A DNA stretch of 64,000 bases from Klenkia taihuensis (GTDB lineage Bacteria > Actinomycetota > Actinomycetes > Mycobacteriales > Geodermatophilaceae), in assembly GCF_900112525.1 (NCBI RefSeq), contig NZ_FOMD01000001.1:372001-436000 (forward strand), given 5' to 3'. A model generated the notes under the pieces. The model had not been told where the DNA came from, did no database searches, and saw only the letters and a program-made list of their open reading frames with translations. The position numbers were made by a program, and so were the translations under genes. Position 1 is the first letter of the stretch. Each line of letters begins with the position of its first letter. Positions 1 to 64,000 of the stretch are shown here, one piece after another.

Positions 1-290
1 CGCTGCACCTGGTCCCGCTGCAGGGCGATGAGCGGGGAGACCACGACCACCGGGCCCTCCAGCAGCTCGCCGGCGACGGTGTAGACCAGCGACTTGCCGG
101 CGCCGCTGGGCAGCACGGCCAGGGTGTCCTGCCCGGCGCAGACCGCCTGCAGCGCGGCCTCCTGGCCGGGCCGGAAGACCGCGTCGGCGTCGCCGAGCAG
201 CTCGCGGGTGCGTTCCCGGATGCGGCGGGTGCGCACCGCCACGGAGGCCCCCGCCACGGGGCGGCGGGAAACGGTGCTGGTGCTGGTCAC
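1..290 (-). CDS. RecQ-family ATP-dependent DNA helicase, N-terminal part (runs off the window)
   Basis: Only the first 96 residues are present; the rest lies before position 1. Reading from the GTG at 290, residues 40-47 (RPGQEAAL) resemble the RecQ motif 0, residues 61-67 (PSGAGKS) form the Walker A loop and residues 85-95 (SPLIALQRDQV) form motif Ia, all in the usual RecQ order. RecQ helicases unwind DNA 3' to 5' in repair and recombination. The Walker A reads GAGKS where most RecQ proteins have GGGKS. The N-terminal extension of about 35 residues before motif 0 is arginine-rich. It is divergent from the PIG-L gene at 407. Full-length domain content (zinc-binding, HRDC) cannot be judged here. 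Confidence 0.85.
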   Translation of the reverse strand, partial: MTSTSTVSRRPVAGASVAVRTRRIRERTRELLGDADAVFRPGQEAALQAVCAGQDTLAVLPSGAGKSLVYTVAGELLEGPVVVVSPLIALQRDQVQ

Positions 291-406
291 GAGGCGGTGC
301 CGGAGGGGGTCACCAGCCGCTGCTGCCCCCCGTCGGAGGGGCCTCAAACGAGCCGCAGGTCAGCGCCCGATCGAGTTCCGTAGGACGGTCGCGCACACTG
401 TGCTCC

Positions 407-1231
407 GTGTCCCGCCCGCTCACCCTCATGGCCGTGCACGCCCACCCCGACGACGAGGCCACGTCCACCGGCGGCGTCCTGGCCAAGTACGCCGCCGAGG
501 GCGTCACCACCGTGCTCGTGACCTGCACCGACGGGGCGCTGGGCGACGCCGGCACGGTGAAGCCGGGGGAGGAGGGGCACTCCACCGAGGAGGTCGTGGC
601 CGCCCGCGCGGCCGAGCTCGCGGAGAGCTGCCGCATCCTCGGCGTCACCCACGCCCACCAGCTCGGCTACCACGACAGCGGGATGATGGGCTGGCCGCAG
701 AACGACGCCCCCGGCGCCTTCTGGACGACGCCGCTCGAGGAGCCGGTCGCCCGGCTGGCGGAGCTGATCCGGCAGCACCGGCCCGACGTCGTCGTCACCT
801 ACGACGAGAACGGCTTCTACGGCCACCCCGACCACATCCAGGCGCACCGGGTCACCGTCGCGGCCCTCGACGCAGCGGGCTCGGACGCCCGGCTCTACTA
901 CTCCACCGTCCGGCGCTCGGACTTCGCCCGGTTCGGCGAGCTGCTGCGCGAGGCGGGGGAGGAGATGCCGGAGGCCGAGGAGGGGCAGGAGATGCCCGAG
1001 ATGGGGGCCGAGGACGACCAGGTCGCCGTCGAGGTCGACGTCCAGGAGTTCGCCCGGGCCAAGCGGGACTCCCTCGCCGCCCACGCCAGCCAGGTGGAGA
1101 ACATCTTCTTCCTCAAGCTGTCGCCGGACACCTTCCGCGCCGCGATGGGCCACGAGGCCTTCGTGCAGGCCCGACCGCCCCGCGAGCCGGGCGGCCCGGT
1201 CGCCGACGACCTGTTCCACGGGCTGCGCTGA
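407..1231 (+). CDS. PIG-L family zinc deacetylase (LmbE-like, MshB/Mca relative)
   Basis: The 274-residue product carries the PIG-L zinc signature AHPDDE at residues 12-17 and a second HPDH at 140-143, which supplies the third metal ligand and catalytic His. Family members remove acetyl groups from GlcNAc-type amides; in Actinobacteria they include the mycothiol enzymes MshB and Mca. Residues 195-215 are Glu/Met-rich and look like a flexible acidic insert. The C-terminus, with a VENIFFLKLSPD segment, resembles the Mca/MshB region that contacts substrate. Which substrate it uses cannot be decided from sequence; mycothiol conjugates are plausible. The GTG start at 407 is 7 bases after a weak CACACT box. 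Confidence 0.85.
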   Translation: MSRPLTLMAVHAHPDDEATSTGGVLAKYAAEGVTTVLVTCTDGALGDAGTVKPGEEGHSTEEVVAARAAELAESCRILGVTHAHQLGYHDSGMMGWPQNDAPGAFWTTPLEEPVARLAELIRQHRPDVVVTYDENGFYGHPDHIQAHRVTVAALDAAGSDARLYYSTVRRSDFARFGELLREAGEEMPEAEEGQEMPEMGAEDDQVAVEVDVQEFARAKRDSLAAHASQVENIFFLKLSPDTFRAAMGHEAFVQARPPREPGGPVADDLFHGLR

Positions 1232-1275
1232 CCGCATCCGCGGAGCCTGGGCCCCCACGGGGCCGCACCTGCGTC

Positions 1276-1281
1276 TAGGGT
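1276..1281 (+). promoter_or_regulatory. -10 box TAGGGT of a probable leaderless promoter for the modABC regulator
   Basis: TAGGGT fits the actinobacterial TANNNT -10 pattern and ends 7 bases before the GTG at 1289, so transcription would begin at or next to the start codon. This is the reason for preferring 1289 over the upstream GTG at 1280, which lies inside the box. Confidence 0.5.
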
Positions 1282-1288
1282 GCCGCTC

Positions 1289-1684
1289 GTGACCGCCACC
1301 TACCGGATCGCCGAGGCCGCCCAGCTGCTCGGCGTCAGCGACGACACCGTCCGGCGCTGGATCGACAGCGACCGCCTCGCCGCCCACCGCGGCGGCACCG
1401 GCCCCGCCCAGGTCGACGGCACCGACCTCGCCCGGGTGGCCACCGAGCTGCACGAGGCGCCGGCGCCGGGTACCACGCGTGGCTCCAGCGCCCGCAACCG
1501 GCTCACCGGCATCGTCACGCGGGTCGTCCGCGACACGGTGATGGCGCAGGTCGAGATCCAGTGCGGGCCCTACCGGATGGTCTCGCTGATGAGCCGCGAG
1601 GCCGCCGACGAGCTGGGCCTGGAGGTCGGCGTCCGCGCCGTCGCCACGGTCAAGGCCACCCAGGTCAGCGTGGACGTGCCGTGA
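1289..1684 (+). CDS. HTH-TOBE molybdate-responsive regulator (ModE-like in function)
   Basis: The 131-residue protein has an excisionase/MerR-type winged helix at residues 5-50 (YRIAEAAQLLGVSDDTVRRWI) followed at about 68-131 by a Mop/TOBE domain (NRLTGIVTRVVRDTVMAQVEI). TOBE/Mop domains bind molybdate or tungstate, and the gene is directly upstream of modABC with a GTGA overlap, so it most likely senses oxyanion and controls molybdenum genes. It is not the classical ModE fold, which has a LysR-like HTH and two Mop repeats. Single-HTH proteins of this type (BldC, excisionases) bind direct repeats head to tail. Role in regulation is inferred; it might instead act as a molybdate-storage protein. 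Confidence 0.8.
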   Translation: MTATYRIAEAAQLLGVSDDTVRRWIDSDRLAAHRGGTGPAQVDGTDLARVATELHEAPAPGTTRGSSARNRLTGIVTRVVRDTVMAQVEIQCGPYRMVSLMSREAADELGLEVGVRAVATVKATQVSVDVP

Positions 1685-2481
1685 GGCGCGCCCTGCCGGC
1701 CCTGGCCGTCGCCGGTCTGCTCTCCCTCACCGCCTGCGGGGGGTCCGCGTCCCCCGACGCCGCGGGGACGTCCTCGTCGTCCGGCAGCGGGGGCGAGCTC
1801 ACCGGCACCCTGACCGTCTTCGCCGCGGCCAGCCTCACCGACGTCTTCACCGGCCTCGGCGACCAGCTGATGGCCGAGAACCCCGACCTGGACATCACGT
1901 TCAACTTCGCCGGCAGCTCCGCGCTGGCCACCCAGATCACCCAGGGCGCCCCGGCCGACGTGTTCGCCAGCGCGAACCAGACCCAGATGGGCGTCGTCAC
2001 CGGCGCCGGGCTGGCCGAGGGCGACCCGACCGTGTTCACCGAGAACGTCCTGGAGATCGCCGTCCCGCCGGACAACCCGGCCGACGTCACCGGGCTGTCG
2101 GACTTCGCGGACGCCGACCTGACGCTGGCGGTCTGCGCGCCCGACGTGCCGTGCGGCGCCGCGGCCGAGCAGGTCTTCGAGGCGGCCGGCATCACCGCCC
2201 AGCCCGACACGCTGGAGGAGGACGTGCGCGCAGCGCTCACCAAGGTCGAGCTGGGCGAGGTGGACGCCGCGCTGGTCTACGCCTCCGACGTGCAGGCCGC
2301 CGGCGACCAGGTGGAGGGCATCGGGTTCCCGGAGGCCGAGGACGCGGTCAACGAGTACCCGATCTGCACGCTCGCCGGGTCGCAGAACCCGGGGGCCGCG
2401 CGGGCCTTCCTCGACCTGGTGGAGTCCGAGGCCGGTCAGCGGGCGCTGACCGACGCCGGGTTCCGGAGCCCCACGTCCTGA
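1681..2481 (+). CDS. modA: Molybdate ABC transporter substrate-binding lipoprotein
   Basis: The 266-residue product starts with a lipoprotein signal; the lipobox LTAC gives Cys19, after which a Ser/Gly-rich linker follows. The mature part has ModA hallmarks: FAAASLTDVF near the N-terminus, AGSSALATQITQGAPADVFASA, and a terminal GFRSP. ModA captures molybdate or tungstate outside the membrane and hands it to ModB. The GTG at 1681 overlaps the stop of the regulator gene (GTGA), and modB follows with a similar overlap, so all four genes form one operon. Confidence 0.93.
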   Translation: MRRALPALAVAGLLSLTACGGSASPDAAGTSSSSGSGGELTGTLTVFAAASLTDVFTGLGDQLMAENPDLDITFNFAGSSALATQITQGAPADVFASANQTQMGVVTGAGLAEGDPTVFTENVLEIAVPPDNPADVTGLSDFADADLTLAVCAPDVPCGAAAEQVFEAAGITAQPDTLEEDVRAALTKVELGEVDAALVYASDVQAAGDQVEGIGFPEAEDAVNEYPICTLAGSQNPGAARAFLDLVESEAGQRALTDAGFRSPTS

Positions 2482-3287
2482 GCCGCACCCGACGGGGGAA
2501 CGGCGTCCCCCTGCCCCTGCTGCTGCCGGCCCTGCTGGGCGTGGCCTTCCTGGTGCTGCCCCTGCTCGGCCTGCTGGTCCGTGCGCCGTGGTCGGAGCTC
2601 TGGCCGCAGCTGACGCAGCCGCAGGTCGGGCAGGCGCTGCGGTTGTCGCTGGTCAGCGCGACGCTGGCGACGCTCGTCTCGCTGGTGCTCGGCGTCCCGA
2701 TCGCCTGGGTGCTGGCCCGCTCGACCCTCCGCGGCCGGTCGGTGCTGCGCGCGCTGGTCACCGTGCCGCTGGTGCTGCCGCCGGTGGTGGGGGGCGTCGC
2801 GCTGTTCCTCGTGCTCGGCCGGCAGGGGATCCTCGGCCGCTGGCTGTACGAGACCTTCGACTACACGATCCCGTTCACCACCACCGCGGTCGTCATCGCC
2901 GAGACGTTCGTCGCCATGCCGTTCCTGGTGATCAGCGTCGAGGGCGCGCTGCGCGCGGCCGACGCCCGGTTCGAGGACGCCGCGGCCACCCTCGGCGCCG
3001 ACCGGTGGACGACGTTCCGCCGGGTCACCCTGCCGCTCGTCGCCCCGGGGGTGGCGGCCGGCGCGGTGCTGTGCTGGGCCCGGGCGCTGGGGGAGTTCGG
3101 GGCCACGATCACCTTCGCCGGCAACTTCCCGGGGACCACGCAGACCATGCCGTTGGCGGTCTACCTGGCGCTGCAGAGCAACCCGGAGGGCGCCATCGTG
3201 CTCTCGCTGGTGCTGCTGGCGGTCTCGCTGGCCACCCTCCTGCTGCTCCGCGACCGCTGGCTGGGCCGGTCGGGGGTGCCGACGTGA
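2478..3287 (+). CDS. modB: Molybdate ABC transporter permease
   Basis: The protein has about 269 residues and six predicted membrane helices. The EAA loop (EDAAATLGADRWTTFRRVTLPL) that contacts the ATPase is at about residues 170-190. ModB forms the channel of the ModABC importer. No ATG, GTG or TTG precedes the first helix in this frame; the best candidate is a CTG at 2478 that overlaps the modA stop (CTGA), giving a short Arg-rich N-terminus before the first helix. The next GTG would cut into the helix. The function is firm, the start codon is not. Confidence 0.88.
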   Translation: MSRTRRGNGVPLPLLLPALLGVAFLVLPLLGLLVRAPWSELWPQLTQPQVGQALRLSLVSATLATLVSLVLGVPIAWVLARSTLRGRSVLRALVTVPLVLPPVVGGVALFLVLGRQGILGRWLYETFDYTIPFTTTAVVIAETFVAMPFLVISVEGALRAADARFEDAAATLGADRWTTFRRVTLPLVAPGVAAGAVLCWARALGEFGATITFAGNFPGTTQTMPLAVYLALQSNPEGAIVLSLVLLAVSLATLLLLRDRWLGRSGVPT

Positions 3288-4330
3288 GCCTGCGCGCGCA
3301 CGTCGTCGTCCGGCGGGGGGCGCTGCTGGTCGACGTCGACCTGGCCGTCGCCGACGGCGAGGTGCTGGCCGTGCTCGGCCCCAACGGGGCCGGCAAGTCC
3401 ACCGTGCTGCGGGTGCTGGCCGGCCTGCTCGTCCCGGACGGCGGCCGGGTGGCCGTCGGGGACGACGTCTGGGACGACGGCGACCGGCACCTGCCCGCCC
3501 ACCGGCGCCCGCTGGGCATGGTGTTCCAGGACCACCTGCTCTTCCCGCACCTGTCGACCACCGACAACGTGGCGTTCGGGCTGCGCACCCGGGGCGTGCG
3601 CAGGGCCGAGGCCCGCAGCACGGCCGAGGGGTGGCTGCGGAGGGTCGGCCTCGAGGGGTTCGGCGACCGCCGGCCCACCCAGCTGTCCGGCGGGCAGGCG
3701 CAGCGGGCGGCGCTGGCCCGGGCGCTGGTGGGGGAGCCCCGGCTGCTGCTGCTGGACGAGCCGCTCAGCGCGCTGGACGCCCGCACCCGGCTCACCGTGC
3801 GCGCCGAGCTGCGCCGGCACCTGGCCGAGTTCGCCGGCTGCGCGGTGCTGGTCAGCCACGACCCGGTCGACGCGATGGCGCTGGCCGACCGGGTGCTGGT
3901 GGTCGAGGACGGCCGGGTCGTGCAGGAGGGGACGCCGGCCGAGGTGGCCCGGATGCCGCGCACCGACTACGTCGCCCGGCTGGTCGGGCTGTCGCTGCTG
4001 CCCGGGGTGGGCCGGGGCCGGTCGGTCGAGCTGGACGGCGGGGGCGCGGTCGCGGTGGCGGAGGAGGCCCAGGGCCCGGTGTTCGTCGCCGTCCGGCCCG
4101 GGACGGTCTCCCTGTACCTGTCCCGGCCCGACGGCAGCCCGCGCAACGTCTGGCCCGCGACCCTGGTGGCGGCGACGCCGCACGGGTCGACGGTGCGCTG
4201 CGACCTCGACGGCGAGGTGCCGCTGACCGCCGACGTCACCGCGACCGCCTTCGCCGAGCTGGGGCTGCAGCCCGGCGCCCGGGTGTGGGCCAGCGTCAAG
4301 GCCTCCGAGGTCGCCGTCTACCCCCGCTGA
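3284..4330 (+). CDS. modC: Molybdate ABC transporter ATP-binding protein
   Basis: The 348-residue protein has Walker A GPNGAGKST at residues 32-40, the signature LSGGQAQR, Walker B LLLLDEPLSALD and a switch His in VSHDPVDA. After about residue 285 comes a TOBE/Mop-like domain, typical of ModC, which allows the transporter to be inhibited by bound molybdate. It powers molybdate import with ModAB. The GTG at 3284 overlaps the modB stop (GTGA), and the operon ends here; CCCCGCGGGG just after the stop is a weak hairpin candidate. Confidence 0.93.
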   Translation: MSLRAHVVVRRGALLVDVDLAVADGEVLAVLGPNGAGKSTVLRVLAGLLVPDGGRVAVGDDVWDDGDRHLPAHRRPLGMVFQDHLLFPHLSTTDNVAFGLRTRGVRRAEARSTAEGWLRRVGLEGFGDRRPTQLSGGQAQRAALARALVGEPRLLLLDEPLSALDARTRLTVRAELRRHLAEFAGCAVLVSHDPVDAMALADRVLVVEDGRVVQEGTPAEVARMPRTDYVARLVGLSLLPGVGRGRSVELDGGGAVAVAEEAQGPVFVAVRPGTVSLYLSRPDGSPRNVWPATLVAATPHGSTVRCDLDGEVPLTADVTATAFAELGLQPGARVWASVKASEVAVYPR

Positions 4331-4399
4331 CCACCCCCGCGGGGTCAGGTGGCGCACGACGGGGTTCAGAACGGAACCTCCTGGGTCGAAACTGGCGGC

Positions 4400-7027
4400 G
4401 TGACGAGGTCCCGCCCCCGGCCGGCCGCCGCGCGCGCCGCCGCGGTGGTCGCGCTGCTCGCTCTGCTCGCCGCCGGGGGGCTGCTCGCGGCCGGCGCCCT
4501 CCCGCGGACCGTGGGCGTGGCCCTGGTCGGCGCCGGTGCGCTGACCGCGACGACCGTGACCGCGGGCGTCGTGCTGCGCCGGGCCGGCCGCACCGCCCAC
4601 CCCCGGGCCTGGCGCGTCTACGGCACGTCCCTGCTCATCGGCTGCGTGGCCACCGGCGCGGTCCAGGCGGTGGCCGGCTCGACCCGCGAGGCCGTCCTCG
4701 CCAGCCTCCCCGGCCAGGTCCTGGGGACGACGGCGATCCTGCTGATGGCCGACCGGTCCGCGCTGCGCGCGCAGCGGTCGGTGGTGCTGTCCTCCCTCGC
4801 GCTGTACGTGGTCGCCACCCAGCTCGCGCTGCACACCGCCCTGCGGATGCTGGCGGCGCTGCCCGGCATCCCGCCCGCGCTGGACCCGCAGGCCTCGCTG
4901 CTGCTGTGCTCCGGCATCGCGCTGGTCACCGGTTCGGCGCTCACCGTCTACTCCACCCGCGGGGCGGCGTCCCGCCAGCGCGGTGCGACGCTGCTGGTCG
5001 GCCAGGCGTGCTGGTCGCTGGTCGCGCTGTCGGCCCAGCTCACCCCCCGCGACCTGGCCTCCCCGCTGCAGTCGGTCACCCTGCTCGCCAGCTGCGGCGC
5101 CGTCGTCGCCGTGCTGCGGGCGGTCCGGCTGGACCAGGCGGCGGCCCCGGGGCCCGCGGGGCCGGCGTCCGGGCGGCGATCGGCGGTCGCCGCGATGCTG
5201 CCGCACGTGGTCGCCCTGGTGGGCGGCACCGGGCTCATCGTGAGCGTCCCGGTGACCGGCTCGCTGGACCTGGTCTCGACCGCGCTCGGCGTCGTCGGCC
5301 TCGGCCTGCTCGTGGTGCACCAGTTCGTGGCCTGGCGGGCGATGTCCGCGCTGGGGGAGGACCTGCGGCGCAGCGACGCCCGGTTCCGCACCCTGGTGCG
5401 GGGGAGCGAGGACCCGGTGGTGGTGCTCGACGAGCAGCTCCGGGTCAGCTGGGTCTCCTCCACGATCGACGACCTGCTCGGCCTCGCGCCGGAGGACGTC
5501 GTCGGCCAGCCGCTGGTCAGCGCGGCGCACCCGGACGACGTCGCGTGGTTGTGCGAGGCGCTCACCGGCGCCGCGGGCGTGCCCGCCGCGGCCGAGGTGG
5601 TCACCGTCCGCCTGCGCCACCGCGACGGCCGCTGGCGGCTGATCCGGGCCCGCGTCCGCGACCTGCGCGCCGACCCCGACGTCGCCGCCCTCGTGCTCTA
5701 CGCCCGCGACGTCACCGACACCGGGTCGGTGCCCCGGGAGACCGCCCGGCCGTCGGCGGCCGTGGTCGACGCGGACACCGGCCTGCCCAACGCCACCGCG
5801 CTGGCCCGCCGCCTGCAGCCCGAGGCCCGGGTGCCCGGCGCCGCCGAGGGTCAGGGCGCGCTGCTGCTGGTCGGCGTCCGCGGCCTGCCCGAGGCGGGGT
5901 CGGTCGTCCTGCTCGAGGTGCTCGGGGCCCTCACCCGGGTGCTGCGCGACGGCGACTGGCTGGCCCGCCCGGCGCCGGACCAGTTCGCCGTCCTCGTCGC
6001 CGGCGGCGACGCCGACGCGCTGGTCGTGGCCCGGCGGGTGCTGCACGCCCTGGACCGCGTCCGCCCGTCGGCGGGCCGGACGGCGGTGCGCAGCGCGGCC
6101 GGGGTGGTGCGGCTCGAGGCGGGTGCCGGCAGCGGGGAGCTGCTGCGCCGGGCGGAGACCACCCTGGGCGTCGCGCAGGCCGCGACCACCGACGAGGAAC
6201 GGGTGGCCGGCTGGTCGACCGCGGCCCGGCTGCAGCAGGACCGCCGGACGGTGCTGCGCGCCGACCTGCCCGCCGCGGTCGCCGGCGGCGCGCTGGCCGT
6301 CGAGTACCAGCCGGTCGTCGACCTGGCGCTGCACCGCGCCGCGACCGTCGAGGCACTGGTCCGCTGGACCCACCCGGTGCTGGGCCCGGTCTCGCCCGAC
6401 GAGTTCGTGCCCCTGGCCGAGGAGGCGCACCTGGTCGCCGACCTGGGCCGGCACGTGCTGCGGACGGCGACCGCGCGGGTGGCCGAGCTGGCCGACAGCC
6501 GGGTCTCGGTGGCGGTGAACGTGTCCACCACGCACCTGGTGAGCGGCTCGCTGGTGGCCGACGTCGCCGCCGCGCTGCGGGGGAGCGGGCTGCCCCCCAC
6601 CCGTCTGGTCGTGGAGATCACCGAGTCGGTGCTGCTCGAGGACCGGCACGTCGCCGCGGACCTGCAGGCCCTCCGCGACCTCGGCGTCCGCATCGCCGTC
6701 GACGACTTCGGCACCGGGTGGTCCTCGCTCGCCTACCTGGCCGGCCTGCCGGTGGACCTGCTGAAGATGGACAAGCAGTTCCTCGCCGGTCTGGTCGGTG
6801 ACCCGCAGCGGCAGGCGCTGTGCCGGGTGGTGCTGCACCTGGGCAGCAGCCTGGGTCTGCCCGTCGTGGTCGAGGGCGTGGAGACCGAGGCCGAGCTGCA
6901 CCTGGTGCACGGCATGGGCCACCGCTTCGTGCAGGGCTACGTCTTCTCCTGCCCGGTCGGTCCCGACGACCTGCCGGGCGTGCTGGCCGAGCTGGACACC
7001 GCGGGCCGGGGCGTGGTCGTCGGCTGA
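4400..7027 (+). CDS. Membrane PAS protein with degenerate GGDEF and intact EAL domain (c-di-GMP phosphodiesterase candidate)
   Basis: An 875-residue protein with roughly nine membrane helices in residues 1-320, a PAS domain at about 335-440, a GGDEF-like domain at about 450-600 and an EAL domain at about 610-860. The GGDEF signature is lost: the position reads APDQFAVLV, so it should not make c-di-GMP. The EAL domain keeps the residues needed for hydrolysis: EALVRW, VNVS, EITES, DDFGTG, LKMDK and EGVE. It therefore probably degrades c-di-GMP, with the dead GGDEF and PAS as sensors. Start chosen at GTG 4400; an upstream GTG at 4349 would add 17 polar residues. It converges with the TSUP gene, 4 bases away. 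Confidence 0.85.
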   Translation: MTRSRPRPAAARAAAVVALLALLAAGGLLAAGALPRTVGVALVGAGALTATTVTAGVVLRRAGRTAHPRAWRVYGTSLLIGCVATGAVQAVAGSTREAVLASLPGQVLGTTAILLMADRSALRAQRSVVLSSLALYVVATQLALHTALRMLAALPGIPPALDPQASLLLCSGIALVTGSALTVYSTRGAASRQRGATLLVGQACWSLVALSAQLTPRDLASPLQSVTLLASCGAVVAVLRAVRLDQAAAPGPAGPASGRRSAVAAMLPHVVALVGGTGLIVSVPVTGSLDLVSTALGVVGLGLLVVHQFVAWRAMSALGEDLRRSDARFRTLVRGSEDPVVVLDEQLRVSWVSSTIDDLLGLAPEDVVGQPLVSAAHPDDVAWLCEALTGAAGVPAAAEVVTVRLRHRDGRWRLIRARVRDLRADPDVAALVLYARDVTDTGSVPRETARPSAAVVDADTGLPNATALARRLQPEARVPGAAEGQGALLLVGVRGLPEAGSVVLLEVLGALTRVLRDGDWLARPAPDQFAVLVAGGDADALVVARRVLHALDRVRPSAGRTAVRSAAGVVRLEAGAGSGELLRRAETTLGVAQAATTDEERVAGWSTAARLQQDRRTVLRADLPAAVAGGALAVEYQPVVDLALHRAATVEALVRWTHPVLGPVSPDEFVPLAEEAHLVADLGRHVLRTATARVAELADSRVSVAVNVSTTHLVSGSLVADVAAALRGSGLPPTRLVVEITESVLLEDRHVAADLQALRDLGVRIAVDDFGTGWSSLAYLAGLPVDLLKMDKQFLAGLVGDPQRQALCRVVLHLGSSLGLPVVVEGVETEAELHLVHGMGHRFVQGYVFSCPVGPDDLPGVLAELDTAGRGVVVG

Positions 7028-7031
7028 CCGG

Positions 7032-7832
7032 TCAGCCGCGGTGGTCGGCCCAGACGTCGTAGGACAGCCGCACCACCAGCGCGGCGGCCACGACCAGGAA
7101 CACCACCCGGATGAACCGGTTGCCGCGCGCGATCGCCATCCGGGCGCCCAGGTAGGCGCCGGCCACGTTGGCGGCGGCCATGAGCAGGCCCAGGCCGACC
7201 AGGACGGCGCCGGTGGGCAGGAAGAAGGCCAGCGCGCCCAGGTTGGTGGCCACGTTGACCACCTTCGCCGTCGCGCTGGCCCGCAGGAAGTCGTGGCCGA
7301 CCACGGCGATCAGCCCGATCACCAGGAACGTGCCGGTCCCGGGGCCGAGGACGCCGTCGTAGAAGCCGATGACCGCGGCGAGCACCATCGCCAGGCCGTA
7401 GTGCGCCAGCGCCTCCCGCCGGGGCCGGGGCAGGTCGCCCAGCGAGGGCCGCAGCGCGGTGACCGCCGCGACCACCACCAGCGCCACCACGATGACCGGC
7501 TTGATCGCCTCGGCCGGCAAGCTGGCGGCCACCGACGCCCCGAGCAGGCTGAGCACGAAGGCGACGGCCGCCATCGGCAGCGCGGTGCGCAGGTCGGTGC
7601 CGGTGCGCCGCAGGTAGGTGAGCGCGCTGGTGGTGGTCCCGGCGACCGAGGCCAGCTTGTTGGTGGCCAGCGCCTGCAGCGGGGACAGGCCGCCGACCAG
7701 CAGCAGGGCGGGCAGCTGCACCAGCCCGCCGCCGCCCACGACGGCGTCCACCCACCCGGCGGCGGCCGCGGCGAGCAGCAGGACCAGCAGCGACGTGGCC
7801 GACCCGTCGGGTGGCAGCAGGTCCCACGGCAC
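7032..7832 (-). CDS. TSUP/TauE-SafE family membrane transporter
   Basis: The 266-residue product has about eight hydrophobic helices. It shows the TSUP signatures AGWVDAVVGGGGLVQLPALL near the N-terminus, ATNKLASVAGT, and the second-half repeat GFYDGVLGPGTGTFL. Family members move sulfite, sulfonates, sulfoacetate or other anions across the membrane. It starts 23 bases after the fused permease gene on the same strand and may be the last gene of that operon. Substrate unknown. The GTG at 7832 gives a short N-terminus directly before the first helix. Confidence 0.85.
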   Translation of the reverse strand: MPWDLLPPDGSATSLLVLLLAAAAAGWVDAVVGGGGLVQLPALLLVGGLSPLQALATNKLASVAGTTTSALTYLRRTGTDLRTALPMAAVAFVLSLLGASVAASLPAEAIKPVIVVALVVVAAVTALRPSLGDLPRPRREALAHYGLAMVLAAVIGFYDGVLGPGTGTFLVIGLIAVVGHDFLRASATAKVVNVATNLGALAFFLPTGAVLVGLGLLMAAANVAGAYLGARMAIARGNRFIRVVFLVVAAALVVRLSYDVWADHRG

Positions 7833-7855
7833 GGGGCACGACGGTAGTGCGGGCC

Positions 7856-9607
7856 TCAGACCGGCGCGGCGGGCCGGGGTTCCACGTGGAACGGCGCGCG
7901 GGCACGCGACCACCCGGACAGGGAGACGGCCAGCACGGAGGTGGTCACCAGGGCCGCGGTGGGGGCCAGCACCGCCCACGGCGCCCGTTCGACGTAGGGC
8001 ATGCCCTCCGCCAGGAGCAGCCCCCACTCGGGGGTGGGCGGGGTGGGTCCGAGCCCCAGGAAGCCCAGCGCGGCCAGGGCCAGCGCGATGCCGGGCAGCC
8101 GCAGCACGGCGTTGCGGGTGACCGGCCCGAGCACCGCCGGGACGACGTGCCGCCAGGTCACCGCGGCCGGGCCCACGCCGAGCACCGGCAGGACCCGCAC
8201 GTGCGCCGAGGCGCGCACCTCGCCGGTCGCGGCGGCGACGTGCGCGGCCACCGGGGCCCAGCTGACCAGTAGGACGGCGACCGCGGCACCCGCCAGCGAC
8301 GAGCCGGCCACCGCGGCGACCAGCACGCCCACGATCACCGGCGGGGCGGCGTTCGCGACCTCGACCGGGCCGACCGACGCCCGGGGCAGCAACCCGACCA
8401 GCAGGCCCACCAGCAGGCTGGCCGCGGTGACCAGCACGGCGGTGCCGACGGTGTCGACCGCGCCGTGCGCGACCCGGGCCAGCAGGTCGCGCCCGCTGGC
8501 GTCGGCGCCCAGGGGCAGCGCCCAGCTCGGCGGGGCCAGCCTCGGGTGGGCCGAGGTCAGCGGGTCCCGGCCGATCCCGGCCAGCACGGTGCCGGCCAGC
8601 AGCGCCAGGCAGACCCCGGGCAGCACCCGGTCCCGCCGTCGCCAGGTGCGCACCGGCTCGGCGACCGGCACGGTGCCGGTGCGCACTGCCCGGCCGAGCA
8701 GCAGGACCCGCAGCGCGCCGGCCGCGGTGCCGAGCACCGCCGAGAGGGCCAGCAGCACCAGCACCGCGGCCTGCAGCGCCGGCAGGTCCTGGGACTCCGC
8801 CGCCCCGAGGGTGAGCCGGCCGAGCCCGGGGACGGCGAAGACCTGCTCGACGGCGACCGCACCGCCGGTCAGCCCGACGAGCACGAGGGCGACCTGGGTG
8901 GTGAGCGCCGGCAGCGTGCGCCGCAGCAGGGCGCGCACCAGCTGGCCGGCCGAGGCACCGGACACCTGCCAGGTCAGCACCCACCGCTCCGTGCTCGCCG
9001 CGGTGACCGCGTCGGCCAGCAGCCGGCCGACCAGGCCGCCGGCCGGCAGGCCCAGCGCCAGGGCGGGGAGCACGGCCGAGTGCAGGCCGTCCCAGCCGTA
9101 GGGCGGGAACCAGCCCAGCCAGACCGCGCCGACCACCAGCAGCACCGACGCCAGCAGGAACTCCGGCAGCGCGACGAGCGCCGCGCCGGCGACGCCGGAC
9201 GGCCGGCCCGGGCTGCCCTGCACGGCCCGGCGCAGCGCGGGCGCGCAGAGCGCCGCGGCGACGGCCGCCGCGACCACCACCGCCAGGCCCATGAGGGTCA
9301 GCGAGACCCCCAGGGCGGTGAGGGTGCCCGGGCCGACCGGCGTGCCCGAGACCCACGACGTGCCCAGGTCGCCCCGCAGCACCCCGCCCGACCACGACCG
9401 CAGCAGGGCCAGCGGTCCCCGGTCGAGGCCGAGGTCGGCCCGGATCGACGCCAGCGCCTCGGGCGTGGCCTCCTGCTCGGCCGACCGGGCGCGCAGCACC
9501 GACAGCTCGGGGCTGCGCCCCGACAGCCAGGGCAGGACGCCGATCAGCGCCACCACCCCGGCCAGCGAGAGCAGTCGCGAGGCGCCCACGCCCAGCCGGC
9601 CGGCCAC
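7856..9607 (-). CDS. Fused double permease of a nickel/peptide-class ABC importer (DppB-DppC in one chain)
   Basis: A 583-residue protein in which two permeases are joined. Residues 1-290 match DppB/NikB: the N-terminal helix, the RADLGLDRGPLALLRSW region, LPALALGLPAGGLVGR, and an EAA-like loop (ASAGQLVRALLRRTLPAL). Residues 310-583 match DppC/NikC: LGADASGRDLLARV, an EAA-like loop before HVVPAVLGPVTRNAVLRLPG, and the typical end FLGLGPTPPTPEWGLLLAEG. These proteins are usually two separate genes. The reading frame is open across the junction. It follows the binding protein by 2 bases (stop at 9610, GTG at 9607). Within the C-terminal codons lies the palindrome GTTCCACGTGGAAC (7879-7892). Confidence 0.88.
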   Translation of the reverse strand: MAGRLGVGASRLLSLAGVVALIGVLPWLSGRSPELSVLRARSAEQEATPEALASIRADLGLDRGPLALLRSWSGGVLRGDLGTSWVSGTPVGPGTLTALGVSLTLMGLAVVVAAAVAAALCAPALRRAVQGSPGRPSGVAGAALVALPEFLLASVLLVVGAVWLGWFPPYGWDGLHSAVLPALALGLPAGGLVGRLLADAVTAASTERWVLTWQVSGASAGQLVRALLRRTLPALTTQVALVLVGLTGGAVAVEQVFAVPGLGRLTLGAAESQDLPALQAAVLVLLALSAVLGTAAGALRVLLLGRAVRTGTVPVAEPVRTWRRRDRVLPGVCLALLAGTVLAGIGRDPLTSAHPRLAPPSWALPLGADASGRDLLARVAHGAVDTVGTAVLVTAASLLVGLLVGLLPRASVGPVEVANAAPPVIVGVLVAAVAGSSLAGAAVAVLLVSWAPVAAHVAAATGEVRASAHVRVLPVLGVGPAAVTWRHVVPAVLGPVTRNAVLRLPGIALALAALGFLGLGPTPPTPEWGLLLAEGMPYVERAPWAVLAPTAALVTTSVLAVSLSGWSRARAPFHVEPRPAAPV

Positions 9608-9609
9608 CG

Positions 9610-11127
9610 TCAGTCCCCGACCGCGGTCTCGGTGGTGATCAGAACGCGCTCGCGGGGGTCGCGGGCGGCGCCGGTGACCCCGGCCTGCTCGCCCTGGACG
9701 ACCCGCTCGTGCAGCATCGGCACCGCCGCGCCGGTGGCCAGCACCGCCGCCTCGGCCTGCAGGACCAGCGCCCGCCGCTGCGCACCGGCGGGGGCCGCGG
9801 CCGCCGCCTGCAGCGCCGCGTCGACGGCCGGGTCGCAGAGCTGGGAGATGTTGAACGACCCGGCGCAGGAGAAGTCGCTGGTCAGGTAGGCGACCGGGTC
9901 GCCGGAGTCGAGCACGGTGGCCCGCGACAGGATGAACGCGTCGAAGGCGCCGGCCAGCGCGTCGGCCTCGATGAAGGAGTACTCGCGCACGTCCTGGGTC
10001 ACGGTGAACCCGACGGCCTCCAGCTGCTGCTGCACCAGGACGGCGACCTCGGGCAGCTCGGCCCGGTCGGTGAAGGTGCCCAGCGTGATCGGGGTGCCGG
10101 GCGGGACCGTGCCGGCGGCGGGCAGGTCGAGCTCGCCGCGGCCCTCGGCCGCCCAGGGCAGCGCCGGTCCGAGCAGGCCCTCGGCGACGTCGGCCCGGCC
10201 CTCGTAGACGTTCTCCACGATGGTGGCGCGGGCGACGGCGTCGCGGGCGGCGGCGCGGACCGCGGGGTCGGCGAACGGACCGCTCCCGGTGTTCAGGTAG
10301 AGGGTGTTGGTGCGCGGCATGGGCACCTCGTGGACCAGCGCGGGGTCCAGCAGCGCGGCCTGGGAGACCGGGATGGCCTCGACGACGTCCGCCGTCCCGG
10401 TGCGCAGGGCGGCGCCGCGGGCCGTGCCGTCGGGCACGAAGTCGACGTCGAGGCCGCTGGCCGCGGCCGGCTCGCCCCAGTAGCCGTCGAACCGGTCGAG
10501 GGTGGCGCCGGAGGTGCCGTCGACGGCCACCAGCTCGAAGGGGCCGGTGCCGGTGCCGATCGGGCTCACCGTGCCGTCCTCGGCGTAGGCGGAGGCGGCG
10601 AGGACGGCCAGCTGCGGGCTGGACAGGCGCTGGGGCACCAGCGGGTCGGCCACGGCGGTGGTCACGACGACCTCGTCGCCGTCGGCCACCGCGGTGAGCT
10701 CGACGCCGTCGAGGATGCGGGGCCGGGGGGAGGCCTGGGTGGCCGCGGTCAGCGACGCGGCGGCCTGCTCGGCGGTCAGGGTGGTGCCGTCGTGGAACCG
10801 CACGTCGGGGCGGACGGTGAAGCGCCAGGTCAGGTCGTCGGTCCGGGTCCACTCCGTGGCGAGCGCGGGCTGGGCCTCGCCGTCCTCGTCGAGCACGACC
10901 AGGGTCTCGGCGGTGCTCCAGCGGGAGAGCTTGAACGCGTCGTCCGAGAGGGGGGACAGCCCCGACCGGGGCGGCTGCAGCATGGCGAGGGAGATCCGGC
11001 CGTCGTCGGCGGCGGCCGGGTCGGTGGCGGTGCTGAAGCAGCCGCTGAGCAGCAGGGCGGCGGTGGTGGCGAGCACGCCGGTGCGCAGCAGCGGGCGGCG
11101 GGTGGGCGTGGTGCGGACGGCCTTCAT
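9610..11127 (-). CDS. ABC transporter substrate-binding lipoprotein, family 5 (peptide/nickel/metallophore type)
   Basis: The 505-residue protein has a lipoprotein signal with LLSGC at residues 26-30 (Cys30). The mature part follows the SBP_bac_5 pattern: LVVLDEDGEAQPALATEWTRTDDLTWRFTVRPDVRFHDGTTLTA near the start and a C-terminal MLHERVVQGEQAGV segment. It delivers the ligand to the fused permease downstream. Members of this family bind peptides, nickel, or metal-opine complexes (CntA), and sequence alone does not tell which. The Zur-like box at the operon promoter makes a metal or metallophore plausible. Start is ATG 11127; the two ATPase genes are upstream, 33 bases away. Confidence 0.87.
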   Translation of the reverse strand: MKAVRTTPTRRPLLRTGVLATTAALLLSGCFSTATDPAAADDGRISLAMLQPPRSGLSPLSDDAFKLSRWSTAETLVVLDEDGEAQPALATEWTRTDDLTWRFTVRPDVRFHDGTTLTAEQAAASLTAATQASPRPRILDGVELTAVADGDEVVVTTAVADPLVPQRLSSPQLAVLAASAYAEDGTVSPIGTGTGPFELVAVDGTSGATLDRFDGYWGEPAAASGLDVDFVPDGTARGAALRTGTADVVEAIPVSQAALLDPALVHEVPMPRTNTLYLNTGSGPFADPAVRAAARDAVARATIVENVYEGRADVAEGLLGPALPWAAEGRGELDLPAAGTVPPGTPITLGTFTDRAELPEVAVLVQQQLEAVGFTVTQDVREYSFIEADALAGAFDAFILSRATVLDSGDPVAYLTSDFSCAGSFNISQLCDPAVDAALQAAAAAPAGAQRRALVLQAEAAVLATGAAVPMLHERVVQGEQAGVTGAARDPRERVLITTETAVGD

Positions 11128-11160
11128 CGACGGGGGTTCCTCGTGGGTGGGGGACGGGCT

Positions 11161-11946
11161 TCAGGCCGGCAGGCGCGGGACCGCGGCGACAAGGGCGCGC
11201 GTGGCCGGGTGGTGCGGGTCGGCCAGCAGCGCGCCGGTGGCGCGGTCCTCGACGACCACGCCGTCGTCGAGCACCACCGTGCGGGGGCAGAGCCGGGACA
11301 CGACCGAGAGGTCGTGCGAGACGAGGAGGAGGGCGAGGCCGCCCTCGGCAGACAGGTCGCCGAGCAGCTCGACGACCTGCCGCCGGACCGCGAGGTCGAG
11401 GCCGCTGACCGGTTCGTCGGCCAGCAGCACCTCGGGCGCGGGGGCGAGCGCGCGGGCGAGCGCGACCCGCTGGGCCTGACCGCCGGACAGCTCGCCGGGG
11501 CGCCGGTCGGTCAGCGCGGGGTCCAGGCGCACCCGCCGCAGCGCGGTGGCGACGGCGGCGCGGTGGTCATCGGGGACGGCGAGGGCGCGCAGCGGTTCGG
11601 CCACCAGGGCGCCCACCGTCATGCGGGGGTCCAGGGTGCTGGCCGGGTCCTGCGGCACGTACTGCACCCGTCGGCGGAACCAGCGCAGGCCGGGGGCGCG
11701 GCCGGGCCGCACGGGGCGGCCGTCGCAGTGCACCGTGCCGGCGTCGGGGACGTCGAGGGCGAGCAGGCAGCGCAGCAGCGTCGACTTGCCCGAGCCCGAC
11801 CGGCCGACCAGGCCCAGCCGTTCGCCGGGGGCCAGCTGCAGGTCGACGCCGCGCAGGGCCCGGTGCCGTTCCCGGCGCGCCCAGGGGCGGGGCCGGGTGC
11901 CGGGGTGGGTGCGCTCGAGGCCCGCCGCGGCGAGGACGGCGCTCAC
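11161..11946 (-). CDS. ABC transporter ATP-binding protein (DppF/OppF type)
   Basis: The 261-residue protein has Walker A VGRSGSGKST, signature LSGGQAQR, Walker B VLLADEPVSGLDL and switch His in LVSHDLSVV. It is the second ATPase of the importer, pairing with the one encoded just upstream. The start GTG at 11946 overlaps the stop of that gene (GTGA). The long C-terminal extension typical of OppF zinc/iron-sulfur members is absent; the chain ends soon after the nucleotide-binding domain at VAAVPRLPA. Confidence 0.88.
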   Translation of the reverse strand: MSAVLAAAGLERTHPGTRPRPWARRERHRALRGVDLQLAPGERLGLVGRSGSGKSTLLRCLLALDVPDAGTVHCDGRPVRPGRAPGLRWFRRRVQYVPQDPASTLDPRMTVGALVAEPLRALAVPDDHRAAVATALRRVRLDPALTDRRPGELSGGQAQRVALARALAPAPEVLLADEPVSGLDLAVRRQVVELLGDLSAEGGLALLLVSHDLSVVSRLCPRTVVLDDGVVVEDRATGALLADPHHPATRALVAAVPRLPA

Positions 11947-12725
11947 GCGGCGGCCCGAGCGGCGGTGACCAGCTCGCGCAGGTGGTCCGACGCCGGCGCG
12001 CCGACCAGCTCGCCGGCCGGGCCCTGCTCGACGACCCGGCCCCCGCACAGCACCGCGACCCGGTCGCAGAGCGCGGCCGCGACGGCGACGTCGTGGGTGA
12101 CGAACAGCAGGGCGCTGCCGCGGGTGTGCTCCCGCAGCACGTCGACGACCTGGGCCTGGGTGACGAGGTCGAGCGCGGTGGTGGGCTCGTCGGCGACCAG
12201 CAGGCCGGCCCGGGCGGCCAGCGCGATCGCGGTGCAGACCCGCTGCCGCTGGCCGCCGGACAGCTCACCGGGGACGCTGCGCAGCACCCGCTCGGGGTCG
12301 GCGAGGCCGACGGCGGCCAGCAGCTCGAGCGCCCGGGCCCGGACGGCGGACCCGCGCAGCCCGGCCCGCCGGCGCAGCGGGGTGGCCAGCTGGGCGCCCA
12401 CGGTGACCAGCGGGTTGAGCGCGGCCAGCGGGTCCTGGGCGACGGCGGCGACCCGCGTGGCCGCGGCCCGCCGCGCGGCCGGGACGCCGAGCACCTCCTC
12501 GCCGGCCACCCGCACCGACCCGGTGGCCACCGCCCCGGCGGGCAGCCGGCCGAGCACGGCGCCGGCGGTGAGCGACTTGCCCGAACCCGAGGCGCCGACG
12601 AGCGCGGTGCGCGACCCGGCGGGGACGACGAGGTCGACGCCGTGCAGCAGCCGGGTGCCGCCGACCGACACGACGAGGTCCGTCACCTCCAGGGCGGACC
12701 CCGCCGTGTCGGTACTGGTAATCAT
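11943..12725 (-). CDS. ABC transporter ATP-binding protein (DppD/OppD type), first gene of the operon
   Basis: The 260-residue protein has Walker A VGASGSGKS, signature LSGGQRQR, Walker B LLVADEPTTALD and FVTHDVAVA. It energises the fused-permease importer together with the next gene. The ATG at 12725 was chosen over the TTG at 12734 because a TAGCTT box sits 7 bases before it, pointing to a leaderless message, and because the Zur-like box covers the same spot. Gene order ATPase-ATPase-binding protein-permease is unusual for this class, where the binding protein or permeases normally come first. Confidence 0.88.
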   Translation of the reverse strand: MITSTDTAGSALEVTDLVVSVGGTRLLHGVDLVVPAGSRTALVGASGSGKSLTAGAVLGRLPAGAVATGSVRVAGEEVLGVPAARRAAATRVAAVAQDPLAALNPLVTVGAQLATPLRRRAGLRGSAVRARALELLAAVGLADPERVLRSVPGELSGGQRQRVCTAIALAARAGLLVADEPTTALDLVTQAQVVDVLREHTRGSALLFVTHDVAVAAALCDRVAVLCGGRVVEQGPAGELVGAPASDHLRELVTAARAAA

Positions 12726-12730
12726 TCTCA
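12716..12730. promoter_or_regulatory. Zur-like operator overlapping the start of the ABC importer operon
   Basis: TGGTAATCATTCTCA is a 15-base imperfect palindrome with 5 of 7 pairs matching around a central C. It resembles the actinobacterial Zur box (TGAAAATGATTTTCA type). It is the only AT-rich patch in the surrounding kilobase and covers the inferred transcription start and the ATG of the first ATPase, a good place for a repressor. Identification rests on the match by eye. Confidence 0.45.
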
Positions 12731-12732
12731 AC

Positions 12733-12738
12733 AAGCTA
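12733..12738 (-). promoter_or_regulatory. -10 box TAGCTT of the ABC importer operon
   Basis: On the minus strand TAGCTT (TANNNT) ends 7 bases before the ATG at 12725, so the message would be leaderless. It abuts the Zur-like box. No clear -35 hexamer is visible. Confidence 0.45.
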
Positions 12739-12815
12739 GCGGAGGTGGTCTCCCGGGTCGCGACCGGGTGCTCGGGGGTCCAGCAGGTCGCGACGGCCCA
12801 GCGGCGCGACCCGCG

Positions 12816-13757
12816 TCAGGACCCGACCTCGACGACGACCTTGCCGGCCAGCTCCCCGCGGGTGGCCCGGGCGTGCACGTCGGCCAGCTGCGCCAGCGGC
12901 ACCCGCTCGCCGACGGCGACCCGCAGCTCGCCGCGGTCGACCCGGGCCACCAGCTCGGCCAGCTGGGCGGCGTCGCTGCGCACGTAGACGTCGACCCCGC
13001 GCACGCCCCGGGCCTCGTCGGCGGGTGCCGGCATCCACACCGTCGTGCTGACCACCGCCCCGCCGTCGCGGACCAGGCCGGCCAGCGCGGCGAACGCGTC
13101 GGGCTCCAGCGGGGCCAGATTGAGCACCAGGTCGACCGGCTCGGCGACGGCGGCGGCCAGGTCGCCGGCGGTGTGGTCGACGACCTCTGCCGCGCCGGCG
13201 GCCAGGACGGCGTCCCGGCTGCGGGGGCTCGCGGTGGCCACGACGTGCGCGCCGGCCGCGGCCGCGAGCTGCACGGCCTACCCGCCGACCGCGGCGCCGG
13301 CCCCCACGACCAGCACCCGCTGACCGGCGGTCAGGCCACCGTGGTCGAACAGCGCCTGCCAGGCGGTCAGCCCCACCAGGGGCAGGGCCGCGGCGTCGAC
13401 CATCGGGACGGCGGCGGGCGCGGGGGTGAGCACCTCGGCGGGGGCGAGCACCTGCTCGGCGGCGGCGCCGTCGGGGACCATCGGCAGGAAGCCGACCACC
13501 CGGTCGCCGACCGCCCAGCCCGTGACGCCCTCGCCGAGCGCGTCGACCGTGCCGGCCAGGTCCACGCCGGGGACGTGCGGCAGGGCGACCGGGAAGGGGC
13601 CCTGCATGACGCCGAGGCGGATGTTGCCGTCGACGGCGTTGAAGGAGGTGGCGGCGACCCGCACCCGCACCTCCCCGGGGCCGGGCGCGGGGAGCGGGAC
13701 CTCCTCGAGGCGGAGGACGTCGGGGGTGCCGAACTCGTGGAACCGGACTGCCTGCAT
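12816..13757 (-). pseudogene. NADPH:quinone oxidoreductase-like MDR gene interrupted by an in-frame amber codon
   Basis: Two collinear pieces in the same frame make one 313-codon medium-chain reductase: residues 1-159 (FGTPDVLRLEEVPLPAPGPGEVRVRV, TSFNAVDG, HVPGVDLAGTV) and the Rossmann/C-terminal half. They are separated only by TAG (plus positions 13278-13280) inside the nucleotide-binding glycine motif: VVGAGAAVGG-stop-AVQLAAAAGA. Intact relatives have Tyr, Phe or a similar residue there, so a single TAC or TAT to TAG change explains it. The 3' half has no ATG or GTG with a good ribosome site near the break. Either a recent nonsense mutation, a sequencing error, or an amber-dependent product. 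ATG 13757 is preceded by GAGAGAGG. Confidence 0.8.
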
Positions 13758-13777
13758 GGCCGTGACCTCTCTCGATG

Positions 13778-13795
13778 TGCTTCGAATTCGCAACA
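13778..13795. promoter_or_regulatory. MarR operator candidate 1
   Basis: TTCGAATTCG with flanking TGC/CAACA gives a near-palindrome centred on CGAATTCG. A second copy starts 34 bases further on. Both lie between the divergent reductase pseudogene and the MarR gene, the normal place for such operators. Confidence 0.5.
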
Positions 13796-13811
13796 TCGAT
13801 GACGCGAGCAG

Positions 13812-13829
13812 TACTTCGAATTCGTAGCA
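13812..13829. promoter_or_regulatory. MarR operator candidate 2
   Basis: Second copy of TTCGAATTCG (13815-13824), followed by TAGCAACA in place of the CAACA after copy 1. It lies about 12 bases upstream of the -10 box for the MarR gene, in the -35 region, so binding would repress the regulator itself. Confidence 0.5.
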
Positions 13830-13840
13830 ACAGTGGTCGC

Positions 13841-13846
13841 TACGAT
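13841..13846 (+). promoter_or_regulatory. -10 box TACGAT of the MarR gene, probable leaderless promoter
   Basis: TACGAT ends 6 bases before the GTG at 13853. This supports 13853 as the true start; the frame is open further upstream but would include the operators. Confidence 0.5.
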
Positions 13847-13852
13847 CCCCGG

Positions 13853-14326
13853 GTGGCCCGCCTCGCACCGCAGCAGCTGGAGGTGTACTTCGCCCTCATG
13901 GAGGCCGCGAGCCTGCTGCAGTACGCCGTGGAGCAGCAGCTGCGCGATGACGGGCCGCTGAGCTGGGTGCAGTTCCAGGTGCTCGCCGGCCTCGCGCTCG
14001 GGGACCGGCCCAGCGAGCGGATGACCGACATCGCCGACCGCGTCGTGCACAGCCGCAGCGGGCTGACCTACCAGGCCGGGGTGCTCGAGAAGCGCGGGCT
14101 CGTCACCCGCTCGCCCGACCCCGTCGACGACCGCGGCACCGTCGTCACCATCACCGATGCCGGGCGGGCCCTGGTGGACCAGGTGCTGCCCGGCCACGAG
14201 GACGTCGTCCAGGGCGCCCTGCTGGACCACCTGGACCCCGAGGACTCCGGTCGGCTCACCGCGCTGCTGCAGGACCTGCGCGACCGGATGCGCGCCCGTC
14301 CGCCCCGCTCCGCCCGCCGGCGCTGA
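13853..14326 (+). CDS. MarR family transcriptional regulator
   Basis: The 157-residue protein has the MarR layout: N-terminal dimer helix, winged helix at about 45-100 with MTDIADRVVHSRSGLTYQ as helix-turn-helix, wing VDDRGTVVTITDAG, and C-terminal dimer helices with LTALLQDLRDRM. It is divergent from the broken quinone reductase gene, and two identical operator-like sequences lie between them, so it probably represses that gene and itself in response to an electrophile or phenolic ligand. With the target gene broken, the regulator may control nothing else locally. Confidence 0.9.
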   Translation: MARLAPQQLEVYFALMEAASLLQYAVEQQLRDDGPLSWVQFQVLAGLALGDRPSERMTDIADRVVHSRSGLTYQAGVLEKRGLVTRSPDPVDDRGTVVTITDAGRALVDQVLPGHEDVVQGALLDHLDPEDSGRLTALLQDLRDRMRARPPRSARRR

Positions 14327-14337
14327 GCCGGCTCAGC
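14322..14337. terminator. Palindrome spanning two convergent stop codons
   Basis: GCTGAGCCGGCTCAGC is a perfect 16-base palindrome. It contains the TGA of the MarR gene (14324-14326) and the stop of the decarboxylase gene (14333-14335). As RNA it gives a 6-bp stem with a CCGG loop on either strand, a modest bidirectional terminator; no U-run follows. Confidence 0.35.
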
Positions 14338-15535
14338 CCCGCGGGTGGGCGGTGGCGATGACCGAGCCGACCTTCCGGGGACCCGGGTCGGTGTCGACGT
14401 GGTCGGCGACGCCGGCCTGCAGCAGGACCACGATGTCGGACCCGCCGAACTGGAAGAAGCCGAACTGCTGGCCCTTGGCCGCCGTCGTCCCGGGCACCGC
14501 GGTGATCCGCACCGACGCGACGTGGGCCATGCCGACCGCGACCACGGCGACGAGGCCGAGGTCCGGTCCGTTGCCGACCGCGGTGTCCAGCACGACCCAG
14601 CCGCGGGTCTGGTGGAACTCGTAGCCGCTGTCGGCCGCGTCGACCGACTCGAGCTGGCCGTCGACGAGGTCCACCTGCATGTACGCGTGGCCCTGCACCA
14701 CGGGGGCCTCGAGCACCCGCCCGGCCACCGGAAGGTGGAACCGGTGGTAGGAGGACGGCGGGAGCATGTAGTGGGTGAACGTGCCGCCGGCGACGGCCTC
14801 GGCGTGCTCGCTGCCGGTCATCAGCTCGGGGATCGACCCGTAGGTGTGGGTGCGCTTGATGCTCGTGGCCGGGATGCGGTGGTCGGCCCCGATGTCGTAG
14901 TGGTGCACGAACGAGCAGTCCGCCGGCGAGGTGACCACCCGGACGTCGTCGGGCGCGCTGATCGGCCGCAGGCCGGGGTTGAGCTCGCGGGCGAAGAACT
15001 GGTTGAACGTCAGCCACCCGCTGGGGGCGTTCGGGAAGCCGTCGACCATCGACTCCTCGACGGTGTAGTCGGGCGCGTCGTCCAGGAAAGACTGCAGGAT
15101 CTCCGGGCCGAAGGACTCCGGGGTGTCCAGGAACGCGCCCCACTCCCGCGCGTAGTCGGTGAGCCGGTCGGCGAAGTCGGCGGACTCCTCGACCGCGCGC
15201 GGCTCGTCCTCGTCGTGCTGGTCGACCAGCCAGAACAGGTGGGCCAGGCGGGTGCTCACCTCCTGGGCGGACCGGTGGGCGGGGTCGGGCTCGCGCCAGG
15301 CCGGGTGGTCGCTCTCCTGCGGGATCCACCGGAGGAAGTCGTGCAGGTAGGACCGGTAGGCGGCCAGGTCGGTGGGCCAGGTGAGGACGCCGAGGACCTC
15401 GGGGTCCAGGCCGGCGCGGGCCCGCTCGGCGGCCAGCACCAGGGAGTGCTCCAGCCGGTCGCACAGGCGCGGGTCGTCGGCCAGCAGCGCGTCCAGCGCG
15501 GCCAGGACGTCGGGGCGGGCGTGGGTGGGCGGCAC
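14333..15535 (-). CDS. Phosphatidylserine decarboxylase family protein
   Basis: A 400-residue protein with a C-terminal PSD catalytic region: WLTFNQFFARELNPGLRPI, SPADCSFVHHYDIG, SYHRFHLPVAG and near the end FFQFGGSDIVVLLQ, where the GGS serine would be converted to the pyruvoyl group after self-cleavage. PSD makes phosphatidylethanolamine; PSD-like enzymes also act on amino acids such as tryptophan. The first 150 residues are an all-alpha extension not found in the short bacterial Psd, closer to the large PSD-related proteins in secondary-metabolite or stress contexts. The usual LGST is replaced by GGSD. GTG 15535 gives VPPTHARPDVL as N-terminus. Confidence 0.8.
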   Translation of the reverse strand: MPPTHARPDVLAALDALLADDPRLCDRLEHSLVLAAERARAGLDPEVLGVLTWPTDLAAYRSYLHDFLRWIPQESDHPAWREPDPAHRSAQEVSTRLAHLFWLVDQHDEDEPRAVEESADFADRLTDYAREWGAFLDTPESFGPEILQSFLDDAPDYTVEESMVDGFPNAPSGWLTFNQFFARELNPGLRPISAPDDVRVVTSPADCSFVHHYDIGADHRIPATSIKRTHTYGSIPELMTGSEHAEAVAGGTFTHYMLPPSSYHRFHLPVAGRVLEAPVVQGHAYMQVDLVDGQLESVDAADSGYEFHQTRGWVVLDTAVGNGPDLGLVAVVAVGMAHVASVRITAVPGTTAAKGQQFGFFQFGGSDIVVLLQAGVADHVDTDPGPRKVGSVIATAHPRG

Positions 15536-15639
15536 GGCGGACCTCTCGGTGCGGGGACCGGCCCGAGCTCGACCGCGACCTGCGCACCCGACCCTGGGGT
15601 CCGCCGTCCCGGGCCGCCCGCCCTGCGCGCCCCCGGTGC

Positions 15640-16773
15640 TCAGGCCGTGCTGCCGACCACCGCGCGGGGGCCGGGCTGCACGACGACGGCGTTGCGCAGC
15701 CGCTTGGCCTCGTAGAGGTGGGTGTCGGCGGCACGCAGCAGCTCCTCCGGACGGGCGCCGACCGCACCGACGGCGACCCCGACGGAGACGGTCACCGGCT
15801 CGCCCACCCCGCCGGCGGCGAACAGCTCGACCTCGCGGCGGACCCGCTGGGCGACCAGCTGCGCCTGCACCGGACCGGTGGCGGGCAGCAGCAGGGCCAG
15901 CTCGTCGCCGCCGAGCCGGGCGGCCAGGTCGTCGGCGCGCACGGTGCGGCCGAGGACCCCGGCGATGCGCTGCAGCACCCGGTCCCCGCCGTCGTGCCCG
16001 CGGGTGTCGTTGACCGCCTTGAAGTGGTCGACGTCGATGAGCGCCACGGCGACCGGGGCGCCCTCGGTGGCCTGGTCGCAGGCCCGCTGCAGGTGCTCGT
16101 CCCACGACCGCCGGTTGGCCAGGCCGGTGAGCGCGTCCTGGGTGCTCAGCCGGCGCAGCTCGCCGACCAGCTCCAGGGTGGTGGCCTGCTCGGCCTCCAG
16201 CGCGCACCTCCAGTGCACCTCGCCCCGCAGCGCGTTCCAGCGCAGTGCGTGCCCGGTCGTGGCGACCACGGCGGCGCTGCCCAGGTAGCAGGCGGTGGCG
16301 ACCAGCCCGTCGGCGTCGACCGTCCCGGCGGTCGCGCAGCCGGCGAGGAAGCCCACCGCGGTGACCCCGACCAGCAGCAGGGTCCACAGCGAGCTCGCCG
16401 GCAGGATCGCGCCGCAGGCGTAGAGCACCAGCGTCGCGCCCAGCAGGTAGAGCTCCAGGTGGTCGACCTGCGGCAGCATCCAGCCGACGGAGAGCTGGAC
16501 GACGGCCAGCACGGCGGTGGTGACCTCGGCGGGGCGCCGCCGGCCCAGCGGGGTGGTCCACAGCAGCAGGACCAGCAGCGCCATCGGCACCGTGCCGGCC
16601 AGCCGCACCCCGGTGAGGGTCTCCGCCAGCGGGGCCGGTTCCAGCGCCCGGTCGAAGAACGACCACAGCGGGTAGAGGACCACCGCCCCGGTCGACAGCG
16701 CCAGGCCGCTCGTGCGGGCCCGCAGGCGCAGGCGGCGGGCGGCCTCGGCGTCCAGCCGTGGGTCGTCGGTCAT
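15640..16773 (-). CDS. Membrane diguanylate cyclase (GGDEF)
   Basis: The 377-residue protein has about six membrane helices in residues 25-185, a short linker, and a GGDEF domain at about 205-370. The active site is GGDEL and is preceded by RADD, five residues upstream, which is the RxxD inhibitory I-site. DALTGLANRRSWDEHL and IDVDHFKAVNDTRGHDGGD are canonical. It should be an active, product-inhibited c-di-GMP synthase in the cytoplasmic membrane. ATG start at 16773. It may act against the EAL phosphodiesterase at 4400. Confidence 0.9.
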   Translation of the reverse strand: MTDDPRLDAEAARRLRLRARTSGLALSTGAVVLYPLWSFFDRALEPAPLAETLTGVRLAGTVPMALLVLLLWTTPLGRRRPAEVTTAVLAVVQLSVGWMLPQVDHLELYLLGATLVLYACGAILPASSLWTLLLVGVTAVGFLAGCATAGTVDADGLVATACYLGSAAVVATTGHALRWNALRGEVHWRCALEAEQATTLELVGELRRLSTQDALTGLANRRSWDEHLQRACDQATEGAPVAVALIDVDHFKAVNDTRGHDGGDRVLQRIAGVLGRTVRADDLAARLGGDELALLLPATGPVQAQLVAQRVRREVELFAAGGVGEPVTVSVGVAVGAVGARPEELLRAADTHLYEAKRLRNAVVVQPGPRAVVGSTA

Positions 16774-16880
16774 GCCTCCCCATCGGCCGGTCCGGCCCCC
16801 GACCTGCGGGAACGTCGCTGTGCGTGCCCCGTGGGGGTGAGGTGCAGAGGGCGGATGGGTGCCGGTGCCATCATCGGCCG

Positions 16881-17597
16881 ATGACGACCTCGCCGACGTC
16901 CGGGTTCGGTCCGCGCAGCCGCGGCGTGTGGTGCAGCGAGGCCGGGCCCGGCGGGCTCTGGCGGCTGGCCGGCGCGGGCTTCGACTGGGTGTCGGTGGAC
17001 CTCCAGCACGGGCGGTACGACCGGCGGGAGCTGCTGGAGGCCGCCCGCGGCTGGCTCGGCCCGGCCGAGCTGGTCGTCCGGGTGCCCGCGCTGGACCCCC
17101 CCTCGATCGGGCTCGCGCTCGACGCCGGGGCGGCCGCGGTCGTCGTCCCCCAGGTCGAGGACGCCGCGCAGGCGCGCGCCGCCGTCGAGGCCGCGCACTA
17201 CCCGCCGCTGGGCCGCCGCAGCGCCGGCCAGCTCGGGCCGACCTGGGGTGGGCCGACCCGCGACGAGGTGCTGTGCGCGGTGATGGTGGAGTCGGCGGCC
17301 GCCCTGTCCGACGTCGAGGCGATCGCCGCCGTGCCCGGGGTGGGCATGGTGTTCGTCGGGCCCAACGACCTGTCGCTGTCCCTGGGGACGACGGTCGACG
17401 CGCTGCTCGAGGACCGGTCCCCGGGCTCGCCGCTGGCCCGCATCACCGCGGCGTGCGCCGCGGCCGGGGTCCCGGTGGGCGCCTACGGCGGTGACCCGGC
17501 GACGGCGGAGCGGTTCCGGGCGCACGGCGTCGACTGCCTGGCGGTGGCCACCGACCTGTGGATCACCCAGGCGGGGGCGGCCGCGGCGCTGGGCTGA
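16881..17597 (+). CDS. HpcH/HpaI family aldolase (class II pyruvate aldolase)
   Basis: The 238-residue TIM-barrel protein has the family landmarks: GVWCSEAGPGGLWRLAGAGFDWVSVDLQHG, metal-binding Glu in MVESA and Asp in VGPNDLSLSLG. Members split 4-hydroxy-2-oxo acids (for example from homoprotocatechuate degradation) to pyruvate and an aldehyde. The usual DxEH motif is VDLQHG here. The gene is followed 31 bases later by a DMT exporter. ATG 16881 lies 6 bases after a CATCAT box, so a leaderless message is possible. The physiological aldehyde is unknown. Confidence 0.88.
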   Translation: MTTSPTSGFGPRSRGVWCSEAGPGGLWRLAGAGFDWVSVDLQHGRYDRRELLEAARGWLGPAELVVRVPALDPPSIGLALDAGAAAVVVPQVEDAAQARAAVEAAHYPPLGRRSAGQLGPTWGGPTRDEVLCAVMVESAAALSDVEAIAAVPGVGMVFVGPNDLSLSLGTTVDALLEDRSPGSPLARITAACAAAGVPVGAYGGDPATAERFRAHGVDCLAVATDLWITQAGAAAALG

Positions 17598-17609
17598 CGC
17601 CGGGGAACT

Positions 17610-17621
17610 TTGTGCAACAAT
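17610..17621 (+). promoter_or_regulatory. Inverted repeat TTGT-GCA-ACAA overlapping a -10 box (GntR operator candidate)
   Basis: TTGTGCAACAA (17610-17620) is a perfect 4-3-4 inverted repeat. AACAAT (17616-17621) can act as a -10 box: it ends 7 bases before the GTG at 17629, with CTGACG 16 bases upstream as a -35. A regulator bound here would block transcription of the DMT-GntR operon, which encodes a GntR protein. Confidence 0.45.
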
Positions 17622-17628
17622 CCGCCGC

Positions 17629-18534
17629 GTGAAGCCCGTCGCCGCCGTCCTGCTCGCCGCGGTCTGCTTCGGCACCACCGGCACCGCGCAGGCCCTGCTC
17701 GACGTCGACGCCTCCCCGCTGGTGGTGGGCCTGGCCCGCATCGCCCTGGGCGGCGGCCTGCTCGCCGCGGTCGCCCTGCGCCGCCGTCCCGCCGCGGGCG
17801 GCGCGCCCGGCACCGGGCTGCTGGCCCGGGTGCCCACCGGGCTGGTGGTCGCGGCCGGCGCCGCCGGCGTGCTGGCCTACCAGCCCACCTTCTTCGCCGG
17901 GACGACGTCCAACGGCGTGGCCATCGGCACCGTGGTGGCCCTCGGCTCGGCGCCGGTGGCCACCGGGCTGCTCGACGCCGGGCTGCGCGCCCGGCGACCC
18001 GAGCGCCGGTGGTGGGCCGCGACCGGCCTGGCCCTGGTCGGGCTGGTGCTGGTGGCCGGCGGGTCCGGCGGCGGGTCGGCCGGCGGCGGGGTGCTGTGGT
18101 CGGTGGGCGCCGGGGCCTCCTACGCGCTCTACGCCGTGGCGGTCAAGGAGCTGCTCGACCGCGGCTGGTCGTCGGGCCCCGCGGTGGGCGCGGTGTTCGG
18201 GGCAGCCGCGGCGGTGGCGCTGCCGCTGCTGCTGGTCGTGGGCCCGGCCGGCCTGCTCACCGTCGACGGTCTGCTGCTCACCCTCTGGCTGGGCGTGGTC
18301 ACCACCACGGTGGCCTACCTGCTCTTCGGCTGGGGTCTGGCCCGGCTCCCGGCGACCACCGTCGCCACGTTGACCCTCGCCGAGCCCGTGTGCGCGGCGC
18401 TGCTGGGCGTCGGCCTGCTGGGGGAGCGGCTCGGCGGGCCGGCGTCGGCGGGGGTGGTCGTGCTGGGGCTGGGCATCGCCGTCCTCACCGCGCGGCGGCG
18501 CACCCGGGCGGTGGCCGGTGCCCCGGCGGCGTGA
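17629..18534 (+). CDS. EamA/DMT family membrane exporter
   Basis: A 301-residue protein with ten predicted helices in two EamA repeats: AVLLAAVCFGTTGTAQALL at the start and VLWSVGAGASYALYAVAVKEL opening the second half. DMT proteins export amino acids, metabolites or drugs. It overlaps the GntR regulator gene by 17 bases, so the two are co-transcribed and the regulator may control the exporter. The substrate cannot be read from the sequence. Confidence 0.87.
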   Translation: MKPVAAVLLAAVCFGTTGTAQALLDVDASPLVVGLARIALGGGLLAAVALRRRPAAGGAPGTGLLARVPTGLVVAAGAAGVLAYQPTFFAGTTSNGVAIGTVVALGSAPVATGLLDAGLRARRPERRWWAATGLALVGLVLVAGGSGGGSAGGGVLWSVGAGASYALYAVAVKELLDRGWSSGPAVGAVFGAAAAVALPLLLVVGPAGLLTVDGLLLTLWLGVVTTTVAYLLFGWGLARLPATTVATLTLAEPVCAALLGVGLLGERLGGPASAGVVVLGLGIAVLTARRRTRAVAGAPAA

Positions 18535-19201
18535 GGCGCCGCCGGGGCCCACCGCGGTCGACCGGCTGGCCGCCGACCTGCGCCGGCAGGTCCTCGCCGG
18601 GGAGCTGGGCCCGGGCGAGCCGGTCCGCGAGGAGGACCTCGCCGCGGCGACCGGCGCCTCCCGGCACACCGTGCGCGCGGTGCTGGCCCGGCTGGCCGAC
18701 GAGCGGCTGCTGGTCGCCGAGCCCTACCGCGGCGTGCGGGTGACCGCCTTCGCCGACTCCGACGTGGTGGCCCTGCAGGAGCTGCGCGGTGCCCTGGAGA
18801 GCGCCGCGGTGCAGCTGCTCGCCGACGCCCACGGCCCGCGCTGGCCGGCCGCCGTCCTCGCCCCCGCCCGCACGGCGGTCGCCGCGCTGGGCGCGCTGGC
18901 CGGCGACGACTGGCCGGCCGTGGCCGCCGCGCACGCCCGGGTGCACACCGCGCTGGTCACCGCCGCCGGCAGCCCGCGGATCACCGACGCCTACACCCGG
19001 CTGCACTCGGAGCTGCTGCTGCTCCTGGTGCACGTCGCCCCGGCCTACGACGTCGCGCGCCTGGTCGCCGAGCACGAGGCCTACCTCGACGACGTGCAGG
19101 CCCGGGGTCCGGTCGCGGTCCGCGAGCACCTGGCCGGCAGCACCGCGGCCATCCTGGCCGCCCGGGGGGTCAGGGGCGGGGGAGCGGCCGCAGCACGGTG
19201 A
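18518..19201 (+). CDS. GntR family regulator, FCD subfamily
   Basis: The 227-residue protein has a GntR winged helix at about 15-75 (LRRQVLAGELGPGEPVREEDLAAATGAS, with SRHTVRAVLARLADERLL as recognition region) and an all-helical FCD domain at about 90-215 with candidate metal-binding His residues in ARVHTALVTAAG and the H of LAEHEAYL. FCD regulators respond to organic acids. It begins inside the DMT exporter gene and probably binds the inverted repeat at 17610. The last 30 bases overlap the convergent membrane protein gene. Confidence 0.87.
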   Translation: MPRRREAPPGPTAVDRLAADLRRQVLAGELGPGEPVREEDLAAATGASRHTVRAVLARLADERLLVAEPYRGVRVTAFADSDVVALQELRGALESAAVQLLADAHGPRWPAAVLAPARTAVAALGALAGDDWPAVAAAHARVHTALVTAAGSPRITDAYTRLHSELLLLLVHVAPAYDVARLVAEHEAYLDDVQARGPVAVREHLAGSTAAILAARGVRGGGAAAAR

Positions 19202-19571
19202 CCAGCAGCCAGACCACCCCCGCGGTGAGCACCATCGCGCCGGGGATGTGCACCCAGAGGGTGTCCCGGCCGCCCACCGCGGCCTGCGCGATGGTGGCCA
19301 GGAAGACCGCGACGGCCAGTGCGGCCAGCCCGACCCGGGCCCGGCCCTGCCGCCACAGCACGACCGCGGCCAGCGCGCCCACGCCGGAGACGACGTGCAG
19401 CGCGACCGCCCCGGCGGCGTGCAGCTCCTCGGGCCCGCCGCTGGGGAACAACTGGCCCGCGGTGACGAACTGGAACAGCACGCCCAGCGCGGTGAGCACG
19501 GTGGCGACCTGGAGGACGCGGACGACGGCGGTCGGCGCGGTGGTGCCGACGGCGGGGGTGGCTCGGGTCAT
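19170..19571 (-). CDS. Small four-helix membrane protein of unknown function
   Basis: A 133-residue protein with four predicted helices (about residues 20-40, 54-74, 82-102, 108-128) and short loops. The first loop holds the polar stretch GQLFPSGGPEELHAAGA. It resembles actinobacterial DUF6220-type small membrane proteins. It lies 69 bases downstream of the metal ATPase on the same strand and could be co-transcribed. ATG 19571 is preceded 6 bases earlier by CACACT. I do not recognise a function. Confidence 0.65.
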   Translation of the reverse strand: MTRATPAVGTTAPTAVVRVLQVATVLTALGVLFQFVTAGQLFPSGGPEELHAAGAVALHVVSGVGALAAVVLWRQGRARVGLAALAVAVFLATIAQAAVGGRDTLWVHIPGAMVLTAGVVWLLVTVLRPLPRP

Positions 19572-19640
19572 GCGGGGAGTGTGGGGACGCGGCACCGGCG
19601 ACCGCTCGCCCGGTCGCCGGATGCACACCGAACCCACAGG

Positions 19641-21542
19641 TCAGGGGCGCCAGGCACCCCGGCGGAGCAGGCGCAGGCCGTTGAGCGCGACCAGCACCGT
19701 GGAGCCCTCGTGCCCGGCGACGCCCAGGGGCAGGGGCAGGTGGCCGACCAGGTCCCAGGTGACCAGCGCGGCGATCACCGTGCCGGCCAGCACCAGGTTC
19801 TGCACCACGACCCGGCGGGCCCGGCGGGACAGGCCGACCAGCGCGGGCAGGGTGGCCAGGTCGTCGCGCACCACGACGACGTCCGCGCTGGCCACGGTCA
19901 GGTCCGAGCCCACCCCGCCCATGGCCGCACCCACGTCGGCGGCGGCCAGCGCCGGGGCGTCGTTGACCCCGTCGCCGACCACCAGCACCCGGTGGCCCTG
20001 CGCCTGCAGCCCGCGGACGGCGGCCACCTTGTCCTCGGGCAGCAGCCCGGCGCGGACGTCGGTGATGCCCAGCTCGCCGGCCAGCGCGGCGGCGGCGCGC
20101 CGGCCGTCCCCGGTGAGCAGGACCGGCGGGCGGCCGAGGGACCCCCGCAGCGCCGCCACCGTCGCCGCGGCCTCCGGGCGCAGCCGGTCGGCCAGGGCCA
20201 GCCACCCGGCCGGGGCGCCGTCCACCGTGACCGCGACGACGGTGCGACCACGCTCCTGCTGCTCGGGCGCGGTCGCCGGGTCGGCGGCGGCGACCGCGAC
20301 CACCCGGCCGTCGACGGTGCCGGTGACCCCGCGCCCGACGGCGGCCCGGAACCCGGTGACCGGCTGCAGCGCCAGCCCGCGCTGGCGGGCCGCGGCGACC
20401 ACGGCCCGGCCGACCGGGTGCTCGCTGGGCGCCTCGGCGGAGGCGGCGAGCGCCAGCAGCTCGTCCTCGGCGGTGCCGGGCGCCGGCCCCGTGGCGACGA
20501 CGGCCGGCGTCCCGTCGGTGAGCGTGCCGGTCTTGTCCACCACCACCGCGGTGACCTGGCCCAGGCCCTCCATCGCCACCGCCGAGGTGACCAGCACGCC
20601 GCGCCGCCCGGCGGTCGCGATCGCCGACAGCAGCGGCGGCATGGTGGCCAGGACCAGCGCGCACGGCGAGGCCACGACCATGAACGTCATCGCCCGCAGC
20701 AGCGCGTCCTGCAGCTGCGCGCCCAGCAGCAGGGGGACGGCGAAGACCGCGAGCGTGGCGACCACGACGCCGACGGCGTAGCGCTGCTCGACCTTCTCGA
20801 CGAACAGCTGGGTGCCGGCCTTGGTCTCCGCGGCCTGCTCCACCAGCGCGCCGATCCGGGCGACGACGCTGTCGTGGGCCGGCCGGCCGACCCGGACCAC
20901 CAGCGCGCCCGTGCCGTTCACCGTGCCGGCGTAGACCTCGTCGCCGGGGTGCCGGTCGACCGGCAGGGGCTCGCCGGTGATCGAGGCCTGGTCGACCTCG
21001 GAGGCGCCCTCGACCACCCGGCCGTCGGCGGGCAGCCGGTCACCGGGGCGCACCAGCACCCGGTCGCCGACCTGCAGGTCCGCGGCGGGCACCCGCTCCT
21101 CGCCGCCGTCGGTCAGCAGGGTGGCCTGCACGGGTGCGAGGTCGGTCAGCGCCGAGACGGCGTCCCGGGTGCGCCGGGTGGCGAAGGCCTCCAGGGCGCC
21201 CGAGGTCGCGAAGATGACGATCAGCAGCGCGGCGTCCAGGGCCTGGCCGATGGCCAGGGCGCCGGCCGCGGCCAGGACCATGAGCAGGTCGACGTCCAGG
21301 GTCCGGGCCCGCAGCGCCTCCCACCCGGCGACCGCGGGCTCCCAGCCCCCGGCGGCGCAGCAGGCCAGGTAGGCGGCCCACGTCACCGCGGCGGGGGCGC
21401 CGGCGAGCTGGAGCACCAGGCCGACGAGGAACAGGCCCAGCGACAGCGCGGCCCAGCGGACCTCGGGGAGGGTGGCGGCCACCCGGATACCCGCCCCCGG
21501 GCGGACCGAGCGGGACGGGGGCCGGTCGAGGGTCGCGGTCAC
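19641..21542 (-). CDS. P1B-type metal-transporting ATPase without HMA domain (P1B-4-like)
   Basis: A 633-residue pump with actuator TGEPLP, phosphorylation site DKTGTLTDG, HP motif in SEHPVGRA and hinge GDGVNDAPAL. The metal-site helices carry SPCALVLA in TM6 and HEGSTVLVALNGLRLL in TM8. SPC plus HEGGT-xxx-N is the P1B-4 signature (CoaT, CtpD, CtpJ), exporters of Co, Fe, Zn or Cd; the second Gly of HEGGT is Ser here. There is no N-terminal heavy-metal domain. GTG 21542 sits 7 bases after TACTGT, so it is probably leaderless. No metal regulator is adjacent. Confidence 0.9.
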   Translation of the reverse strand: MTATLDRPPSRSVRPGAGIRVAATLPEVRWAALSLGLFLVGLVLQLAGAPAAVTWAAYLACCAAGGWEPAVAGWEALRARTLDVDLLMVLAAAGALAIGQALDAALLIVIFATSGALEAFATRRTRDAVSALTDLAPVQATLLTDGGEERVPAADLQVGDRVLVRPGDRLPADGRVVEGASEVDQASITGEPLPVDRHPGDEVYAGTVNGTGALVVRVGRPAHDSVVARIGALVEQAAETKAGTQLFVEKVEQRYAVGVVVATLAVFAVPLLLGAQLQDALLRAMTFMVVASPCALVLATMPPLLSAIATAGRRGVLVTSAVAMEGLGQVTAVVVDKTGTLTDGTPAVVATGPAPGTAEDELLALAASAEAPSEHPVGRAVVAAARQRGLALQPVTGFRAAVGRGVTGTVDGRVVAVAAADPATAPEQQERGRTVVAVTVDGAPAGWLALADRLRPEAAATVAALRGSLGRPPVLLTGDGRRAAAALAGELGITDVRAGLLPEDKVAAVRGLQAQGHRVLVVGDGVNDAPALAAADVGAAMGGVGSDLTVASADVVVVRDDLATLPALVGLSRRARRVVVQNLVLAGTVIAALVTWDLVGHLPLPLGVAGHEGSTVLVALNGLRLLRRGAWRP

Positions 21543-21549
21543 GGCTGGG

Positions 21550-21555
21550 ACAGTA
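21550..21555 (-). promoter_or_regulatory. -10 box TACTGT of the metal ATPase gene
   Basis: On the minus strand TACTGT ends 7 bases before GTG 21542, consistent with a leaderless transcript. No operator-like repeat is visible around it. Confidence 0.45.
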
Positions 21556-21616
21556 CCTGCGCATGCGCGAAGGTGTGCAGGTGTGCATCGGCTGCCGGCC
21601 GGGCAGGGCGCGGGGC

Positions 21617-22042
21617 ATGGAGGACCGCGCGGAGGAGCTGGCCCGGAAGGTGCACGCCGGCCAGGTGGACAAGGCCGGACAGGACTACGTCACCGCCCAC
21701 GTGGCCGACGTGGTCGGCCGCCTGGACCCCGAGGACGAGGTGGGCCGCACGGTCGCCTGGCTGCACGACACCGTCGAGGACGGCCCCGCGGGCACCCGCG
21801 ACGAGCTGGTCGCCGCGTTCCCCGACCAGGTGGTGGCGGCCGTCGACGCGCTGACCCACGGCCCCGACGAGGACCGTGCCGCCTACTACCGGCGGGTCGC
21901 GGCCGACCCGCTGGCGCTGCGGGTCAAGCACGCCGACCTGGGCTCCAACACCGACCCCGACCGGCTGGCCCGCCTCGACCCGGCCACCCGGGAGCGGCTG
22001 GAGGAGAAGTACCGCACCGCCCGCGAGGCACTCGGCCTCTGA
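21617..22042 (+). CDS. HD-domain phosphohydrolase (MESH1/SpoT-hydrolase-like)
   Basis: The 141-residue protein has the HD hydrolase pattern of small (p)ppGpp hydrolases: VHAGQVDKAGQDY, AWLHDTVED and RVKHADLGSNTD, which supply the metal-binding His/Asp residues. MESH1-type enzymes cleave ppGpp or NADPH; other members hydrolyse nucleotides, so the substrate is uncertain. No synthetase or TGS/ACT domain is attached. ATG 21617 is chosen; an ATG at 21563 would add a Cys-containing stretch (QVCIGCRPG) that looks non-native. Confidence 0.78.
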   Translation: MEDRAEELARKVHAGQVDKAGQDYVTAHVADVVGRLDPEDEVGRTVAWLHDTVEDGPAGTRDELVAAFPDQVVAAVDALTHGPDEDRAAYYRRVAADPLALRVKHADLGSNTDPDRLARLDPATRERLEEKYRTAREALGL

Positions 22043-22062
22043 CCGGCTGGCAGGGTGGGGGC

Positions 22063-22626
22063 GTGTCCGTCGCCGCGCTCGTCCTGGCCGCCGGGGGCGG
22101 CTCCCGCTACGGAATGCCCAAGGCCCTGGCCCCGCTGCCCGACGGCGAGCTGTTCGTCGAGCGCGCCGTGCGCACGGCCCGGACGGCGTGCGACCCCGTG
22201 CTGGTGGTGCTGGGCGCAGCCATGGTCGAGGTCTGGCAGCGGGCCGACCTGGACGGCGCCACCGTCGTCGGCAACCGCGACTGGGAGACCGGCATGGCCT
22301 CCTCGCTGCGCACCGGCATCCAGGGCCTGCAGGCGCTCGGGTCGGGCATCGAGGCGGCCGCGGTGATGCTGGTCGACGTCCCCGGGACCACCCCCGACGT
22401 GCTGCAGCAGCTGCTGCCGCACGCCGCACCCGGCGCCCTCGTCGTCCCCGTCTTCGACGGCGTCCCCGGGCACCCCGTGCTCATCGGGCGGGACCACTGG
22501 GACGGCGTCGCGGCGTCGGCGACCGGCGACGAGGGGGCGCGGGCGTACCTGCGCACCCACGAGGTCACCGAGGTCGACTGCACCGGGCTGGGCGACCCCA
22601 CCGACCACGACACCCCGCGCGCGTAA
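22063..22626 (+). CDS. MobA-like NTP transferase (molybdopterin cytidylyltransferase MocA type)
   Basis: The 187-residue protein begins with the nucleotidyltransferase loop LVLAAGGGSRYGMPKALAPL, followed by NRDWETGMASSLRTGI, VDVPGTTPDVL and GHPVLIGRDHWDGV...GDEGARAYLR. This pattern is that of MocA and its relatives near CO dehydrogenase and xanthine dehydrogenase genes, which attach CMP to molybdopterin to make the dinucleotide cofactor. moaE follows 10 bases later, and xdhC/cox accessory genes occur at 46-49 kb, supporting that role. Start GTG 22063, 6 bases after CAGGGT. Confidence 0.85.
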   Translation: MSVAALVLAAGGGSRYGMPKALAPLPDGELFVERAVRTARTACDPVLVVLGAAMVEVWQRADLDGATVVGNRDWETGMASSLRTGIQGLQALGSGIEAAAVMLVDVPGTTPDVLQQLLPHAAPGALVVPVFDGVPGHPVLIGRDHWDGVAASATGDEGARAYLRTHEVTEVDCTGLGDPTDHDTPRA

Positions 22627-22629
22627 CGT
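22624..22629 (+). promoter_or_regulatory. -10 box TAACGT upstream of moaE
   Basis: TAACGT overlaps the stop of the MocA-like gene and ends 7 bases before the moaE GTG at 22637. It could give moaE its own leaderless transcript. Confidence 0.4.
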
Positions 22630-22636
22630 CCCCCGG

Positions 22637-23047
22637 GTGATCGCCGCCATCAGCGACCAGCCGCTGGACGTCGCCGCCCACGAGGCCGCCGTCGCCCACC
22701 CCGCGGCCGGGGCCACCGTCAGCTTCGCCGGGGTCGTCCGCGACCACGACGGCGGGAAGTCGGTCACCGAGCTGGAGTACGTCGGGCACCCCACCGCGCA
22801 GGCGCTCGTCGAGGAGATCGCCGCGGAGTTCGCCGCCCGGCCCGAGGTGCACGCGGTCGCGATCAGCCACCGGGTCGGCCTGCTGGGCATCGGCGACGTC
22901 GCGCTGGCCTGCGCGGTCTCGGCCAGCCACCGCGGTCAGGCGTTCACCGCGTGCGCCGAGCTGGTCGACGAGGTCAAGGCCCGGCTGCCGATCTGGAAAC
23001 GGCAGGTCTTCCTGGATGGCGCCGAGGAATGGGTGGCCTGCCCCTAG
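22637..23047 (+). CDS. moaE: Molybdopterin synthase catalytic subunit
   Basis: A 136-residue MoaE: VSFAGVVRDHDGGKSVTELEYVGHP, AISHRVGLLGIGDVALACAVSASHR and the catalytic Lys region LPIWKRQVFLDG. MoaE with MoaD converts cyclic pyranopterin monophosphate to molybdopterin. Its MoaD partner is encoded at 27808-28050, with moaA beside it, so the synthase subunits are split by about 5 kb. Start GTG 22637. Confidence 0.93.
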   Translation: MIAAISDQPLDVAAHEAAVAHPAAGATVSFAGVVRDHDGGKSVTELEYVGHPTAQALVEEIAAEFAARPEVHAVAISHRVGLLGIGDVALACAVSASHRGQAFTACAELVDEVKARLPIWKRQVFLDGAEEWVACP

Positions 23048-23050
23048 GCT
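23045..23050 (+). promoter_or_regulatory. -10 box TAGGCT for the PAS-GAF-PP2C gene
   Basis: TAGGCT overlaps the moaE stop. A start site about 7 bases downstream would give a short leader carrying GAGGGGG (23062-23068), 5-6 bases before GTG 23074. Confidence 0.35.
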
Positions 23051-23073
23051 GTGAGCAGCCTGAGGGGGTGGCC

Positions 23074-24651
23074 GTGGTCGCGGAGGCCGGCACGAGCGTG
23101 CTCGAGGGCATGCCCATGGGCTTCCTCCAGGTTGCGGCCGACTGGCGCATCACCTACGTCAACGCCGCCGCGGAGCGCGCCTTCGGCCGCCGCCGCGCCG
23201 ACCTGCTGGGCCGCAGCGCGTGGCAGGCCTTCCCGGGCAACGAGGACAGCCTGCTGGGCCGCGCCTACCGCCGGGTCGCCGCCACCCACCGCCCGGAGCT
23301 GTTCGAGTCCTACTCGGTGGCGCGCGGGGTCTGGTTCGAGGTCCGGCTGGTCCCCGCCGAGGGCGGGCGCATCAACGCCTTCTTCAGCGACAGCACGGCC
23401 CGGCACCGCATCCAGGAGCGGCTGGCCGTGCTGGCGCGGGTCAGCGCGGAGCTGGCCGACACCCCCGACGCGGTGCAGTCGCTGAGCCGGATCCCGCGCG
23501 CGCTGGTGCCCGTGCTAGCCGACTGGGCCGTCGTCACCGTGCTGGACGACGACGGCCGGCCCCGCGACGTCGGTTGCTGGCACAGCGAGCCGGAGATGCG
23601 GCCGGTGCTGGCCCGCTACAGCGAGCTGCGGCTGGGCGCGCTGCCGGCCACCGCCCCGCTGGTGCGCTCGATGCACACCCAGGAGACCACCCCGGTCACC
23701 GCCGCCGACGTGCACGGCAGCCTGCCCCCGGGCGAGGCGCGCGACCTGCAGCGGCGGCTGGCCACCGGGACCGGGCTGTACCTGCCGCTGCTGGGCCGCG
23801 GCCGCACCCTCGGCGTCATCACGCTGTGGTGGCGGCACGGCCGCACGCCCGACGCCGAGGACCTGGCCGCCGCCCGCGAGGCCGCCGAGCGGATCGGCCT
23901 GGCGCTGGACAACGGCCGCCTCTACCGGTTGCAGGCCGCTCTGGCCGAGGAGCTGCAGCGCAGCCTGCTCACCCAGCCGGTGCAGCCCGAGGGTGCCGAG
24001 GTCGCCGTCCGCTACACCCCGGCCGCGGAGGCCGCCCGCGTCGGCGGGGACTGGTACGACGCCTTCCGGTCGCCGTCGGGGGCGATGACCCTGGTCATCG
24101 GCGACGTGGTCGGGCACGACACCGCCGCGGCCGCGGCCATGGGGCAGCTGCGCGGGCTGCTGCGGGGCATCGCCACCTACTCCGACGCCGGGCCGGGGGA
24201 GGTGCTGCGCGGGCTGGACGCCGCCATGGCGCAGCTGTCCTTCCCGACGCTGGCCACCGCGGCGGTCGCCCAGCTGACCCGGGAGGAGGGCTGCGGGGCG
24301 ACGATGGTCTGGTCCAGCGCCGGCCACCTGCCCCCGCTGGTCCTGCACCCCGACGGCTCGCTGGCCGACCCCTCGCCCTGGCCCGGGGACCTGCTGCTGG
24401 GTGTCGACAGCCTCGCCGCCCGCACCGAGCACCGGGTGGCGTTGCCGGCCGGGTCGACGGTGCTGCTGTTCACCGACGGCCTGGTGGAGCGGCGCGACGA
24501 GGACCTCGACACCGGCCTGGCCCGGCTGCGCAGCACGGTGGCGGAGCTGGCCGACCGGCCGTTGCAGGAGCTGTGCGACGAGGTGGTCGACCGCATCGTG
24601 CACGGCCGCCCCGACGACGACGTCGCCCTGGTTGCCGTCCGCCTCGCCTGA
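23074..24651 (+). CDS. PAS-GAF-PP2C (SpoIIE/RsbU-type) serine/threonine phosphatase
   Basis: A 525-residue soluble protein: PAS at about 5-110 (PMGFLQVAADWRITYVNAAAERAFG), GAF at about 120-280, and a PPM/SpoIIE phosphatase at about 300-525. The phosphatase keeps RVGGDWYDAF, VIGDVVGHDTAAAAAMGQLRG, SSAGHLPPLVL, LFTDGLVERR and a terminal DDDVALVAVRL, so the metal-binding Asp residues are present. Such proteins dephosphorylate anti-anti-sigma factors in response to signals. No anti-sigma or STAS gene is nearby. It resembles the proteins at 49089 and 62784 closely. GTG 23074 is favoured by the purine-rich GAGGGGG just before it; 23068 is the alternative. Confidence 0.87.
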   Translation: MVAEAGTSVLEGMPMGFLQVAADWRITYVNAAAERAFGRRRADLLGRSAWQAFPGNEDSLLGRAYRRVAATHRPELFESYSVARGVWFEVRLVPAEGGRINAFFSDSTARHRIQERLAVLARVSAELADTPDAVQSLSRIPRALVPVLADWAVVTVLDDDGRPRDVGCWHSEPEMRPVLARYSELRLGALPATAPLVRSMHTQETTPVTAADVHGSLPPGEARDLQRRLATGTGLYLPLLGRGRTLGVITLWWRHGRTPDAEDLAAAREAAERIGLALDNGRLYRLQAALAEELQRSLLTQPVQPEGAEVAVRYTPAAEAARVGGDWYDAFRSPSGAMTLVIGDVVGHDTAAAAAMGQLRGLLRGIATYSDAGPGEVLRGLDAAMAQLSFPTLATAAVAQLTREEGCGATMVWSSAGHLPPLVLHPDGSLADPSPWPGDLLLGVDSLAARTEHRVALPAGSTVLLFTDGLVERRDEDLDTGLARLRSTVAELADRPLQELCDEVVDRIVHGRPDDDVALVAVRLA

Positions 24652-24673
24652 CCCCGCCGCGCCCTCGGCGGGG
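24652..24673. terminator. Bidirectional hairpin between convergent genes
   Basis: CCCCGCCG (24652-24659) and CGGCGGGG (24666-24673) form a perfect 8-bp GC stem with a 6-base loop right after the phosphatase stop and 15 bases before the stop of the gene on the other strand. There is no U-run, as usual in GC-rich actinobacteria. Confidence 0.55.
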
Positions 24674-24687
24674 TGGGGGCCGACGGG

Positions 24688-25062
24688 TCAGGTGCGGGGG
24701 ACCCTGCCGTCGTGGAAGGTGGTGGCGCCGGCGCTGCGCGTCTCGACGTCGTCCAGCCGCTCGCGCACCCGCTGCGCCACCTCGACGTCCCCGGCCGGGC
24801 CCGCGGTGGTCAGCCGGTCGGCGCCGGCGACCTCGGGCACGTCCAGGACGGCGTCAACGAGCTCGGTGCGGGTGCCCGGCGGCAGCTGGCCGGGCTCCAC
24901 GTGCAGGGCGGCGACGGCGGCCGGGCCGGTGGCCGCGACGTCGGCGCTGGCCACCACCCGTCCGTCGTCCACGACCTCGACGTGCTGGGTCTCCTCGGGT
25001 GCGTCCACGGCGTCTCCCACGGTTCCGGCGGTCTCGGGAACGGCGGCGCGACGGTGCACCAC
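24688..25062 (-). CDS. Hypothetical acidic soluble protein
   Basis: Up to 124 residues, no membrane segment or signal, Val/Asp/Glu-rich: HVEVVDDGRVVASADVAATG, then LPPGTRTELVDAVLDVPEVAGADRL. The pattern of alternating strands and helices suggests a compact alpha/beta fold. GC at third positions and lack of competing frames support coding. The start is uncertain: GTG 25062, or GTGs nearer to VDAPEETQHV. I recognise no family. It sits between the PP2C gene (convergent) and a CsbD-like gene. Confidence 0.5.
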   Translation of the reverse strand: MVHRRAAVPETAGTVGDAVDAPEETQHVEVVDDGRVVASADVAATGPAAVAALHVEPGQLPPGTRTELVDAVLDVPEVAGADRLTTAGPAGDVEVAQRVRERLDDVETRSAGATTFHDGRVPRT

Positions 25063-25124
25063 GAGCAGCGTCCCCCGGGCCGCCGACCTGCGGCAACCCG
25101 ACCGGCGCGTCGCGGGCGGGTGCG

Positions 25125-25310
25125 TCAGTGCGGGCCGGGGCGGTCCCCGTGCTCGCGGGCCTCGAGGGCCTCCTCCTCGGCCTCGCCCTCCAGGCGGCGG
25201 GCCTCGCCGGCGGCCTCGGCCGCGGCGTCGCCGTGGGACTCGCCGTAGACCTCGGTGGCCCGGCCCACCAGCTCCTCGGCCTTGGCCTTGGCCTTGTCGA
25301 ACAGGCTCAT
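25125..25310 (-). CDS. Small CsbD-like charged protein
   Basis: A 61-residue, highly charged, helix-forming protein: KAKAKAEELVGRATEVYGESHG then Ala/Glu-rich repeats. The GRATEVYG core resembles CsbD-type general-stress proteins. ATG 25310 has a clear ribosome site (GGAGGGG, spacing about 6), unusual in this window. It follows the CNNM gene by 10 bases and is probably co-transcribed with it. Confidence 0.65.
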   Translation of the reverse strand: MSLFDKAKAKAEELVGRATEVYGESHGDAAAEAAGEARRLEGEAEEEALEAREHGDRPGPH

Positions 25311-25320
25311 CTGCCCCTCC

Positions 25321-26346
25321 TCATCGGTGCACGCCGTCGCGGATCTCGCCGACCAGCTCCTCGAGGATGTCCTCCAGGGCGACCACGCCGACGACCTGGT
25401 CATGATCGACGACGGCGGCCAGCTGCGCACGGTCGCCCTGCATGGTCTGCAGCGTGCTGCGCAGGTCGCTGCCGGCGTCGACCCGGGGGAGCGGGCGCTC
25501 GATGTCGGCCACCCGGACGTCGGGCTCGCCGTCGGCGACCAGCACGTCCTTGACGTGCACGTACCCCGACAGCTCCCCGGCGGTGACCACCGGGAACCGG
25601 GAGAAACCGGTGGTGGCCGCCGCCCGCTCGACGGCGAGCGCGTCGTCGGCGGGGGAGAGCACGGTCAGCTCGGCGCGGGGGATGAGCACCGTGCGCGTCT
25701 CCCGGTCCGACAGGGTCAGGGCGCCGGTGAGCAGGTCGTGGTCGGCGTCGTCGAGCAGCCCGCCGGCCCGGGACTCGTCGATCAGGCCGGCCACCTCGTC
25801 GCGGGTGAAGGAGCTGGCGACCTCGTCCTTGGGCTCGACCCGCAGCAGCCGCAGCACGGCGTTGGCCAGCGCGTTGAGCACGACGATGACCGGCTTGAGG
25901 ACGGTCACGACGGCGGCCAGCGGCGGTGCGAGGGACAGCGCCGCGCGGTCGGGGCCGGCCAGTGCCAGGTTCTTGGGCACCATCTCGCCGATCACCACGT
26001 GCAGCGCGACCACCACGGTCAGCGCGATCACGAACGAGATCGGGTAGACCGCGCCCTCGGGGACGCCGACCGCGTCGAACAGCGGCTCCAGCAGGTGCGC
26101 GACCGCGGGCTCGCCGATGGCGCCGAGGCCGAGCGAGCAGACGGTGATGCCCAGCTGCGCGCCGGCCATCATCATCGAGACCTGCTCCATCGCCCGCAGC
26201 GTCGTGCGCGCCCGCCGGCTGCCGGCCTCGGCCAGCGGCTCGATCGAGGACCGGCGGGCCGAGATCAGCGCGAACTCCGCGCCCACGAAGAAGGCGTTGG
26301 CGGCCAGCAGCACGACGGCCAGCCCCACGCCCAGCCAGTCACCCAC
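25321..26346 (-). CDS. CNNM/CorC-type transporter with CBS pair
   Basis: The 341-residue protein has an N-terminal CNNM (DUF21) domain of three to four helices (NAFFVGAEFALISARRSSI, GAQLGITVCSLGLGAIGEP, VIGEMVPKNLAL) and a CBS pair at about 200-320 ending VVALEDILEELVGEI. These proteins take part in Mg2+ or Co2+ efflux. It lacks the C-terminal CorC_HlyC domain found in its upstream neighbour. GTG 26346 overlaps the stop of that neighbour, so the two act together. Confidence 0.87.
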   Translation of the reverse strand: MGDWLGVGLAVVLLAANAFFVGAEFALISARRSSIEPLAEAGSRRARTTLRAMEQVSMMMAGAQLGITVCSLGLGAIGEPAVAHLLEPLFDAVGVPEGAVYPISFVIALTVVVALHVVIGEMVPKNLALAGPDRAALSLAPPLAAVVTVLKPVIVVLNALANAVLRLLRVEPKDEVASSFTRDEVAGLIDESRAGGLLDDADHDLLTGALTLSDRETRTVLIPRAELTVLSPADDALAVERAAATTGFSRFPVVTAGELSGYVHVKDVLVADGEPDVRVADIERPLPRVDAGSDLRSTLQTMQGDRAQLAAVVDHDQVVGVVALEDILEELVGEIRDGVHR

Positions 26347-27739
26347 GGTCGGCCTCCTCGTCGTCGGTGTCGTCGGCGGGGGTGGGCACCAGCTCACCGA
26401 AGCGGGCGCGGTCCACGCGGGCGCCCTCGACGGCGGTCACCTCGACCCACACGCCACCGGGGTGGCCCTCGGCCTCGTCGGCGTACTCCGGCGGGAGCAC
26501 CCGCTCGGCCTCCACCCGGTCGCCGACCTCGGGGATGCGGCCCAGGTGGTGCAGCACCAGGCCGCCGACGGAGTCGTAGTGCCGGTCGGCGGGCACGGTC
26601 AGCCCGGTGGCCGCGGCGACCTCGTCGGGCCGCAGCAGCCCCGACACCGACCAGGTGCCGTCGCCGAGGTCGACGACGTCGTCGGTGGCGGCGTCGTCGT
26701 CGTGCTCGTCGGACAGGTCGCCGACCAGCTCCTCGACCAGGTCCTCGATGGTGACGACGCCGTCGGTGCCGCCGTACTCGTCGACCACCACGGCCATCTG
26801 GAGGCTGCCGCGGCGCAGGTCGACCAGCAGCTCGTCCAGCTGCCGCGACGTCGGCACGAAGAGGGCCTCGACCATGACGTCGGCGACCAGCACGGTGCTG
26901 CGCCCGGGCCGGGGGACGGCGAGCGCGTGTTTCACGTGGACCAGCCCGACCACGTCGTCCACGCCGTCGGGGCCGGTGACCGGGAAGCGGGAGTGGCCCG
27001 AGTCGCGGGCGCTGGCCAGCACCACCGCGACGGGGTCGTCGCTGCGCACCGTCGTCATCCGCACCCGGCGGGTGGCCACGTCGTTGGCGCGCAGCTCGCC
27101 GAAGGCCAGCCCGCGCTCGAGCAGCGCGGCGGTGCCGGCCTCCAGCGTCCCGGTGCTGCCCGACCGGCGGACCAGCGAGGTCAGCTCCTCCGCCGAGCGG
27201 GCCGAGGCGAGCTCCTCCTGCGGCTCGACGGAGAAGACCCGCCGCAGGATCGCGTTGGCCCAGCCGTTGAGCGCCCGGATGACCAGCGCGGTGCCCCGGG
27301 TGAACCCGCGCTGGAAACCCGAGACGGTGCGGGCCACCTCGTAGGGCTTGCTGATCGCCAGGTTCTTGGGCACCAGCTCGCCGAACACCATGGTCAGCAC
27401 GGTGGCCAGCACCAGCGCGAGCGTGATCGACACCGAGCGGGCGGCACCCCCGGACAGCCCCACGGACTCCAGCGGCCCGGCCAGCAGCGCCGCGATCGAG
27501 GGCTCGGCGACGAAGCCGATGGCCAGGTTGGTGACCGTGATGCCGAGCTGGGCGCCCGAGAGCTGGGTGGACAGCGTCTGCATGGCGGCCAGGACGCCGT
27601 CGGCGCCCCGTTCGCCCTCGGCGGCGCGGCGCTCGACCGAGGCGCGGTCGACGGTGACCAGCGAGAACTCGAAGGCCACGAAGGCGGCGCAGGCGGCGAC
27701 CAGGAGCAGACCGACCCCGACGAGCAACCACTCGGTCAT
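26339..27739 (-). CDS. CNNM/CorC-type transporter with CBS pair and CorC_HlyC domain
   Basis: A 466-residue protein: CNNM domain at about 1-200 (AFVAFEFSLVTVDRASVERR, GELVPKNLAISKP), CBS pair at about 215-340 (VDEYGGTDGVVTIEDLVEELVG), and a CorC_HlyC domain at about 355-440. It is the fuller member of a tandem pair with the next gene. The chain ends in an acidic tail (DDTDDEEADRG). ATG 27739. Codons for VHVKHA hold GTTTCACGTGGACC (26929-26942), a parS-like sequence. Confidence 0.88.
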   Translation of the reverse strand: MTEWLLVGVGLLLVAACAAFVAFEFSLVTVDRASVERRAAEGERGADGVLAAMQTLSTQLSGAQLGITVTNLAIGFVAEPSIAALLAGPLESVGLSGGAARSVSITLALVLATVLTMVFGELVPKNLAISKPYEVARTVSGFQRGFTRGTALVIRALNGWANAILRRVFSVEPQEELASARSAEELTSLVRRSGSTGTLEAGTAALLERGLAFGELRANDVATRRVRMTTVRSDDPVAVVLASARDSGHSRFPVTGPDGVDDVVGLVHVKHALAVPRPGRSTVLVADVMVEALFVPTSRQLDELLVDLRRGSLQMAVVVDEYGGTDGVVTIEDLVEELVGDLSDEHDDDAATDDVVDLGDGTWSVSGLLRPDEVAAATGLTVPADRHYDSVGGLVLHHLGRIPEVGDRVEAERVLPPEYADEAEGHPGGVWVEVTAVEGARVDRARFGELVPTPADDTDDEEADRG

Positions 27740-27807
27740 GCGGGCACCCGCCGGTGGGGGTCGGCGGGTCGGGGACTGTGAGGCAGCGAGCTCACGAGGG
27801 GGGTGGA

Positions 27808-28050
27808 TCAGCCTCCGGCGAAGGGGGGCAGCACGTCGACGACCGCCCCGGGGTGGAGTGCCACCGCGCGGTCCCGGGTCGACGTCCCGTCGACCAGGAA
27901 GGAGCACGCGGTCAGCACGCGCTCCAGTTTGGCACCGTGGTCGTCCACGATCAGCGCCACCAGCTCCTCCAGCGTGGTGGCGTCGCGCACCTCGGTGTCG
28001 GTGCCCACGGCCGCGCGGGCCCCGGCGAAGTACCGGACGGTGACCGCCAC
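27808..28050 (-). CDS. moaD: Molybdopterin synthase sulfur carrier subunit (MoaD/ThiS family)
   Basis: The 80-residue ubiquitin-like protein starts VTVRYFAGARAAVG and ends DVLPPFAGG; the terminal Gly-Gly is where the thiocarboxylate forms. It donates sulfur to MoaE. It follows moaA by one base, fixing its role as MoaD rather than ThiS. GTG 28050. Confidence 0.92.
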   Translation of the reverse strand: MAVTVRYFAGARAAVGTDTEVRDATTLEELVALIVDDHGAKLERVLTACSFLVDGTSTRDRAVALHPGAVVDVLPPFAGG

Positions 28051-28051
28051 C

Positions 28052-29104
28052 TCAGCCGCCGATGGCCGACATCGGCCGGCTGGGCTGCAGGAACGAGGGG
28101 TCGTCGATGCCGTGGCCGGGCAGCTTGGTGAGCGTGGCGATCCGCCAGCGGTCGGCCAGCTCGGCGTCCGTGGCGCCCTCGCGCATCGCCGTCCGCAGGT
28201 CGGACTCGTCGCGGGCGAACAGGCAGTTGCGGATCTGCCCGTCGGCGGTGAGCCGGGTGCGGTCGCAGGCGCCGCAGAAGCTGCGGGTGACCGAGGCGAT
28301 GACGCCGACGGTGAGGTCGGTGCCGTCGACCAGCCAGCGCTCGGCCGGGGCCGCGCCGCGCTCCTCGACGTCGGGGACCAGGGTGTGCGAGGCGGTGAGC
28401 CGGGCCAGGATGTCCTCGGCGGTGACCATCTCGCCGCGGGTCCAGGCGTGGTGGGCGTCCAGCGGCATCTGCTCGATGAACCGCAGCTCGTAGCCGTGCT
28501 CGAGGCAGTACTCCAGCAGCGGGACGGCGTCGTCCTCGTTGATGCCGCGCAGCAGGACCGCGTTGACCTTCACCGGCGTCAGCCCGGCGTCCTTGGCGGC
28601 CTTCAGCCCGGCGAGCACGTCGGCGAGGCGGTCGCGGTGGGTGAGTTGCTTGAACCGCTCCCGGTCCAGGGTGTCCAGGCTGACGTTGAGCCGGTCGAGG
28701 CCGGCCTCGGCCAGCGCCGGCGCCATCCGCGACAGCCCGATCGCGTTGGTGGTGAGGCTGACCTCGGGGCGGGGGGCGAGCGCGGTGGTGGCCGCGACGA
28801 TGCCGGTCAGGCCGGGGCGCAGCAGCGGCTCGCCACCGGTGAACCGGACCTCGCGGATGCCCAGCTGCTCGACGCCGATGCGGACCAGCCGGACGACCTC
28901 GTCGTCGGTGAGCTGCTCGACCTTGGGCAGCCACTGCAGCCCCTCGGGCGGCATGCAGTAGGTGCAGCGCAGGTTGCAGCGGTCGGTCAGCGAGACCCGC
29001 AGGTCGGTGGCGGTGCGGCCGTGCCGGTCGACCAGCCCCCCGGTGCCCGGGGCCGGCGCGGGCGCCCGCACGACGGGGTCGGGGAGCGGGCTGTGCGTCG
29101 TCAC
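28052..29104 (-). CDS. moaA: GTP 3',8-cyclase
   Basis: The 350-residue radical-SAM enzyme has the N-terminal cluster motif in DRCNLRCTYCMPPEG, the SAM-binding FTGGEPLLRPGL, the C-terminal cluster FCGACDRTRLTADGQIRNCLF and the terminal Gly-Gly needed for activity. It performs the first step of molybdenum cofactor synthesis from GTP. moaC, its partner, is not in the window. GTG 29104 was chosen because TACAGT lies 7 bases before it. Upstream at 29211-29230 are 10-bp-spaced direct repeats shared with the coxD locus. Confidence 0.94.
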   Translation of the reverse strand: MTTHSPLPDPVVRAPAPAPGTGGLVDRHGRTATDLRVSLTDRCNLRCTYCMPPEGLQWLPKVEQLTDDEVVRLVRIGVEQLGIREVRFTGGEPLLRPGLTGIVAATTALAPRPEVSLTTNAIGLSRMAPALAEAGLDRLNVSLDTLDRERFKQLTHRDRLADVLAGLKAAKDAGLTPVKVNAVLLRGINEDDAVPLLEYCLEHGYELRFIEQMPLDAHHAWTRGEMVTAEDILARLTASHTLVPDVEERGAAPAERWLVDGTDLTVGVIASVTRSFCGACDRTRLTADGQIRNCLFARDESDLRTAMREGATDAELADRWRIATLTKLPGHGIDDPSFLQPSRPMSAIGG

Positions 29105-29111
29105 CCGCCCG

Positions 29112-29117
29112 ACTGTA
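29112..29117 (-). promoter_or_regulatory. -10 box TACAGT of moaA
   Basis: On the minus strand TACAGT ends 7 bases before GTG 29104, giving a leaderless moaA message. No convincing -35 is present, which is compatible with an activator-dependent promoter. Confidence 0.5.
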
Positions 29118-29210
29118 GAGCGGCTGGTCACGCCGTCCGGAGCCACCGTGCCCTCGGTCACACCCGGATCCGCACCTGCGGCGCCTCGCTCTCCCGACTT
29201 CCGCACGGGC

Positions 29211-29230
29211 GGGTTGCAGAGGGTTGCGAC
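29211..29230 (-). promoter_or_regulatory. 10-bp-spaced direct repeat upstream of moaA
   Basis: On the minus strand the sequence reads GTCGCAACCCTCTGCAACCC: GCAACCC twice with a period of exactly 10. It lies about 115 bases upstream of the moaA start, touching the stop of the preceding gene. The repeat at 45868-45885, before the coxD-like gene, has the same core (GCAAC-N2-TCTGCAAC) and the same orientation to the gene. Confidence 0.4.
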
Positions 29231-29754
29231 TAGTGGGTCAGCGTCAGCTTGAGGACGACGACGAGCAGGGCCACCGCGGCGGCGACGGCACCCACGGCCA
29301 CCGCGCGGCCGAAGGGGACGTCGGCCTGCAGGCGCCGGTGCACGACGCCGATGCCGGCCACCCGGACCAGCCCGACCGCCGCGGCCAGCGACTGGCCCCA
29401 CGCCTCCGACGGCCAGCCGAGCGCCGTCACGAGCAGGACCAGCGCGGGCAGCGCGCCCGAGCTGAGGATCGGCGTCGCGTCGCGGACGGCGTTGCGCAGC
29501 TCGACGTGGCGGCCCCCGGTGAGAAGCGAGCCGACGGTGTGCGCCAGCACGTGCGCGACGTAGGTGGACAGCACCGTGCCCAGCACGACCACCACCCCGG
29601 CCCCGGAGTCGACCGCCTCCGGGGAGACGCCGACGACGGCGGCGAGCACCAGCACGGTGCCGTAGACGTAGGCCGACACCCGGCTCTCGGCGCGGTGCGG
29701 GTCGACGTCGTGCCGCCGGCGGGTCAGCGGGCGTACCACGCGTGACTGGGACAT
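29230..29754 (-). CDS. Membrane protein of unknown function
   Basis: A 174-residue protein with about four to five helices. After an Arg-rich N-terminus come SAYVYGTVLVLAAVVG, a second helix ending STYVAHVLAHTVGSLL, and two C-terminal helices (VAVGAVAAAVALLVVVLKL). The AHVLAHTVG and RHVELRNAVRDATPIL segments resemble small actinobacterial integral membrane proteins near MoaA or VIT-like genes, but I cannot name the family. ATG 29754 follows GAGAAGGA. It reads toward moaA. Confidence 0.7.
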   Translation of the reverse strand: MSQSRVVRPLTRRRHDVDPHRAESRVSAYVYGTVLVLAAVVGVSPEAVDSGAGVVVVLGTVLSTYVAHVLAHTVGSLLTGGRHVELRNAVRDATPILSSGALPALVLLVTALGWPSEAWGQSLAAAVGLVRVAGIGVVHRRLQADVPFGRAVAVGAVAAAVALLVVVLKLTLTH

Positions 29755-29878
29755 GCGGGCATCCTTCTCGCCGCGGGACCGTTCTGCGTGGACGCGGTCG
29801 TTAGCATCGGCAACGCCACCCGGACACACGGCAGGCCCCCCTGTCTCCGCCTGTGGCCAGGAAGTCGAGATCGATCCC

Positions 29879-31141
29879 GTGCGCAACCCCTTCGCCCCGT
29901 ACGGCCGCATCTTCGCGGTCCCGGGGTCCCGTTCGTTCTCCTTCGCCGGGTGGCTGGCCCGCGTCCCCATGTCGAGCATGGGGTTGGGCTCGGTGCTCAT
30001 GGTGGCCGGCGAGTCCGGCAGCTACGGGCTGGCCGGCGCGGTCTCCGGCACGCTGGCGCTGGCCTTCGCCGTCGGCAGCCCGCAGTGGGCCCGCGGCATG
30101 GACCGGCTCGGCCAGGGCCGGGTGCTCGCGGTGTCGGCCGCGGTCTACCTGCTGCTGGGCGCGGCGTTCGTCGGCGTCGTCGTCGGCGGGGCGCCGCTGT
30201 GGTCGTGGTTCGTGCTGGCCGCGCTGACCGGCGCCTCCGCCGCCAACGTGGGGGCCGCCGTCCGGGCGCGCTGGGCGCACGCCCTGCCCGCCGCCGAGGC
30301 CCGGCAGACCGCGTTCGCCTTCGAGTCGGTGGTCGACGAGGTCGTCTTCGTCGTCGGCCCGCCGACCATCACCTTCCTGGCCACGCTCATCGCCCCGCCC
30401 GCGGGGTTCGTGGTCGGGCTGCTGGTCGGGATCGGCGGCACCGTCTGGCTGTCCCGGCAGACCGCCACCCAGCCGCCGGTGCACCGCGCGGAGCCCGGGA
30501 CCACGCGGTCGGCCACCTCGGTGCTCAGCCCCGCCCTGCTCGTCGTCGCGGTCTCCTACCTGGCGGTCGGCACGGTGTTCGGCGCGATGGACGTCGTGGT
30601 CGTGGCCTTCGCGGAGGAGCAGGGCCAGCCGGTCATGGCCGGGGTCGCGCTGGCCGCCTACGCGGCGGGCAGCCTGGTGTCCGGCCTGCTCTACGGCATC
30701 CTCACCCTGCCGGGGTCGCTGCTGGCCCGGTTCGTCGGCTGCGGGCTGCTGTTCGCCGTCGCCACCCAGACGCTGTTCCTCGTCGGGTCGGTCCCGGTGC
30801 TGGTGGTCGCGGTCTTCCTGGCCGGGCTGACCATCGCGCCGGTGCTGGTCGCGGGCATGTCGCTGGTGGAGTCCCGGGTCGCGCGCGCCGCGCTCAACGA
30901 GGGCCTGACCTGGACGTCGACCGGCTTGACGCTCGGTGTGACCGCGGGCGCGGCGGCCGCCGGTGCCGCGGTGGACGCCTGGGGCGGGGAGCAGGCGTTC
31001 CTGGTGCCCGCACTCGGCGCCGCCGCGGCCGGTGCGCTCGCCCTGCTCGGCGGCCTGCTGGTGCGCGGTCCCGCCCCGGCACCCGGTGACCACGGACCTG
31101 CACCCGCGGCGCGCCGCGACGAGGTGTCCCCGGCTCCGTGA
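29879..31141 (+). CDS. Major facilitator superfamily transporter
   Basis: A 420-residue protein with twelve predicted helices, inner-loop motif GSPQWARGMDRLGQGRVLA, a mid-protein loop with RARWAHALPAAEARQTAFAFES and the conserved VVDEVVFVVGP. This pattern is that of actinobacterial MFS exporters of the small-molecule type. The polar Pro-rich C-terminus is cytosolic. GTG 29879 was chosen; a TAGCAT box about 70 bases upstream (near 29802) may be the promoter. Substrate unknown. Confidence 0.85.
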   Translation: MRNPFAPYGRIFAVPGSRSFSFAGWLARVPMSSMGLGSVLMVAGESGSYGLAGAVSGTLALAFAVGSPQWARGMDRLGQGRVLAVSAAVYLLLGAAFVGVVVGGAPLWSWFVLAALTGASAANVGAAVRARWAHALPAAEARQTAFAFESVVDEVVFVVGPPTITFLATLIAPPAGFVVGLLVGIGGTVWLSRQTATQPPVHRAEPGTTRSATSVLSPALLVVAVSYLAVGTVFGAMDVVVVAFAEEQGQPVMAGVALAAYAAGSLVSGLLYGILTLPGSLLARFVGCGLLFAVATQTLFLVGSVPVLVVAVFLAGLTIAPVLVAGMSLVESRVARAALNEGLTWTSTGLTLGVTAGAAAAGAAVDAWGGEQAFLVPALGAAAAGALALLGGLLVRGPAPAPGDHGPAPAARRDEVSPAP

Positions 31142-31187
31142 TCGCCGGGCCGGGCGGCCGCCGGGCGGCGTCTGGTTGGGTCGGGGC

Positions 31188-32378
31188 GTGGCCACCACCA
31201 TCCGGCTGATGACCGAGGACGACCTGGCCGAGTCCTGGACGCTGGGCCGGTGGGCCTTCGGCGGGCCGGCCGAGGCGCCGCCGCAGGCGATGCGGGTGCT
31301 GCCCGAGACGCACCGCTGGGGCGCCTACGACACCGCCACCGGCCGGCTGCTGGGCAAGGTCACCGACCACGAGGAGCACTCCTGGTGGGGCGGCCGGGCG
31401 CTGGCGTCGGCGCACGTCAGCGGCGTGGCGGTCTCCCCGGAGGTGCGCCGCGGCGGGCTCGCCCGGCAGCTGCTCACCGCTGCGCTGGCCGCCGCCCGCG
31501 AGCGCGGGGCCGTGGTCAGCGCGCTGTACCCGACGGTCTCGGCCGCCTACCGCGCGCTGGGCTGGGAGGTCACCGGCGTCCTCGGGTCGGCGGTGCTCGA
31601 CACCGCCGCGCTGCCGTCCGCGCGGGAGCCCGGCGTGCTGCTCCGGGCGGGGACGCCGGCCGACCGCGGTGCCGTCGTGGACCTCTACGAGCAGGTGGTC
31701 CGCGGGTACGACGGCCCGCTGACCCGCCGGGGCGGCCGCTGGGACGCCCCGCCGCCGGAGGAGCAGCCCCTGGGCGCCGGGGTCGACCTGCTCACCCTGG
31801 CCGAGGAGGACGGCGTCGTCACCGGCGCGCTGGGCTACGAGCGGGGCCGCGGCTACGGTCCCGAGGCCGCCCTCGACGTCAGCGACCTGCTGGCCACCAC
31901 CCCGGCGGCGGCCCGCGCGCTGGTCGACGTCCTCTCCGGGTGGCGGACGGTGACCCGCAGCGTCGACGTCCCCCTGCTGGCCGGGGACGCCGTCTCCGCC
32001 GTCCTGCCGCTGGAGCGGGCGACCCGCCGTGGCACCCAGGTCTTCATGCACCGGGTGGTCGACCTGCCCGCCGCGGTGGCGGCCCGGGGCTGGCCGGCGC
32101 ACGTGCGCGGGGTGCTCGACGTCCGGGTGGTCGACGACGTCGCGCCGTGGAACAGCGGCGCGTGGCGGCTGGAGCTCGACGGCGGCGAGGGCCGGGCCAC
32201 CCGCACCGGCGGCGACCCCGACCTGGTGCTCGGCCCCCGCGGGCTGGCCCTGCTGTGGACCGCCGCGGCCGGTGGCCGGGCCGTCGCCGACGCCGGGCTG
32301 GTCACCGGCCCCGGCGACCCGGCCGCGCTGGACCTGCTCGCCTGCGGTCGCCCCCCGCAGCTGCTGGACTACTTCTGA
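31188..32378 (+). CDS. Eis-type GNAT N-acetyltransferase
   Basis: The 396-residue protein is built like Eis: GNAT domain 1 with acetyl-CoA loop VSPEVRRGGLARQLL at about 87-101, a tyrosine in SALYPTVSAAYRALGW, a second GNAT-like domain, and a sterol-carrier-like C-terminal domain ending LLDYF, whose terminal carboxylate is catalytic in Eis. Eis enzymes acetylate aminoglycosides at several amines and also protein lysines. Length matches the 400-residue family norm. GTG 31188. Whether it confers drug tolerance cannot be told from sequence. Confidence 0.88.
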   Translation: MATTIRLMTEDDLAESWTLGRWAFGGPAEAPPQAMRVLPETHRWGAYDTATGRLLGKVTDHEEHSWWGGRALASAHVSGVAVSPEVRRGGLARQLLTAALAAARERGAVVSALYPTVSAAYRALGWEVTGVLGSAVLDTAALPSAREPGVLLRAGTPADRGAVVDLYEQVVRGYDGPLTRRGGRWDAPPPEEQPLGAGVDLLTLAEEDGVVTGALGYERGRGYGPEAALDVSDLLATTPAAARALVDVLSGWRTVTRSVDVPLLAGDAVSAVLPLERATRRGTQVFMHRVVDLPAAVAARGWPAHVRGVLDVRVVDDVAPWNSGAWRLELDGGEGRATRTGGDPDLVLGPRGLALLWTAAAGGRAVADAGLVTGPGDPAALDLLACGRPPQLLDYF

Positions 32379-32437
32379 ACCTGTGACGTCCCGGACCGCC
32401 TGCATGACCGGCGGTGCGCCAGGGAAGTGCACCCTGC

Positions 32438-33274
32438 ATGACCGTCCCGAACATCACCTTGAACAACGGTGTCGAGATCCCGCAGCTGGGGTTCGGCACC
32501 TACCAGATCGAGCCCGAGAACACCCGCGAGGCGGTGCGGACGGCGCTCGAGGTCGGCTACCGCCACATCGACACCGCCGAGATGTACGGCAACGAGAAGG
32601 AGGTCGGCGAGGGCTTCCGCGACTCCGGCCTGGACCGCGCCGACGTCTTCATCACCTCGAAGCTGAACAACGGCTTCCACGCCCACGACGACGCCCTGCG
32701 CGCGATGGACCAGACCCTGGCCGACCTGCAGGTCGAGCAGCTCGACCTCTTCCTCGTGCACTGGCCGCTGCCGGGCATCGACGTCGACTTCGTCGAGACC
32801 TGGAAGGCGATGGAGCAGATCTACCGCGACGGCAAGGCCCGCGCGATCGGCGTCTCCAACTTCCAGACCAACCACCTCAACCGGCTGCGCGACCAGACCG
32901 ACATCACCCCGGCGGTCAACCAGATCGAGGTGCACCCGTACCTCACCCAGGACGAGCTGCGCGCCTTCAACGCCGAGCGCAGCATCGCCACCGAGGCCTG
33001 GTCGCCGATCGCGCAGGGCAAGGTGCTCGACGACGCCGAGATCGTCCGGGTGGCCGAGCGGCACGGGAAGACCCCGGCCCAGGTCACGCTGCGGTGGGCC
33101 ATCCAGCGCGGCGACATCGTGTTCCCGAAGTCGGTCACCCGCAGCCGGGTGGAGGAGAACTTCGCGCTGTTCGACTTCGAGCTCACCGACGAGGACGTCA
33201 CCGCGATCACGAGCCTGAACCGCGACGAGCGCACCGGCCCCGACCCGGACACCTTCAACTACATCCCGGGCTGA
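32438..33274 (+). CDS. Aldo/keto reductase
   Basis: The 278-residue TIM-barrel enzyme has the catalytic tetrad in DTAEMYGNE (Asp, Tyr), TSKLNN (Lys) and LVHWPLPG (His), plus the NADPH-binding FPKSVTRSRVEEN near the end. This is the 2,5-diketo-gluconate-reductase-like group common in Actinobacteria. ATG 32438 is used. CTGCATGACC occurs twice, just upstream and at the start codon, 34 bases apart, which may be a chance repeat or an operator pair. Confidence 0.92.
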   Translation: MTVPNITLNNGVEIPQLGFGTYQIEPENTREAVRTALEVGYRHIDTAEMYGNEKEVGEGFRDSGLDRADVFITSKLNNGFHAHDDALRAMDQTLADLQVEQLDLFLVHWPLPGIDVDFVETWKAMEQIYRDGKARAIGVSNFQTNHLNRLRDQTDITPAVNQIEVHPYLTQDELRAFNAERSIATEAWSPIAQGKVLDDAEIVRVAERHGKTPAQVTLRWAIQRGDIVFPKSVTRSRVEENFALFDFELTDEDVTAITSLNRDERTGPDPDTFNYIPG

Positions 33275-33318
33275 CCCGCCCGCCCCTGGTCCAGGGTTGA
33301 TCAGGGGAGTTGATCGAC

Positions 33319-33358
33319 GTCCGTCCTCCTGCACGAGATCCGGTGCAGGAGGACGGAC
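33319..33358. terminator. Strong bidirectional hairpin between convergent genes
   Basis: A perfect 16-bp inverted repeat: arms 33319-33334 (GTCCGTCCTCCTGCAC) and 33343-33358, with an 8-base loop. It lies midway between the aldo/keto reductase stop and the DUF3097 stop. A partial third copy of the arm (CCGTGCAGGGGGAC) follows. It may serve as a terminator for both strands or be a copy of a dispersed palindromic repeat. Confidence 0.6.
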
Positions 33359-33376
33359 TCCCGTGCAGGGGGACGC

Positions 33377-34186
33377 TCAGTCGGCCGTCACGAAGTCGAT
33401 GAGCTCCTCGACGCGGCCGATCAGCTCGGGCTCCAGGTCGGTCCAGGTGCGCACCCGGGCCAGGATCCGCTGCGCCCAGACGTAGCCGGTGTCGTCCTCC
33501 CAGCCGAGCCGCCGGCACACGCCGGTCTTCCAGTCCTCGCCGCGCGGCACGGTCGGCCACGCCCGGATCCCCACGACGGAGGGTTTCACCGCCTGCCAGA
33601 TGTCGATGTAGGGGTGCCCGACCACGAGTGCGTGCGCGCCGGTGACCTGCGCGGCGATCCGCGACTCCTTCGACCCGCCCACCAGGTGGTCGACCAGCAC
33701 GCCGAGGCGCCGGCCCGACGCCGGCCGGAACTCGCGCACGATCCCGGGCAGGTCGTCCACGCCGTGCAGCGGCTCGACGACGACCCCCTCGATGCGCAGG
33801 TCGTGGCCCCAGACCTTCTCCACCAGCTCGGCGTCGTGCTTGCCCTCGACGTAGACCCGGCCCTCCCGTGCCACCCGGGCCCGGGCACCCGCGACGTAGG
33901 TCGACCCCGAGGCGCTGCGGGTGGGGGCGACGGGCGCGGCGGCGCGCGGCCGGACCAGGGTCACCGGCCGGCCCTCGACCCAGAACCCCGGCCCGAGCGG
34001 GTAGCCCTTCACCCGGCCGAAGCGGTCCTCGAGGTGGACCACGTCCTTCTCGCAGCGCACCACGGCACCGACGAAGCCCGAGCTCGGGTCCTCGACGACG
34101 AGGTCCTTCTCGGCCTCGACCTGCACGGGTGGCTTCTTCACCGTGCGCGGGTGCACCAGGTTGTCGTACTGCGAGCGGGGAGGCAC
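33377..34186 (-). CDS. DUF3097 family protein
   Basis: The 269-residue protein matches the actinobacterial DUF3097 family: VPPRSQYDNLVHP at the start, FVGAVVRCEKDVVHLEDRFGRVKGYPLGPGFWVEG, a Toprim-like core (VYVEGKHDAELVEKVWG, VLVDHLVGGSKESRIA, VGHPYIDIWQAVKP) and the end CRRLGWEDDTGYVW. VEGKHDAEL resembles the catalytic Glu segment of Toprim domains, so a nucleic-acid role is possible, but no activity has been assigned. GTG 34186 gives the expected length. Confidence 0.85.
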   Translation of the reverse strand: MPPRSQYDNLVHPRTVKKPPVQVEAEKDLVVEDPSSGFVGAVVRCEKDVVHLEDRFGRVKGYPLGPGFWVEGRPVTLVRPRAAAPVAPTRSASGSTYVAGARARVAREGRVYVEGKHDAELVEKVWGHDLRIEGVVVEPLHGVDDLPGIVREFRPASGRRLGVLVDHLVGGSKESRIAAQVTGAHALVVGHPYIDIWQAVKPSVVGIRAWPTVPRGEDWKTGVCRRLGWEDDTGYVWAQRILARVRTWTDLEPELIGRVEELIDFVTAD

Positions 34187-34329
34187 CGACCGAGTCTGCG
34201 CAGCGGGCCGCGCCGGTCGGCGGAACGACACGCGGTGCGCGTAGCGTCCGTGGTCCAGCCGCAGGCGCACGCCACCTCGGACCACGCTCCGTGATCGACC
34301 ACCGGCGAACCGGTGGCGAGGAGTCCCCC

Positions 34330-34455
34330 ATGTCCGGCAAGAACAAGGGCGGCCGCGAGGCCAAGAAGCCCAAGGCCGCCAAGGTCAAGAACAACGCCTC
34401 GCAGCCCAGCCTCAAGGGCGGGGCCGTCGACGCCATCGCGCAGAAGGCCCGCTAG
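34330..34455 (+). CDS. Small basic lysine-rich protein
   Basis: A 41-residue protein, MSGKNKGGREAKKPKAAKVK at the start, with about a quarter Lys/Arg. GAGGAG lies 6-8 bases before ATG 34330. Similar short basic proteins (KNKGGRE-KKPK) are scattered in actinobacterial genomes. It could bind nucleic acid; no evidence beyond charge. Its end overlaps the next gene on the other strand by 4 bases. Confidence 0.7.
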   Translation: MSGKNKGGREAKKPKAAKVKNNASQPSLKGGAVDAIAQKAR

Positions 34456-35195
34456 CGGGGCCGGAGGCGGCCGGCGTGCAGGTCGGCCACGCAGGCCGCC
34501 CACGGGCTGGCCGGGTCGCGGGGACGGCGGGTGTGCCCGCGCAGCCCGGCCCGCGGCACCGGCCGGCCCCGGCGCCCCGGCGACCCCCGCCACCAGTCGG
34601 CCAGCAGCTGCGCCTGCTGCTCCAGCCCATAGCCGGCCAGCGGCCGCACCGGGCCGTCGTAGGCGTAGGCGTCCCGGCCGAGCGTGTGCGCGACCTGGGT
34701 GAGCGCGGCCCGGGTGGTGAACGCCCGCACGCCCAGCGCCTGCACCTGGCAGACGTGCACCAGCTCGTGCAGGAACGTGTGCGGGTCGGTGCCGGCCGGG
34801 TCGGCGAACAGGTCGGGCCCCAGGTTGACGGTGACCGCGCCGTCCCACCGTGGCACGACGAAGGGCCGGTCCCCGGCGCCGACGGTGTCGGTGACGACCA
34901 CCCGCCCGCGGGGCGGCAGTGCGTCGCCGAGCAGCTCGGCGCGCGCCCAGGCCTCCTCGTCGGCGGTCAGCACCCGCTCCCGGGCGCCGGCCGACGCCAG
35001 TGCCGACGCGGCCACCGCGAGCAGGGAGTTCTCCGGGCCCGCGCCCCACAGCAGCCCGCCGGCCACCCGCGCGCCGGGGGTCGGGGACCCGGTGGTCAGC
35101 ACCGAGCCGACCAGCAGACCGGCCCCGGCGACGAGCCCGGCCGGGTGCAGGGCGGTACCCCCGACCCAGGCGAGGACGGCGGGCAGGCGGCTCAC
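34452..35195 (-). CDS. Putative metallopeptidase-like protein with HELVH motif
   Basis: A 247-residue protein with one or two N-terminal hydrophobic segments (LAWVGGTALHPAGLVAGAGLLVGSVL) and at about residue 145 the zinc-peptidase motif FLHELVHVCQVQALG. A second conserved-looking segment GYGLEQQAQLLADWWRG may provide the third ligand Glu. The pattern resembles DUF4157-type proteins, whose HExxH domain is found in toxins and housekeeping proteins alike. Substrate and location are unknown; the N-terminus suggests membrane anchoring. GTG 35195. Confidence 0.65.
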   Translation of the reverse strand: MSRLPAVLAWVGGTALHPAGLVAGAGLLVGSVLTTGSPTPGARVAGGLLWGAGPENSLLAVAASALASAGARERVLTADEEAWARAELLGDALPPRGRVVVTDTVGAGDRPFVVPRWDGAVTVNLGPDLFADPAGTDPHTFLHELVHVCQVQALGVRAFTTRAALTQVAHTLGRDAYAYDGPVRPLAGYGLEQQAQLLADWWRGSPGRRGRPVPRAGLRGHTRRPRDPASPWAACVADLHAGRLRPR

Positions 35196-35315
35196 CGGCG
35201 CAGCCTCGCACGACACGCCGGACCAGGTTTCGCTCGGAGCGGTTCCGAGAAAGCCCTCCCGGTCGGCAAGCAAGGTCCGGCTCCGAGCACCTCCCCCAGA
35301 TCGAGGAGCAACCCC

Positions 35316-36161
35316 GTGATCAGCACCGAGAACATCGACCGCGTCATCGGCAGCGACGTCTACGACGCGGACGGCGACAAGATCGGCTCCGCCACCGAGG
35401 TCTACCTGGACGACCAGTCCGGCAACCCCGAGTGGGTCACCGTGAGCACCGGCCTCTTCGGCACCCGCTCCAGCTTCGTCCCCCTGCGCGACGCCGACCT
35501 CACCGGCGACGGCGTGCGCGTCCCGGTCAGCAAGGCCGCGGTCAAGGACGCCCCCAAGGTGGATGCCGACCAGCACCTGTCCCCGGAGGAGGAGCAGGAG
35601 CTCTACCGCTACTACGGCATGACGGGCCAGGCCGGCCACGGCGACGGCCTGGACGACCGCGGCACCCGGATGGCCGGCGAGGCCCGCCTGGGTGACGACC
35701 TCGACGACCGCGGCCAGCACGCACCCCGCCGCACCGAGGACGGGGTGCAGGGCCGGGACACCTCCGGCCCCACCACCGACGACGCGATGACCCGCTCCGA
35801 GGAGCGCCTGCAGGTGGGCACCGAGGCCACCGAGGTCGGCCGCGCCCGGCTGCGCAAGCACGTGGTCACCGAGAACGTGACGACGACGGTGCCGGTCTCC
35901 CGCGAGGAGGTGCGCATCGAGCGCGAGCCGATCACCGAGGCCAACCGCGGCGCAGCCCTCGACGGCCCGGAGCTGTCCGAGGAGGAGCACGAGGTCACGC
36001 TGCACGCCGAGCAGCCGGTGGTGCAGAAGGAGACCGTGCCGGTCGAGCGGGTACGGCTGGGCACCGAGACGGTCACCGACCAGGCCCAGGTGAGCGAGCA
36101 GGTCGCGCACGAGGAGATCGAGCAGGTCGAGGACGGCGGGACCCGCGGCACCACCCGGTGA
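35316..36161 (+). CDS. PRC-barrel and DUF2382 (YsnF/AvaK) stress protein
   Basis: The 281-residue soluble protein has a PRC-barrel at about 5-75 (VIGSDVYDADGDKIGSATEVYLDDQSG) and a DUF2382 domain at about 160-265 (RSEERLQVGTEATEVGRARLRKHVV, VPVSREEVRIEREPI). The middle is a low-complexity Gly/Asp linker with the repeat DDRGTRMAGEARLGDDLDDRG. Such proteins are common in Actinobacteria and Deinococcus and are linked to envelope or desiccation stress; molecular role unknown. GTG 35316 follows GAGGAG. Confidence 0.87.
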   Translation: MISTENIDRVIGSDVYDADGDKIGSATEVYLDDQSGNPEWVTVSTGLFGTRSSFVPLRDADLTGDGVRVPVSKAAVKDAPKVDADQHLSPEEEQELYRYYGMTGQAGHGDGLDDRGTRMAGEARLGDDLDDRGQHAPRRTEDGVQGRDTSGPTTDDAMTRSEERLQVGTEATEVGRARLRKHVVTENVTTTVPVSREEVRIEREPITEANRGAALDGPELSEEEHEVTLHAEQPVVQKETVPVERVRLGTETVTDQAQVSEQVAHEEIEQVEDGGTRGTTR

Positions 36162-36165
36162 GGCC

Positions 36166-36204
36166 CCGGGCCGCCCGCCCCGCGCACCGGCGCGGGCGGC
36201 CCGG
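36166..36204. terminator. GC-rich hairpin after the DUF2382 gene
   Basis: Arms CCGGGCCGCCCGC (36166-36178) and GCGGGCGGCCCGG (36192-36204) form a perfect 13-bp stem 5 bases after the stop codon. No U-run. It probably ends the DUF2382 transcript before the small gene at 36265. Confidence 0.6.
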
Positions 36205-36264
36205 CCGGTTGGCCCGGGCCCGCCCCGGGCACCCCGGGAGCCCGACCCACCCGAGGAGGACCCC

Positions 36265-36450
36265 GTGACCCACGCCCAGGACCCCCGCACGCCCGACGCC
36301 ACCGACGACCTGCTGACCGGCCGCGACCGCGACGCCGCCGGGCGCGAGCACGACGTCGTCACCGAGGCCACGGCCGAGGCCGCTGCCGGGACCACCGGCC
36401 GCGCGGTCACCGAGGAGGACCGGGCCACCGGCGTGGTGACCGACCGCTGA
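36265..36450 (+). CDS. Small acidic hypothetical protein
   Basis: A 61-residue polar protein, rich in Asp, Thr and Ala (DDLLTGRDRDAAGREHDVVTE), with no hydrophobic core and probably disordered. CGAGGAGGA just before GTG 36265 is a strong ribosome site. Composition resembles the linker of the upstream DUF2382 protein, so the two may be related stress proteins. No family recognised. Confidence 0.6.
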   Translation: MTHAQDPRTPDATDDLLTGRDRDAAGREHDVVTEATAEAAAGTTGRAVTEEDRATGVVTDR

Positions 36451-36459
36451 GGTCGTCCA

Positions 36460-36490
36460 CCAGGGGGTGGCACTGAGTGCCACCCCCTGG
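36460..36490. promoter_or_regulatory. Perfect 31-base palindrome upstream of mftD
   Basis: Arms CCAGGGGGTGGCACT (36460-36474) and AGTGCCACCCCCTGG (36476-36490) match over all 15 positions around a single G. As DNA it is an operator-like dyad covering the likely -35 region for mftD; as RNA it is also a strong hairpin 9 bases after the preceding stop, so it could end that transcript. Confidence 0.6.
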
Positions 36491-36492
36491 CA

Positions 36493-36509
36493 TGCTGTGG
36501 TCCACAGCA
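36493..36509. promoter_or_regulatory. Second palindrome upstream of mftD
   Basis: TGCTGTGG-T-CCACAGCA is a perfect 8-1-8 dyad two bases after the 31-base palindrome. It overlaps a CATGCT -10-like box (36491-36496) and lies 23 bases before the ATG at 36533. A repressor bound here would block mftD transcription. Confidence 0.55.
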
Positions 36510-36532
36510 CAGCCGGCGTCGAGGAGGACCCC

Positions 36533-37729
36533 ATGGCCAACCCCTGGTTCGAGACCGTCGCGGAGGCGCAGCGGCGGGCCAAGCGGCGGCTGCCCGCCTC
36601 CGTCTACGGAGCGCTGATCGCCGGCTCGGAGCGCGGTCTGACCGTGGAGGACAACACCGCCGCCTACGGCGAGCTCGGCTTCGCCCCGCACGTGGCGGGC
36701 CTGCAGGGCGAGCGCGACCTGTCCACCACGGTGATGGGTCAGCCGCTGTCGATGCCGGTGATGATCTCCCCGACCGGCGTGCAGGCGGTGCACCCCGACG
36801 GCGAGGTGGCCGTGGCCCGCGCCGCGGCCGCCCGCGGCATCACCATGGGGCTGTCGTCGTTCGCGTCCAAGCCGGTGGAGGAGGTCGCGGCGGCCAGCCC
36901 GCAGACGTTCTTCCAGATGTACTGGGTGGGGTCCCGCGACGTGCTGGTGCAGCGGATGGAGCGCGCCCGCGCCGCCGGCTGCGTCGGGCTGATCATGACC
37001 CTGGACTGGTCGTTCTCCAACGGCCGCGACTGGGGCTCCCCGGCCATCCCGGAGAAGATCGACCTGAAGACCGCCGTGAAGTTCGCCCCCGAGGTGGCGC
37101 TGAAGCCGCAGTGGCTGTGGACCTTCGCCAAGACCGGGAAGATCCCCGACCTCAAGACCCCCAACCTGGCCCCGCCCGGCGGCGGCGAGGCGCCCACCTT
37201 CTTCGGCGCCTACGGCGAGTGGATGGGCACCCCGCTGCCGACCTGGGACGACGTCGCCTGGCTGCGCGAGCAGTGGGGCGGGCCGTTCATGCTCAAGGGC
37301 GTCATGCGGGTCGACGACGCCAAGCGCGCCGTCGACGCCGGCGTCACCGCCATCTCCGTGTCCAACCACGGCGGCAACAACCTCGACGGCACCCCCGCCC
37401 CCATTCGGGCGCTCCCGGCGATCGCCAAGGCCGTGGGCGACGAGGTGGAGATCGTCACCGACGGCGGCATCCGCCGCGGTTCCGACGTCGTCAAGGCCCT
37501 CGCCCTGGGCGCCAAGGCCGCGATGATCGGCCGCGCCTACCTGTGGGGCCTGGCCGCCAACGGGCAGGCCGGGGTGGAGAACGTGCTGGAAATCCTCCGC
37601 AGCGGCATCGACTCCGCCGTCCTGGGCCTGGGGCACCGCGACGTCAAGGACCTGCGCCCCGAGGACGTCGTCGTCCCCGCCGGGTGGCCCCGCGTGCTCG
37701 GCACCCCCGACCAGCAGCACGTGGTCTAG
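36533..37729 (+). CDS. mftD: MftD-like FMN-dependent alpha-hydroxy-acid oxidase family protein
   Basis: The 398-residue enzyme matches pre-mycofactocin synthase MftD: WFETVAEAQRRAKRRLP at the start, SPTGVQAVHPDGEVAVARAAAARG, DWSFSNGRDWGSP, the active-site SNHGGNNLDG (Asn where lactate oxidases have Arg-Gln) and DGGIRRGSDVVKALALGA. MftD oxidises the trimmed mycofactocin precursor to the redox-active form. GAGGAGGA precedes ATG 36533. No mftA, B, C, E or F is within the window, so this copy is isolated; it may work with a distant cluster or have another substrate. It shares 4 bases with the convergent gene. Confidence 0.85.
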   Translation: MANPWFETVAEAQRRAKRRLPASVYGALIAGSERGLTVEDNTAAYGELGFAPHVAGLQGERDLSTTVMGQPLSMPVMISPTGVQAVHPDGEVAVARAAAARGITMGLSSFASKPVEEVAAASPQTFFQMYWVGSRDVLVQRMERARAAGCVGLIMTLDWSFSNGRDWGSPAIPEKIDLKTAVKFAPEVALKPQWLWTFAKTGKIPDLKTPNLAPPGGGEAPTFFGAYGEWMGTPLPTWDDVAWLREQWGGPFMLKGVMRVDDAKRAVDAGVTAISVSNHGGNNLDGTPAPIRALPAIAKAVGDEVEIVTDGGIRRGSDVVKALALGAKAAMIGRAYLWGLAANGQAGVENVLEILRSGIDSAVLGLGHRDVKDLRPEDVVVPAGWPRVLGTPDQQHVV

Positions 37730-38265
37730 GAGCCCAGCAGGTCGACCCGCCAGTCGGCCTCGGGGTGCCGGCCGCCGCGCCACCACGGGCGGACCAGCTC
37801 CAGCCGGACGAGCACCCCTCCCCGGTCGGCCCACAGCAGCGCCAGGTGGTTGCCGACCGGGGGCGCACCGTCCAGCGCCAGCTGCGTGGTCGGCGCCTGC
37901 GCGTAGAACGCGCGCAGGGCCGACGTGTCGGCCGGCGGCAGCTCGCCGTCCTCGGAGTACCAGACCCGGACGACGTCGGTCTCGGTGGTGATGATCAGCC
38001 CGCTCATCGGCAGGCCCAGGTTCTCCCCGGCGTTGTCGCCGACGTCGAAGGTCAGCTGCTCACCGATCGACGCCGACCAGGGCAGCAGCTGCTCCATGGC
38101 GTGCCGGCGGACCAGCTGCCGGTCCAGGTGCGGGTCGGCGGCGCGCTGCCAGCCGTGCTGCCGGTGGATCTGCTGGCTGACCGCCACCCCGGCGACCAGG
38201 GCCTCGTGCACTGCCCGCAGCAGGGGCCGCAGCCGGGCCGTCGTCGCCTCCCGGGTCCCCTCCAC
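37726..38265 (-). CDS. Hypothetical soluble protein
   Basis: A 179-residue protein with N-terminal helices (RLRPLLRAVHEALVAGVAVSQQI) and a C-terminal part rich in strands (NHLALLWADRGGVLVRLELVRPWW). No signal peptide or membrane helix. GTG 38265; the gene is convergent with mftD, overlapping by 4 bases. I recognise no family or function. Confidence 0.6.
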   Translation of the reverse strand: MEGTREATTARLRPLLRAVHEALVAGVAVSQQIHRQHGWQRAADPHLDRQLVRRHAMEQLLPWSASIGEQLTFDVGDNAGENLGLPMSGLIITTETDVVRVWYSEDGELPPADTSALRAFYAQAPTTQLALDGAPPVGNHLALLWADRGGVLVRLELVRPWWRGGRHPEADWRVDLLGS

Positions 38266-38292
38266 GGGGCGATCATGCCTGGCGGGCGCCGC

Positions 38293-39177
38293 TCAGCCCG
38301 GCAGCAGCACCGTGCGCAGCTCGTGCGCGCCGTCGGGGCGGGTGATCTCGTAGAACCAGCGGACGTCGCCGCCGGGCAGCGGCACCGCGTCGGCGTACCG
38401 CAGGCCGCCGTCGGGCCCCTGCAGGTGCGGGCCGCCGGGCAGCGCCGTCCACCCGTCCCCGTCGCGGACGGCGACCCCGGTGCGCTCCTCCCAGTTCTCC
38501 GCCGCGCTGGCCCGCCCGTCGTAGAGGGCGAAGCCGTCGAGCACGGCGGTGAACCGGACGCCGCGGGCGTCCCACCCGCCCGGCGTCCCGGTCAGCGAGG
38601 TGCCCGCCCACGTCCAGGCGACGCCGTCGGCGCTGACCGCGTGCTCGGTGGTCATCCGGTCGGTGGCGTCGGGGTCGTCGAGCGGGTGCACCGAGGCCCA
38701 CAGGTGCCAGCGCGCCCCGTCGTGCCGGATGACCGGGTCCTTGACCGCCGACCCCGGCACCGGGCCCGAGGCGAGCACGGTGCGCGCGGGGGCGCCGGCG
38801 AGCTCCTCGGGGCGGGCGGCCTCCAGCAGGTCGACCCGCCAGTGCGTGGTGCCCGGTGTCGCGCAGCTGACGTAGAGCCGCCACCGGCCCTCGGGGGTGC
38901 GCACCAGCGCCGGGCGCTCGAGGGAGTCGCAGGCGAAGGACTCCCGCCGCACCGTCGCCACCGGGGTGAAGTGCACGCCGTCGGCGGAGCGGCCCACCAC
39001 GTTGGCGAACCCGCGGCCCTCGCCGACGGGGCGGCGCAGCCGCCAGGCCAGCCACCAGGTGCCGTCGACGAACTGCGCGCTCGGCCCGCCGGCCCACGAG
39101 CCGGGCCGGGGGTCCTCGGGGGCCGCGACCAGCTCGGCGTCGGCGAGGAACCGGTCGACGTCCAGGGGCAGCGTCAC
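38293..39177 (-). CDS. Beta-propeller glycosidase-like protein, coupled to a sulfotransferase
   Basis: The 294-residue protein has the repeated blade pattern of GH43/GH32-like five-bladed propellers: GPSAQFVDGTWWLAWRL, ERPALVRTPEGRWRLYVSCA, VKDPVIRHDGARWHLWASVHP. Acidic residues at blade starts (ERP, KDP) resemble catalytic positions of GH43-type enzymes, but the set cannot be confirmed. No signal peptide, so probably cytoplasmic. GTG 39177 overlaps the sulfotransferase stop (GTGA), so the two are translated together, which suggests a shared sugar or sulfated-glycan pathway. Confidence 0.7.
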   Translation of the reverse strand: MTLPLDVDRFLADAELVAAPEDPRPGSWAGGPSAQFVDGTWWLAWRLRRPVGEGRGFANVVGRSADGVHFTPVATVRRESFACDSLERPALVRTPEGRWRLYVSCATPGTTHWRVDLLEAARPEELAGAPARTVLASGPVPGSAVKDPVIRHDGARWHLWASVHPLDDPDATDRMTTEHAVSADGVAWTWAGTSLTGTPGGWDARGVRFTAVLDGFALYDGRASAAENWEERTGVAVRDGDGWTALPGGPHLQGPDGGLRYADAVPLPGGDVRWFYEITRPDGAHELRTVLLPG

Positions 39178-40157
39178 GGGGCCGGGTCCGTCTCCCGGGC
39201 GGCGGCCCGGCTGGCGTAGTCCCCGCGCCCGGTGTCGGCCCGCCAGTCCGCGAAGGACTCCCCGGTGACCTCCTCGAGCAGCGCGACGTCGTCGAGCACC
39301 CGGTCCTGCACCGCCCGGCGCACCTCGACCGGCAGCGGCGGGCGGGCCGTCGCGCCGGCGTGCAGCGCGGCCAGCAGCGGCCGGCTCGCCTGCCGCCAGA
39401 CCTGCGGCGGCACGTGCGCGCCCGCGGCGGCCCCGGCCCGGGCCAGCCGGGCCAGCGCGCGGTACCGCGGGGTGTCGGCCACGTAGGGCTTGACGTTCTC
39501 CGGCGGGACGGCGCGGGCCACCCCGGTGCGCACCCCGAGGAACTCGCTCACCCGGTCCAGGGTGCGGGCCTGCTCGGAGACCACCTCGCGGAACCGGAGC
39601 AGCAGCAGCTGCTCGCGGGGGAGCAGCGTCAGCAGGTGCTGCAGCTGCTCGCCGTAGCGGCCCATCCGGGTGTAGTGCCAGAACGGCGCCCAGCCGTCGG
39701 CCACCCGCCGGTCCTCCAGCTCGACGGCCCGGCCGAAGTCGGCCTCGGGCTCCAGGCCGTCGGCGCGCAGGTGCACCCAGTTCGACAGCGCCCGGTCGAC
39801 CGGGTCGCGCACCACCGCGACCACCTTGACGTCGGGGACGTCGGCGACCAGCCGGCGCTGGGCGGCGAGGTCGTGGAGGTAGAACGGCGTGCTCTCCCCG
39901 CGGACGGCGTCGGCCGGCGCGCGGTCGAACAGCGCCAGGTAGCGGTCCCGCCGCCACACCCACTCCCGGGCGCTGTGCGCGTCCCCGGGACCGCGCTGGG
40001 TGCGGGCCGGGGGCGGGCGGCCGTCGGTCAGGTAGAACTTCGGCTCCTTGACCGGGGACAGGTACAGCTGCGGGTGGGTGGCCAGCGCGGCGTGCAGGGC
40101 CGTCGTGCCGGCCTTGGGGGCGCCGGCGAGGACGAACTGCGGCAGCCGGTCGGTCAC
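39174..40157 (-). CDS. PAPS-dependent sulfotransferase
   Basis: The 327-residue protein has the PAPS 5'-phosphosulfate loop FVLAGAPKAGTTALHAAL at about residues 7-24 and the 3'-phosphate motif VVRDPVDRALSNWVHL at about 118-133. This is the heparan N-deacetylase/sulfotransferase-like bacterial group acting on carbohydrates or lipids. YLSPVKEPKFYLTD is typical. GTG 40157 places the loop at the expected distance from the N-terminus. It is co-translated with the propeller protein downstream. Confidence 0.88.
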   Translation of the reverse strand: MTDRLPQFVLAGAPKAGTTALHAALATHPQLYLSPVKEPKFYLTDGRPPPARTQRGPGDAHSAREWVWRRDRYLALFDRAPADAVRGESTPFYLHDLAAQRRLVADVPDVKVVAVVRDPVDRALSNWVHLRADGLEPEADFGRAVELEDRRVADGWAPFWHYTRMGRYGEQLQHLLTLLPREQLLLLRFREVVSEQARTLDRVSEFLGVRTGVARAVPPENVKPYVADTPRYRALARLARAGAAAGAHVPPQVWRQASRPLLAALHAGATARPPLPVEVRRAVQDRVLDDVALLEEVTGESFADWRADTGRGDYASRAAARETDPAP

Positions 40158-40298
40158 GGGTGCATGCCTACCATCCCTACCGGCTTGGTGATGAATGCTG
40201 ATCCCCGCGCCGTCGAACCCGCGCCCCGAGGCGTGCTCCGGGTTCTGGTTCATCGGCCGACCGGGCCTGAGCCCTTCGTCACAGCTGGTGCACCGAAG

Positions 40299-40328
40299 TT
40301 GTAGAGAGTGCACCCAGGTGGGCACGAT
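40299..40328 (+). promoter_or_regulatory. Promoter for the metNIQ leader
   Basis: TTGTAG (40299-40304) and CACGAT (40323-40328) are separated by 18 bases. The -10 ends 6 bases before the GTG of the leader peptide at 40335. This is the main signal in the 305-base gap 40158-40462, which otherwise holds the leader peptide, the hairpins and the sulfotransferase promoter region. Confidence 0.5.
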
Positions 40329-40334
40329 GGCCGG

Positions 40335-40406
40335 GTGACCCGGCTGCTCCTGACGCGCGACCGCGCCGTCGACCACGCCGGCACCGCCAGTTCCCTCTGT
40401 CGCTGA
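40335..40406 (+). CDS. Putative leader peptide upstream of metNIQ
   Basis: A 23-codon reading frame beginning MTRLLLTRDRAVD and ending TASSLCR. The pattern LL-x-R-x-x-VD-...-S-LCR matches the short actinobacterial leader peptides found before sulfur and amino-acid genes in Streptomyces and mycobacteria. Translation of its near-terminal Cys codon (UGU) could sense cysteinyl-tRNA. The GTG is directly after a -10 box, so the peptide would be made from a leaderless message. It ends 56 bases before metN. Confidence 0.6.
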   Translation: MTRLLLTRDRAVDHAGTASSLCR

Positions 40407-40420
40407 CGACGCCGTCCTGC

Positions 40421-40456
40421 CGAGGAACCCCCTCGCACCCGTCGCCTGCCCCGAGG
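40421..40456 (+). promoter_or_regulatory. Mutually exclusive hairpins in the metN leader (attenuator candidate)
   Basis: CGAGGAACCCC occurs twice, at 40421-40431 and 40452-40462. CCTCG (40431-40435) can pair with the first CGAGG (loop of 5) or with the second CGAGG (40452-40456), which contains the ribosome site of metN. Ribosome position on the leader peptide could decide which forms, and so whether metN is translated. Confidence 0.45.
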
Positions 40457-40462
40457 AACCCC

Positions 40463-41458
40463 GTGATCGAGCTGAACCACGTCCGCAAGGTCTTCCCGGG
40501 CCGCCGCGGCGGTGCCGACGTCGTCGCCCTGGACGGCGTCGACCTCGCCGTCCCGGCCGGTGACTTCGCCGGCGTCGTGGGCCCCTCGGGCTCGGGCAAG
40601 AGCACCCTCATCCGGCTGGTCAACCTGCTGGAGCGGCCCACGTCCGGGTCGGTGGCCGTCGACGGCCGGGTGCTCACCGACCTGCCGGCCGACCAGGTCC
40701 GGCAGGCGCGCAGCTCCATCGGGATGGTCTTCCAGCACTTCGAGCTGATGGACTCCCGCACCGCGGCCGAGAACGTCGAGCACCCGCTGGAGCTGGCCGG
40801 CGTCGGCCGGGCCGAGCGCCGCCGCCGGTCGGCCGACCTGCTGGACCTGGTCGGGCTGGCCGAGCGCGCCGGTGCCCGGCCGCGGCAGCTGTCCGGTGGG
40901 CAGAAGCAGCGCGTGGCGATCGCCCGCGCACTGGCCGCCCGGCCGCAGGTGCTGCTGTGCGACGAGGCCACCTCCGCGCTCGACCAGGCCAGCACCACCG
41001 GCGTGCTCGAGCTGCTGCGCCGGGTGCGCGACGAGCTCGGCCTCACCGTGCTGCTGATCACCCACGAGATGGCCGTGGTGAAGGCGGTCTGCGACTCCGC
41101 CGTCCTGCTGGAGGCCGGCCGGGTCGTCGACGGCGGCCGGCTGGACGACGTCCTCACCCGGGACGACTCCCCGCTCGCCGCGGCGCTGCTGCCGGCCCCG
41201 GTGGCCGACGACCGCGTCGCCGGCACCCTGCTGCGGGTCACCGTCACCGAGACCGCGCCGGAGGCCGACGTGCTGCGGGTGCTGGTCGGCCGGCTCGGCC
41301 TCGCGGTCGAGGTGGCCGGCGGCTCGGTGGAGACCGTGGCCGGCGGCCGGCACGGCCGGCTGCTGCTGCGGATCACCGACGGCGACCTGTCCGGCCTGGA
41401 CACCGCGCTGACCCGGCTGCGCGCCGAGGGCTCGAAGGTCGAGCGGGTGGCGGCATGA
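40463..41458 (+). CDS. metN: Methionine ABC transporter ATP-binding protein
   Basis: The 331-residue protein has Walker A GPSGSGKST, signature LSGGQKQR, Walker B VLLCDEATSALD and switch His in ITHEMAVV. After about residue 250 is the NIL domain (LRVTVTETAPEADVLRVLVGRLGLAVEVAGG) that binds methionine to inhibit the transporter. It drives uptake of methionine by MetNIQ. GTG 40463 has GAGGA six bases upstream. metI follows with an ATGA overlap. Confidence 0.93.
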   Translation: MIELNHVRKVFPGRRGGADVVALDGVDLAVPAGDFAGVVGPSGSGKSTLIRLVNLLERPTSGSVAVDGRVLTDLPADQVRQARSSIGMVFQHFELMDSRTAAENVEHPLELAGVGRAERRRRSADLLDLVGLAERAGARPRQLSGGQKQRVAIARALAARPQVLLCDEATSALDQASTTGVLELLRRVRDELGLTVLLITHEMAVVKAVCDSAVLLEAGRVVDGGRLDDVLTRDDSPLAAALLPAPVADDRVAGTLLRVTVTETAPEADVLRVLVGRLGLAVEVAGGSVETVAGGRHGRLLLRITDGDLSGLDTALTRLRAEGSKVERVAA

Positions 41459-42114
41459 GCGACTGGTCCCGGATCGCCCCGCAGCTGGCCGACGCCACCG
41501 GCGAGACCCTCTACATGGTCGCGGTCTCGGCCGCGCTCACCGTGCTGGCGGGCATCCCGCTCGGCGTCCTGCTCATCGTCACCGCCCCCGACGGGCTGGC
41601 CCCGCACCGCTGGACCCACCGGGTCCTCGGCCTGCTGGTCAACCTCGGCCGGTCGCTGCCCTTCATCATCCTGCTGGTCCTGGTCGCACCGGTGACCCGC
41701 GGTCTGGTCGGCACCACCATCGGCTCCACCGCGGCCATCGTGCCGCTGACCATCGGCGCCGTCCCGTTCCTGGCCCGGCTGGTGGAGACCTCGCTGCGCG
41801 AGGTGTCGCACGGCAAGGTCGAGGCCGCGCTGGCCATGGGCGCCCGGCGCCGGCAGGTGGTGCGCACCGTGCTGCTGCCCGAGGCGCTGCCCTCGCTGGT
41901 CGCCGGCGTCACCGTCACCGTCGTCGCGCTGATCAGCTACTCCGCCATGGCCGGCGCGATCGGCGGCGGCGGGCTCGGCGACTTCGCCATCCGGTTCGGG
42001 TACCAGCAATTCCGCACCGACATCACCCTGCTCACCGTCGTCCTGCTGCTCGTCGTCGTCCAGGCGCTGCAGTTCGGCGGCGACACCTGGGCGCGCCGCC
42101 TGGCGCGCCGCTGA
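41455..42114 (+). CDS. metI: Methionine ABC transporter permease
   Basis: A 219-residue permease with five helices. GETLYMVAVSAALTVLAGIPLG at the start, NLGRSLPFIILLV, EAA loop VEAALAMGARRRQVVRTVLLPEALP, and the MetI-specific end SAMAGAIGGGGLGDFAIRFGYQ. The ATG at 41455 overlaps the metN stop. It forms the channel of MetNIQ. Confidence 0.93.
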   Translation: MSDWSRIAPQLADATGETLYMVAVSAALTVLAGIPLGVLLIVTAPDGLAPHRWTHRVLGLLVNLGRSLPFIILLVLVAPVTRGLVGTTIGSTAAIVPLTIGAVPFLARLVETSLREVSHGKVEAALAMGARRRQVVRTVLLPEALPSLVAGVTVTVVALISYSAMAGAIGGGGLGDFAIRFGYQQFRTDITLLTVVLLLVVVQALQFGGDTWARRLARR

Positions 42115-42134
42115 CGACCCTGGAGACCACCACC

Positions 42135-42950
42135 GTGCGACGCCTCGCCCTCACCCTGTCCGCCCTCACCGCCACCGCCGTCCTGGCGGCCTGCGGTGGC
42201 GGGGACGCCGAGCTGTCGGCGGCCGACGAGCCGCTGCGCGTCGGCGCCTCGCCCGTGCCGCACGCCGAGATCCTGCGGTTCATCGACGAGAACCTCGCCG
42301 AGGACGCCGGGCTGGACCTCGACGTCGTGGAGTTCACCGACTACGTGCAGCCCAACGTGGCCCTCGACGACGGTTCGCTCGACGCCAACTTCTTCCAGAC
42401 GATCCCCTACCTGGAGGAGCAGGAGGCCAGCGCCGGCTACGACTTCACCGCGCTGGAGCCGGTGCACATCGAGCCGCTGGGCATCTACTCCGACAGCCTC
42501 ACCGACCTCGCCGACCTGCCCGACGGCGGCACGGTGGCCATCCCGAACGACCCGACCAACGCCGCCCGCGCGCTGCGGCTGCTCGAGTCCGCCGACCTGA
42601 TCACCCTGGCCGACACCGGTGACGCCGCGCCGACCTCGCTGGACGTCGAGGAGAACCCGAAGGACCTGGAGATCTCCGAGGTCGAGGCGGCCCAGGTGCC
42701 CCGCTCGCTGGCCGACGTCGACATCGCCGTCATCAACGGCAACTACGCCATCGACGCCGACCTCTCCCCGGCCGAGGACGCCCTCGCGCTGGAGGACGCC
42801 GAGGGCAACCCCAACGCCAACCTGCTCGTGGTGCGGGCCGGCGACGAGGGCGACGAGCGCATCGCCACCCTGGAGGAGCTGCTGCACTCCGACGAGGTGC
42901 GCCGGTACATCGAGGACGAGTACGACGGCGCGGTGCTCCCCGCCTTCTGA
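42135..42950 (+). CDS. metQ: Methionine-binding lipoprotein
   Basis: The 271-residue NlpA-family protein has a lipobox VLAAC with Cys20. The mature part has LRVGASPVPHAEILRFI, DYVQPNVALDDGSLDANFFQ, VAIPNDPTNAARALRLL and INGNYAIDADL, the MetQ pattern. Start GTG 42135, 20 bases after metI. It captures methionine outside the membrane. Confidence 0.93.
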   Translation: MRRLALTLSALTATAVLAACGGGDAELSAADEPLRVGASPVPHAEILRFIDENLAEDAGLDLDVVEFTDYVQPNVALDDGSLDANFFQTIPYLEEQEASAGYDFTALEPVHIEPLGIYSDSLTDLADLPDGGTVAIPNDPTNAARALRLLESADLITLADTGDAAPTSLDVEENPKDLEISEVEAAQVPRSLADVDIAVINGNYAIDADLSPAEDALALEDAEGNPNANLLVVRAGDEGDERIATLEELLHSDEVRRYIEDEYDGAVLPAF

Positions 42951-42989
42951 CCGGTCACCCCGCCCGGCCCCGGCTGACAGGATCGGGGC

Positions 42990-43862
42990 ATGCCCGACCT
43001 CCTGATCGCCAGCTGCGCCGAGGCACTCGGCCGGGACGACGACGAACCGCTGCTGGTGGCCGCGCTGGCCGCCCGCGGGGTGACCGCGCGTGCCGCCGAC
43101 TGGGCCGACCCCGCCGTCGACTGGGCGGCCGACCTCGTGCTGGTCCGCTCGACGTGGGACTACGCGCGCCGGCGTCCGGAGTTCCTGGCCTGGGCCGAGC
43201 GGGTCGAGCGGGTCGCCACGCTGCTCAACCCGGCGGCGGTGCTGACCTGGAACACCGACAAGGTTTACCTGCGCGACCTGGCGGCGGCCGGCGTCCCCGT
43301 CGTCCCCACCGGCTGGGTCGGGCCGGGGGACGACGCCGTGGCCGCCGTCGCGGCCTGGCCGGGCGACGTGGTGGTCAAGCCGGCGGTCTCGGCCGGTGCC
43401 CGCGACACGGCCCGCTTCGCCCCGGCCGACCGGGACGCCGCGGTCGCGCACGTGCGCGCGCTGGTCGACGGCGGCCGGACGGCGATGGTGCAGCCCTACC
43501 TCGAGCGGCTCGACGGCGAGGGCGAGACGGGCCTGGTCCACCTCGACGGGGCGTACAGCCACGCGTTCGGCAAGGGCGCGCTGCTCGCGGCGGGTCCGCT
43601 GGGCGAGGGCCTGTTCGCCGAGGAGACCATCACCGCCCGGACCGCCACCGACGAGCAGCGGGCCCTGGGTGACCGGGTGGTCGCGTGGGCGGCCGACCGG
43701 TCCGGCGGGCCGCTGCTCTACGCCCGGGTCGACCTGGTGCCCGGCGCCGACGGCACGCCGCAGGTGATCGAGCTGGAGCTCACCGAGCCCAGCCTCAACC
43801 TGGCGGTGGCCGACGGCGCCGCCGACCGGTTCGCCGACGCGGTGGTCGCCCGGCTGGGGTGA
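42990..43862 (+). CDS. ATP-grasp carboxylate-amine ligase-like protein
   Basis: A 290-residue soluble protein with an N-terminal pre-ATP-grasp region (VLVRSTWDYARRRPEFLAW), the ATP-grasp B domain (VVVKPAVSAGARDTARF) and metal-binding VIELELTEPSLNL near the end. This is the group of single-chain RimK/glutathione-synthetase-like proteins of unknown substrate. ATG 42990 follows CAGGAT by 6 bases, the same leaderless arrangement seen at 52233. Not obviously linked to metNIQ. Confidence 0.8.
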   Translation: MPDLLIASCAEALGRDDDEPLLVAALAARGVTARAADWADPAVDWAADLVLVRSTWDYARRRPEFLAWAERVERVATLLNPAAVLTWNTDKVYLRDLAAAGVPVVPTGWVGPGDDAVAAVAAWPGDVVVKPAVSAGARDTARFAPADRDAAVAHVRALVDGGRTAMVQPYLERLDGEGETGLVHLDGAYSHAFGKGALLAAGPLGEGLFAEETITARTATDEQRALGDRVVAWAADRSGGPLLYARVDLVPGADGTPQVIELELTEPSLNLAVADGAADRFADAVVARLG

Positions 43863-43865
43863 GGC

Positions 43866-44156
43866 CTACAGCGCCCCGGAGAGCGAGCCGAGCACCGGCT
43901 GCCACTCGGCCAGGGTGGCCGACGCGACGACGCCGCGGACGCTGAACGGGTCGGCGTCCACCCAGCCCTGCACCTGGGCCTCGTCGTCGGCCCGGAAGAC
44001 CAGCAGCGCACCGGCCGGCGCCCCGGCGCCGAACGGCCCGGACAGCAGCAGGGACCCGGCGTCGGCGAGCTCGCGCAGGTAGGCGCGGTGCTCGGGGCGG
44101 ACCTCGTCCCGGAGGGCGGTGTCCTCGGTGTAGCGGTAGGTCACGGCGACGATCAC
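43866..44156 (-). CDS. YciI family protein
   Basis: A 96-residue ferredoxin-like fold protein: RPEHRAYLRELADAGSLLLSGPF, VFRADDEAQVQGWVDADPF, VVASATLAEWQPVLG. His and Asp positions of the YciI active site are present. YciI proteins have no settled function, though some act in aromatic or halogenated compound breakdown. It ends 3 bases from the convergent ATP-grasp gene. Confidence 0.85.
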   Translation of the reverse strand: MIVAVTYRYTEDTALRDEVRPEHRAYLRELADAGSLLLSGPFGAGAPAGALLVFRADDEAQVQGWVDADPFSVRGVVASATLAEWQPVLGSLSGAL

Positions 44157-44208
44157 GGGGGCTCCTGCCGGTCAGGGGTGCGGGCGTCTGCGATCCTGCC
44201 GCGCCCGG

Positions 44209-45810
44209 TCAGCCGACGATCGCCCGGGTGACGGCCACCTGCTCGGTCAGCACGCCGCCGATGACCGCCTGGGTCTCGTTGATCGTCTCGATCACCCCGC
44301 CGATGGAGGCCAGGGAGGCGACGACGGCGTCCACCTGCTCCTGGATGGCGCCGATCCGGTCGCCGACGTCGGTGGTGGCCGCCGCGGTCTCCCGGGCCAG
44401 CTCCTTGACCTCGCCGGCGACGACGGCGAAGCCCCGGCCGGCCTCCCCGGCGCGGGCGGCCTCGATGGTGGCGTTGAGGGCCAGCAGGTTGGTCTGCGCG
44501 GCGATGCCGCCGATGGTGTGCGCGACCTGGCCGACCTGCTGGCTGGACTCGCCGAGCAGGGCGACGGCGCGGTTGGCCGCCTCGGCCAGCGAGCGGCCCT
44601 CGGTGGCCACCGTGGTCGCCGACAGCACGTTGCGCTCCACCTCCTCGATGCTGGCCACCAGCTCCTTGCCGGCCGCGGCCAACCGCTCGGTGGCCGCGAT
44701 CCGGTCCAGCGCCTGGCCCAGCAGGTAGGCGGTGTTGCGCAGCGCCGCCTCCCGGCCCGGCGACAGCACCATCGTCCAGGTGGCGAAGAAGTCCATCGTG
44801 CCGATGACCTCGCCGCCGCAGACGACGGGCAGGCAGACGCCCGACCGCACCCCGGCCCGCTGGGCGACCGGGGCGCGCACGCAGTCGGTCATCTCGCCGA
44901 GGTCGGGCACGAAGAGCAGGTCCCGGCTGCGCCAGGTGCGCCCGGACAGCCCGACGCCGGGGGCGAAGGTCGCCGCCAGCGTGACCGCGCGGAACTCGGG
45001 GCCGGCGTCGCCGGACTCCCGCGCGAAGCGCAGCACCCCGGCGGCCGGGTCGACCCGCCAGAACGAGCCGTAGGCCCAGCCGAAGCCGGTGCGGACGGTG
45101 TCCAGCGCGATCCGCAGCGCGGCGTCGGCGTCGGTCGCGGTGGTCAGCTGCTGCAGCACCGCGGTGACCGCGGCGACGTCCTGGGCGGTCTTGCGGTCGG
45201 CCTCGACGGCGGCGAAGCGGGCGATGCTCTGCGAGACCAGGGTGCCCACGCAGCGCAGCGTGCGCAGCCGGCGCGGGTCGGGGGTCAGCTCCTTCATGCA
45301 GAAGAAGTCCATGGTCCCGGTGACGACGCCGTCGCTCACCAGCGGGAAGCAGATCCCGGACCGGACGCCGACCCGCTGCGCCACCGGGGCGCGCACGCAG
45401 TCGGTGACGCTGCCCAGGTCGCTGGTGAAGACCAGGTCGCCGGTGGCCCAGGCGCGGCCGGACAGCCCGACGCCCTTCGGGAAGGTCGCCCGGGCGGTGA
45501 CCGCGGCGAACTCCGGGCTCACCGAGCCCGACTCGGAGGAGAAGTGCAGCGCCCCGTCGGCGGGGTCGACCACCCAGTGCGAGGCGTAGGCGTAGCCGAA
45601 GGCCTCCCGCACCGCGGTCATCGCGGCGACCACGGCGCCCTGCAGGTCGGTCGCCGCGGCCAGCGCGGTGACCACGGCGGTGACGGCGTCGACGTCCGAG
45701 GCGGCGTCGACCGGCTCGGGGTCGGTGGTGCGGGCGGTGCGGCTGGCGAACACGGTGCTCCTCGGGGCCGGGGCGCGGGACGGCTGCCGCACGACCGGGT
45801 TGTCGGCCAT
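44209..45810 (-). CDS. Soluble dual-GAF methyl-accepting chemotaxis-like protein
   Basis: A 533-residue protein with no membrane helix: GAF domain 1 at about 40-200, GAF domain 2 at about 210-375, and an MCP signalling coiled coil at about 380-530 with the hairpin tip [40 protein letters not shown]. The two GAF domains are strikingly alike ([36 protein letters not shown]), so they arose by duplication. No CheA/CheW genes are near. ATG 45810. It is divergent from the coxD-like gene and may share its regulatory region. Confidence 0.85.
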
Positions 45811-45867
45811 CCACCCCGCGCCCTCCAGCCGGGACGACCATGGAACGAGAAAGGGCGGAACGGCGGA

Positions 45868-45885
45868 CTGCAACGGTCTGCAACG
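45868..45885 (+). promoter_or_regulatory. 10-bp-spaced direct repeat upstream of the coxD-like gene
   Basis: CTGCAACG occurs at 45868-45875 and 45878-45885, a period of exactly 10. Its centre is about 42 bases before the GTG at 45918, where an activator would sit if the message is leaderless (GAAAGT 45906-45911 is a possible -10). The motif matches that before moaA. Confidence 0.45.
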
Positions 45886-45917
45886 CGGCCGCGCACGGTG
45901 CGTGGGAAAGTGGGCCG

Positions 45918-46829
45918 GTGAGCCAGCCCACAGCCGTCCCCTCCCGCCCGGACGCCGCCTCCCCGGCCGACCCGCAGGAGCTGGCCGCGGCGCTGGAGGC
46001 CACCGGCTACCTGCCCGACGAGGGCCTGGCGACGGCCGCGTTCCTGGCGCTGGCCATGCACCGGCCGCTGTTCCTGGAGGGCGAGGCCGGCGTCGGCAAG
46101 ACCGCGCTGGCCCACGCGCTGGCCGAGGTCACCGGCCGGCCGGTGCACCGCCTTCAGTGCTACGAGGGCCTGGAGGCCAGCCAGGCGCTCTACGACTGGG
46201 ACTTCGGCCGGCAGCTGCTGCACCTGCGCGCCGCCGAGGCCGCCGGCGAGGGTGCGGACACCGCCACGCTGGAGGCCGGTCTCTACGACCGCCGGTTCCT
46301 GCTGGCCCGCCCGCTGCTGCAGGCCCTGGAGGACTCCCCGAGCGTGCTGCTGGTCGACGAGGTCGACCGCGCCGACGACGAGTTCGAGGCCTTCCTGCTC
46401 GAGCTGCTCAGCGACTACACGATCTCCATCCCCGAGCTCGGCACCGTGCGCGCCGAGGTCCCGCCGTTGGTGGTGCTGACCTCCAACCGCACCCGCGAGG
46501 TGCACGACGCGCTCAAGCGCCGCTGCCTCTACCACTGGCTGGAGCACCCCGACTTCGAGCGCGAGGTGGCGATCCTGCGCCGCCGGCTGCCGCAGGTCAC
46601 CGAGGACCTGGCCCGCCAGGTGGCCCGGGCGACGGCGAAGCTGCGCAGCCTGGACCTGCTCAAGCCCCCGGGCATCGCCGAGGCGATGGACTGGGCCACC
46701 GCGCTGCACACCCTCGGCGCCCGGGAGCTGGACCCCGACACCGCCGCCCGCACGCTGGGCGCGGTGCTGAAGTACCGCGAGGACACCGACCGGGTGCACG
46801 CGCTCACCCGGGGCGCGCTCTTCGGATGA
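45918..46829 (+). CDS. CoxD-like MoxR AAA+ ATPase
   Basis: The 303-residue protein has Walker A GEAGVGKT, Walker [23 protein letters not shown], sensor 1 [17 protein letters not shown] and the MoxR arginine pattern. It begins with the CoxD-like [28 protein letters not shown]. MoxR ATPases of this group, with CoxE, assemble the sulfurated molybdenum-copper or molybdenum centre of CO dehydrogenase and related hydroxylases. The VWA partner overlaps it (ATGA). No CO dehydrogenase subunit is in the window. Confidence 0.85.
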
Positions 46830-47971
46830 CGTCCCTGGCCTTCTCCGCCGCCGCCGAGCGGCGGCAGCGCGACGTGGTCGAGGTGGTGCTCGGCTTCGCC
46901 CGCACCCTCCGGCACGCCGGCGTCGCGGCCTCGCCCGACCGGGTCGAGGCGATGCTGGCCGCCGTCGGGCACCTGGACGTGCTCGACCCCGGCGACGTGT
47001 ACTGGGCCGGCCGGCTGACCCTGTGCGGCAGCCCCGACGACCTGGACCGCTACGAGGCCGCGTTCAACGCCTACTTCGCCGGCGAGGCGCCGCGGGCCAG
47101 CCGGACCAGCTCGACGCAGGAGCAGCGGCTGGCCGAGTCCGCGCCGCTGGGCGCGACCGACGGCGGCGGCACCGACGCCGAGGAGGAGGCGCCCGACCTC
47201 AAGGCCGCGGCCAGCGAGGCCGAGGTGCTGCGCAGCCGCGACGTCGCCGACCTGACCGTCGCCGAGCGCGACCAGCTGCGCCGGCTGTTCGCGCTGCTGG
47301 TGCCGGCCGCGCCGATGCGGCCCTCGCGCCGCCGCCGGCCCGACCACCACGGCGGGGTTGACATGGCCCGCACCATCCGGCACGCGCTGCGCGACGGCGG
47401 CGAGATCACCTCGCTGCGCCGTCGGCGGCCCCGACCGCGGCCCCGCCGGGTGGTGCTGCTGGTCGACGTCTCGGGGTCGATGAGCCCCTACGCCGACGCG
47501 CTGCTGCGCTTCGCGCACGCCGCCGTCCGGGCCCGGCCGTCCTCGACCGAGGTGCTCACCATCGGCACCCGGCTGACCCGGGTCACCCGCGAGATGCGGC
47601 TGCGCGACCCGGACAAGGCGCTGGCCGCCAGCGGCCACGCCATCCCCGACTGGTCGGGCGGCACCCGCATCGGCGAGGTGCTCAAGGCCTTCCTGGACCG
47701 GTGGGGCCAGCGCGGCACCGCCCGCGGCGCCGTCGTCGTGCTGTGCAGCGACGGCTGGGAGCGCGGGGGCACCGAGCTGCTGGCCGAGCAGATGGTCCGG
47801 CTGCAGCGGCTGGCGCACAGCGTGGTGTGGGTGAACCCGCACAAGGGCCGCGCCGGGTACGAGCCGCTGACCGGCGGGATGCAGGCGGCCCTGCCCGCGG
47901 TTGACCACTTCGTCGCCGGGCACAGCCTCGCGGCCTTCGAGGAACTGGCTGGAGTGATCGAGAATGCGTGA
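46826..47971 (+). CDS. CoxE-like VWA-domain protein
   Basis: The 381-residue protein has a CoxE-type layout: N-terminal helical region, acidic linker (GGGTDAEEEAPDLKAA), a cluster of Arg residues (RRRRPRPRPRRVV) and a VWA domain with MIDAS motif VDVSGSMS at about 209-216. It pairs with the MoxR ATPase as a chaperone for maturation of molybdenum hydroxylases. Its ATG overlaps the coxD-like stop and its end overlaps xdhC by 8 bases, so the three genes form one operon. Confidence 0.87.
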   Translation: MTSLAFSAAAERRQRDVVEVVLGFARTLRHAGVAASPDRVEAMLAAVGHLDVLDPGDVYWAGRLTLCGSPDDLDRYEAAFNAYFAGEAPRASRTSSTQEQRLAESAPLGATDGGGTDAEEEAPDLKAAASEAEVLRSRDVADLTVAERDQLRRLFALLVPAAPMRPSRRRRPDHHGGVDMARTIRHALRDGGEITSLRRRRPRPRPRRVVLLVDVSGSMSPYADALLRFAHAAVRARPSSTEVLTIGTRLTRVTREMRLRDPDKALAASGHAIPDWSGGTRIGEVLKAFLDRWGQRGTARGAVVVLCSDGWERGGTELLAEQMVRLQRLAHSVVWVNPHKGRAGYEPLTGGMQAALPAVDHFVAGHSLAAFEELAGVIENA

Positions 47972-49085
47972 CGTCCTGGAGGACCTCGTCGGGTGGTGGC
48001 GGGCGGGGGAGACCGTCGGCATGGGCACCGTCGTCGCCACCTGGCGCTCGGCGCCGCGGCCGGCCGGGGCGTCGATGCTGGTCGGCCCCGACGGCACCGC
48101 GGTGGGCAGCGTGTCCGGCGGCTGCGTCGAGGGCGCGGTCTACGAGGAGGCCAAGGACGTCGTCGCCTCGGGCACCCCGACCCTGGAGCGCTACGGCGTC
48201 AGCGACGACGACGCCTTCGCCGTGGGCCTGACCTGCGGCGGCATCCTCGACGTCTACGTGGAGAAGGTCGACCGGGAGAGCTTCCCCGAGCTGGGCGACA
48301 TCGCCGACTCGGTCGCCGCGCACGAGCCGGTCTGCACGGTCACCGTGGTCAAGGGGGCGCAGGACCGGCTGGGCCACCGGCTGGTCATCTGGAACGACCG
48401 CACCTCGGGCACCCTGGGCTCGCAGCGGCTCGACGACGCCGTCACCGCCGACGCCCGCGGCATGCTCGCCGCCGGCCGCACGGCCACGATGACCTACGGC
48501 CACGACGGCGAGCGGCGCGGGGACGAGCTGACCCTGTTCGTCTCCTCCTTCGCCCCGCCGGCCCGCATGGTCGTCTTCGGCGCCATCGACTTCGCCGCCG
48601 CCGTCGCCCGGGTCGGGGCCTTCCTGGGCTACCGGGTGACCGTCTGCGATGCCCGCCCGGTGTTCGCCACCAAGCGCCGGTTCCCCGACGCGCACGAGGT
48701 CGTCGTGGAGTGGCCGCACAGCTACCTGCGGACCGAGGTCGACGCCGGGCGCATCGACGAGCGCACGGTGCTGTGCGTGCTCACCCACGACCCGAAGTTC
48801 GACGTCCCGCTGCTCGAGGTGGCCCTCGACCTCGACGTCGCCTACGTCGGCGCGATGGGGTCGCGGCGCACGCACGACGAGCGGCTGGACCGGCTGCGCG
48901 AGGCCGGCCTGACCGACGCGCAGCTGGCGAAGCTGTCCAGCCCGATCGGCCTGAACCTGGGCGCCCGCACCCCCGAGGAGACCGCGATCAGCATCGCCGC
49001 GGAGATCATCGCCGGCCGCTGGGGCGGCACCGGGGAACGGCTGACCGGCGCCAGCGGCCCCATCCACGCCACCGCGGAGCGGTGA
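47964..49085 (+). CDS. xdhC: XdhC/CoxI family molybdenum cofactor maturation protein
   Basis: The 373-residue protein has an XdhC N-terminal region (VGMGTVVATWRSAPRPAGASMLV, SVSGGCVEGAVYEEA) and a Rossmann C-terminal domain (VVFGAIDFAAAVARVGAFLGYRVTVCDARPVFATKRRFP, LDVAYVGAMGSRRTHDERLDRLREAGL). XdhC binds the molybdenum cofactor, helps sulfurate it and inserts it into xanthine dehydrogenase-type enzymes. With coxD and coxE upstream, and the MocA-like protein at 22063, it points to a molybdenum hydroxylase encoded elsewhere. Confidence 0.9.
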   Translation: MRDVLEDLVGWWRAGETVGMGTVVATWRSAPRPAGASMLVGPDGTAVGSVSGGCVEGAVYEEAKDVVASGTPTLERYGVSDDDAFAVGLTCGGILDVYVEKVDRESFPELGDIADSVAAHEPVCTVTVVKGAQDRLGHRLVIWNDRTSGTLGSQRLDDAVTADARGMLAAGRTATMTYGHDGERRGDELTLFVSSFAPPARMVVFGAIDFAAAVARVGAFLGYRVTVCDARPVFATKRRFPDAHEVVVEWPHSYLRTEVDAGRIDERTVLCVLTHDPKFDVPLLEVALDLDVAYVGAMGSRRTHDERLDRLREAGLTDAQLAKLSSPIGLNLGARTPEETAISIAAEIIAGRWGGTGERLTGASGPIHATAER

Positions 49086-49088
49086 CCG

Positions 49089-51617
49089 CTACGGGGTGAC
49101 GACCCCGGGCAGCACCCGGTGGGGAGCGGTGGTCGCCGGCGCGGCCTGCGGGTGCAGCCGGACGGCGACCAGGGCGATGTCGTCGTCGTTGCTGCCGTCG
49201 ACCAGCCGGCCGACCAGCCCGTCGCACAGCGCGTCCAGGCCCACGCCGGCCAGGTCGGCGACGGCGTCCTGCAGCCGGGCGATGTCGTCGTCGAGGTTGC
49301 TGGCGCGGCGCTCGACCAGGCCGTCGGTGAACAGCAGGATCGTCGACCCGCGGGCCAGCAGGACCTCCCGCTCGGTGCGCTCGGTGTCGGGGTCGACGCC
49401 CAGCAGCAGGTTGGCGCGGCGGTCGGTGAGCACCGCGATCGCGCCGTCGGGGTGCACCACGACCGGGGGCAGGTGGCCGGCGTTGGACCACACCATCCGC
49501 GTGGTGCCCGCCGCCCGCTCCTCGGGGGTCTGCTCGAACCGGGCCACCGCGGCGCTGGCCAGCGTGGACACCGCCAGCACGTCCATCGCGCAGTCCAGCC
49601 CGCGCAGCACCTCGGCCGGGCCGGCGTCGCTGTAGGCGGCGATGCCGCGCAGCAGCCCGCGCAGCTGGCCCATCGCGGCGGCGGCCTCGATGTCGTGGCC
49701 GACCACGTCGCCGATGACCAGCATCGTGGTGCCGCCGGGCTGCAGGAAGGCGTCGTACCAGTCGCCGCCCACCTTGGCCGACTGGGTGGCCGGCACGTAG
49801 CGGACGACGATCTCGGTGTCCTCGGGCGCCGGCGGCTCGGTGAGCAGGCTGCGCTGCAGACCCTCGGCCACCTGCGACTGGCTCAGCAGCAGCGCGGCGT
49901 TGTCCAGCGCCAGCCCGACGCGGTCGGCGATCTCCCGGGCGGTGGCCTCGTCCTCGGGGTCGTGGACGCGGCCGGGGCCGGCGTAGAGGGTGATCGCGCC
50001 GCGCACCCTGTCGCGGCCGTGCACCGGCAGCACCAGCACGTCGACGGCGTCGAGCTGGTCGTGCAGGTCGCGGGCCTCGCCCTCCACGAGGGAGGCGCGC
50101 ACCTCGGCCGCGGTGGTGCGCTGCACGTCGCCGCCGGTCAGCGCCCGGGCCAGCGGGGAGGTCATCGACTGCGCCGCGATCCGGGTGCGCGTGTAGCGCT
50201 GGAGCAGCGACCGCTGCGCCGGGTCGACGTGCCAGGAACCGACGTCGTGCGGGCGGCCGTCCTCGGCCAGCAGGGTGACCACGCAGCCGTCGGCCAGCAC
50301 CGGCACCACCAGCCGGGGCAGGTCGGCGACGGAGTCGGGGACGTCGGTGGAGTCGACCAGCGAGCGGGCGACGGCGGCCAGCATCGACAGCCGGGCGCTG
50401 GACGCCTCGGCCCGCCGGGTCGTCTGCGTCCGCTCGGTGACGTCGGTGAAGAACAGGCTCAGCCCGTCGGGCGAGGGCCAGCACAGCACCTGGTACCAGG
50501 CCTCCAGCGGGGCCGGGTAGTACGCCTCGACCTCCTGCGGCTGCCCGGTGTCGACCGCCGCGCGGTAGGCCCGCTCGAAGTCGCTGCCCGCGTGGGCCGG
50601 GAAGGCCTCGAGGAGGCTGCGGCCCAGCAGCTCGTCGCGGGTCTGCCCGAGCAGCCGCTCGGCGGCGCTGTTGAGCACGGTGAACCGCCAGTCGTGGTCG
50701 ACCGACAGGTAGCCGGTCGGCATCGCCTCCAGCACGCGCGAGGTGCGGGCCTCGCCGTCGTGCACCGCGGTGGTGTCGTAGGCGACGCCGATCAGCCGCT
50801 CGGCCGTGCCGTCGGGCCCGGCGAGCGCGTGGCCCCGGGCCTGCACCCACCGGGTGCGGCCGTCGGGCAGCAGGATCCGGTACTCGGCCTCGTAGATGCC
50901 GAGGGTGTCCAGGGCCCGCTGGATGGCGTGCGCGACCCGCTCGGAGTCGGCCGGGTGCACGGCGTCGTCGAACGCGGAGATGGTGCCGCCGAAGGTCTCC
51001 TCGGTCATGCCGAAGATCTCCAGCAGCCGGTCGTCCCAGGTCAGCACGTCGTCGGCGAGCGCCCAGTCGAAGCTGCCGATCTGCCCGGCGTCCATGGCCA
51101 GCGCCCAGCGCGCCCGGTCGCTCTCGTGGCGGGCGGCCATCTCCACGTTGCGCCCCTGGGTGCGGCGCAGCGTCAGCTCGGAGCTGCACGCCTCGGCCAG
51201 GTCGCGCAGCACGGCCAGGTCGCGCTCGGCCCAGGTGCGCGGCTCGGTGTCGATGGCGCACAGCGACCCGACGACGGTGTCCTCGACCCGCAGCGGCATG
51301 CCGGCGTAGGCGACCACGCCCAGGTCGGGGATGGCCAGGTTGTCGCGCACGAGCGGGTGCTCGCGGGCGTCCGCGATCACCAGCGGTTCCCCGGAGACGA
51401 CCACGTACTGGCAGAACGAGTGGCTCAGCGGCGTGCTGCGCCGGGTCTGGTACGGCTCGGGCAGGCCGGCCGCACCGGGGAAGACCTGCTCCTCCTGCGA
51501 CACCAGGGACACCAGGGCCACGGGGACGCCGAGGCCGGTGCGCACCAGCCGGACGAAGCGCTCGAAGGCGGGGTCGGACGCGGCCGGCAGCGGGGTCGAC
51601 GGAGGAAGGGCAGTCAT
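49089..51617 (-). CDS. GAF-PAS-PAS-GAF-PP2C phosphatase
   Basis: An 842-residue soluble sensor phosphatase. GAF at about 10-155 (PLSHSFCQYVVVSGEPLVIADAREHP), PAS at about 165-285, PAS at about 295-400 (EAMPTGYLSVDHDWRFTVLN), GAF at about 410-570 and PP2C/SpoIIE at about 595-815 with KVGGDWYDAF, VIGDVVGHDIEAAAAMGQLRG, LFTDGLVERR and DDDIALVAVRL. The second half is nearly collinear with the protein at 23074. ATG 51617. It ends 3 bases from xdhC. No partner anti-sigma factor is nearby. Confidence 0.87.
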   Translation of the reverse strand: MTALPPSTPLPAASDPAFERFVRLVRTGLGVPVALVSLVSQEEQVFPGAAGLPEPYQTRRSTPLSHSFCQYVVVSGEPLVIADAREHPLVRDNLAIPDLGVVAYAGMPLRVEDTVVGSLCAIDTEPRTWAERDLAVLRDLAEACSSELTLRRTQGRNVEMAARHESDRARWALAMDAGQIGSFDWALADDVLTWDDRLLEIFGMTEETFGGTISAFDDAVHPADSERVAHAIQRALDTLGIYEAEYRILLPDGRTRWVQARGHALAGPDGTAERLIGVAYDTTAVHDGEARTSRVLEAMPTGYLSVDHDWRFTVLNSAAERLLGQTRDELLGRSLLEAFPAHAGSDFERAYRAAVDTGQPQEVEAYYPAPLEAWYQVLCWPSPDGLSLFFTDVTERTQTTRRAEASSARLSMLAAVARSLVDSTDVPDSVADLPRLVVPVLADGCVVTLLAEDGRPHDVGSWHVDPAQRSLLQRYTRTRIAAQSMTSPLARALTGGDVQRTTAAEVRASLVEGEARDLHDQLDAVDVLVLPVHGRDRVRGAITLYAGPGRVHDPEDEATAREIADRVGLALDNAALLLSQSQVAEGLQRSLLTEPPAPEDTEIVVRYVPATQSAKVGGDWYDAFLQPGGTTMLVIGDVVGHDIEAAAAMGQLRGLLRGIAAYSDAGPAEVLRGLDCAMDVLAVSTLASAAVARFEQTPEERAAGTTRMVWSNAGHLPPVVVHPDGAIAVLTDRRANLLLGVDPDTERTEREVLLARGSTILLFTDGLVERRASNLDDDIARLQDAVADLAGVGLDALCDGLVGRLVDGSNDDDIALVAVRLHPQAAPATTAPHRVLPGVVTP

Positions 51618-51722
51618 GCTCCTCCGTCCCGGTCGGTCGCGAATCCCGACGTCGGACGCGTGTCAGGGGTGGGCCGAGCGTACGGCCTGCGGCTCGCCCG
51701 GGCTGTCTGGTGGACTGTGGAC

Positions 51723-52214
51723 GTGCAGGTGGAGGTCGTGTCGCTCATGGCGTCGCCGGGGCACCGCTACGCCGGCCGGCCCGGCACCGAGGTGCCCGAG
51801 CAGGCCGGTGACCGGCGCGACGAGCTCGTCGTGCGGGCCGGGTTCGGGGTCGTCGGCGACCGCTACGCCGGGAAGCCGGCGCACCGCGACGCCTCGGTCA
51901 CCGTGCTGGCGGTGGAGTCGCTGGAGGCCCTGGCCGCCGAGCTCGGCGCCCCTGCCTTCGACCCGCTGCTGGCGCGTCGCAACGTGGTGCTGCGCGGCGC
52001 CGACGTCGACGCCCTGCGCGGGCGCACCTTCACCCTCGGCGGGGTCACCCTGCTCGGCGGCCGGGCCGCGAACCCGTGCCGCTGGATGGACGTCGTCCTC
52101 GCCCCGGGTGCGCACCGCGGGCTGCGGGGGCGTGGTGGCGTGCGCTGCCGGCCGCTGACCGACGGCGTCCTCCGGCTGGGCCCGACCACGCTGGAGGTCG
52201 ACCCCGCCGGGTGA
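51723..52214 (+). CDS. MOSC domain protein
   Basis: The 163-residue protein is a single MOSC domain: VEVVSLMASPGHRYAGRPG at the start, GVVGDRYAGKPAHRDASVTVLA, ARRNVVLRGADVDALRGRTFTLGGVTLLGGRAANPCRWMD, with the conserved Cys in NPCRWM. MOSC proteins bind the molybdenum cofactor and transfer or release sulfur. It lies 30 bases before the AAA-VWA gene on the same strand. GTG 51723 used; GTG 51717 possible. Confidence 0.85.
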   Translation: MQVEVVSLMASPGHRYAGRPGTEVPEQAGDRRDELVVRAGFGVVGDRYAGKPAHRDASVTVLAVESLEALAAELGAPAFDPLLARRNVVLRGADVDALRGRTFTLGGVTLLGGRAANPCRWMDVVLAPGAHRGLRGRGGVRCRPLTDGVLRLGPTTLEVDPAG

Positions 52215-52244
52215 CCGGCGTCACCGGGCAGGCAGGATCCGGCC

Positions 52245-54074
52245 ATGGACGTCATCGGGCTGCGCCGCGAGCGCGAGGTCCTCACCGTGGCCCTGCAGAC
52301 CGACCGGCACGTGGTGCTGGAGGGCCCGCCGGGCACCGGCAAGTCGACGCTGCTGCGCTCGATCGCCGCCGAGGTGGGCACCGAGGTGGTCTTCGTCGAG
52401 GGCAACGCCGAGCTGACCCCCGCCCGGCTGGTCGGCCAGTACGACCCCGCGGCGGTGATGGCCGAGGGCTACGTGCCGGGCAGCTTCACCGACGGCCCGC
52501 TGCTCACCGCCATGCGGGGGTCGGGGCTGCTCTACCTCGAGGAGCTCAACCGCATCCCCGAGGAGACGCTCAACGTCCTCATCACGGTGCTCACCGAGGG
52601 CGAGATCGCCGTCCCCCGCCTGGGCCGGGTGCGCGCGGCCGCCGGGTTCCGGCTGATCGCCGCGATGAACCCCTTCGACGCCATCGGCACCGCCCGGGTC
52701 GGGCAGGCCATCGCCGACCGGATGTGCCGGGTCGTGCTCGGCTACCAGGACGCGGACGCCGAGCGCGCCATCGTCACCCAGGTGACCGCGGCCGACCCCG
52801 AGCTGGTGACGCTGGCCGTCCGGCTGGTCCGGGCCACCCGCGAGCACCGCGACCTGCGCACCGGCTCCTCGGTCCGGGGGGCCAACGACCTGGTGCTGCT
52901 GCTGTCGGGCCTGCTGCGGATGCGCGGGGAGCAGCTGGCCGAGGGCCGGGAGACCGTCCGCGACGCCGCGCACGCCGCGCTGTCGGGCCGGGTCAAGGTC
53001 GTGGACGGCGTCGACCGCACCCCCGAGGCCGTGCTGGACCAGATCCTGGACGACGTCTGGCCCGCCGACGCCCCGCCGCCCGAGCCAGCCGACGAGCCGG
53101 AGGAGCAGCCGGGAAAAGCTGAGGGCCCGCAGGCGCAGCAGCCTGCGGGCCCCGACCGACCCGGCCCGGCCCGGCGCGACCGCAAGGACCCCCAGCGCTC
53201 CCGGTCCACCCCGCGCGCCGAGCTCGCCCAGCAGCACGAGCAGTTCACCCAGGTCAGCCCCGAGGCCGGCGAGCTGGACGAGGGCGCCTTCTCCGACCTG
53301 CTGGCCACCGACCCCGACGCCGCCGCGGCGATGCTGGCCGACCTCGGCCGGGCCACCGACCGGGAGCTGCGCGCCGCGGCCCACCGGCTGGCCCGCCGGG
53401 TGTTCGTGCAGGTCGCCCGGGTGGGTTCCGCCCGCTCGCGCGGCACCCGCCGGCTGGTCGCCAACCGGCGCGCCGACGGCGACCTGGACCTCGACCTCAC
53501 CCTGGACCGCTGGACCGGGGAGTGGCCGCCGGCCGCCGAGGACCTGGTCACCCGCACGTGGACCGGCCACCGCCGCGCCGCCTGCCTCGTGGTCGACGCC
53601 TCGGGCTCGATGCAGGGGCTGGGCGTGGCGATCGCCGCGGTCGCCGCCGCCGGGGTGGTGCTGGCCGCCGACGAGAAGCTCACCACCAGCGTGGTCAGCT
53701 TCGCCGGCGAGGTCACCGAGCTGCAGCCGCTGGGCCGGCCGGTGCCGCCCGAGGAGCTGGTCGGCCGGCTGGTCGCGCTGCGCGGCCACGGCATGACCGA
53801 CCTCGCCGCTGCCCTGCGCGCGGCGTCCCGGCAGCTGGCCCCGGCCGTCGTCGACGAGCGGGTCGTCGTGCTGCTGTCGGACTGCCTGCACACCGCCGGG
53901 GACCCGCCGGAGGCCGCGCTGGCCGGCATCGACCGGCTGCACGTGCTGTGCCCGCTGCCCACCGAGCCCGCCGAGGCCGCCTCCCGCGCGCTGGCCGCCC
54001 GCGGTGCCGGACGGGCCGAGATGGTGCGCACCGTCACCGAGACCGGGCCGGCCCTCACCCGCCTCCTGGGGTGA
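52245..54074 (+). CDS. Fused AAA+ (MoxR/NorQ-like) and VWA protein
   Basis: The 609-residue protein joins a MoxR-class ATPase (residues 1-260: LEGPPGTGKSTLLR, LLYLEELNRIPEETLN, AAMNPFDAIGTARVGQAIADR) to a VWA domain (about 440-600: VVDASGSMQGLG, MTDLAAALRAA, LLSDCLHT) through an acidic-basic linker of about 150 residues. Separate genes encode these parts in coxDE, norQD and chelatases; a fusion of this type resembles BchD/ChlD but lacks their Cys-rich or integrin motifs as far as I can see. ATG 52245 sits 6 bases after CAGGAT. A metal-insertion or enzyme-activation role is inferred. Confidence 0.82.
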   Translation: MDVIGLRREREVLTVALQTDRHVVLEGPPGTGKSTLLRSIAAEVGTEVVFVEGNAELTPARLVGQYDPAAVMAEGYVPGSFTDGPLLTAMRGSGLLYLEELNRIPEETLNVLITVLTEGEIAVPRLGRVRAAAGFRLIAAMNPFDAIGTARVGQAIADRMCRVVLGYQDADAERAIVTQVTAADPELVTLAVRLVRATREHRDLRTGSSVRGANDLVLLLSGLLRMRGEQLAEGRETVRDAAHAALSGRVKVVDGVDRTPEAVLDQILDDVWPADAPPPEPADEPEEQPGKAEGPQAQQPAGPDRPGPARRDRKDPQRSRSTPRAELAQQHEQFTQVSPEAGELDEGAFSDLLATDPDAAAAMLADLGRATDRELRAAAHRLARRVFVQVARVGSARSRGTRRLVANRRADGDLDLDLTLDRWTGEWPPAAEDLVTRTWTGHRRAACLVVDASGSMQGLGVAIAAVAAAGVVLAADEKLTTSVVSFAGEVTELQPLGRPVPPEELVGRLVALRGHGMTDLAAALRAASRQLAPAVVDERVVVLLSDCLHTAGDPPEAALAGIDRLHVLCPLPTEPAEAASRALAARGAGRAEMVRTVTETGPALTRLLG

Positions 54075-54104
54075 CGGGCCGACCGGCCGCCGGAACCGGA
54101 GGGG

Positions 54105-54650
54105 TCAGGAGCGGGAGGTGGCGGCCGTGCCGGGCAGCACCTCGGACGGGCGCTGCTGCTCCCCGGCGTAGCTGCTCACCGCGACCAGCGCGCCGGTCAG
54201 CGCCGGGACCACCCACTGCAGCTTGTCCAGCTGCTCCTGCGCGGCGGCCGCGTCGGCCCTGGTCCTCTTGCTGGGCTTGGTGCCCGAGCGACCGGGTGCA
54301 CCGGCCGCGGACACGCGCTGGCCGAGGACCCGGCTGTACCCGGTGACGCCGAGGGCGGCGACGGTCAGCAGCGTCTTGGCCGTGGACATCGTGGCGACAC
54401 CCTGCTGACCGGCGACCCGGTCGGCGTGGGCGCGCAGCTGGCCCAGGCTGCCGATGAGGTGGGCACCGATCGCGACGGCGTTGACCGGCGTCCACCGGTC
54501 CCACCCGGTGTTGGCGACGTCGCCGGTGGCCTGGTCACCGCCGGCCCTGGCCGCGGCGGGGTTGAGCGCGACGGCGTTGGCGAGGGTGCCGCCGAACCAG
54601 GCGGCGAGGCCGACGTCGTGCAGCGAGCGGGACAGCGTGTTGCGGGCCAT
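54105..54650 (-). CDS. Actinobacterial membrane protein of unknown function
   Basis: A 181-residue protein: MARNTLSRSLHDVGLAAWFG at the start, helix with GGTLANAVALNPAAARAG, VNAVAIGAHLIGSLGQLRAH, a third helix around TLLTVAALGVTGYSRVLG, a charged Lys/Arg/Ala stretch and a last hydrophobic segment WVVPALTGALVAVSSYAGEQQRP. This layout recurs in Geodermatophilaceae and relatives but has no assigned role. ATG 54650 follows GGAG. It is divergent from the response regulator. Confidence 0.75.
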   Translation of the reverse strand: MARNTLSRSLHDVGLAAWFGGTLANAVALNPAAARAGGDQATGDVANTGWDRWTPVNAVAIGAHLIGSLGQLRAHADRVAGQQGVATMSTAKTLLTVAALGVTGYSRVLGQRVSAAGAPGRSGTKPSKRTRADAAAAQEQLDKLQWVVPALTGALVAVSSYAGEQQRPSEVLPGTAATSRS

Positions 54651-54671
54651 GAGGGCTCCCAGGGGTGTCGG

Positions 54672-54690
54672 GGTGCGCAGCGTGCGCACC
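54672..54690. promoter_or_regulatory. Inverted repeat GGTGCGCA-N3-TGCGCACC
   Basis: A perfect 8-3-8 dyad in the region between the divergent membrane protein and response regulator genes. It may be an operator for the membrane protein or a short hairpin in its 5' region. Confidence 0.4.
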
Positions 54691-54729
54691 ACCGGGCTAC
54701 CCGGGCCGCCTGGGGGCTCACGCCCCGAT

Positions 54730-54746
54730 CCGGTACGAGCCGGTAC
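54730..54746 (+). promoter_or_regulatory. Direct repeat CCGGTAC-N3-CCGGTAC, likely OmpR-family self-operator
   Basis: CCGGTAC occurs twice with a 10-base period, 38 bases before the response regulator start. OmpR/PhoB-type regulators bind such tandem half-sites, so this is a candidate site for autoregulation. Confidence 0.5.
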
Positions 54747-54783
54747 CGACCCGGGCGGGGCGCCCGCGGCGGGGTGAGAATCG

Positions 54784-55497
54784 GTGACCGTGCCCTCCGT
54801 CCTGCTGGTCGACGACGAGACCGCGATCACCGACAACCTGGCGTCGTTCCTGCAGCGCTCGGGCTTCGAGGTCGTGGTGGCCGGGGACGGCGACGCCGCG
54901 CTCGCCCGGGTCGCCGCCGGCCGGCCCGACCTGGTGGTGCTCGACGTCCTCATGCCCGGCCGCGACGGCCGCTCGGTGCTCCGCGAGCTGCGGCAGGGCG
55001 GCAGCACCGTGCCGATCATCCTGCTCACCCAGGTCGGGGAGTCCGTCGAACGGGCGATGGCGCTCGAGGAGGGCGCCGACGACTACCTCAACAAGCCCTT
55101 CGACCCGCACGAGCTGGTCGCCCGCATCCGGGCCGTGCTGCGCCGCGGCACCCCCGCCGCCGGGCCCTCGCTGAGCGCCGCGCACCGGCTGCGCAGCGGG
55201 TCGCTGGTGCTCGACCGCACCTCCCAGCGGGTGCTCCGGGACGGCGCCGAGGTGGTGCTCACCCCGCGGGCCACCACGCTGCTGGCCTACCTGATGACCC
55301 ACGCCGGGGAGACCGTGTCGCGGGAGCGGCTGCTGGAGGAGGTGTGGGGCTGGTCGTTCCACACCAGCACCCGCACCGTCGACACCCGGGTCGCCGAGCT
55401 GCGCCGCGCCGTGGAGGCCGACTCCGGCGACCCGCAGCTGGTGGTCACCGTGCCCGGCGAGGGCTACCGGTTCGCCGGCCCCGTCGAGGCCGTCTGA
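54784..55497 (+). CDS. OmpR/PhoB-family response regulator
   Basis: The 237-residue protein has a receiver domain with phospho-acceptor Asp54 (VVLDVLMPG), Thr83 region ILLTQ and Lys in NKPF, then a winged helix at about 140-235 (LTPRATTLLAYLMTHAGETVSRERLLEEVWGW and the wing GEGYRF). It is activated by the kinase encoded next. GTG 54784 used; GTG 54790 would sit 8 bases after GAGAAT and be leaderless. Target genes beyond its own promoter are unknown. Confidence 0.93.
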   Translation: MTVPSVLLVDDETAITDNLASFLQRSGFEVVVAGDGDAALARVAAGRPDLVVLDVLMPGRDGRSVLRELRQGGSTVPIILLTQVGESVERAMALEEGADDYLNKPFDPHELVARIRAVLRRGTPAAGPSLSAAHRLRSGSLVLDRTSQRVLRDGAEVVLTPRATTLLAYLMTHAGETVSRERLLEEVWGWSFHTSTRTVDTRVAELRRAVEADSGDPQLVVTVPGEGYRFAGPVEAV

Positions 55498-56405
55498 TGC
55501 GCCGCGCGCTCCTCCCGGTCGCCGCACTGCTGCCGCTGGCCGCGGGGACGGTGCTCGCCGTCCTGGGCCGGGCCGGGCACCTGCCCGGGCAGCGGTTGTT
55601 CCTGAGCGCGCTGCCCGGCGACTGGGCGCTGGCCGCCGGCGCCGCGCTGTCCCTGCTGGCCGTGGTCGCGCTGGGCACCGCCGCGCTGCGCGACCGGACC
55701 TGGCGGCGGCGCCTGGCCGAGCGGGTCGCCGAGGCCGGCCAGGACCGGCGGCTGCTGCTGTCGCGGCTGGACCACGAGCTGAAGAACCCGCTCACCGCCA
55801 TGCGCGCGGCCACCGCCAACCTGGCCGCGGTCGCCGACCCGGCGCAGCACGCCGCCGTCGGGACGATCGAGGAGCAGGTGCTGCGGCTGAGCCGGCTCAC
55901 CACCGACCTGCGCAAGATCGCCGACATCGAGAGCGCCCGGGTCGAGCGCCGTCCGGTCGACCTCACCGACCTGATCGAGGAGATGGTCGACGTCGCGCGC
56001 GACCTGCCCGGCGCCGCGGAGCGGCAGATCTCGGTCGACCTGCCCCGCGCGCCGTGGCCGCTGCCACCGGTCCCCGGGGACGCCGACCTGCTGTCGCTGG
56101 CGGTGGCGAACCTGCTGGACAACGCGCTGAAGTACACCCCGCCCGGCGGCCGCGTCGAAGTCCGCGCCCGGGAGGCCGCCGGCGAGGTGCTGGTCGAGGT
56201 CGCCGACACCGGCCAGGGCATCCCGCCCGACGAGCTGCCGCAGGTGTGGGAGGAGATGTACCGCTCGCCGTCGGCCCGCGCCGTCCCCGGCAGCGGCCTG
56301 GGCCTGCCGCTGGTCCGCGCCGTCGTCCAGCGCCACGGCGGCTCCGTCCACGCCGACAGCCGCGTCGGCAGCGGCACCCTCGTCAGGCTGGCGTTGCCGT
56401 GCTGA
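55497..56405 (+). CDS. Sensor histidine kinase
   Basis: The 302-residue protein has two N-terminal helices (about 5-25 and 40-62) with a very short outer loop of about 15 residues, then H-box LSRLDHELKNPLTAMRA, N-box NLLDNALKYTPPGG, G1 VADTGQGIP and G2 GSGLGLPLVRAV. With no sensor domain, it probably senses the membrane itself or a partner protein. The ATG overlaps the response regulator stop by one base. Confidence 0.92.
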   Translation: MRRALLPVAALLPLAAGTVLAVLGRAGHLPGQRLFLSALPGDWALAAGAALSLLAVVALGTAALRDRTWRRRLAERVAEAGQDRRLLLSRLDHELKNPLTAMRAATANLAAVADPAQHAAVGTIEEQVLRLSRLTTDLRKIADIESARVERRPVDLTDLIEEMVDVARDLPGAAERQISVDLPRAPWPLPPVPGDADLLSLAVANLLDNALKYTPPGGRVEVRAREAAGEVLVEVADTGQGIPPDELPQVWEEMYRSPSARAVPGSGLGLPLVRAVVQRHGGSVHADSRVGSGTLVRLALPC

Positions 56406-56427
56406 TGACCCACCGCGGGGGCCCGCC

Positions 56428-57105
56428 TCAGGCCGGGGCGTACGGCGTCTGCTCGATCTCGCCCATGCTGCAGACGGGGCCGAAGGTCCAGGCCACGGAG
56501 AGGCTGTCGGTCTCGTTCGGCGGGATGACGGTCAGCTCCGACGGGGTGGGCTCGCACTGGCCGGTGGTGGGCTCGGGGCCGGTGGCGACGACGGTCCAGT
56601 GCAGCTGGGCCGAGACGGAGTCGCCGGGCTGCAGGGTGGTGCGCCGGCCGCCCGAGCCGTCCTGCGCGGGCACCCGCTCCTGCGTGCTGGGGACGACGCT
56701 GCCGCCCGGGCCGACCAGGCCGATGCCGCCGTAGCCGTAGACGGTGCAGACCTCGCCGCCGGTGTTGGTCAGCGTGAGGGTGGCGTACCGGTTGCCGGCC
56801 GCGGCGTCGCCCTCGGACAGCGAGCCGGCCAGCTCGCTGGTGTGGCAGCGGTCGGGGTCGCCGGCGGCGGTGGGCTGCGGGTCGCCGGACTCCGGGGCGG
56901 CGGTGACCGCGGCCGCGCTGCTGCTGGTGGGCGCTGCGGCGGTGGTCGTCGCGGCCGGGGTGGAGGCCGGTGCGCTGCTGGCGGAGGTGCCGCTGCCGGT
57001 GGCGGCCGCGGCGTCCTCGGTGCCCCCGCTGAACGAGCACGCACTGGTGAGGACCCCGGCGGCGAGGAGAACGGGCAGGGCCAACCGCTTCGTCGAGTTC
57101 GTCAT
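56428..57105 (-). CDS. DUF4232 lipoprotein
   Basis: The 225-residue protein has a lipoprotein signal (LAAGVLTSAC, Cys23), a Ser/Thr/Ala-rich linker of about 60 residues and a DUF4232 domain (CHTSELAGSLSEGDAAAGNRYATLTLTNTGGEVCTVYGYGGI and terminal VCSMGEIEQTPYAPA). These extracytoplasmic beta-sandwich domains are common in Actinobacteria with no known function; two Cys pairs may form disulfides. ATG 57105; an ATG at 57114 is in frame. GTTGC-N5-GCAAC (57115-57129) is an inverted repeat at the start and may be an operator. Confidence 0.85.
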   Translation of the reverse strand: MTNSTKRLALPVLLAAGVLTSACSFSGGTEDAAAATGSGTSASSAPASTPAATTTAAAPTSSSAAAVTAAPESGDPQPTAAGDPDRCHTSELAGSLSEGDAAAGNRYATLTLTNTGGEVCTVYGYGGIGLVGPGGSVVPSTQERVPAQDGSGGRRTTLQPGDSVSAQLHWTVVATGPEPTTGQCEPTPSELTVIPPNETDSLSVAWTFGPVCSMGEIEQTPYAPA

Positions 57106-57193
57106 GACCACCATGTTGCCCCGTGCAACCACCGCTCTCACCTGCGCGGACGTCACCATCCGGGCGACCGGTGTCACGGATCGGTGACGTCCT

Positions 57194-57260
57194 GGCCCCG
57201 GACGCACGACGGCCCCGGACGCACGACGGCCCCGGACGCCAGCACGCGTCCGGGGCCGTC
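57194..57260. terminator. Terminator hairpin with triplicated left arm
   Basis: GGCCCCGGACGCACGAC is present at 57194-57210 and 57211-57227, with a third partial copy at 57228-57244. The arm GACGGCCCCGGACGC (57225-57239) pairs over 15 bp with GCGTCCGGGGCCGTC (57246-57260), loop 6. The hairpin lies after the stop of the minus-strand gene ending at 57273, and the extra copies could pair with the right arm too. Confidence 0.6.
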
Positions 57261-57272
57261 GGGATCAGGGGG

Positions 57273-57539
57273 TCAGCGACGGACGGCCCTGCGCCCGGTG
57301 ACCGACTCGGCGACACCGATCAGCAGCACCGCGGCGACGATGGCCACGATCGCGCCGAGGACGTTGAGCTCGGTGAAGCTGCCGGTGCCCAGCGCGGACG
57401 CGACGACGCCGCCGATCAGCGAGCCGACGACGCCGAGGCCGAGGGTCGCCAGGATCGAGAGGTTCTGCTTGCCGGGCTTGATCAGCCGGGCGACGGCGCC
57501 GACGACCAACCCGAAGACGAGGAAGCCGATGATGCCCAT
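57273..57539 (-). CDS. GlsB/YeaQ/YmgE family small membrane protein
   Basis: The 88-residue protein has three helices with the family pattern GIIGFLVFGLVVGAVARLIKPG, LATLGLGVVGSLIGGVVA and LGAIVAIVAAVLLIGVAE. These stress-induced inner-membrane proteins are wrongly called transglycosylase-associated; role unknown. ATG 57539 has GAGCGCACC-type weak ribosome site; an upstream GTG would add 11 residues. Confidence 0.88.
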   Translation of the reverse strand: MGIIGFLVFGLVVGAVARLIKPGKQNLSILATLGLGVVGSLIGGVVASALGTGSFTELNVLGAIVAIVAAVLLIGVAESVTGRRAVRR

Positions 57540-57737
57540 GGTGGTGCGCTCCTGACGTGTGGCGACCGCCATTCCTCGACGGCCGCGGGTGCACGCCTGC
57601 TACCCCGGTCGCGCGTGGTCCACACACCGTGGCCCGTCTCACCCGGGCGGGTCACCGGTGCACGGCCCGGTCAAGCGACGCGCTCCTGCTGTCGAACGTC
57701 TCTGCGAGGACCCGCCCGGGGTCCGTACGGAGGGACC

Positions 57738-59900
57738 ATGGAGCAGCACGGGGGAGGGCCGACGGCCCCGCAGGCGTCGCCGTGGCGCGTCCTGCTGACG
57801 TTGCTGGGCACCCTCGCCGTCATCGGCGTGGAGTTCGTGCTCCTCTTCGGCGTCTACGCCCGGTCCACCCCGGTCGCCGAGCAGCGCGCCGTCGTCGCCC
57901 AGGCCGTCGGGTCCGTCCAGGCCGGCGACACCGCCGAGCTGGCCGCCCTCGCCGGCCGGCTGTCCGCCGCCGGGGCCGACGACGCCCAGGCACAGGTGCT
58001 CCGCGACGCCGCCGACGCCGCTCCCGGCGCCGCCCTGTCCCAGGTCACCGCGCTGGCCGAGGACCTCGCCGACCACAGCGCCGCGCTCGACGTCCAGGCC
58101 GGGCTGGCCTACGCCGGCATGCTGGTCATCGCCTCGGTGGGCTGGATGGTCTGGTTCCGCCGCCTGGTCTCCCGGCACCGCCGGCTGCAGGCCGAGGTCA
58201 CCGAGCAGGCCGCCCTGGTCGCCAGCGAGGGCCGGCTGGCCAGCCTCGTGCGGCGCAGCGCCGACGTCATCGTCGTGCTCGGCACCGACGGCCGGGTCTC
58301 CTACGCCACCGACTCCGCCGCGGGCATGTTCGACGCCCCGGTCGCCGAGCTGCTGGGTTCCCGGCTGCACGAGCGCGTGCTGGGCGGGGACGCCGAGCCG
58401 CTGGTCGCCCTGCTGGACGCCCGGCCGGACGGCGACGCCGAGGTCGGCTTCCGGCTGGCCCGCCCCGACGGCCGCACCGTGCGGGTCGAGGGGACCTTCA
58501 CCAACCTGCTCGACGACCCCGGTGTCGGCGGCCTCGTGCTGACCCTGCGCGACGTCACCGCCCGGGTCGAGCTCGAGGGGCAGCTCACCCACCAGGCCCT
58601 GCACGACCCGCTCACCGGGCTGTCCAACCGCCGGCTGTTCGCCGACCGCCTGGACCACGCGCTGCGCCGCCGCGGCAACCGCGAGCTCACCGTCCTCCTG
58701 TGCGACCTCGACGACTTCAAGGACGTCAACGACCGGCTGGGCCACGCCGTCGGGGACCAGCTGCTGGTCGAGGTGGCCACCCGGCTGCGCACGGTGGCCC
58801 GCGAGGGCGACACCGTGGCCCGCCTCGGCGGCGACGAGTTCGCCCTGCTGCTGGAGGACACCGGCCTGGACGGCGCCCGCGAGGTGGCCGACCGGGTGCA
58901 CGAGTGGCTGGCCGCGCCGGTGCTCGTCGACGGGCACACCATCGCGGTGAGCGCCAGCGTCGGGCTGGCCGACGCCCCGGCCGAGGGGGTCACCGGCGAG
59001 GAGCTGCTGCAGCACGTCGACGTGGCGATGTACCTGGCCAAGGACGGCGGCAAGCACGGCACCGCGGTCTACGAGCCCTGCCTGCACTCCGCGGCGCTGG
59101 AGAGGTTGCAGCTGCGCGCCGACCTGGAGCGGGCGCTGGTCGAGGGCGAGCTGGTGCTGCACTTCCAGCCGACCATCACCCTCGCCGACGACGGCGCCGT
59201 CCCCACCGTCCACGGGTTCGAGGCGCTGGTGCGCTGGCAGCACCCCGAGCGCGGGCTGGTGCCCCCGGTGCACTTCGTGCCGCTGGCCGAGGAGTCGGGC
59301 CTGATCGTGCCGATGGGCACCTGGGTGCTGCAGGAGGCCTGCCGCGCCGCGGTGACCCTGCAGCTGCCGGGCCGCCCGCCGATCGCGATGTCGGTCAACG
59401 TGGCCGTCGCGCAGCTGACCGCCCCCGGGTTCGTCCAGCTGGTCGCCGACGCGCTGGCCGACAGCGGCCTGGCCCCGCAGCAGCTGGTCCTGGAGATCAC
59501 CGAGACCTCCCTGCTGGCCGGCGCCGACGTGGTCGCCCCGCTGCTCGGCCAGCTGCGCGCCACGGGCATCCGGATCGCCATCGACGACTTCGGCACCGGC
59601 TACAGCTCGTTGTCCTACCTGCGTGACCTGCCGGTCGACGTCCTCAAGGTGGACAAGTCCTTCGTCGACCACGTCGTCGGCGACGAGCAGGGCGCGTCCC
59701 TGGCTGAGGCGATCATCGCCATGGGCCAGTCGCTGCACCTGACCACCGTCGCGGAGGGCGTGGAGGGCCCCGAGCAGGCCGCCTGGCTGACCGCGGCCGG
59801 GGCGACCTACGGCCAGGGCTACCTGTGGTCCAAGCCCGTGCCGCTGGTGGAGGCCGCCGCGCTGCTGGCCCCGGCCCCGGGGGTCGCCGTCCAGGTGTGA
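57738..59900 (+). CDS. Membrane PAS-GGDEF-EAL protein (bifunctional c-di-GMP enzyme candidate)
   Basis: The 720-residue protein has two helices (about 18-40 and 118-138) framing an outer helical domain, a PAS at about 165-275, GGDEF at about 285-445 and EAL at about 455-705. The GGDEF site reads RLGGDEFALLL; the EAL keeps EALVRW, VNVAVAQL, EITETSLL, DDFGTGYSSLSYL, LKVDKSF and EGVEGPEQ. Both activities may be present. The I-site is lost (EGDT in place of RxxD). ATG 57738 with AGGGAC upstream. Ends with a short tail. It precedes the Asp23 operon by 59 bases. Confidence 0.9.
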   Translation: MEQHGGGPTAPQASPWRVLLTLLGTLAVIGVEFVLLFGVYARSTPVAEQRAVVAQAVGSVQAGDTAELAALAGRLSAAGADDAQAQVLRDAADAAPGAALSQVTALAEDLADHSAALDVQAGLAYAGMLVIASVGWMVWFRRLVSRHRRLQAEVTEQAALVASEGRLASLVRRSADVIVVLGTDGRVSYATDSAAGMFDAPVAELLGSRLHERVLGGDAEPLVALLDARPDGDAEVGFRLARPDGRTVRVEGTFTNLLDDPGVGGLVLTLRDVTARVELEGQLTHQALHDPLTGLSNRRLFADRLDHALRRRGNRELTVLLCDLDDFKDVNDRLGHAVGDQLLVEVATRLRTVAREGDTVARLGGDEFALLLEDTGLDGAREVADRVHEWLAAPVLVDGHTIAVSASVGLADAPAEGVTGEELLQHVDVAMYLAKDGGKHGTAVYEPCLHSAALERLQLRADLERALVEGELVLHFQPTITLADDGAVPTVHGFEALVRWQHPERGLVPPVHFVPLAEESGLIVPMGTWVLQEACRAAVTLQLPGRPPIAMSVNVAVAQLTAPGFVQLVADALADSGLAPQQLVLEITETSLLAGADVVAPLLGQLRATGIRIAIDDFGTGYSSLSYLRDLPVDVLKVDKSFVDHVVGDEQGASLAEAIIAMGQSLHLTTVAEGVEGPEQAAWLTAAGATYGQGYLWSKPVPLVEAAALLAPAPGVAVQV

Positions 59901-59959
59901 CCGCGGGCGGGGCGTGGCACGGTGGGTGGAGCGACTCCACCGACCGCGAAGGGACCGCG

Positions 59960-60409
59960 ATGACCGAGCCCAGCACGCCCGCCCCGGCCGCCACCTCCTC
60001 CACCGAGCTGGTCTCCAGCCAGGGGAGGACGACGATCGCCGACACCGTCGTCGCCAAGATCGCCGGGATGGCGGCCCGCGAGGTGCACGGCGTGCACCGG
60101 CTCGGCGGCGGCGCGGCCCGGGCGTTCGGGGCCATCCGGGAGCGGATCCCGGGCTCGGGCGGGCCGAACGTCAGCCAGGGCGTCTCGGTGGAGGTGGGCG
60201 AGACCCAGGCCGCCGTCGACATCGACGTGGTCGTCGAGTACGGCGTCGCGATCGCCGACGTGGCGGCCGGGATCCGGCGCAACGTGATCCAGAGCCTGCA
60301 GCAGATGACCGGCCTGCAGGTCGTCGAGGTCAACATCGCCGTCGACGACATCCACCTGCCCTCCGACGACACCGAGGACGCCGAGCCCGTGCCCAGCCGG
60401 GTCCGGTGA
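59960..60409 (+). CDS. Asp23/Gls24 family envelope stress protein
   Basis: The 149-residue protein has the Asp23 core: SSQGRTTIADTVVAKIAGMAAREVHGVHRLG, VEVGETQAAVDIDVVVEYGVAIADVAAGIRRNV and LQQMTGLQVVEVNIAVDDIHL. In Staphylococcus, Asp23 is a membrane-tethered protein needed for cell-wall homeostasis. It is the first of seven overlapping genes. ATG 59960 follows AGGGACC. A small hairpin (GGTGGAG-CGA-CTCCACC, 59925-59941) lies just upstream. Confidence 0.9.
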   Translation: MTEPSTPAPAATSSTELVSSQGRTTIADTVVAKIAGMAAREVHGVHRLGGGAARAFGAIRERIPGSGGPNVSQGVSVEVGETQAAVDIDVVVEYGVAIADVAAGIRRNVIQSLQQMTGLQVVEVNIAVDDIHLPSDDTEDAEPVPSRVR

Positions 60410-60732
60410 CCACGGCGGCCGCCGCCCTCGTCGCCGGCCTGGACCCGCGGGTCCTCGCCGCGGCGGTGCGGGCCTGCCCCGGCGTCGCCGGCCTGTCCGG
60501 CGGGCCGTTCGGCGGCGTCGGCACCTACCTGCCCGGTGAGCGGGTGACCGGCGTCGTCGTCCGCGAGACCGCCGTGGGCCCGCCGGACGTCGCGGTGCAC
60601 CTGGTCTGCCGGGCAGGGGTGCCGGTCGCCGAGGTGGCCGGCCAGGTGCGCAGCGCGCTGGCCACCGCGGCACCCGGGTCGCGGGTCGACGTGCGGGTCG
60701 AGGACGTCGACACCGGGGAGGACCGGCGGTGA
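60406..60732 (+). CDS. Hypothetical protein of the Asp23 operon
   Basis: The 108-residue protein resembles a shortened Asp23-like domain: LDPRVLAAAVRACPGVAGLSGGPFG, VTGVVVRETAVGPPDVAVHLVCRAGVPVAEVAGQVRSAL and VDVRVEDVD. No membrane helix. GTG 60406 overlaps the preceding stop. It may form heteromers with the two true Asp23 proteins of the operon; function unknown. Confidence 0.75.
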   Translation: MTTAAAALVAGLDPRVLAAAVRACPGVAGLSGGPFGGVGTYLPGERVTGVVVRETAVGPPDVAVHLVCRAGVPVAEVAGQVRSALATAAPGSRVDVRVEDVDTGEDRR

Positions 60733-60956
60733 CCCGGGACCGGGCGGCCGAGCGGGCCTTCGTCCGGGCGCACCACCCGGACGTCGGCGGCGACCCCGCG
60801 GTCTTCGTGGCCGGCCTCGCGGCGCTGCGGGCCGGCGCCACCGCCACCCCGGGGCCGGTCACCGTCGTCGCCACCCGGCGGACGGCCCCCGCCCGGTTGC
60901 TGCGCCGGCTGCGCCGGGCCCGCCGCGCCGCGCAGCGCTCCTCCCGTCTCGACTGA
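60729..60956 (+). CDS. Small protein with an HPD-containing J-domain-like segment
   Basis: A 75-residue protein with AFVRAHHPDVGGDPAVFVAGLAAL near its N-terminus, which looks like the HPD loop and helix of DnaJ, and a strongly basic C-terminus (RLLRRLRRARRAAQRSS). It is too short for a complete J-domain. GTG 60729 overlaps the previous stop. Found in the Asp23 operon; it could recruit DnaK to the envelope, which is speculative. Confidence 0.7.
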   Translation: MTRDRAAERAFVRAHHPDVGGDPAVFVAGLAALRAGATATPGPVTVVATRRTAPARLLRRLRRARRAAQRSSRLD

Positions 60957-60973
60957 CACCCCTGGAGATCCCC

Positions 60974-61168
60974 ATGCGTCCCAGCACGGTCGGCCTGCTC
61001 GTCGGGATGGTGCTCGGCCTCGCCGGCGCCTTCGGCGGGTTCGGTGCCTTCGTCCTCGTCGCCGTCCTCGCCGCGCTCGGCTTCGTCGCCGGCAAGGTGG
61101 TGGAGGGCCAGCTCGACCTGTCCTCCCTCCTCGGCCCCGGCGACCGCGGCCGCCGCCGCGACCGGTGA
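60974..61168 (+). CDS. DUF2273-like small membrane protein
   Basis: The 64-residue protein has one long or two short helices (TVGLLVGMVLGLAGAFGGFGA, FVLVAVLAALGFVAGKVVEGQ) and ends in an Arg-rich tail. DUF2273 proteins accompany Asp23 genes and are membrane anchors. ATG 60974 with GGAGA upstream. Confidence 0.82.
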   Translation: MRPSTVGLLVGMVLGLAGAFGGFGAFVLVAVLAALGFVAGKVVEGQLDLSSLLGPGDRGRRRDR

Positions 61169-61554
61169 CCGCACCGCCCGCGGCCGTCCCGCCGCTGCCC
61201 GAGCCGGAGCAGCGCGGGCGGACGACGATCGCCGACCGCGCGGTCGAGCGGGTGGCCGCCGCGGCCGCCGCCGAGGTGGACCTGGCCACCGGCAGCGCCC
61301 GGCGCGTGCTGGGCGTGCCGGTGAGCGCCGCCGACCTGCCCCGGGTGACCGCCCGGGTGCACGGCGACGAGGCCACCGTCGAGGTCGACCTGGCGGTCGC
61401 CTGGCCCGCGCCGGTGCGGCAGGTCGCCCGCCAGGTGCGCGCACGGGTGGTCGAGCAGCTCACCGGCCTGCTGGGCCTGCGCGACGTCCGGGTCGACGTC
61501 CGGGTCGGCGCGCTGGTCCCCGAGCGGGCCCCGGAGCAGCGGAGGGTGGTCTAG
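61165..61554 (+). CDS. Asp23/Gls24 family protein (second copy)
   Basis: The 129-residue protein has RGRTTIADRAVERVAAAAAAEV, VHGDEATVEVDLAVAWPAPVRQVARQV and LTGLLGLRDVRVDVRVGAL, an Asp23 domain with the same ends as the first. GTG 61165 overlaps the previous stop. It likely interacts with the membrane anchors encoded on either side. Confidence 0.87.
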   Translation: MTAPPAAVPPLPEPEQRGRTTIADRAVERVAAAAAAEVDLATGSARRVLGVPVSAADLPRVTARVHGDEATVEVDLAVAWPAPVRQVARQVRARVVEQLTGLLGLRDVRVDVRVGALVPERAPEQRRVV

Positions 61555-62085
61555 GTGCGCGGCGTGGACCGGGTGCTGGCCCTCGTGCTCGGCCTGGCCG
61601 GGCTGGGCGGCGGGGTGCTGCTGGCCGCCGAGGTGGTGCAGGCCCTGCTCGGCCGGCCGGGCCACCTGGTCGTGCCGTACGAGGGCGCGGCCCGCTGGCT
61701 GCGGGAGCAGACCTGGTCGGGGGCGTGGGTGCTGGCGGTCGGCGCCGGGCTCGCGGCGCTGGGCCTGCTGCTGCTCGCCGCGGAGCTCGCCCCCCGTCGC
61801 CGCACCCTGCTCGTCGTGGCGACCGAGGAGCCCGACGTGGTCACCGCGGTCACCCGCGGCGGCGTCGGCCGGGCGCTGGAGCAGGCGGTGGCCGCCGTGC
61901 CCGGCGTGGACGGCACCCGCTCCCGGGTCGGCCGGCGGACCGCGCGGCTCACCGTGCGCACCGCGCTCCGGGACAGCACGGAGCTGGAGGCGCAGGTGCG
62001 CGAGCGGGCAGCGGCGGCCCTGGCGGGCCTGGGCCTGGCCGCCGCGCCGGCGCTGGACGTCGACCTGCAGCGGGTGGCGGCGTGA
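61555..62085 (+). CDS. DUF6286-like membrane protein of the Asp23 operon
   Basis: The 176-residue protein has two helices (about 5-28 and 55-78) and a cytoplasmic domain with ATEEPDVVTAVTRGGVGRALEQAVAAVPGV, similar to the Asp23-like domain of AmaP. GTG 61555 starts the base after the previous stop. Likely a membrane anchor for the Asp23 proteins. Confidence 0.78.
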   Translation: MRGVDRVLALVLGLAGLGGGVLLAAEVVQALLGRPGHLVVPYEGAARWLREQTWSGAWVLAVGAGLAALGLLLLAAELAPRRRTLLVVATEEPDVVTAVTRGGVGRALEQAVAAVPGVDGTRSRVGRRTARLTVRTALRDSTELEAQVRERAAAALAGLGLAAAPALDVDLQRVAA

Positions 62086-62672
62086 GCGGGCCCGCGGCGC
62101 TGGCCCCGGCGACCCGCACGCCCGGCGCGGTCCGGGTCAACCGGGTGGTGCTCGCCGTGCTGGGCGCGGTGCTGCTCGCCGCCGGCGTGCTCGTCCTGCT
62201 GCTCGGCCTGGGTGCGCTCGGCGCCGACCGGGCCGACCGGGCCGTGCTGCCCGGCGGCGGGACCGCGGGGTGGGTGGCGCCGGTCGTGGGGGCCGGCGGG
62301 CTGGCGGTGGCCGGGCTCTCGGCCTGGTGGCTGGTGCTCCAGGCCCGCACCGACCGGCTGGCCCGCATCCGGCTGGAGGACGCCGACGGCGGCCGCACCG
62401 TGCTGGACGGCGCCGCGCTGACCCGGGTGGTCGAGGAGGAGGTCGAGGCGCTGCCGGGCGTGGCCCGCGCCTCGGCGCACCTGTCCGGCACGTCGGCGGC
62501 GCCGCGGCTGCACCTGCGGGTGCGGCTGGCCGGCCGCGCCGACCCCGGGGAGGTGCACCGCGCGGTCACCGGGGAGGTGCTGGCCAGGGCGCGGGAGGCC
62601 CTCGAGCTGGACCGCCTGCCGGCCCGGGTCGAGCTGGACCTGCCGCGCGCCACCGGACGGCCCCTGTCGTGA
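62082..62672 (+). CDS. AmaP-like Asp23 membrane anchor protein
   Basis: The 196-residue protein has two helices (about 20-45 and 65-88) and a cytoplasmic part (RTVLDGAALTRVVEEEVEALPGVARASAHLSG) like the AmaP alkaline-shock anchor. GTG 62082 overlaps the previous stop. It is the last gene of the operon; CCGGGATCCCGG (62679-62690) follows. Confidence 0.82.
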   Translation: MSGPAALAPATRTPGAVRVNRVVLAVLGAVLLAAGVLVLLLGLGALGADRADRAVLPGGGTAGWVAPVVGAGGLAVAGLSAWWLVLQARTDRLARIRLEDADGGRTVLDGAALTRVVEEEVEALPGVARASAHLSGTSAAPRLHLRVRLAGRADPGEVHRAVTGEVLARAREALELDRLPARVELDLPRATGRPLS

Positions 62673-62783
62673 ACCGGACCCCGGGATCCCGGAACACGGC
62701 CGACCGGTGACCTGCCGCTGTCGGGGGTGTGGGGCATGATCGGGTCAGCTCGCGGGACCCGGGGGCGGGGACGAGGGGGACGG

Positions 62784-64000
62784 GTGGCCGAGAAGACCGC
62801 GACCCTGTTCACCGCAGGGCTGGACGACGGCATCCGCGAGGTGGTGCTGGCCACCGACTGGGGGGCCACCCCGCTGGGCGAGGTGAGCACCTGGCCGGAG
62901 TCGCTGCGCGCCGCCGTCGGCATCTGCCTGAACAACCCGTTCCCCATGCTCGTCATGTGGGGCCCCGAGCTGGTCATGGTCTACAACGCCGGCTACGCCC
63001 CGATCCTCGGGGACAAGCACCCGTGGGCGATGGGCCGGCCGTGCGCGGAGGTGTGGGCCGAGCTCTGGCCGACCATCCGCGGCCGGCTGGACGGCGTGCT
63101 GGCGGGCACCGCCACCTACGACGTCGACCTGCCGCTGCTCATGCACCGGCACGGCTTCGACGAGGCCACCTGGTTCACCTTCGCCTACTCCCCGATCACC
63201 GACCCCGACGGCCGGGTGGTCGGGGTGCTGAACACCACCAGCGACACCACGGGCCGGGTGCTCGGCGCCCGCAGGCTGACCGCGCTGCAGGCCTTCGCCG
63301 AGGTCGGCGCGGCCCGGCACGGCGACACCGACCGCGCGGCGAACGCGGCGATGGCCGCGCTCACCCGCGCGCCCGACGACGTCCCGTTCGGCCTGGTCTA
63401 CCTGCTCGACCCCGACGGCCGGTCGGCGCACCTGGCGGCCACCACCTGGCAGTCCGGGCCGCCGCCGGCCCCGCTGGTGCCCCGGTTGCCCACCGGCGGC
63501 GTCGCCGACTGGGCGTGGGAGGCGATCACCACCGGCACCGTGCAGGTCACCGGGGGGCTCGCGGCCCGGCTGCCCGGGCTGGTGCCGCCGCGGCCCGACG
63601 CGCTCACCCCCGCCGACGTCGACCAGGCCGTCGCGCTGCCTTTGGTGGTGGCCGGCCAGTCCGCGCCGATCGGCGTGCTGGTCGTCGGCGTCGCCCCCCA
63701 GCTGCGGCTGGACGAGGACTACCTCTCCTTCCTGGAGCTGGTCGCCGGGCAGGTCGCTGCCGTGGTCACCGACGCGCAGGCCTACCAGGCCGAGCGCCGC
63801 CGGTCGGCCGAGCGCGCCGAGGCCGAGCGCGAGGTGGCCCGCGCCGCGGTCGAGGTGTCGGTGACGCTGCAGCGCTCCATCCTCGGCCCGGTCGAGCTGC
63901 CCGGGGGGTTCGCCGTCCGCTACGAGCCGGCCGCCCGCGCCCTCGAGGTGGGCGGCGACTGGTACGACGTGGTCGAGCTCGCCGACGAGGTGTTCGGCGT
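62784..64000 (+). CDS. PAS-GAF-PP2C phosphatase, C-terminal part beyond the window
   Basis: The first 405 residues are present. A PAS-like domain at about 30-165 (LNNPFPMLVMWGPELVMVYNAGYAPILGDKHPWAMG), a GAF domain at about 165-335, a short coiled coil (QAYQAERRRSAERAEAER) and the start of a SpoIIE phosphatase (VEVSVTLQRSILGPVELP, VGGDWYDVVEL at the end). The PAS is the type used in Geodermatophilaceae and Streptomyces phosphatases. GAGGGGGA lies 4-5 bases before GTG 62784. The catalytic domain itself is outside the window. Confidence 0.85.
   Translation, partial: MAEKTATLFTAGLDDGIREVVLATDWGATPLGEVSTWPESLRAAVGICLNNPFPMLVMWGPELVMVYNAGYAPILGDKHPWAMGRPCAEVWAELWPTIRGRLDGVLAGTATYDVDLPLLMHRHGFDEATWFTFAYSPITDPDGRVVGVLNTTSDTTGRVLGARRLTALQAFAEVGAARHGDTDRAANAAMAALTRAPDDVPFGLVYLLDPDGRSAHLAATTWQSGPPPAPLVPRLPTGGVADWAWEAITTGTVQVTGGLAARLPGLVPPRPDALTPADVDQAVALPLVVAGQSAPIGVLVVGVAPQLRLDEDYLSFLELVAGQVAAVVTDAQAYQAERRRSAERAEAEREVARAAVEVSVTLQRSILGPVELPGGFAVRYEPAARALEVGGDWYDVVELADEVFG

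Follow-up and report, generated by a model that had tools for sequence, protein, structure and literature searches.

A putative cysteine-responsive leader peptide upstream of metNIQ in Klenkia taihuensis and its relatives

The metNIQ locus and its leader frame

The window examined here, a 64,000-nucleotide stretch of a Klenkia taihuensis (Geodermatophilaceae) contig, carries genes for a methionine ABC transporter (metNIQ) preceded by promoter-like elements and a short open reading frame. The features at the locus, in window coordinates, are as follows.

40299..40304, + strand: -35-like element TTGTAG, 18 bases 5' of the -10-like element (sequence)
40323..40328, + strand: -10-like element CACGAT, ending 6 bases 5' of the leader GTG, a leaderless-type start (sequence; hexamer in relatives)
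40335..40406, + strand: leader ORF, VTRLLLTRDRAVDHAGTASSLCR and stop (sequence; core kept in relatives; recovered again by profile)
40389..40397, + strand: AGUUCCCUC, directly 5' of UGU, predicted partner of the metN Shine-Dalgarno (SD) region (folding model)
40398..40400, + strand: UGU at codon 22 (Cys), the proposed sensor, at +9 from the invariant Asp (codon counts)
40407..40450, + strand: spacer from leader stop to metN SD, rich in C and poor in G (0.52 and 0.25 over 44 nt), a possible site of Rho loading
40420..40431, + strand: CCGAGGAACCCC, first copy of a 12-base repeat (repeat search)
40431..40435, + strand: CCTCG, which could pair with either CGAGG copy (sequence; 0/4 same-genus relatives)
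40451..40462, + strand: CCGAGGAACCCC, second copy, holding the metN SD (GAGG, 40453-40456; repeat search)
40463..41458, + strand: metN, methionine ABC transporter ATPase with NIL domain (MetN/NIL models)
41455..42114, + strand: metI, permease (BPD_transp_1 model)
42135..42950, + strand: metQ, NlpA/MetQ lipoprotein (NlpA/MetQ model)

Pfam scores of the metNIQ products for ABC_tran, NIL, BPD_transp_1, and Lipoprotein_9 are above the cut-offs of those models, and their NCBIfam scores are below the curated cut-offs. Upstream of metN the order is TTGTAG-N18-CACGAT-N6-GTG (40299-40337), a 23-codon frame running from GTG at 40335 to TGA at 40404-40406 with a C-terminal L-C-R, and 56 further bases. 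The frame, its ending, and a promoter six bases before the GTG had all been pointed out in a preliminary description of this DNA, and we read them in the same way. The motif TTGT[AG]G is present also in all four same-genus relatives (read by eye). A consensus promoter scan listed no promoter at the leader, and the site is weak by E. coli standards. A 32-amino-acid frame would result from an in-frame GTG at 40308, as in the ORF reading of the window; the promoter position and the relatives favor the start at 40335. An imperfect direct repeat, GTGCACC[GC]A[AG]GT, lies at 40288-40299 and 40308-40319, 20 bases apart and flanking the -35-like element, and is a possible regulator site. No Rfam riboswitch family matched the region 39000-41500, even at E up to 5. 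The earlier statement that no riboswitch was in sight therefore holds for this metN, and fails for several relatives, described below.

Conservation of the leader upstream of metN

A MetN search of 112 same-family genomes gave matches in 41 at E ≤ 1e-75, the genome of the window included; the other 71 were left out at this threshold and may carry more distant MetN proteins. The peptide core is present upstream of metN in 39 of the 41 genomes, 38 identified by a script whose core pattern was written after the sequences had been viewed and one (L046) by eye, with Val where the pattern required Ala or His and UGA at the +9 codon. At L013 a contig end cuts the region just upstream of GTVLCR and the stop, and L018 has a deletion inside the leader.

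The leaderless-type start proposed in the preliminary description gains support from the relatives. A NANNNT hexamer lies 6-7 bases 5' of the GTG or ATG in 29 of the 38 scripted metN leaders, which are all 29 without a SAM-I aptamer, the window included; the test is a loose one, with 8-13% at shifted positions. The remaining nine have GGAGG before ATG or GTG and no NANNNT hexamer.

The codon at +9 in the 38 scripted leaders is UGU in 21, UGC in 3, UAG in 12, and UGA in 2; together with the UGA found by eye, a stop thus stands at the Cys position in 15 of 39 metN leaders. Core pN/pS, from pairwise counts over 16 codons of related sequences, is 0.215 in the stop group, 0.39 in the SAM group, 0.22 in g4, 0.24 in g9, and 0.71 in the genus of the window (5 sequences). 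These within-group values suggest that the stop variants keep the core under purifying selection, and they are therefore probably not products of simple decay. Frames ending in MIDRC or MIGGCCGVVC in the g2 and g3 relatives, considered as a second kind of leader, were rejected as the promoter region read in another frame; the true leader of these relatives lies 3' of them and ends at a stop replacing Cys.

A wider family of sulfur leaders

When the metN-leader profile was run on the genome of the window, it recovered five further copies at E up to 0.13, besides weaker matches. They precede genes for NAD_binding_9 (FAD-NAD(P)-binding), DUF4395 plus rhodanese, TauE/SafE, and NIR_SIR (sulfite reductase) proteins, assigned by Pfam; the fifth copy is L054. 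A broader profile (A2) matched, at E ≤ 0.001, 116 genomes out of 148 in the class and 111 out of 112 in the family; its reversed version matched none of the 148 class genomes. We examined 89 class loci, 29 supplied automatically (a duplicate of L052 having been dropped) and 60 chosen down the listed ranking. The proteins behind the 89 leaders include rhodanese (35), DUF4395 (10), SDF (sodium:dicarboxylate symporter, 8), PALP (PLP enzymes, 8), FMN_red (5), NIR_SIR (3), and single Cys_Met_Meta_PP and PAPS_reduct proteins, counts that are lower bounds from mechanical calling in which some frames are wrong. The kinship with Cys-Arg leaders of sulfur genes suggested in the preliminary description is supported, and the window leader, like other copies, stands directly before sulfur-metabolism genes, here metNIQ. 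The leader family also precedes 2-oxoacid:ferredoxin oxidoreductase genes (POR, 3 of the 89 loci: L079, L086, and L138), an unexpected target for a sulfur leader; at L050 (3501-3569) a leader lies before a protein that shares its N-terminus with POR-type proteins. A plasmid collection yielded two actinobacterial matches, with no annotation beneath either.

Promoter-like siting extends to the wider family. A -10-like hexamer lies 5-8 bases 5' of an in-frame start at 71 of the 89 class loci, and over all candidate starts of these loci and 23 metN leaders the hexamer rate is 96/236, compared with 1216/9400 and 522/6873 at shifted positions.

Two NCBIfam models describe related peptides. Among 15 metN-locus peptides compared at E up to 10, NF042933 (the Ms5788A Cys-rich leader) matches 11 and NF042934 matches 10. 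For NF042934 (cut-off 27), the g9 type (29.0 bits) and L016 type (34.0 bits) score above the cut-off, and the L021 type (18.3 bits) and the stop type (L030, 24.8 bits) below it. This model has matches in 19 of 296 phylum genomes, of which 18 fall within the class of the window and the nineteenth is below cut-off, and none in 14 control genomes. NF042934 ("putative leader peptide", cis_reg_atten) is the known curated home of these leaders. A Cys-run ending such as LTKRRAVDLCRVAGCCCCCCSC before the stop occurs in 14 of 60 leaders of the second sample (described below), every one of them from a single family (f2) within the same order; a peptide of this type scores 47.3 bits against NF042933 (cut-off 45), and DUF4395 and rhodanese genes follow the Cys-run leader in all four loci examined.

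The window peptide itself is unmatched in Pfam and NCBIfam searches, shows no match to NF042933 or NF042934 at E up to 10, and is absent from the five NF042934 matches in its own genome (E up to 0.01). Because the models fail on it, we call it homologous by locus and core, and not a certified family member. With this qualification, the 23-codon frame is best read as a genuine regulatory leader peptide that is conserved and akin to the known actinobacterial cysteine leader peptides.

A near-obligatory UGU codon

To compare codon use, we counted codons at loci drawn with codon-blind protein profiles, numbering them from the invariant Asp (position 0). Of the 89 class loci, 88 have TGT at +9 and one has TGC, and Cys at +2 is encoded by TGC in 46 of 51 cases. 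Profile A2 includes the Cys column, so a further profile (A6) was built without the Cys and Arg columns; it matched 232 of 316 class genomes at E ≤ 0.003. Sixty A6 loci were fetched from the list, 57 from genomes new to the set and three (G160, G114, and G138) from earlier ones. In this sample the +9 codon is TGT in 58, TGA in one (L292), and GGG in one, and all 49 Cys residues at +2 are encoded by TGC. A further 29 A6 loci, which largely repeat the first sample (8 come from genomes outside it), have TGT at +9 in 29 of 29 and TGC at +2 in 19 of 21. With duplicates removed, the third base at +9 is fixed as T (1.7-1.9 bits) and other third bases favor C or G; the loci are related by descent and hence not independent draws. 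As background, UGU makes up 3 of 94 Cys codons in 64 of the 89 downstream ORFs, and the metN genes use it for none of their 83. UGC takes the place of UGU in three of 24 Cys-type metN leaders (L014, L017, and L019) and in one of the six leader copies in the genome of the window (L052).

Other positions are conserved as residues. Arg at -4 is found at 89 of 89 loci with five codons in use, Asp at 0 at 89 of 89, and Arg at +3 at 86 of 89; these peptide columns are inflated by profile selection, and the A6 result at +9 was not selected on its own column. The window copy departs from this pattern, with Asp at -4 and Gly at +3. Because the other conserved residues vary synonymously, the constraint lies on the codon at +9 and on the peptide at the other positions. 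One of two synonymous Cys codons is thus near-obligatory against the bias of the genome while a neighboring Cys uses the other, a hard constraint that needs a mechanism.

The preliminary description had left open whether the leader is linked to cysteine or methionine. Methionine as the sensed residue was rejected, there being no Met codon past the start in the window leader, and the codon evidence points to cysteine.

SAM-I aptamers in tandem with the leader

A SAM-I aptamer (RF00162) lies upstream of metN in 10 of the 41 genomes, and none was found around the metN of the window (39000-41500). The aptamer loci (L014-L020 and L025-L027) comprise the nine scripted leaders with GGAGG and L018. 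In all ten, the last five bases of the aptamer are the leader SD (GGAGG), 5-6 bases 5' of the start codon. Nine of the ten aptamers pass the Rfam gathering score; that of L020 has 44.4 bits against a gathering score of 44.4 and is absent from the gathering run and present in the E-value run. The other 31 loci gave no RF00162 match, some of them searched at the gathering threshold only and L013 with an upstream region too short to tell.

Since the end of the aptamer is the leader SD, SAM should turn off leader translation in these relatives, which would place two sulfur signals in series. At L018, 65 bases before metN, a frame read by eye runs from the riboswitch-controlled ATG to a TGA overlapping the metN GTG, and the deletion would couple the riboswitch directly to metN. 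In the riboswitch-controlled upstream ORFs of Mycobacterium tuberculosis (Mbox-rv1805A, PMC12810186; B12-uORF, PMC11260477) an aptamer likewise precedes a conserved small ORF; the arrangement in the relatives differs in that the aptamer is of the SAM-I class and includes the SD of a cysteine leader.

SAM-IV riboswitches occur on the opposite strand to a nearby leader copy at two places. One, at L052 (1294-1405, minus strand, 96.4 bits), belongs to the genome of the window (contig C5, about 755.3 kb); the other, in a same-genus relative (L012, 2867-2977, plus strand, 93.5 bits), lies ~380 bases from metN, which is on the other strand.

A model for control of metNIQ by cysteine supply

We propose that the frame is a cis-acting leader peptide tying metNIQ to cysteine supply, and we consider this full account probable; cysteine-responsive attenuation as such is likely. 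The GTG would stand at, or very close to, the 5' end of the mRNA, and 21 codons of the conserved peptide would be translated before the ribosome reached UGU. With plentiful Cys-tRNA it would pass, terminate, and depart, and metNIQ expression would stay low. With scarce Cys-tRNA it would wait on the slow, wobble-read UGU, a codon that may be the most starvation-sensitive choice, and metNIQ expression would rise, imported methionine acting as a sulfur source. The waiting ribosome could act on metN either by blocking pairing between the leader and the metN SD or by shielding the C-rich spacer from Rho. The sequences themselves show the conserved frame, its siting before metN and other sulfur genes, its promoter-like position, the near-fixed UGU, and conservation at the peptide level; we infer that the frame is translated, that the ribosome stalls, which way metNIQ responds, and how the stall reaches metN. 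Several observations speak against the account: the 15 stop-type leaders among 39 at metN, the lack of a conserved hairpin, SD release that is modeled in only 7 of 23 leaders, the UGC exceptions among metN leaders and in the genome of the window, the departures of the window copy at -4 and +3, and the failure of the NCBIfam models to match the window peptide.

Precedents for such control exist in the Actinobacteria. Poly-Cys leaderless ORFs are reported to be cysteine-responsive attenuators in M. smegmatis (Canestrari 2020, as related in passages of PMC9031893 and PMC13236596), and attenuation of cys operons had been proposed earlier (in parts of PMC1262725 and PMC4633059).

Of the two forms of coupling, termination by Rho has in our estimate close to an even chance. 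A leader translated to its stop would expose the spacer and transcription would end before metN, an outcome that a paused ribosome would prevent. The spacers of the 23 metN leaders have C 0.49 and G 0.31, compared with 0.33 and 0.38 upstream, and the 45 nt after the stop at 88 loci have C 0.45 and G 0.29, compared with 0.34 and 0.35 in the stretch before the leader (p 1e-12), a composition that fits Rho, although the reference is the promoter region and not ordinary 5' UTRs of the same genomes, and base composition alone is no proof of Rho sites. No intrinsic terminator or terminator-like hairpin was found in 40160-40500, where a classical transcription attenuator would have one. In the sections of the literature consulted, Rho was proposed for mycobacterial cys leaders as a weak prediction (PMC1262725), and a riboswitch-controlled upstream ORF with Rho termination was shown in M. 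tuberculosis (PMC12810186).

Occlusion of the metN SD, the translational attenuation favored in the preliminary description, is possible but in our view somewhat doubtful. In the folding model the window SD pairs with AGUUCCCUC beside the UGU, and its probability of being unpaired rises from 0.22 in the full RNA to 0.43 if the Cys codon is occupied by a ribosome. A gain of at least 0.06 is modeled in 7 of 23 metN leaders (the window, L017, and five of six g9 leaders), but the other 16 show none, and four of these (L009, L010, L026, and L027) lose at least 0.07; the model covered 23 leaders, L013, L018, L020, and the 15 stop-type leaders being left out. At L009 the main SD partner lies at the same place as AGUUCCCUC, but accessibility is predicted to fall with the ribosome. 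For the cysteine genes of M. smegmatis, PMC13236596 cites SD masking, and the pairing that a stalled ribosome would open is predicted for the window and six more leaders. Compared with shuffled sequences, structure is not in excess in the window leader (z 0.64), across the 23 metN leaders (mean z 0.13), or, for the 89 class leaders, over the 45 nt that begin at the Cys codon (mean z -0.03).

The preliminary description had based this occlusion on a repeat around CCTCG whose second copy holds the metN ribosome site. The repeat is present and extends to 12 bases (CCGAGGAACCCC), with its copies 31 bases apart between the leader stop and metN. Its 11-mer CGAGGAACCCC has three copies in the window, compared with 0.08 expected from shuffles; the third copy lies away from metN, at 11133-11143 on the minus strand. 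The competing CGAGG/CCTCG hairpins, however, were rejected as a conserved switch: neither CCTCG nor the 12-base repeat is found in the spacers of the four same-genus relatives (0/4 for each), and an excess of structure is lacking, as given above. The sole resemblance to the first hairpin, read by eye, is a GGGG-GAACG-CCCC hairpin at L010. The comparison of metN upstream regions that the description had proposed thus upheld the peptide and not the pairing.

The stop-type leaders bear on what the ribosome responds to. Plain tRNA starvation fails to explain them because their core stays under purifying selection, and the stop-codon variants with their conserved core suggest that the nascent chain matters too. 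Pressed further, this becomes an alternative in which the core arrests the ribosome once 21-22 codons have been read and something slow, either the wobble-read UGU or a stop, fills the A site; the signal would act on the arrest, with Cys-tRNA as one input or none. The conservation well beyond the Cys codon (inflated by profile selection, as noted), the single codon fixed at its third base against the general preference for C or G, the restriction of the metN codon to Cys or stop with a low pN/pS in the stop group, and the stop that recurs at the same codon in the 60-locus sample all agree with it. The window copy, however, does without two of the conserved Args, tRNA supply explains the Cys-run members, and the stop variants could be relics acting through translation alone; we consider this alternative rather unlikely. 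A combined form is offered as a tentative suggestion. In it the class-wide sulfur leaders would be codon-gated arrest peptides, and not plain counters of codons, with an R..VDL.R chain and a near-obligatory wobble-read UGU (or, in some lineages, a stop) at fixed distance; in those relatives whose leader lies under SAM-I, metNIQ would respond to SAM and cysteine in series. The leaders with a stop codon and those behind a SAM riboswitch amount to natural experiments, through which tRNA starvation might be told apart from arrest by the nascent chain. Finally, that the frame arose by chance or is non-functional is most improbable: it is short and missed by NCBIfam and Pfam, but it is kept in metN genomes, the reversed profile found nothing, and it combines purifying selection with a near-fixed rare codon.

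Relationship to known leader peptides

The leader family (curated), Cys-responsive attenuation, and a leaderless Streptomyces metNIQ leader with an unrelated peptide are already known. A literature search that covered few subscription journals returned no report of this leader family at metNIQ, of a near-obligatory UGU, of Cys-to-stop variants with a conserved core, or of SAM-I on a leader SD; for the fixed UGU and the SAM-leader tandem, such silence is weak evidence that they are unreported. The locus brings a methionine importer into a leader-peptide system that is very widespread among sulfur genes.

The closest systems are the NF042933 and NF042934 leaders and the mycobacterial poly-Cys leaderless ORFs, which share with the metN leaders what appears to be a leaderless-type start and a site before sulfur genes, and with the relatives the R..VDL.R..S.LC core. 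The -10-like hexamer 6 bases 5' of the window GTG, kept in relatives, would fit a leaderless start like that of the mycobacterial leaders. In contrast to these systems, the window peptide has one Cys codon (TGT) and not a run, and is sited before a methionine importer.

TnaC-type arrest peptides have a conserved nascent chain and act at a fixed last codon. The metN leaders resemble them in the conserved chain and the fixed last codon, a stop in some, but both a ligand and an arrest are hypothetical for the metN leaders, and most members have a Cys codon.

In the excerpts of PMC8632094 that we consulted, Cys codons in the uORFC-8-2 cysS leader of Rhodobacterales are likewise proposed for attenuation; that leader differs in its terminator stem, its structured motif, and the dominance of UGC, where the leaders described here have UGU.

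A leaderless leader before metNIQ has been reported from RNA-seq in S. lividans (passages of PMC8079986). This metL leader is, according to the same passages, also directly before metNIQ and Cys-containing, but its peptide (MTTTS...TPGARCMCRMCAF) is unrelated and has no VD core, and the window peptide does not show the metL sequence. A metL-like frame is present in all ten Streptomyces and Kitasatospora metN loci used, which were taken from 80 distant loci among the matches listed. The metL-type leaders of Streptomyces and Kitasatospora (L154-L156, L158, L163, L165, L170, L175, L212, and L219) also favor TGT: of the 26 Cys codons within the final ten positions of these leaders, 19 are TGT.
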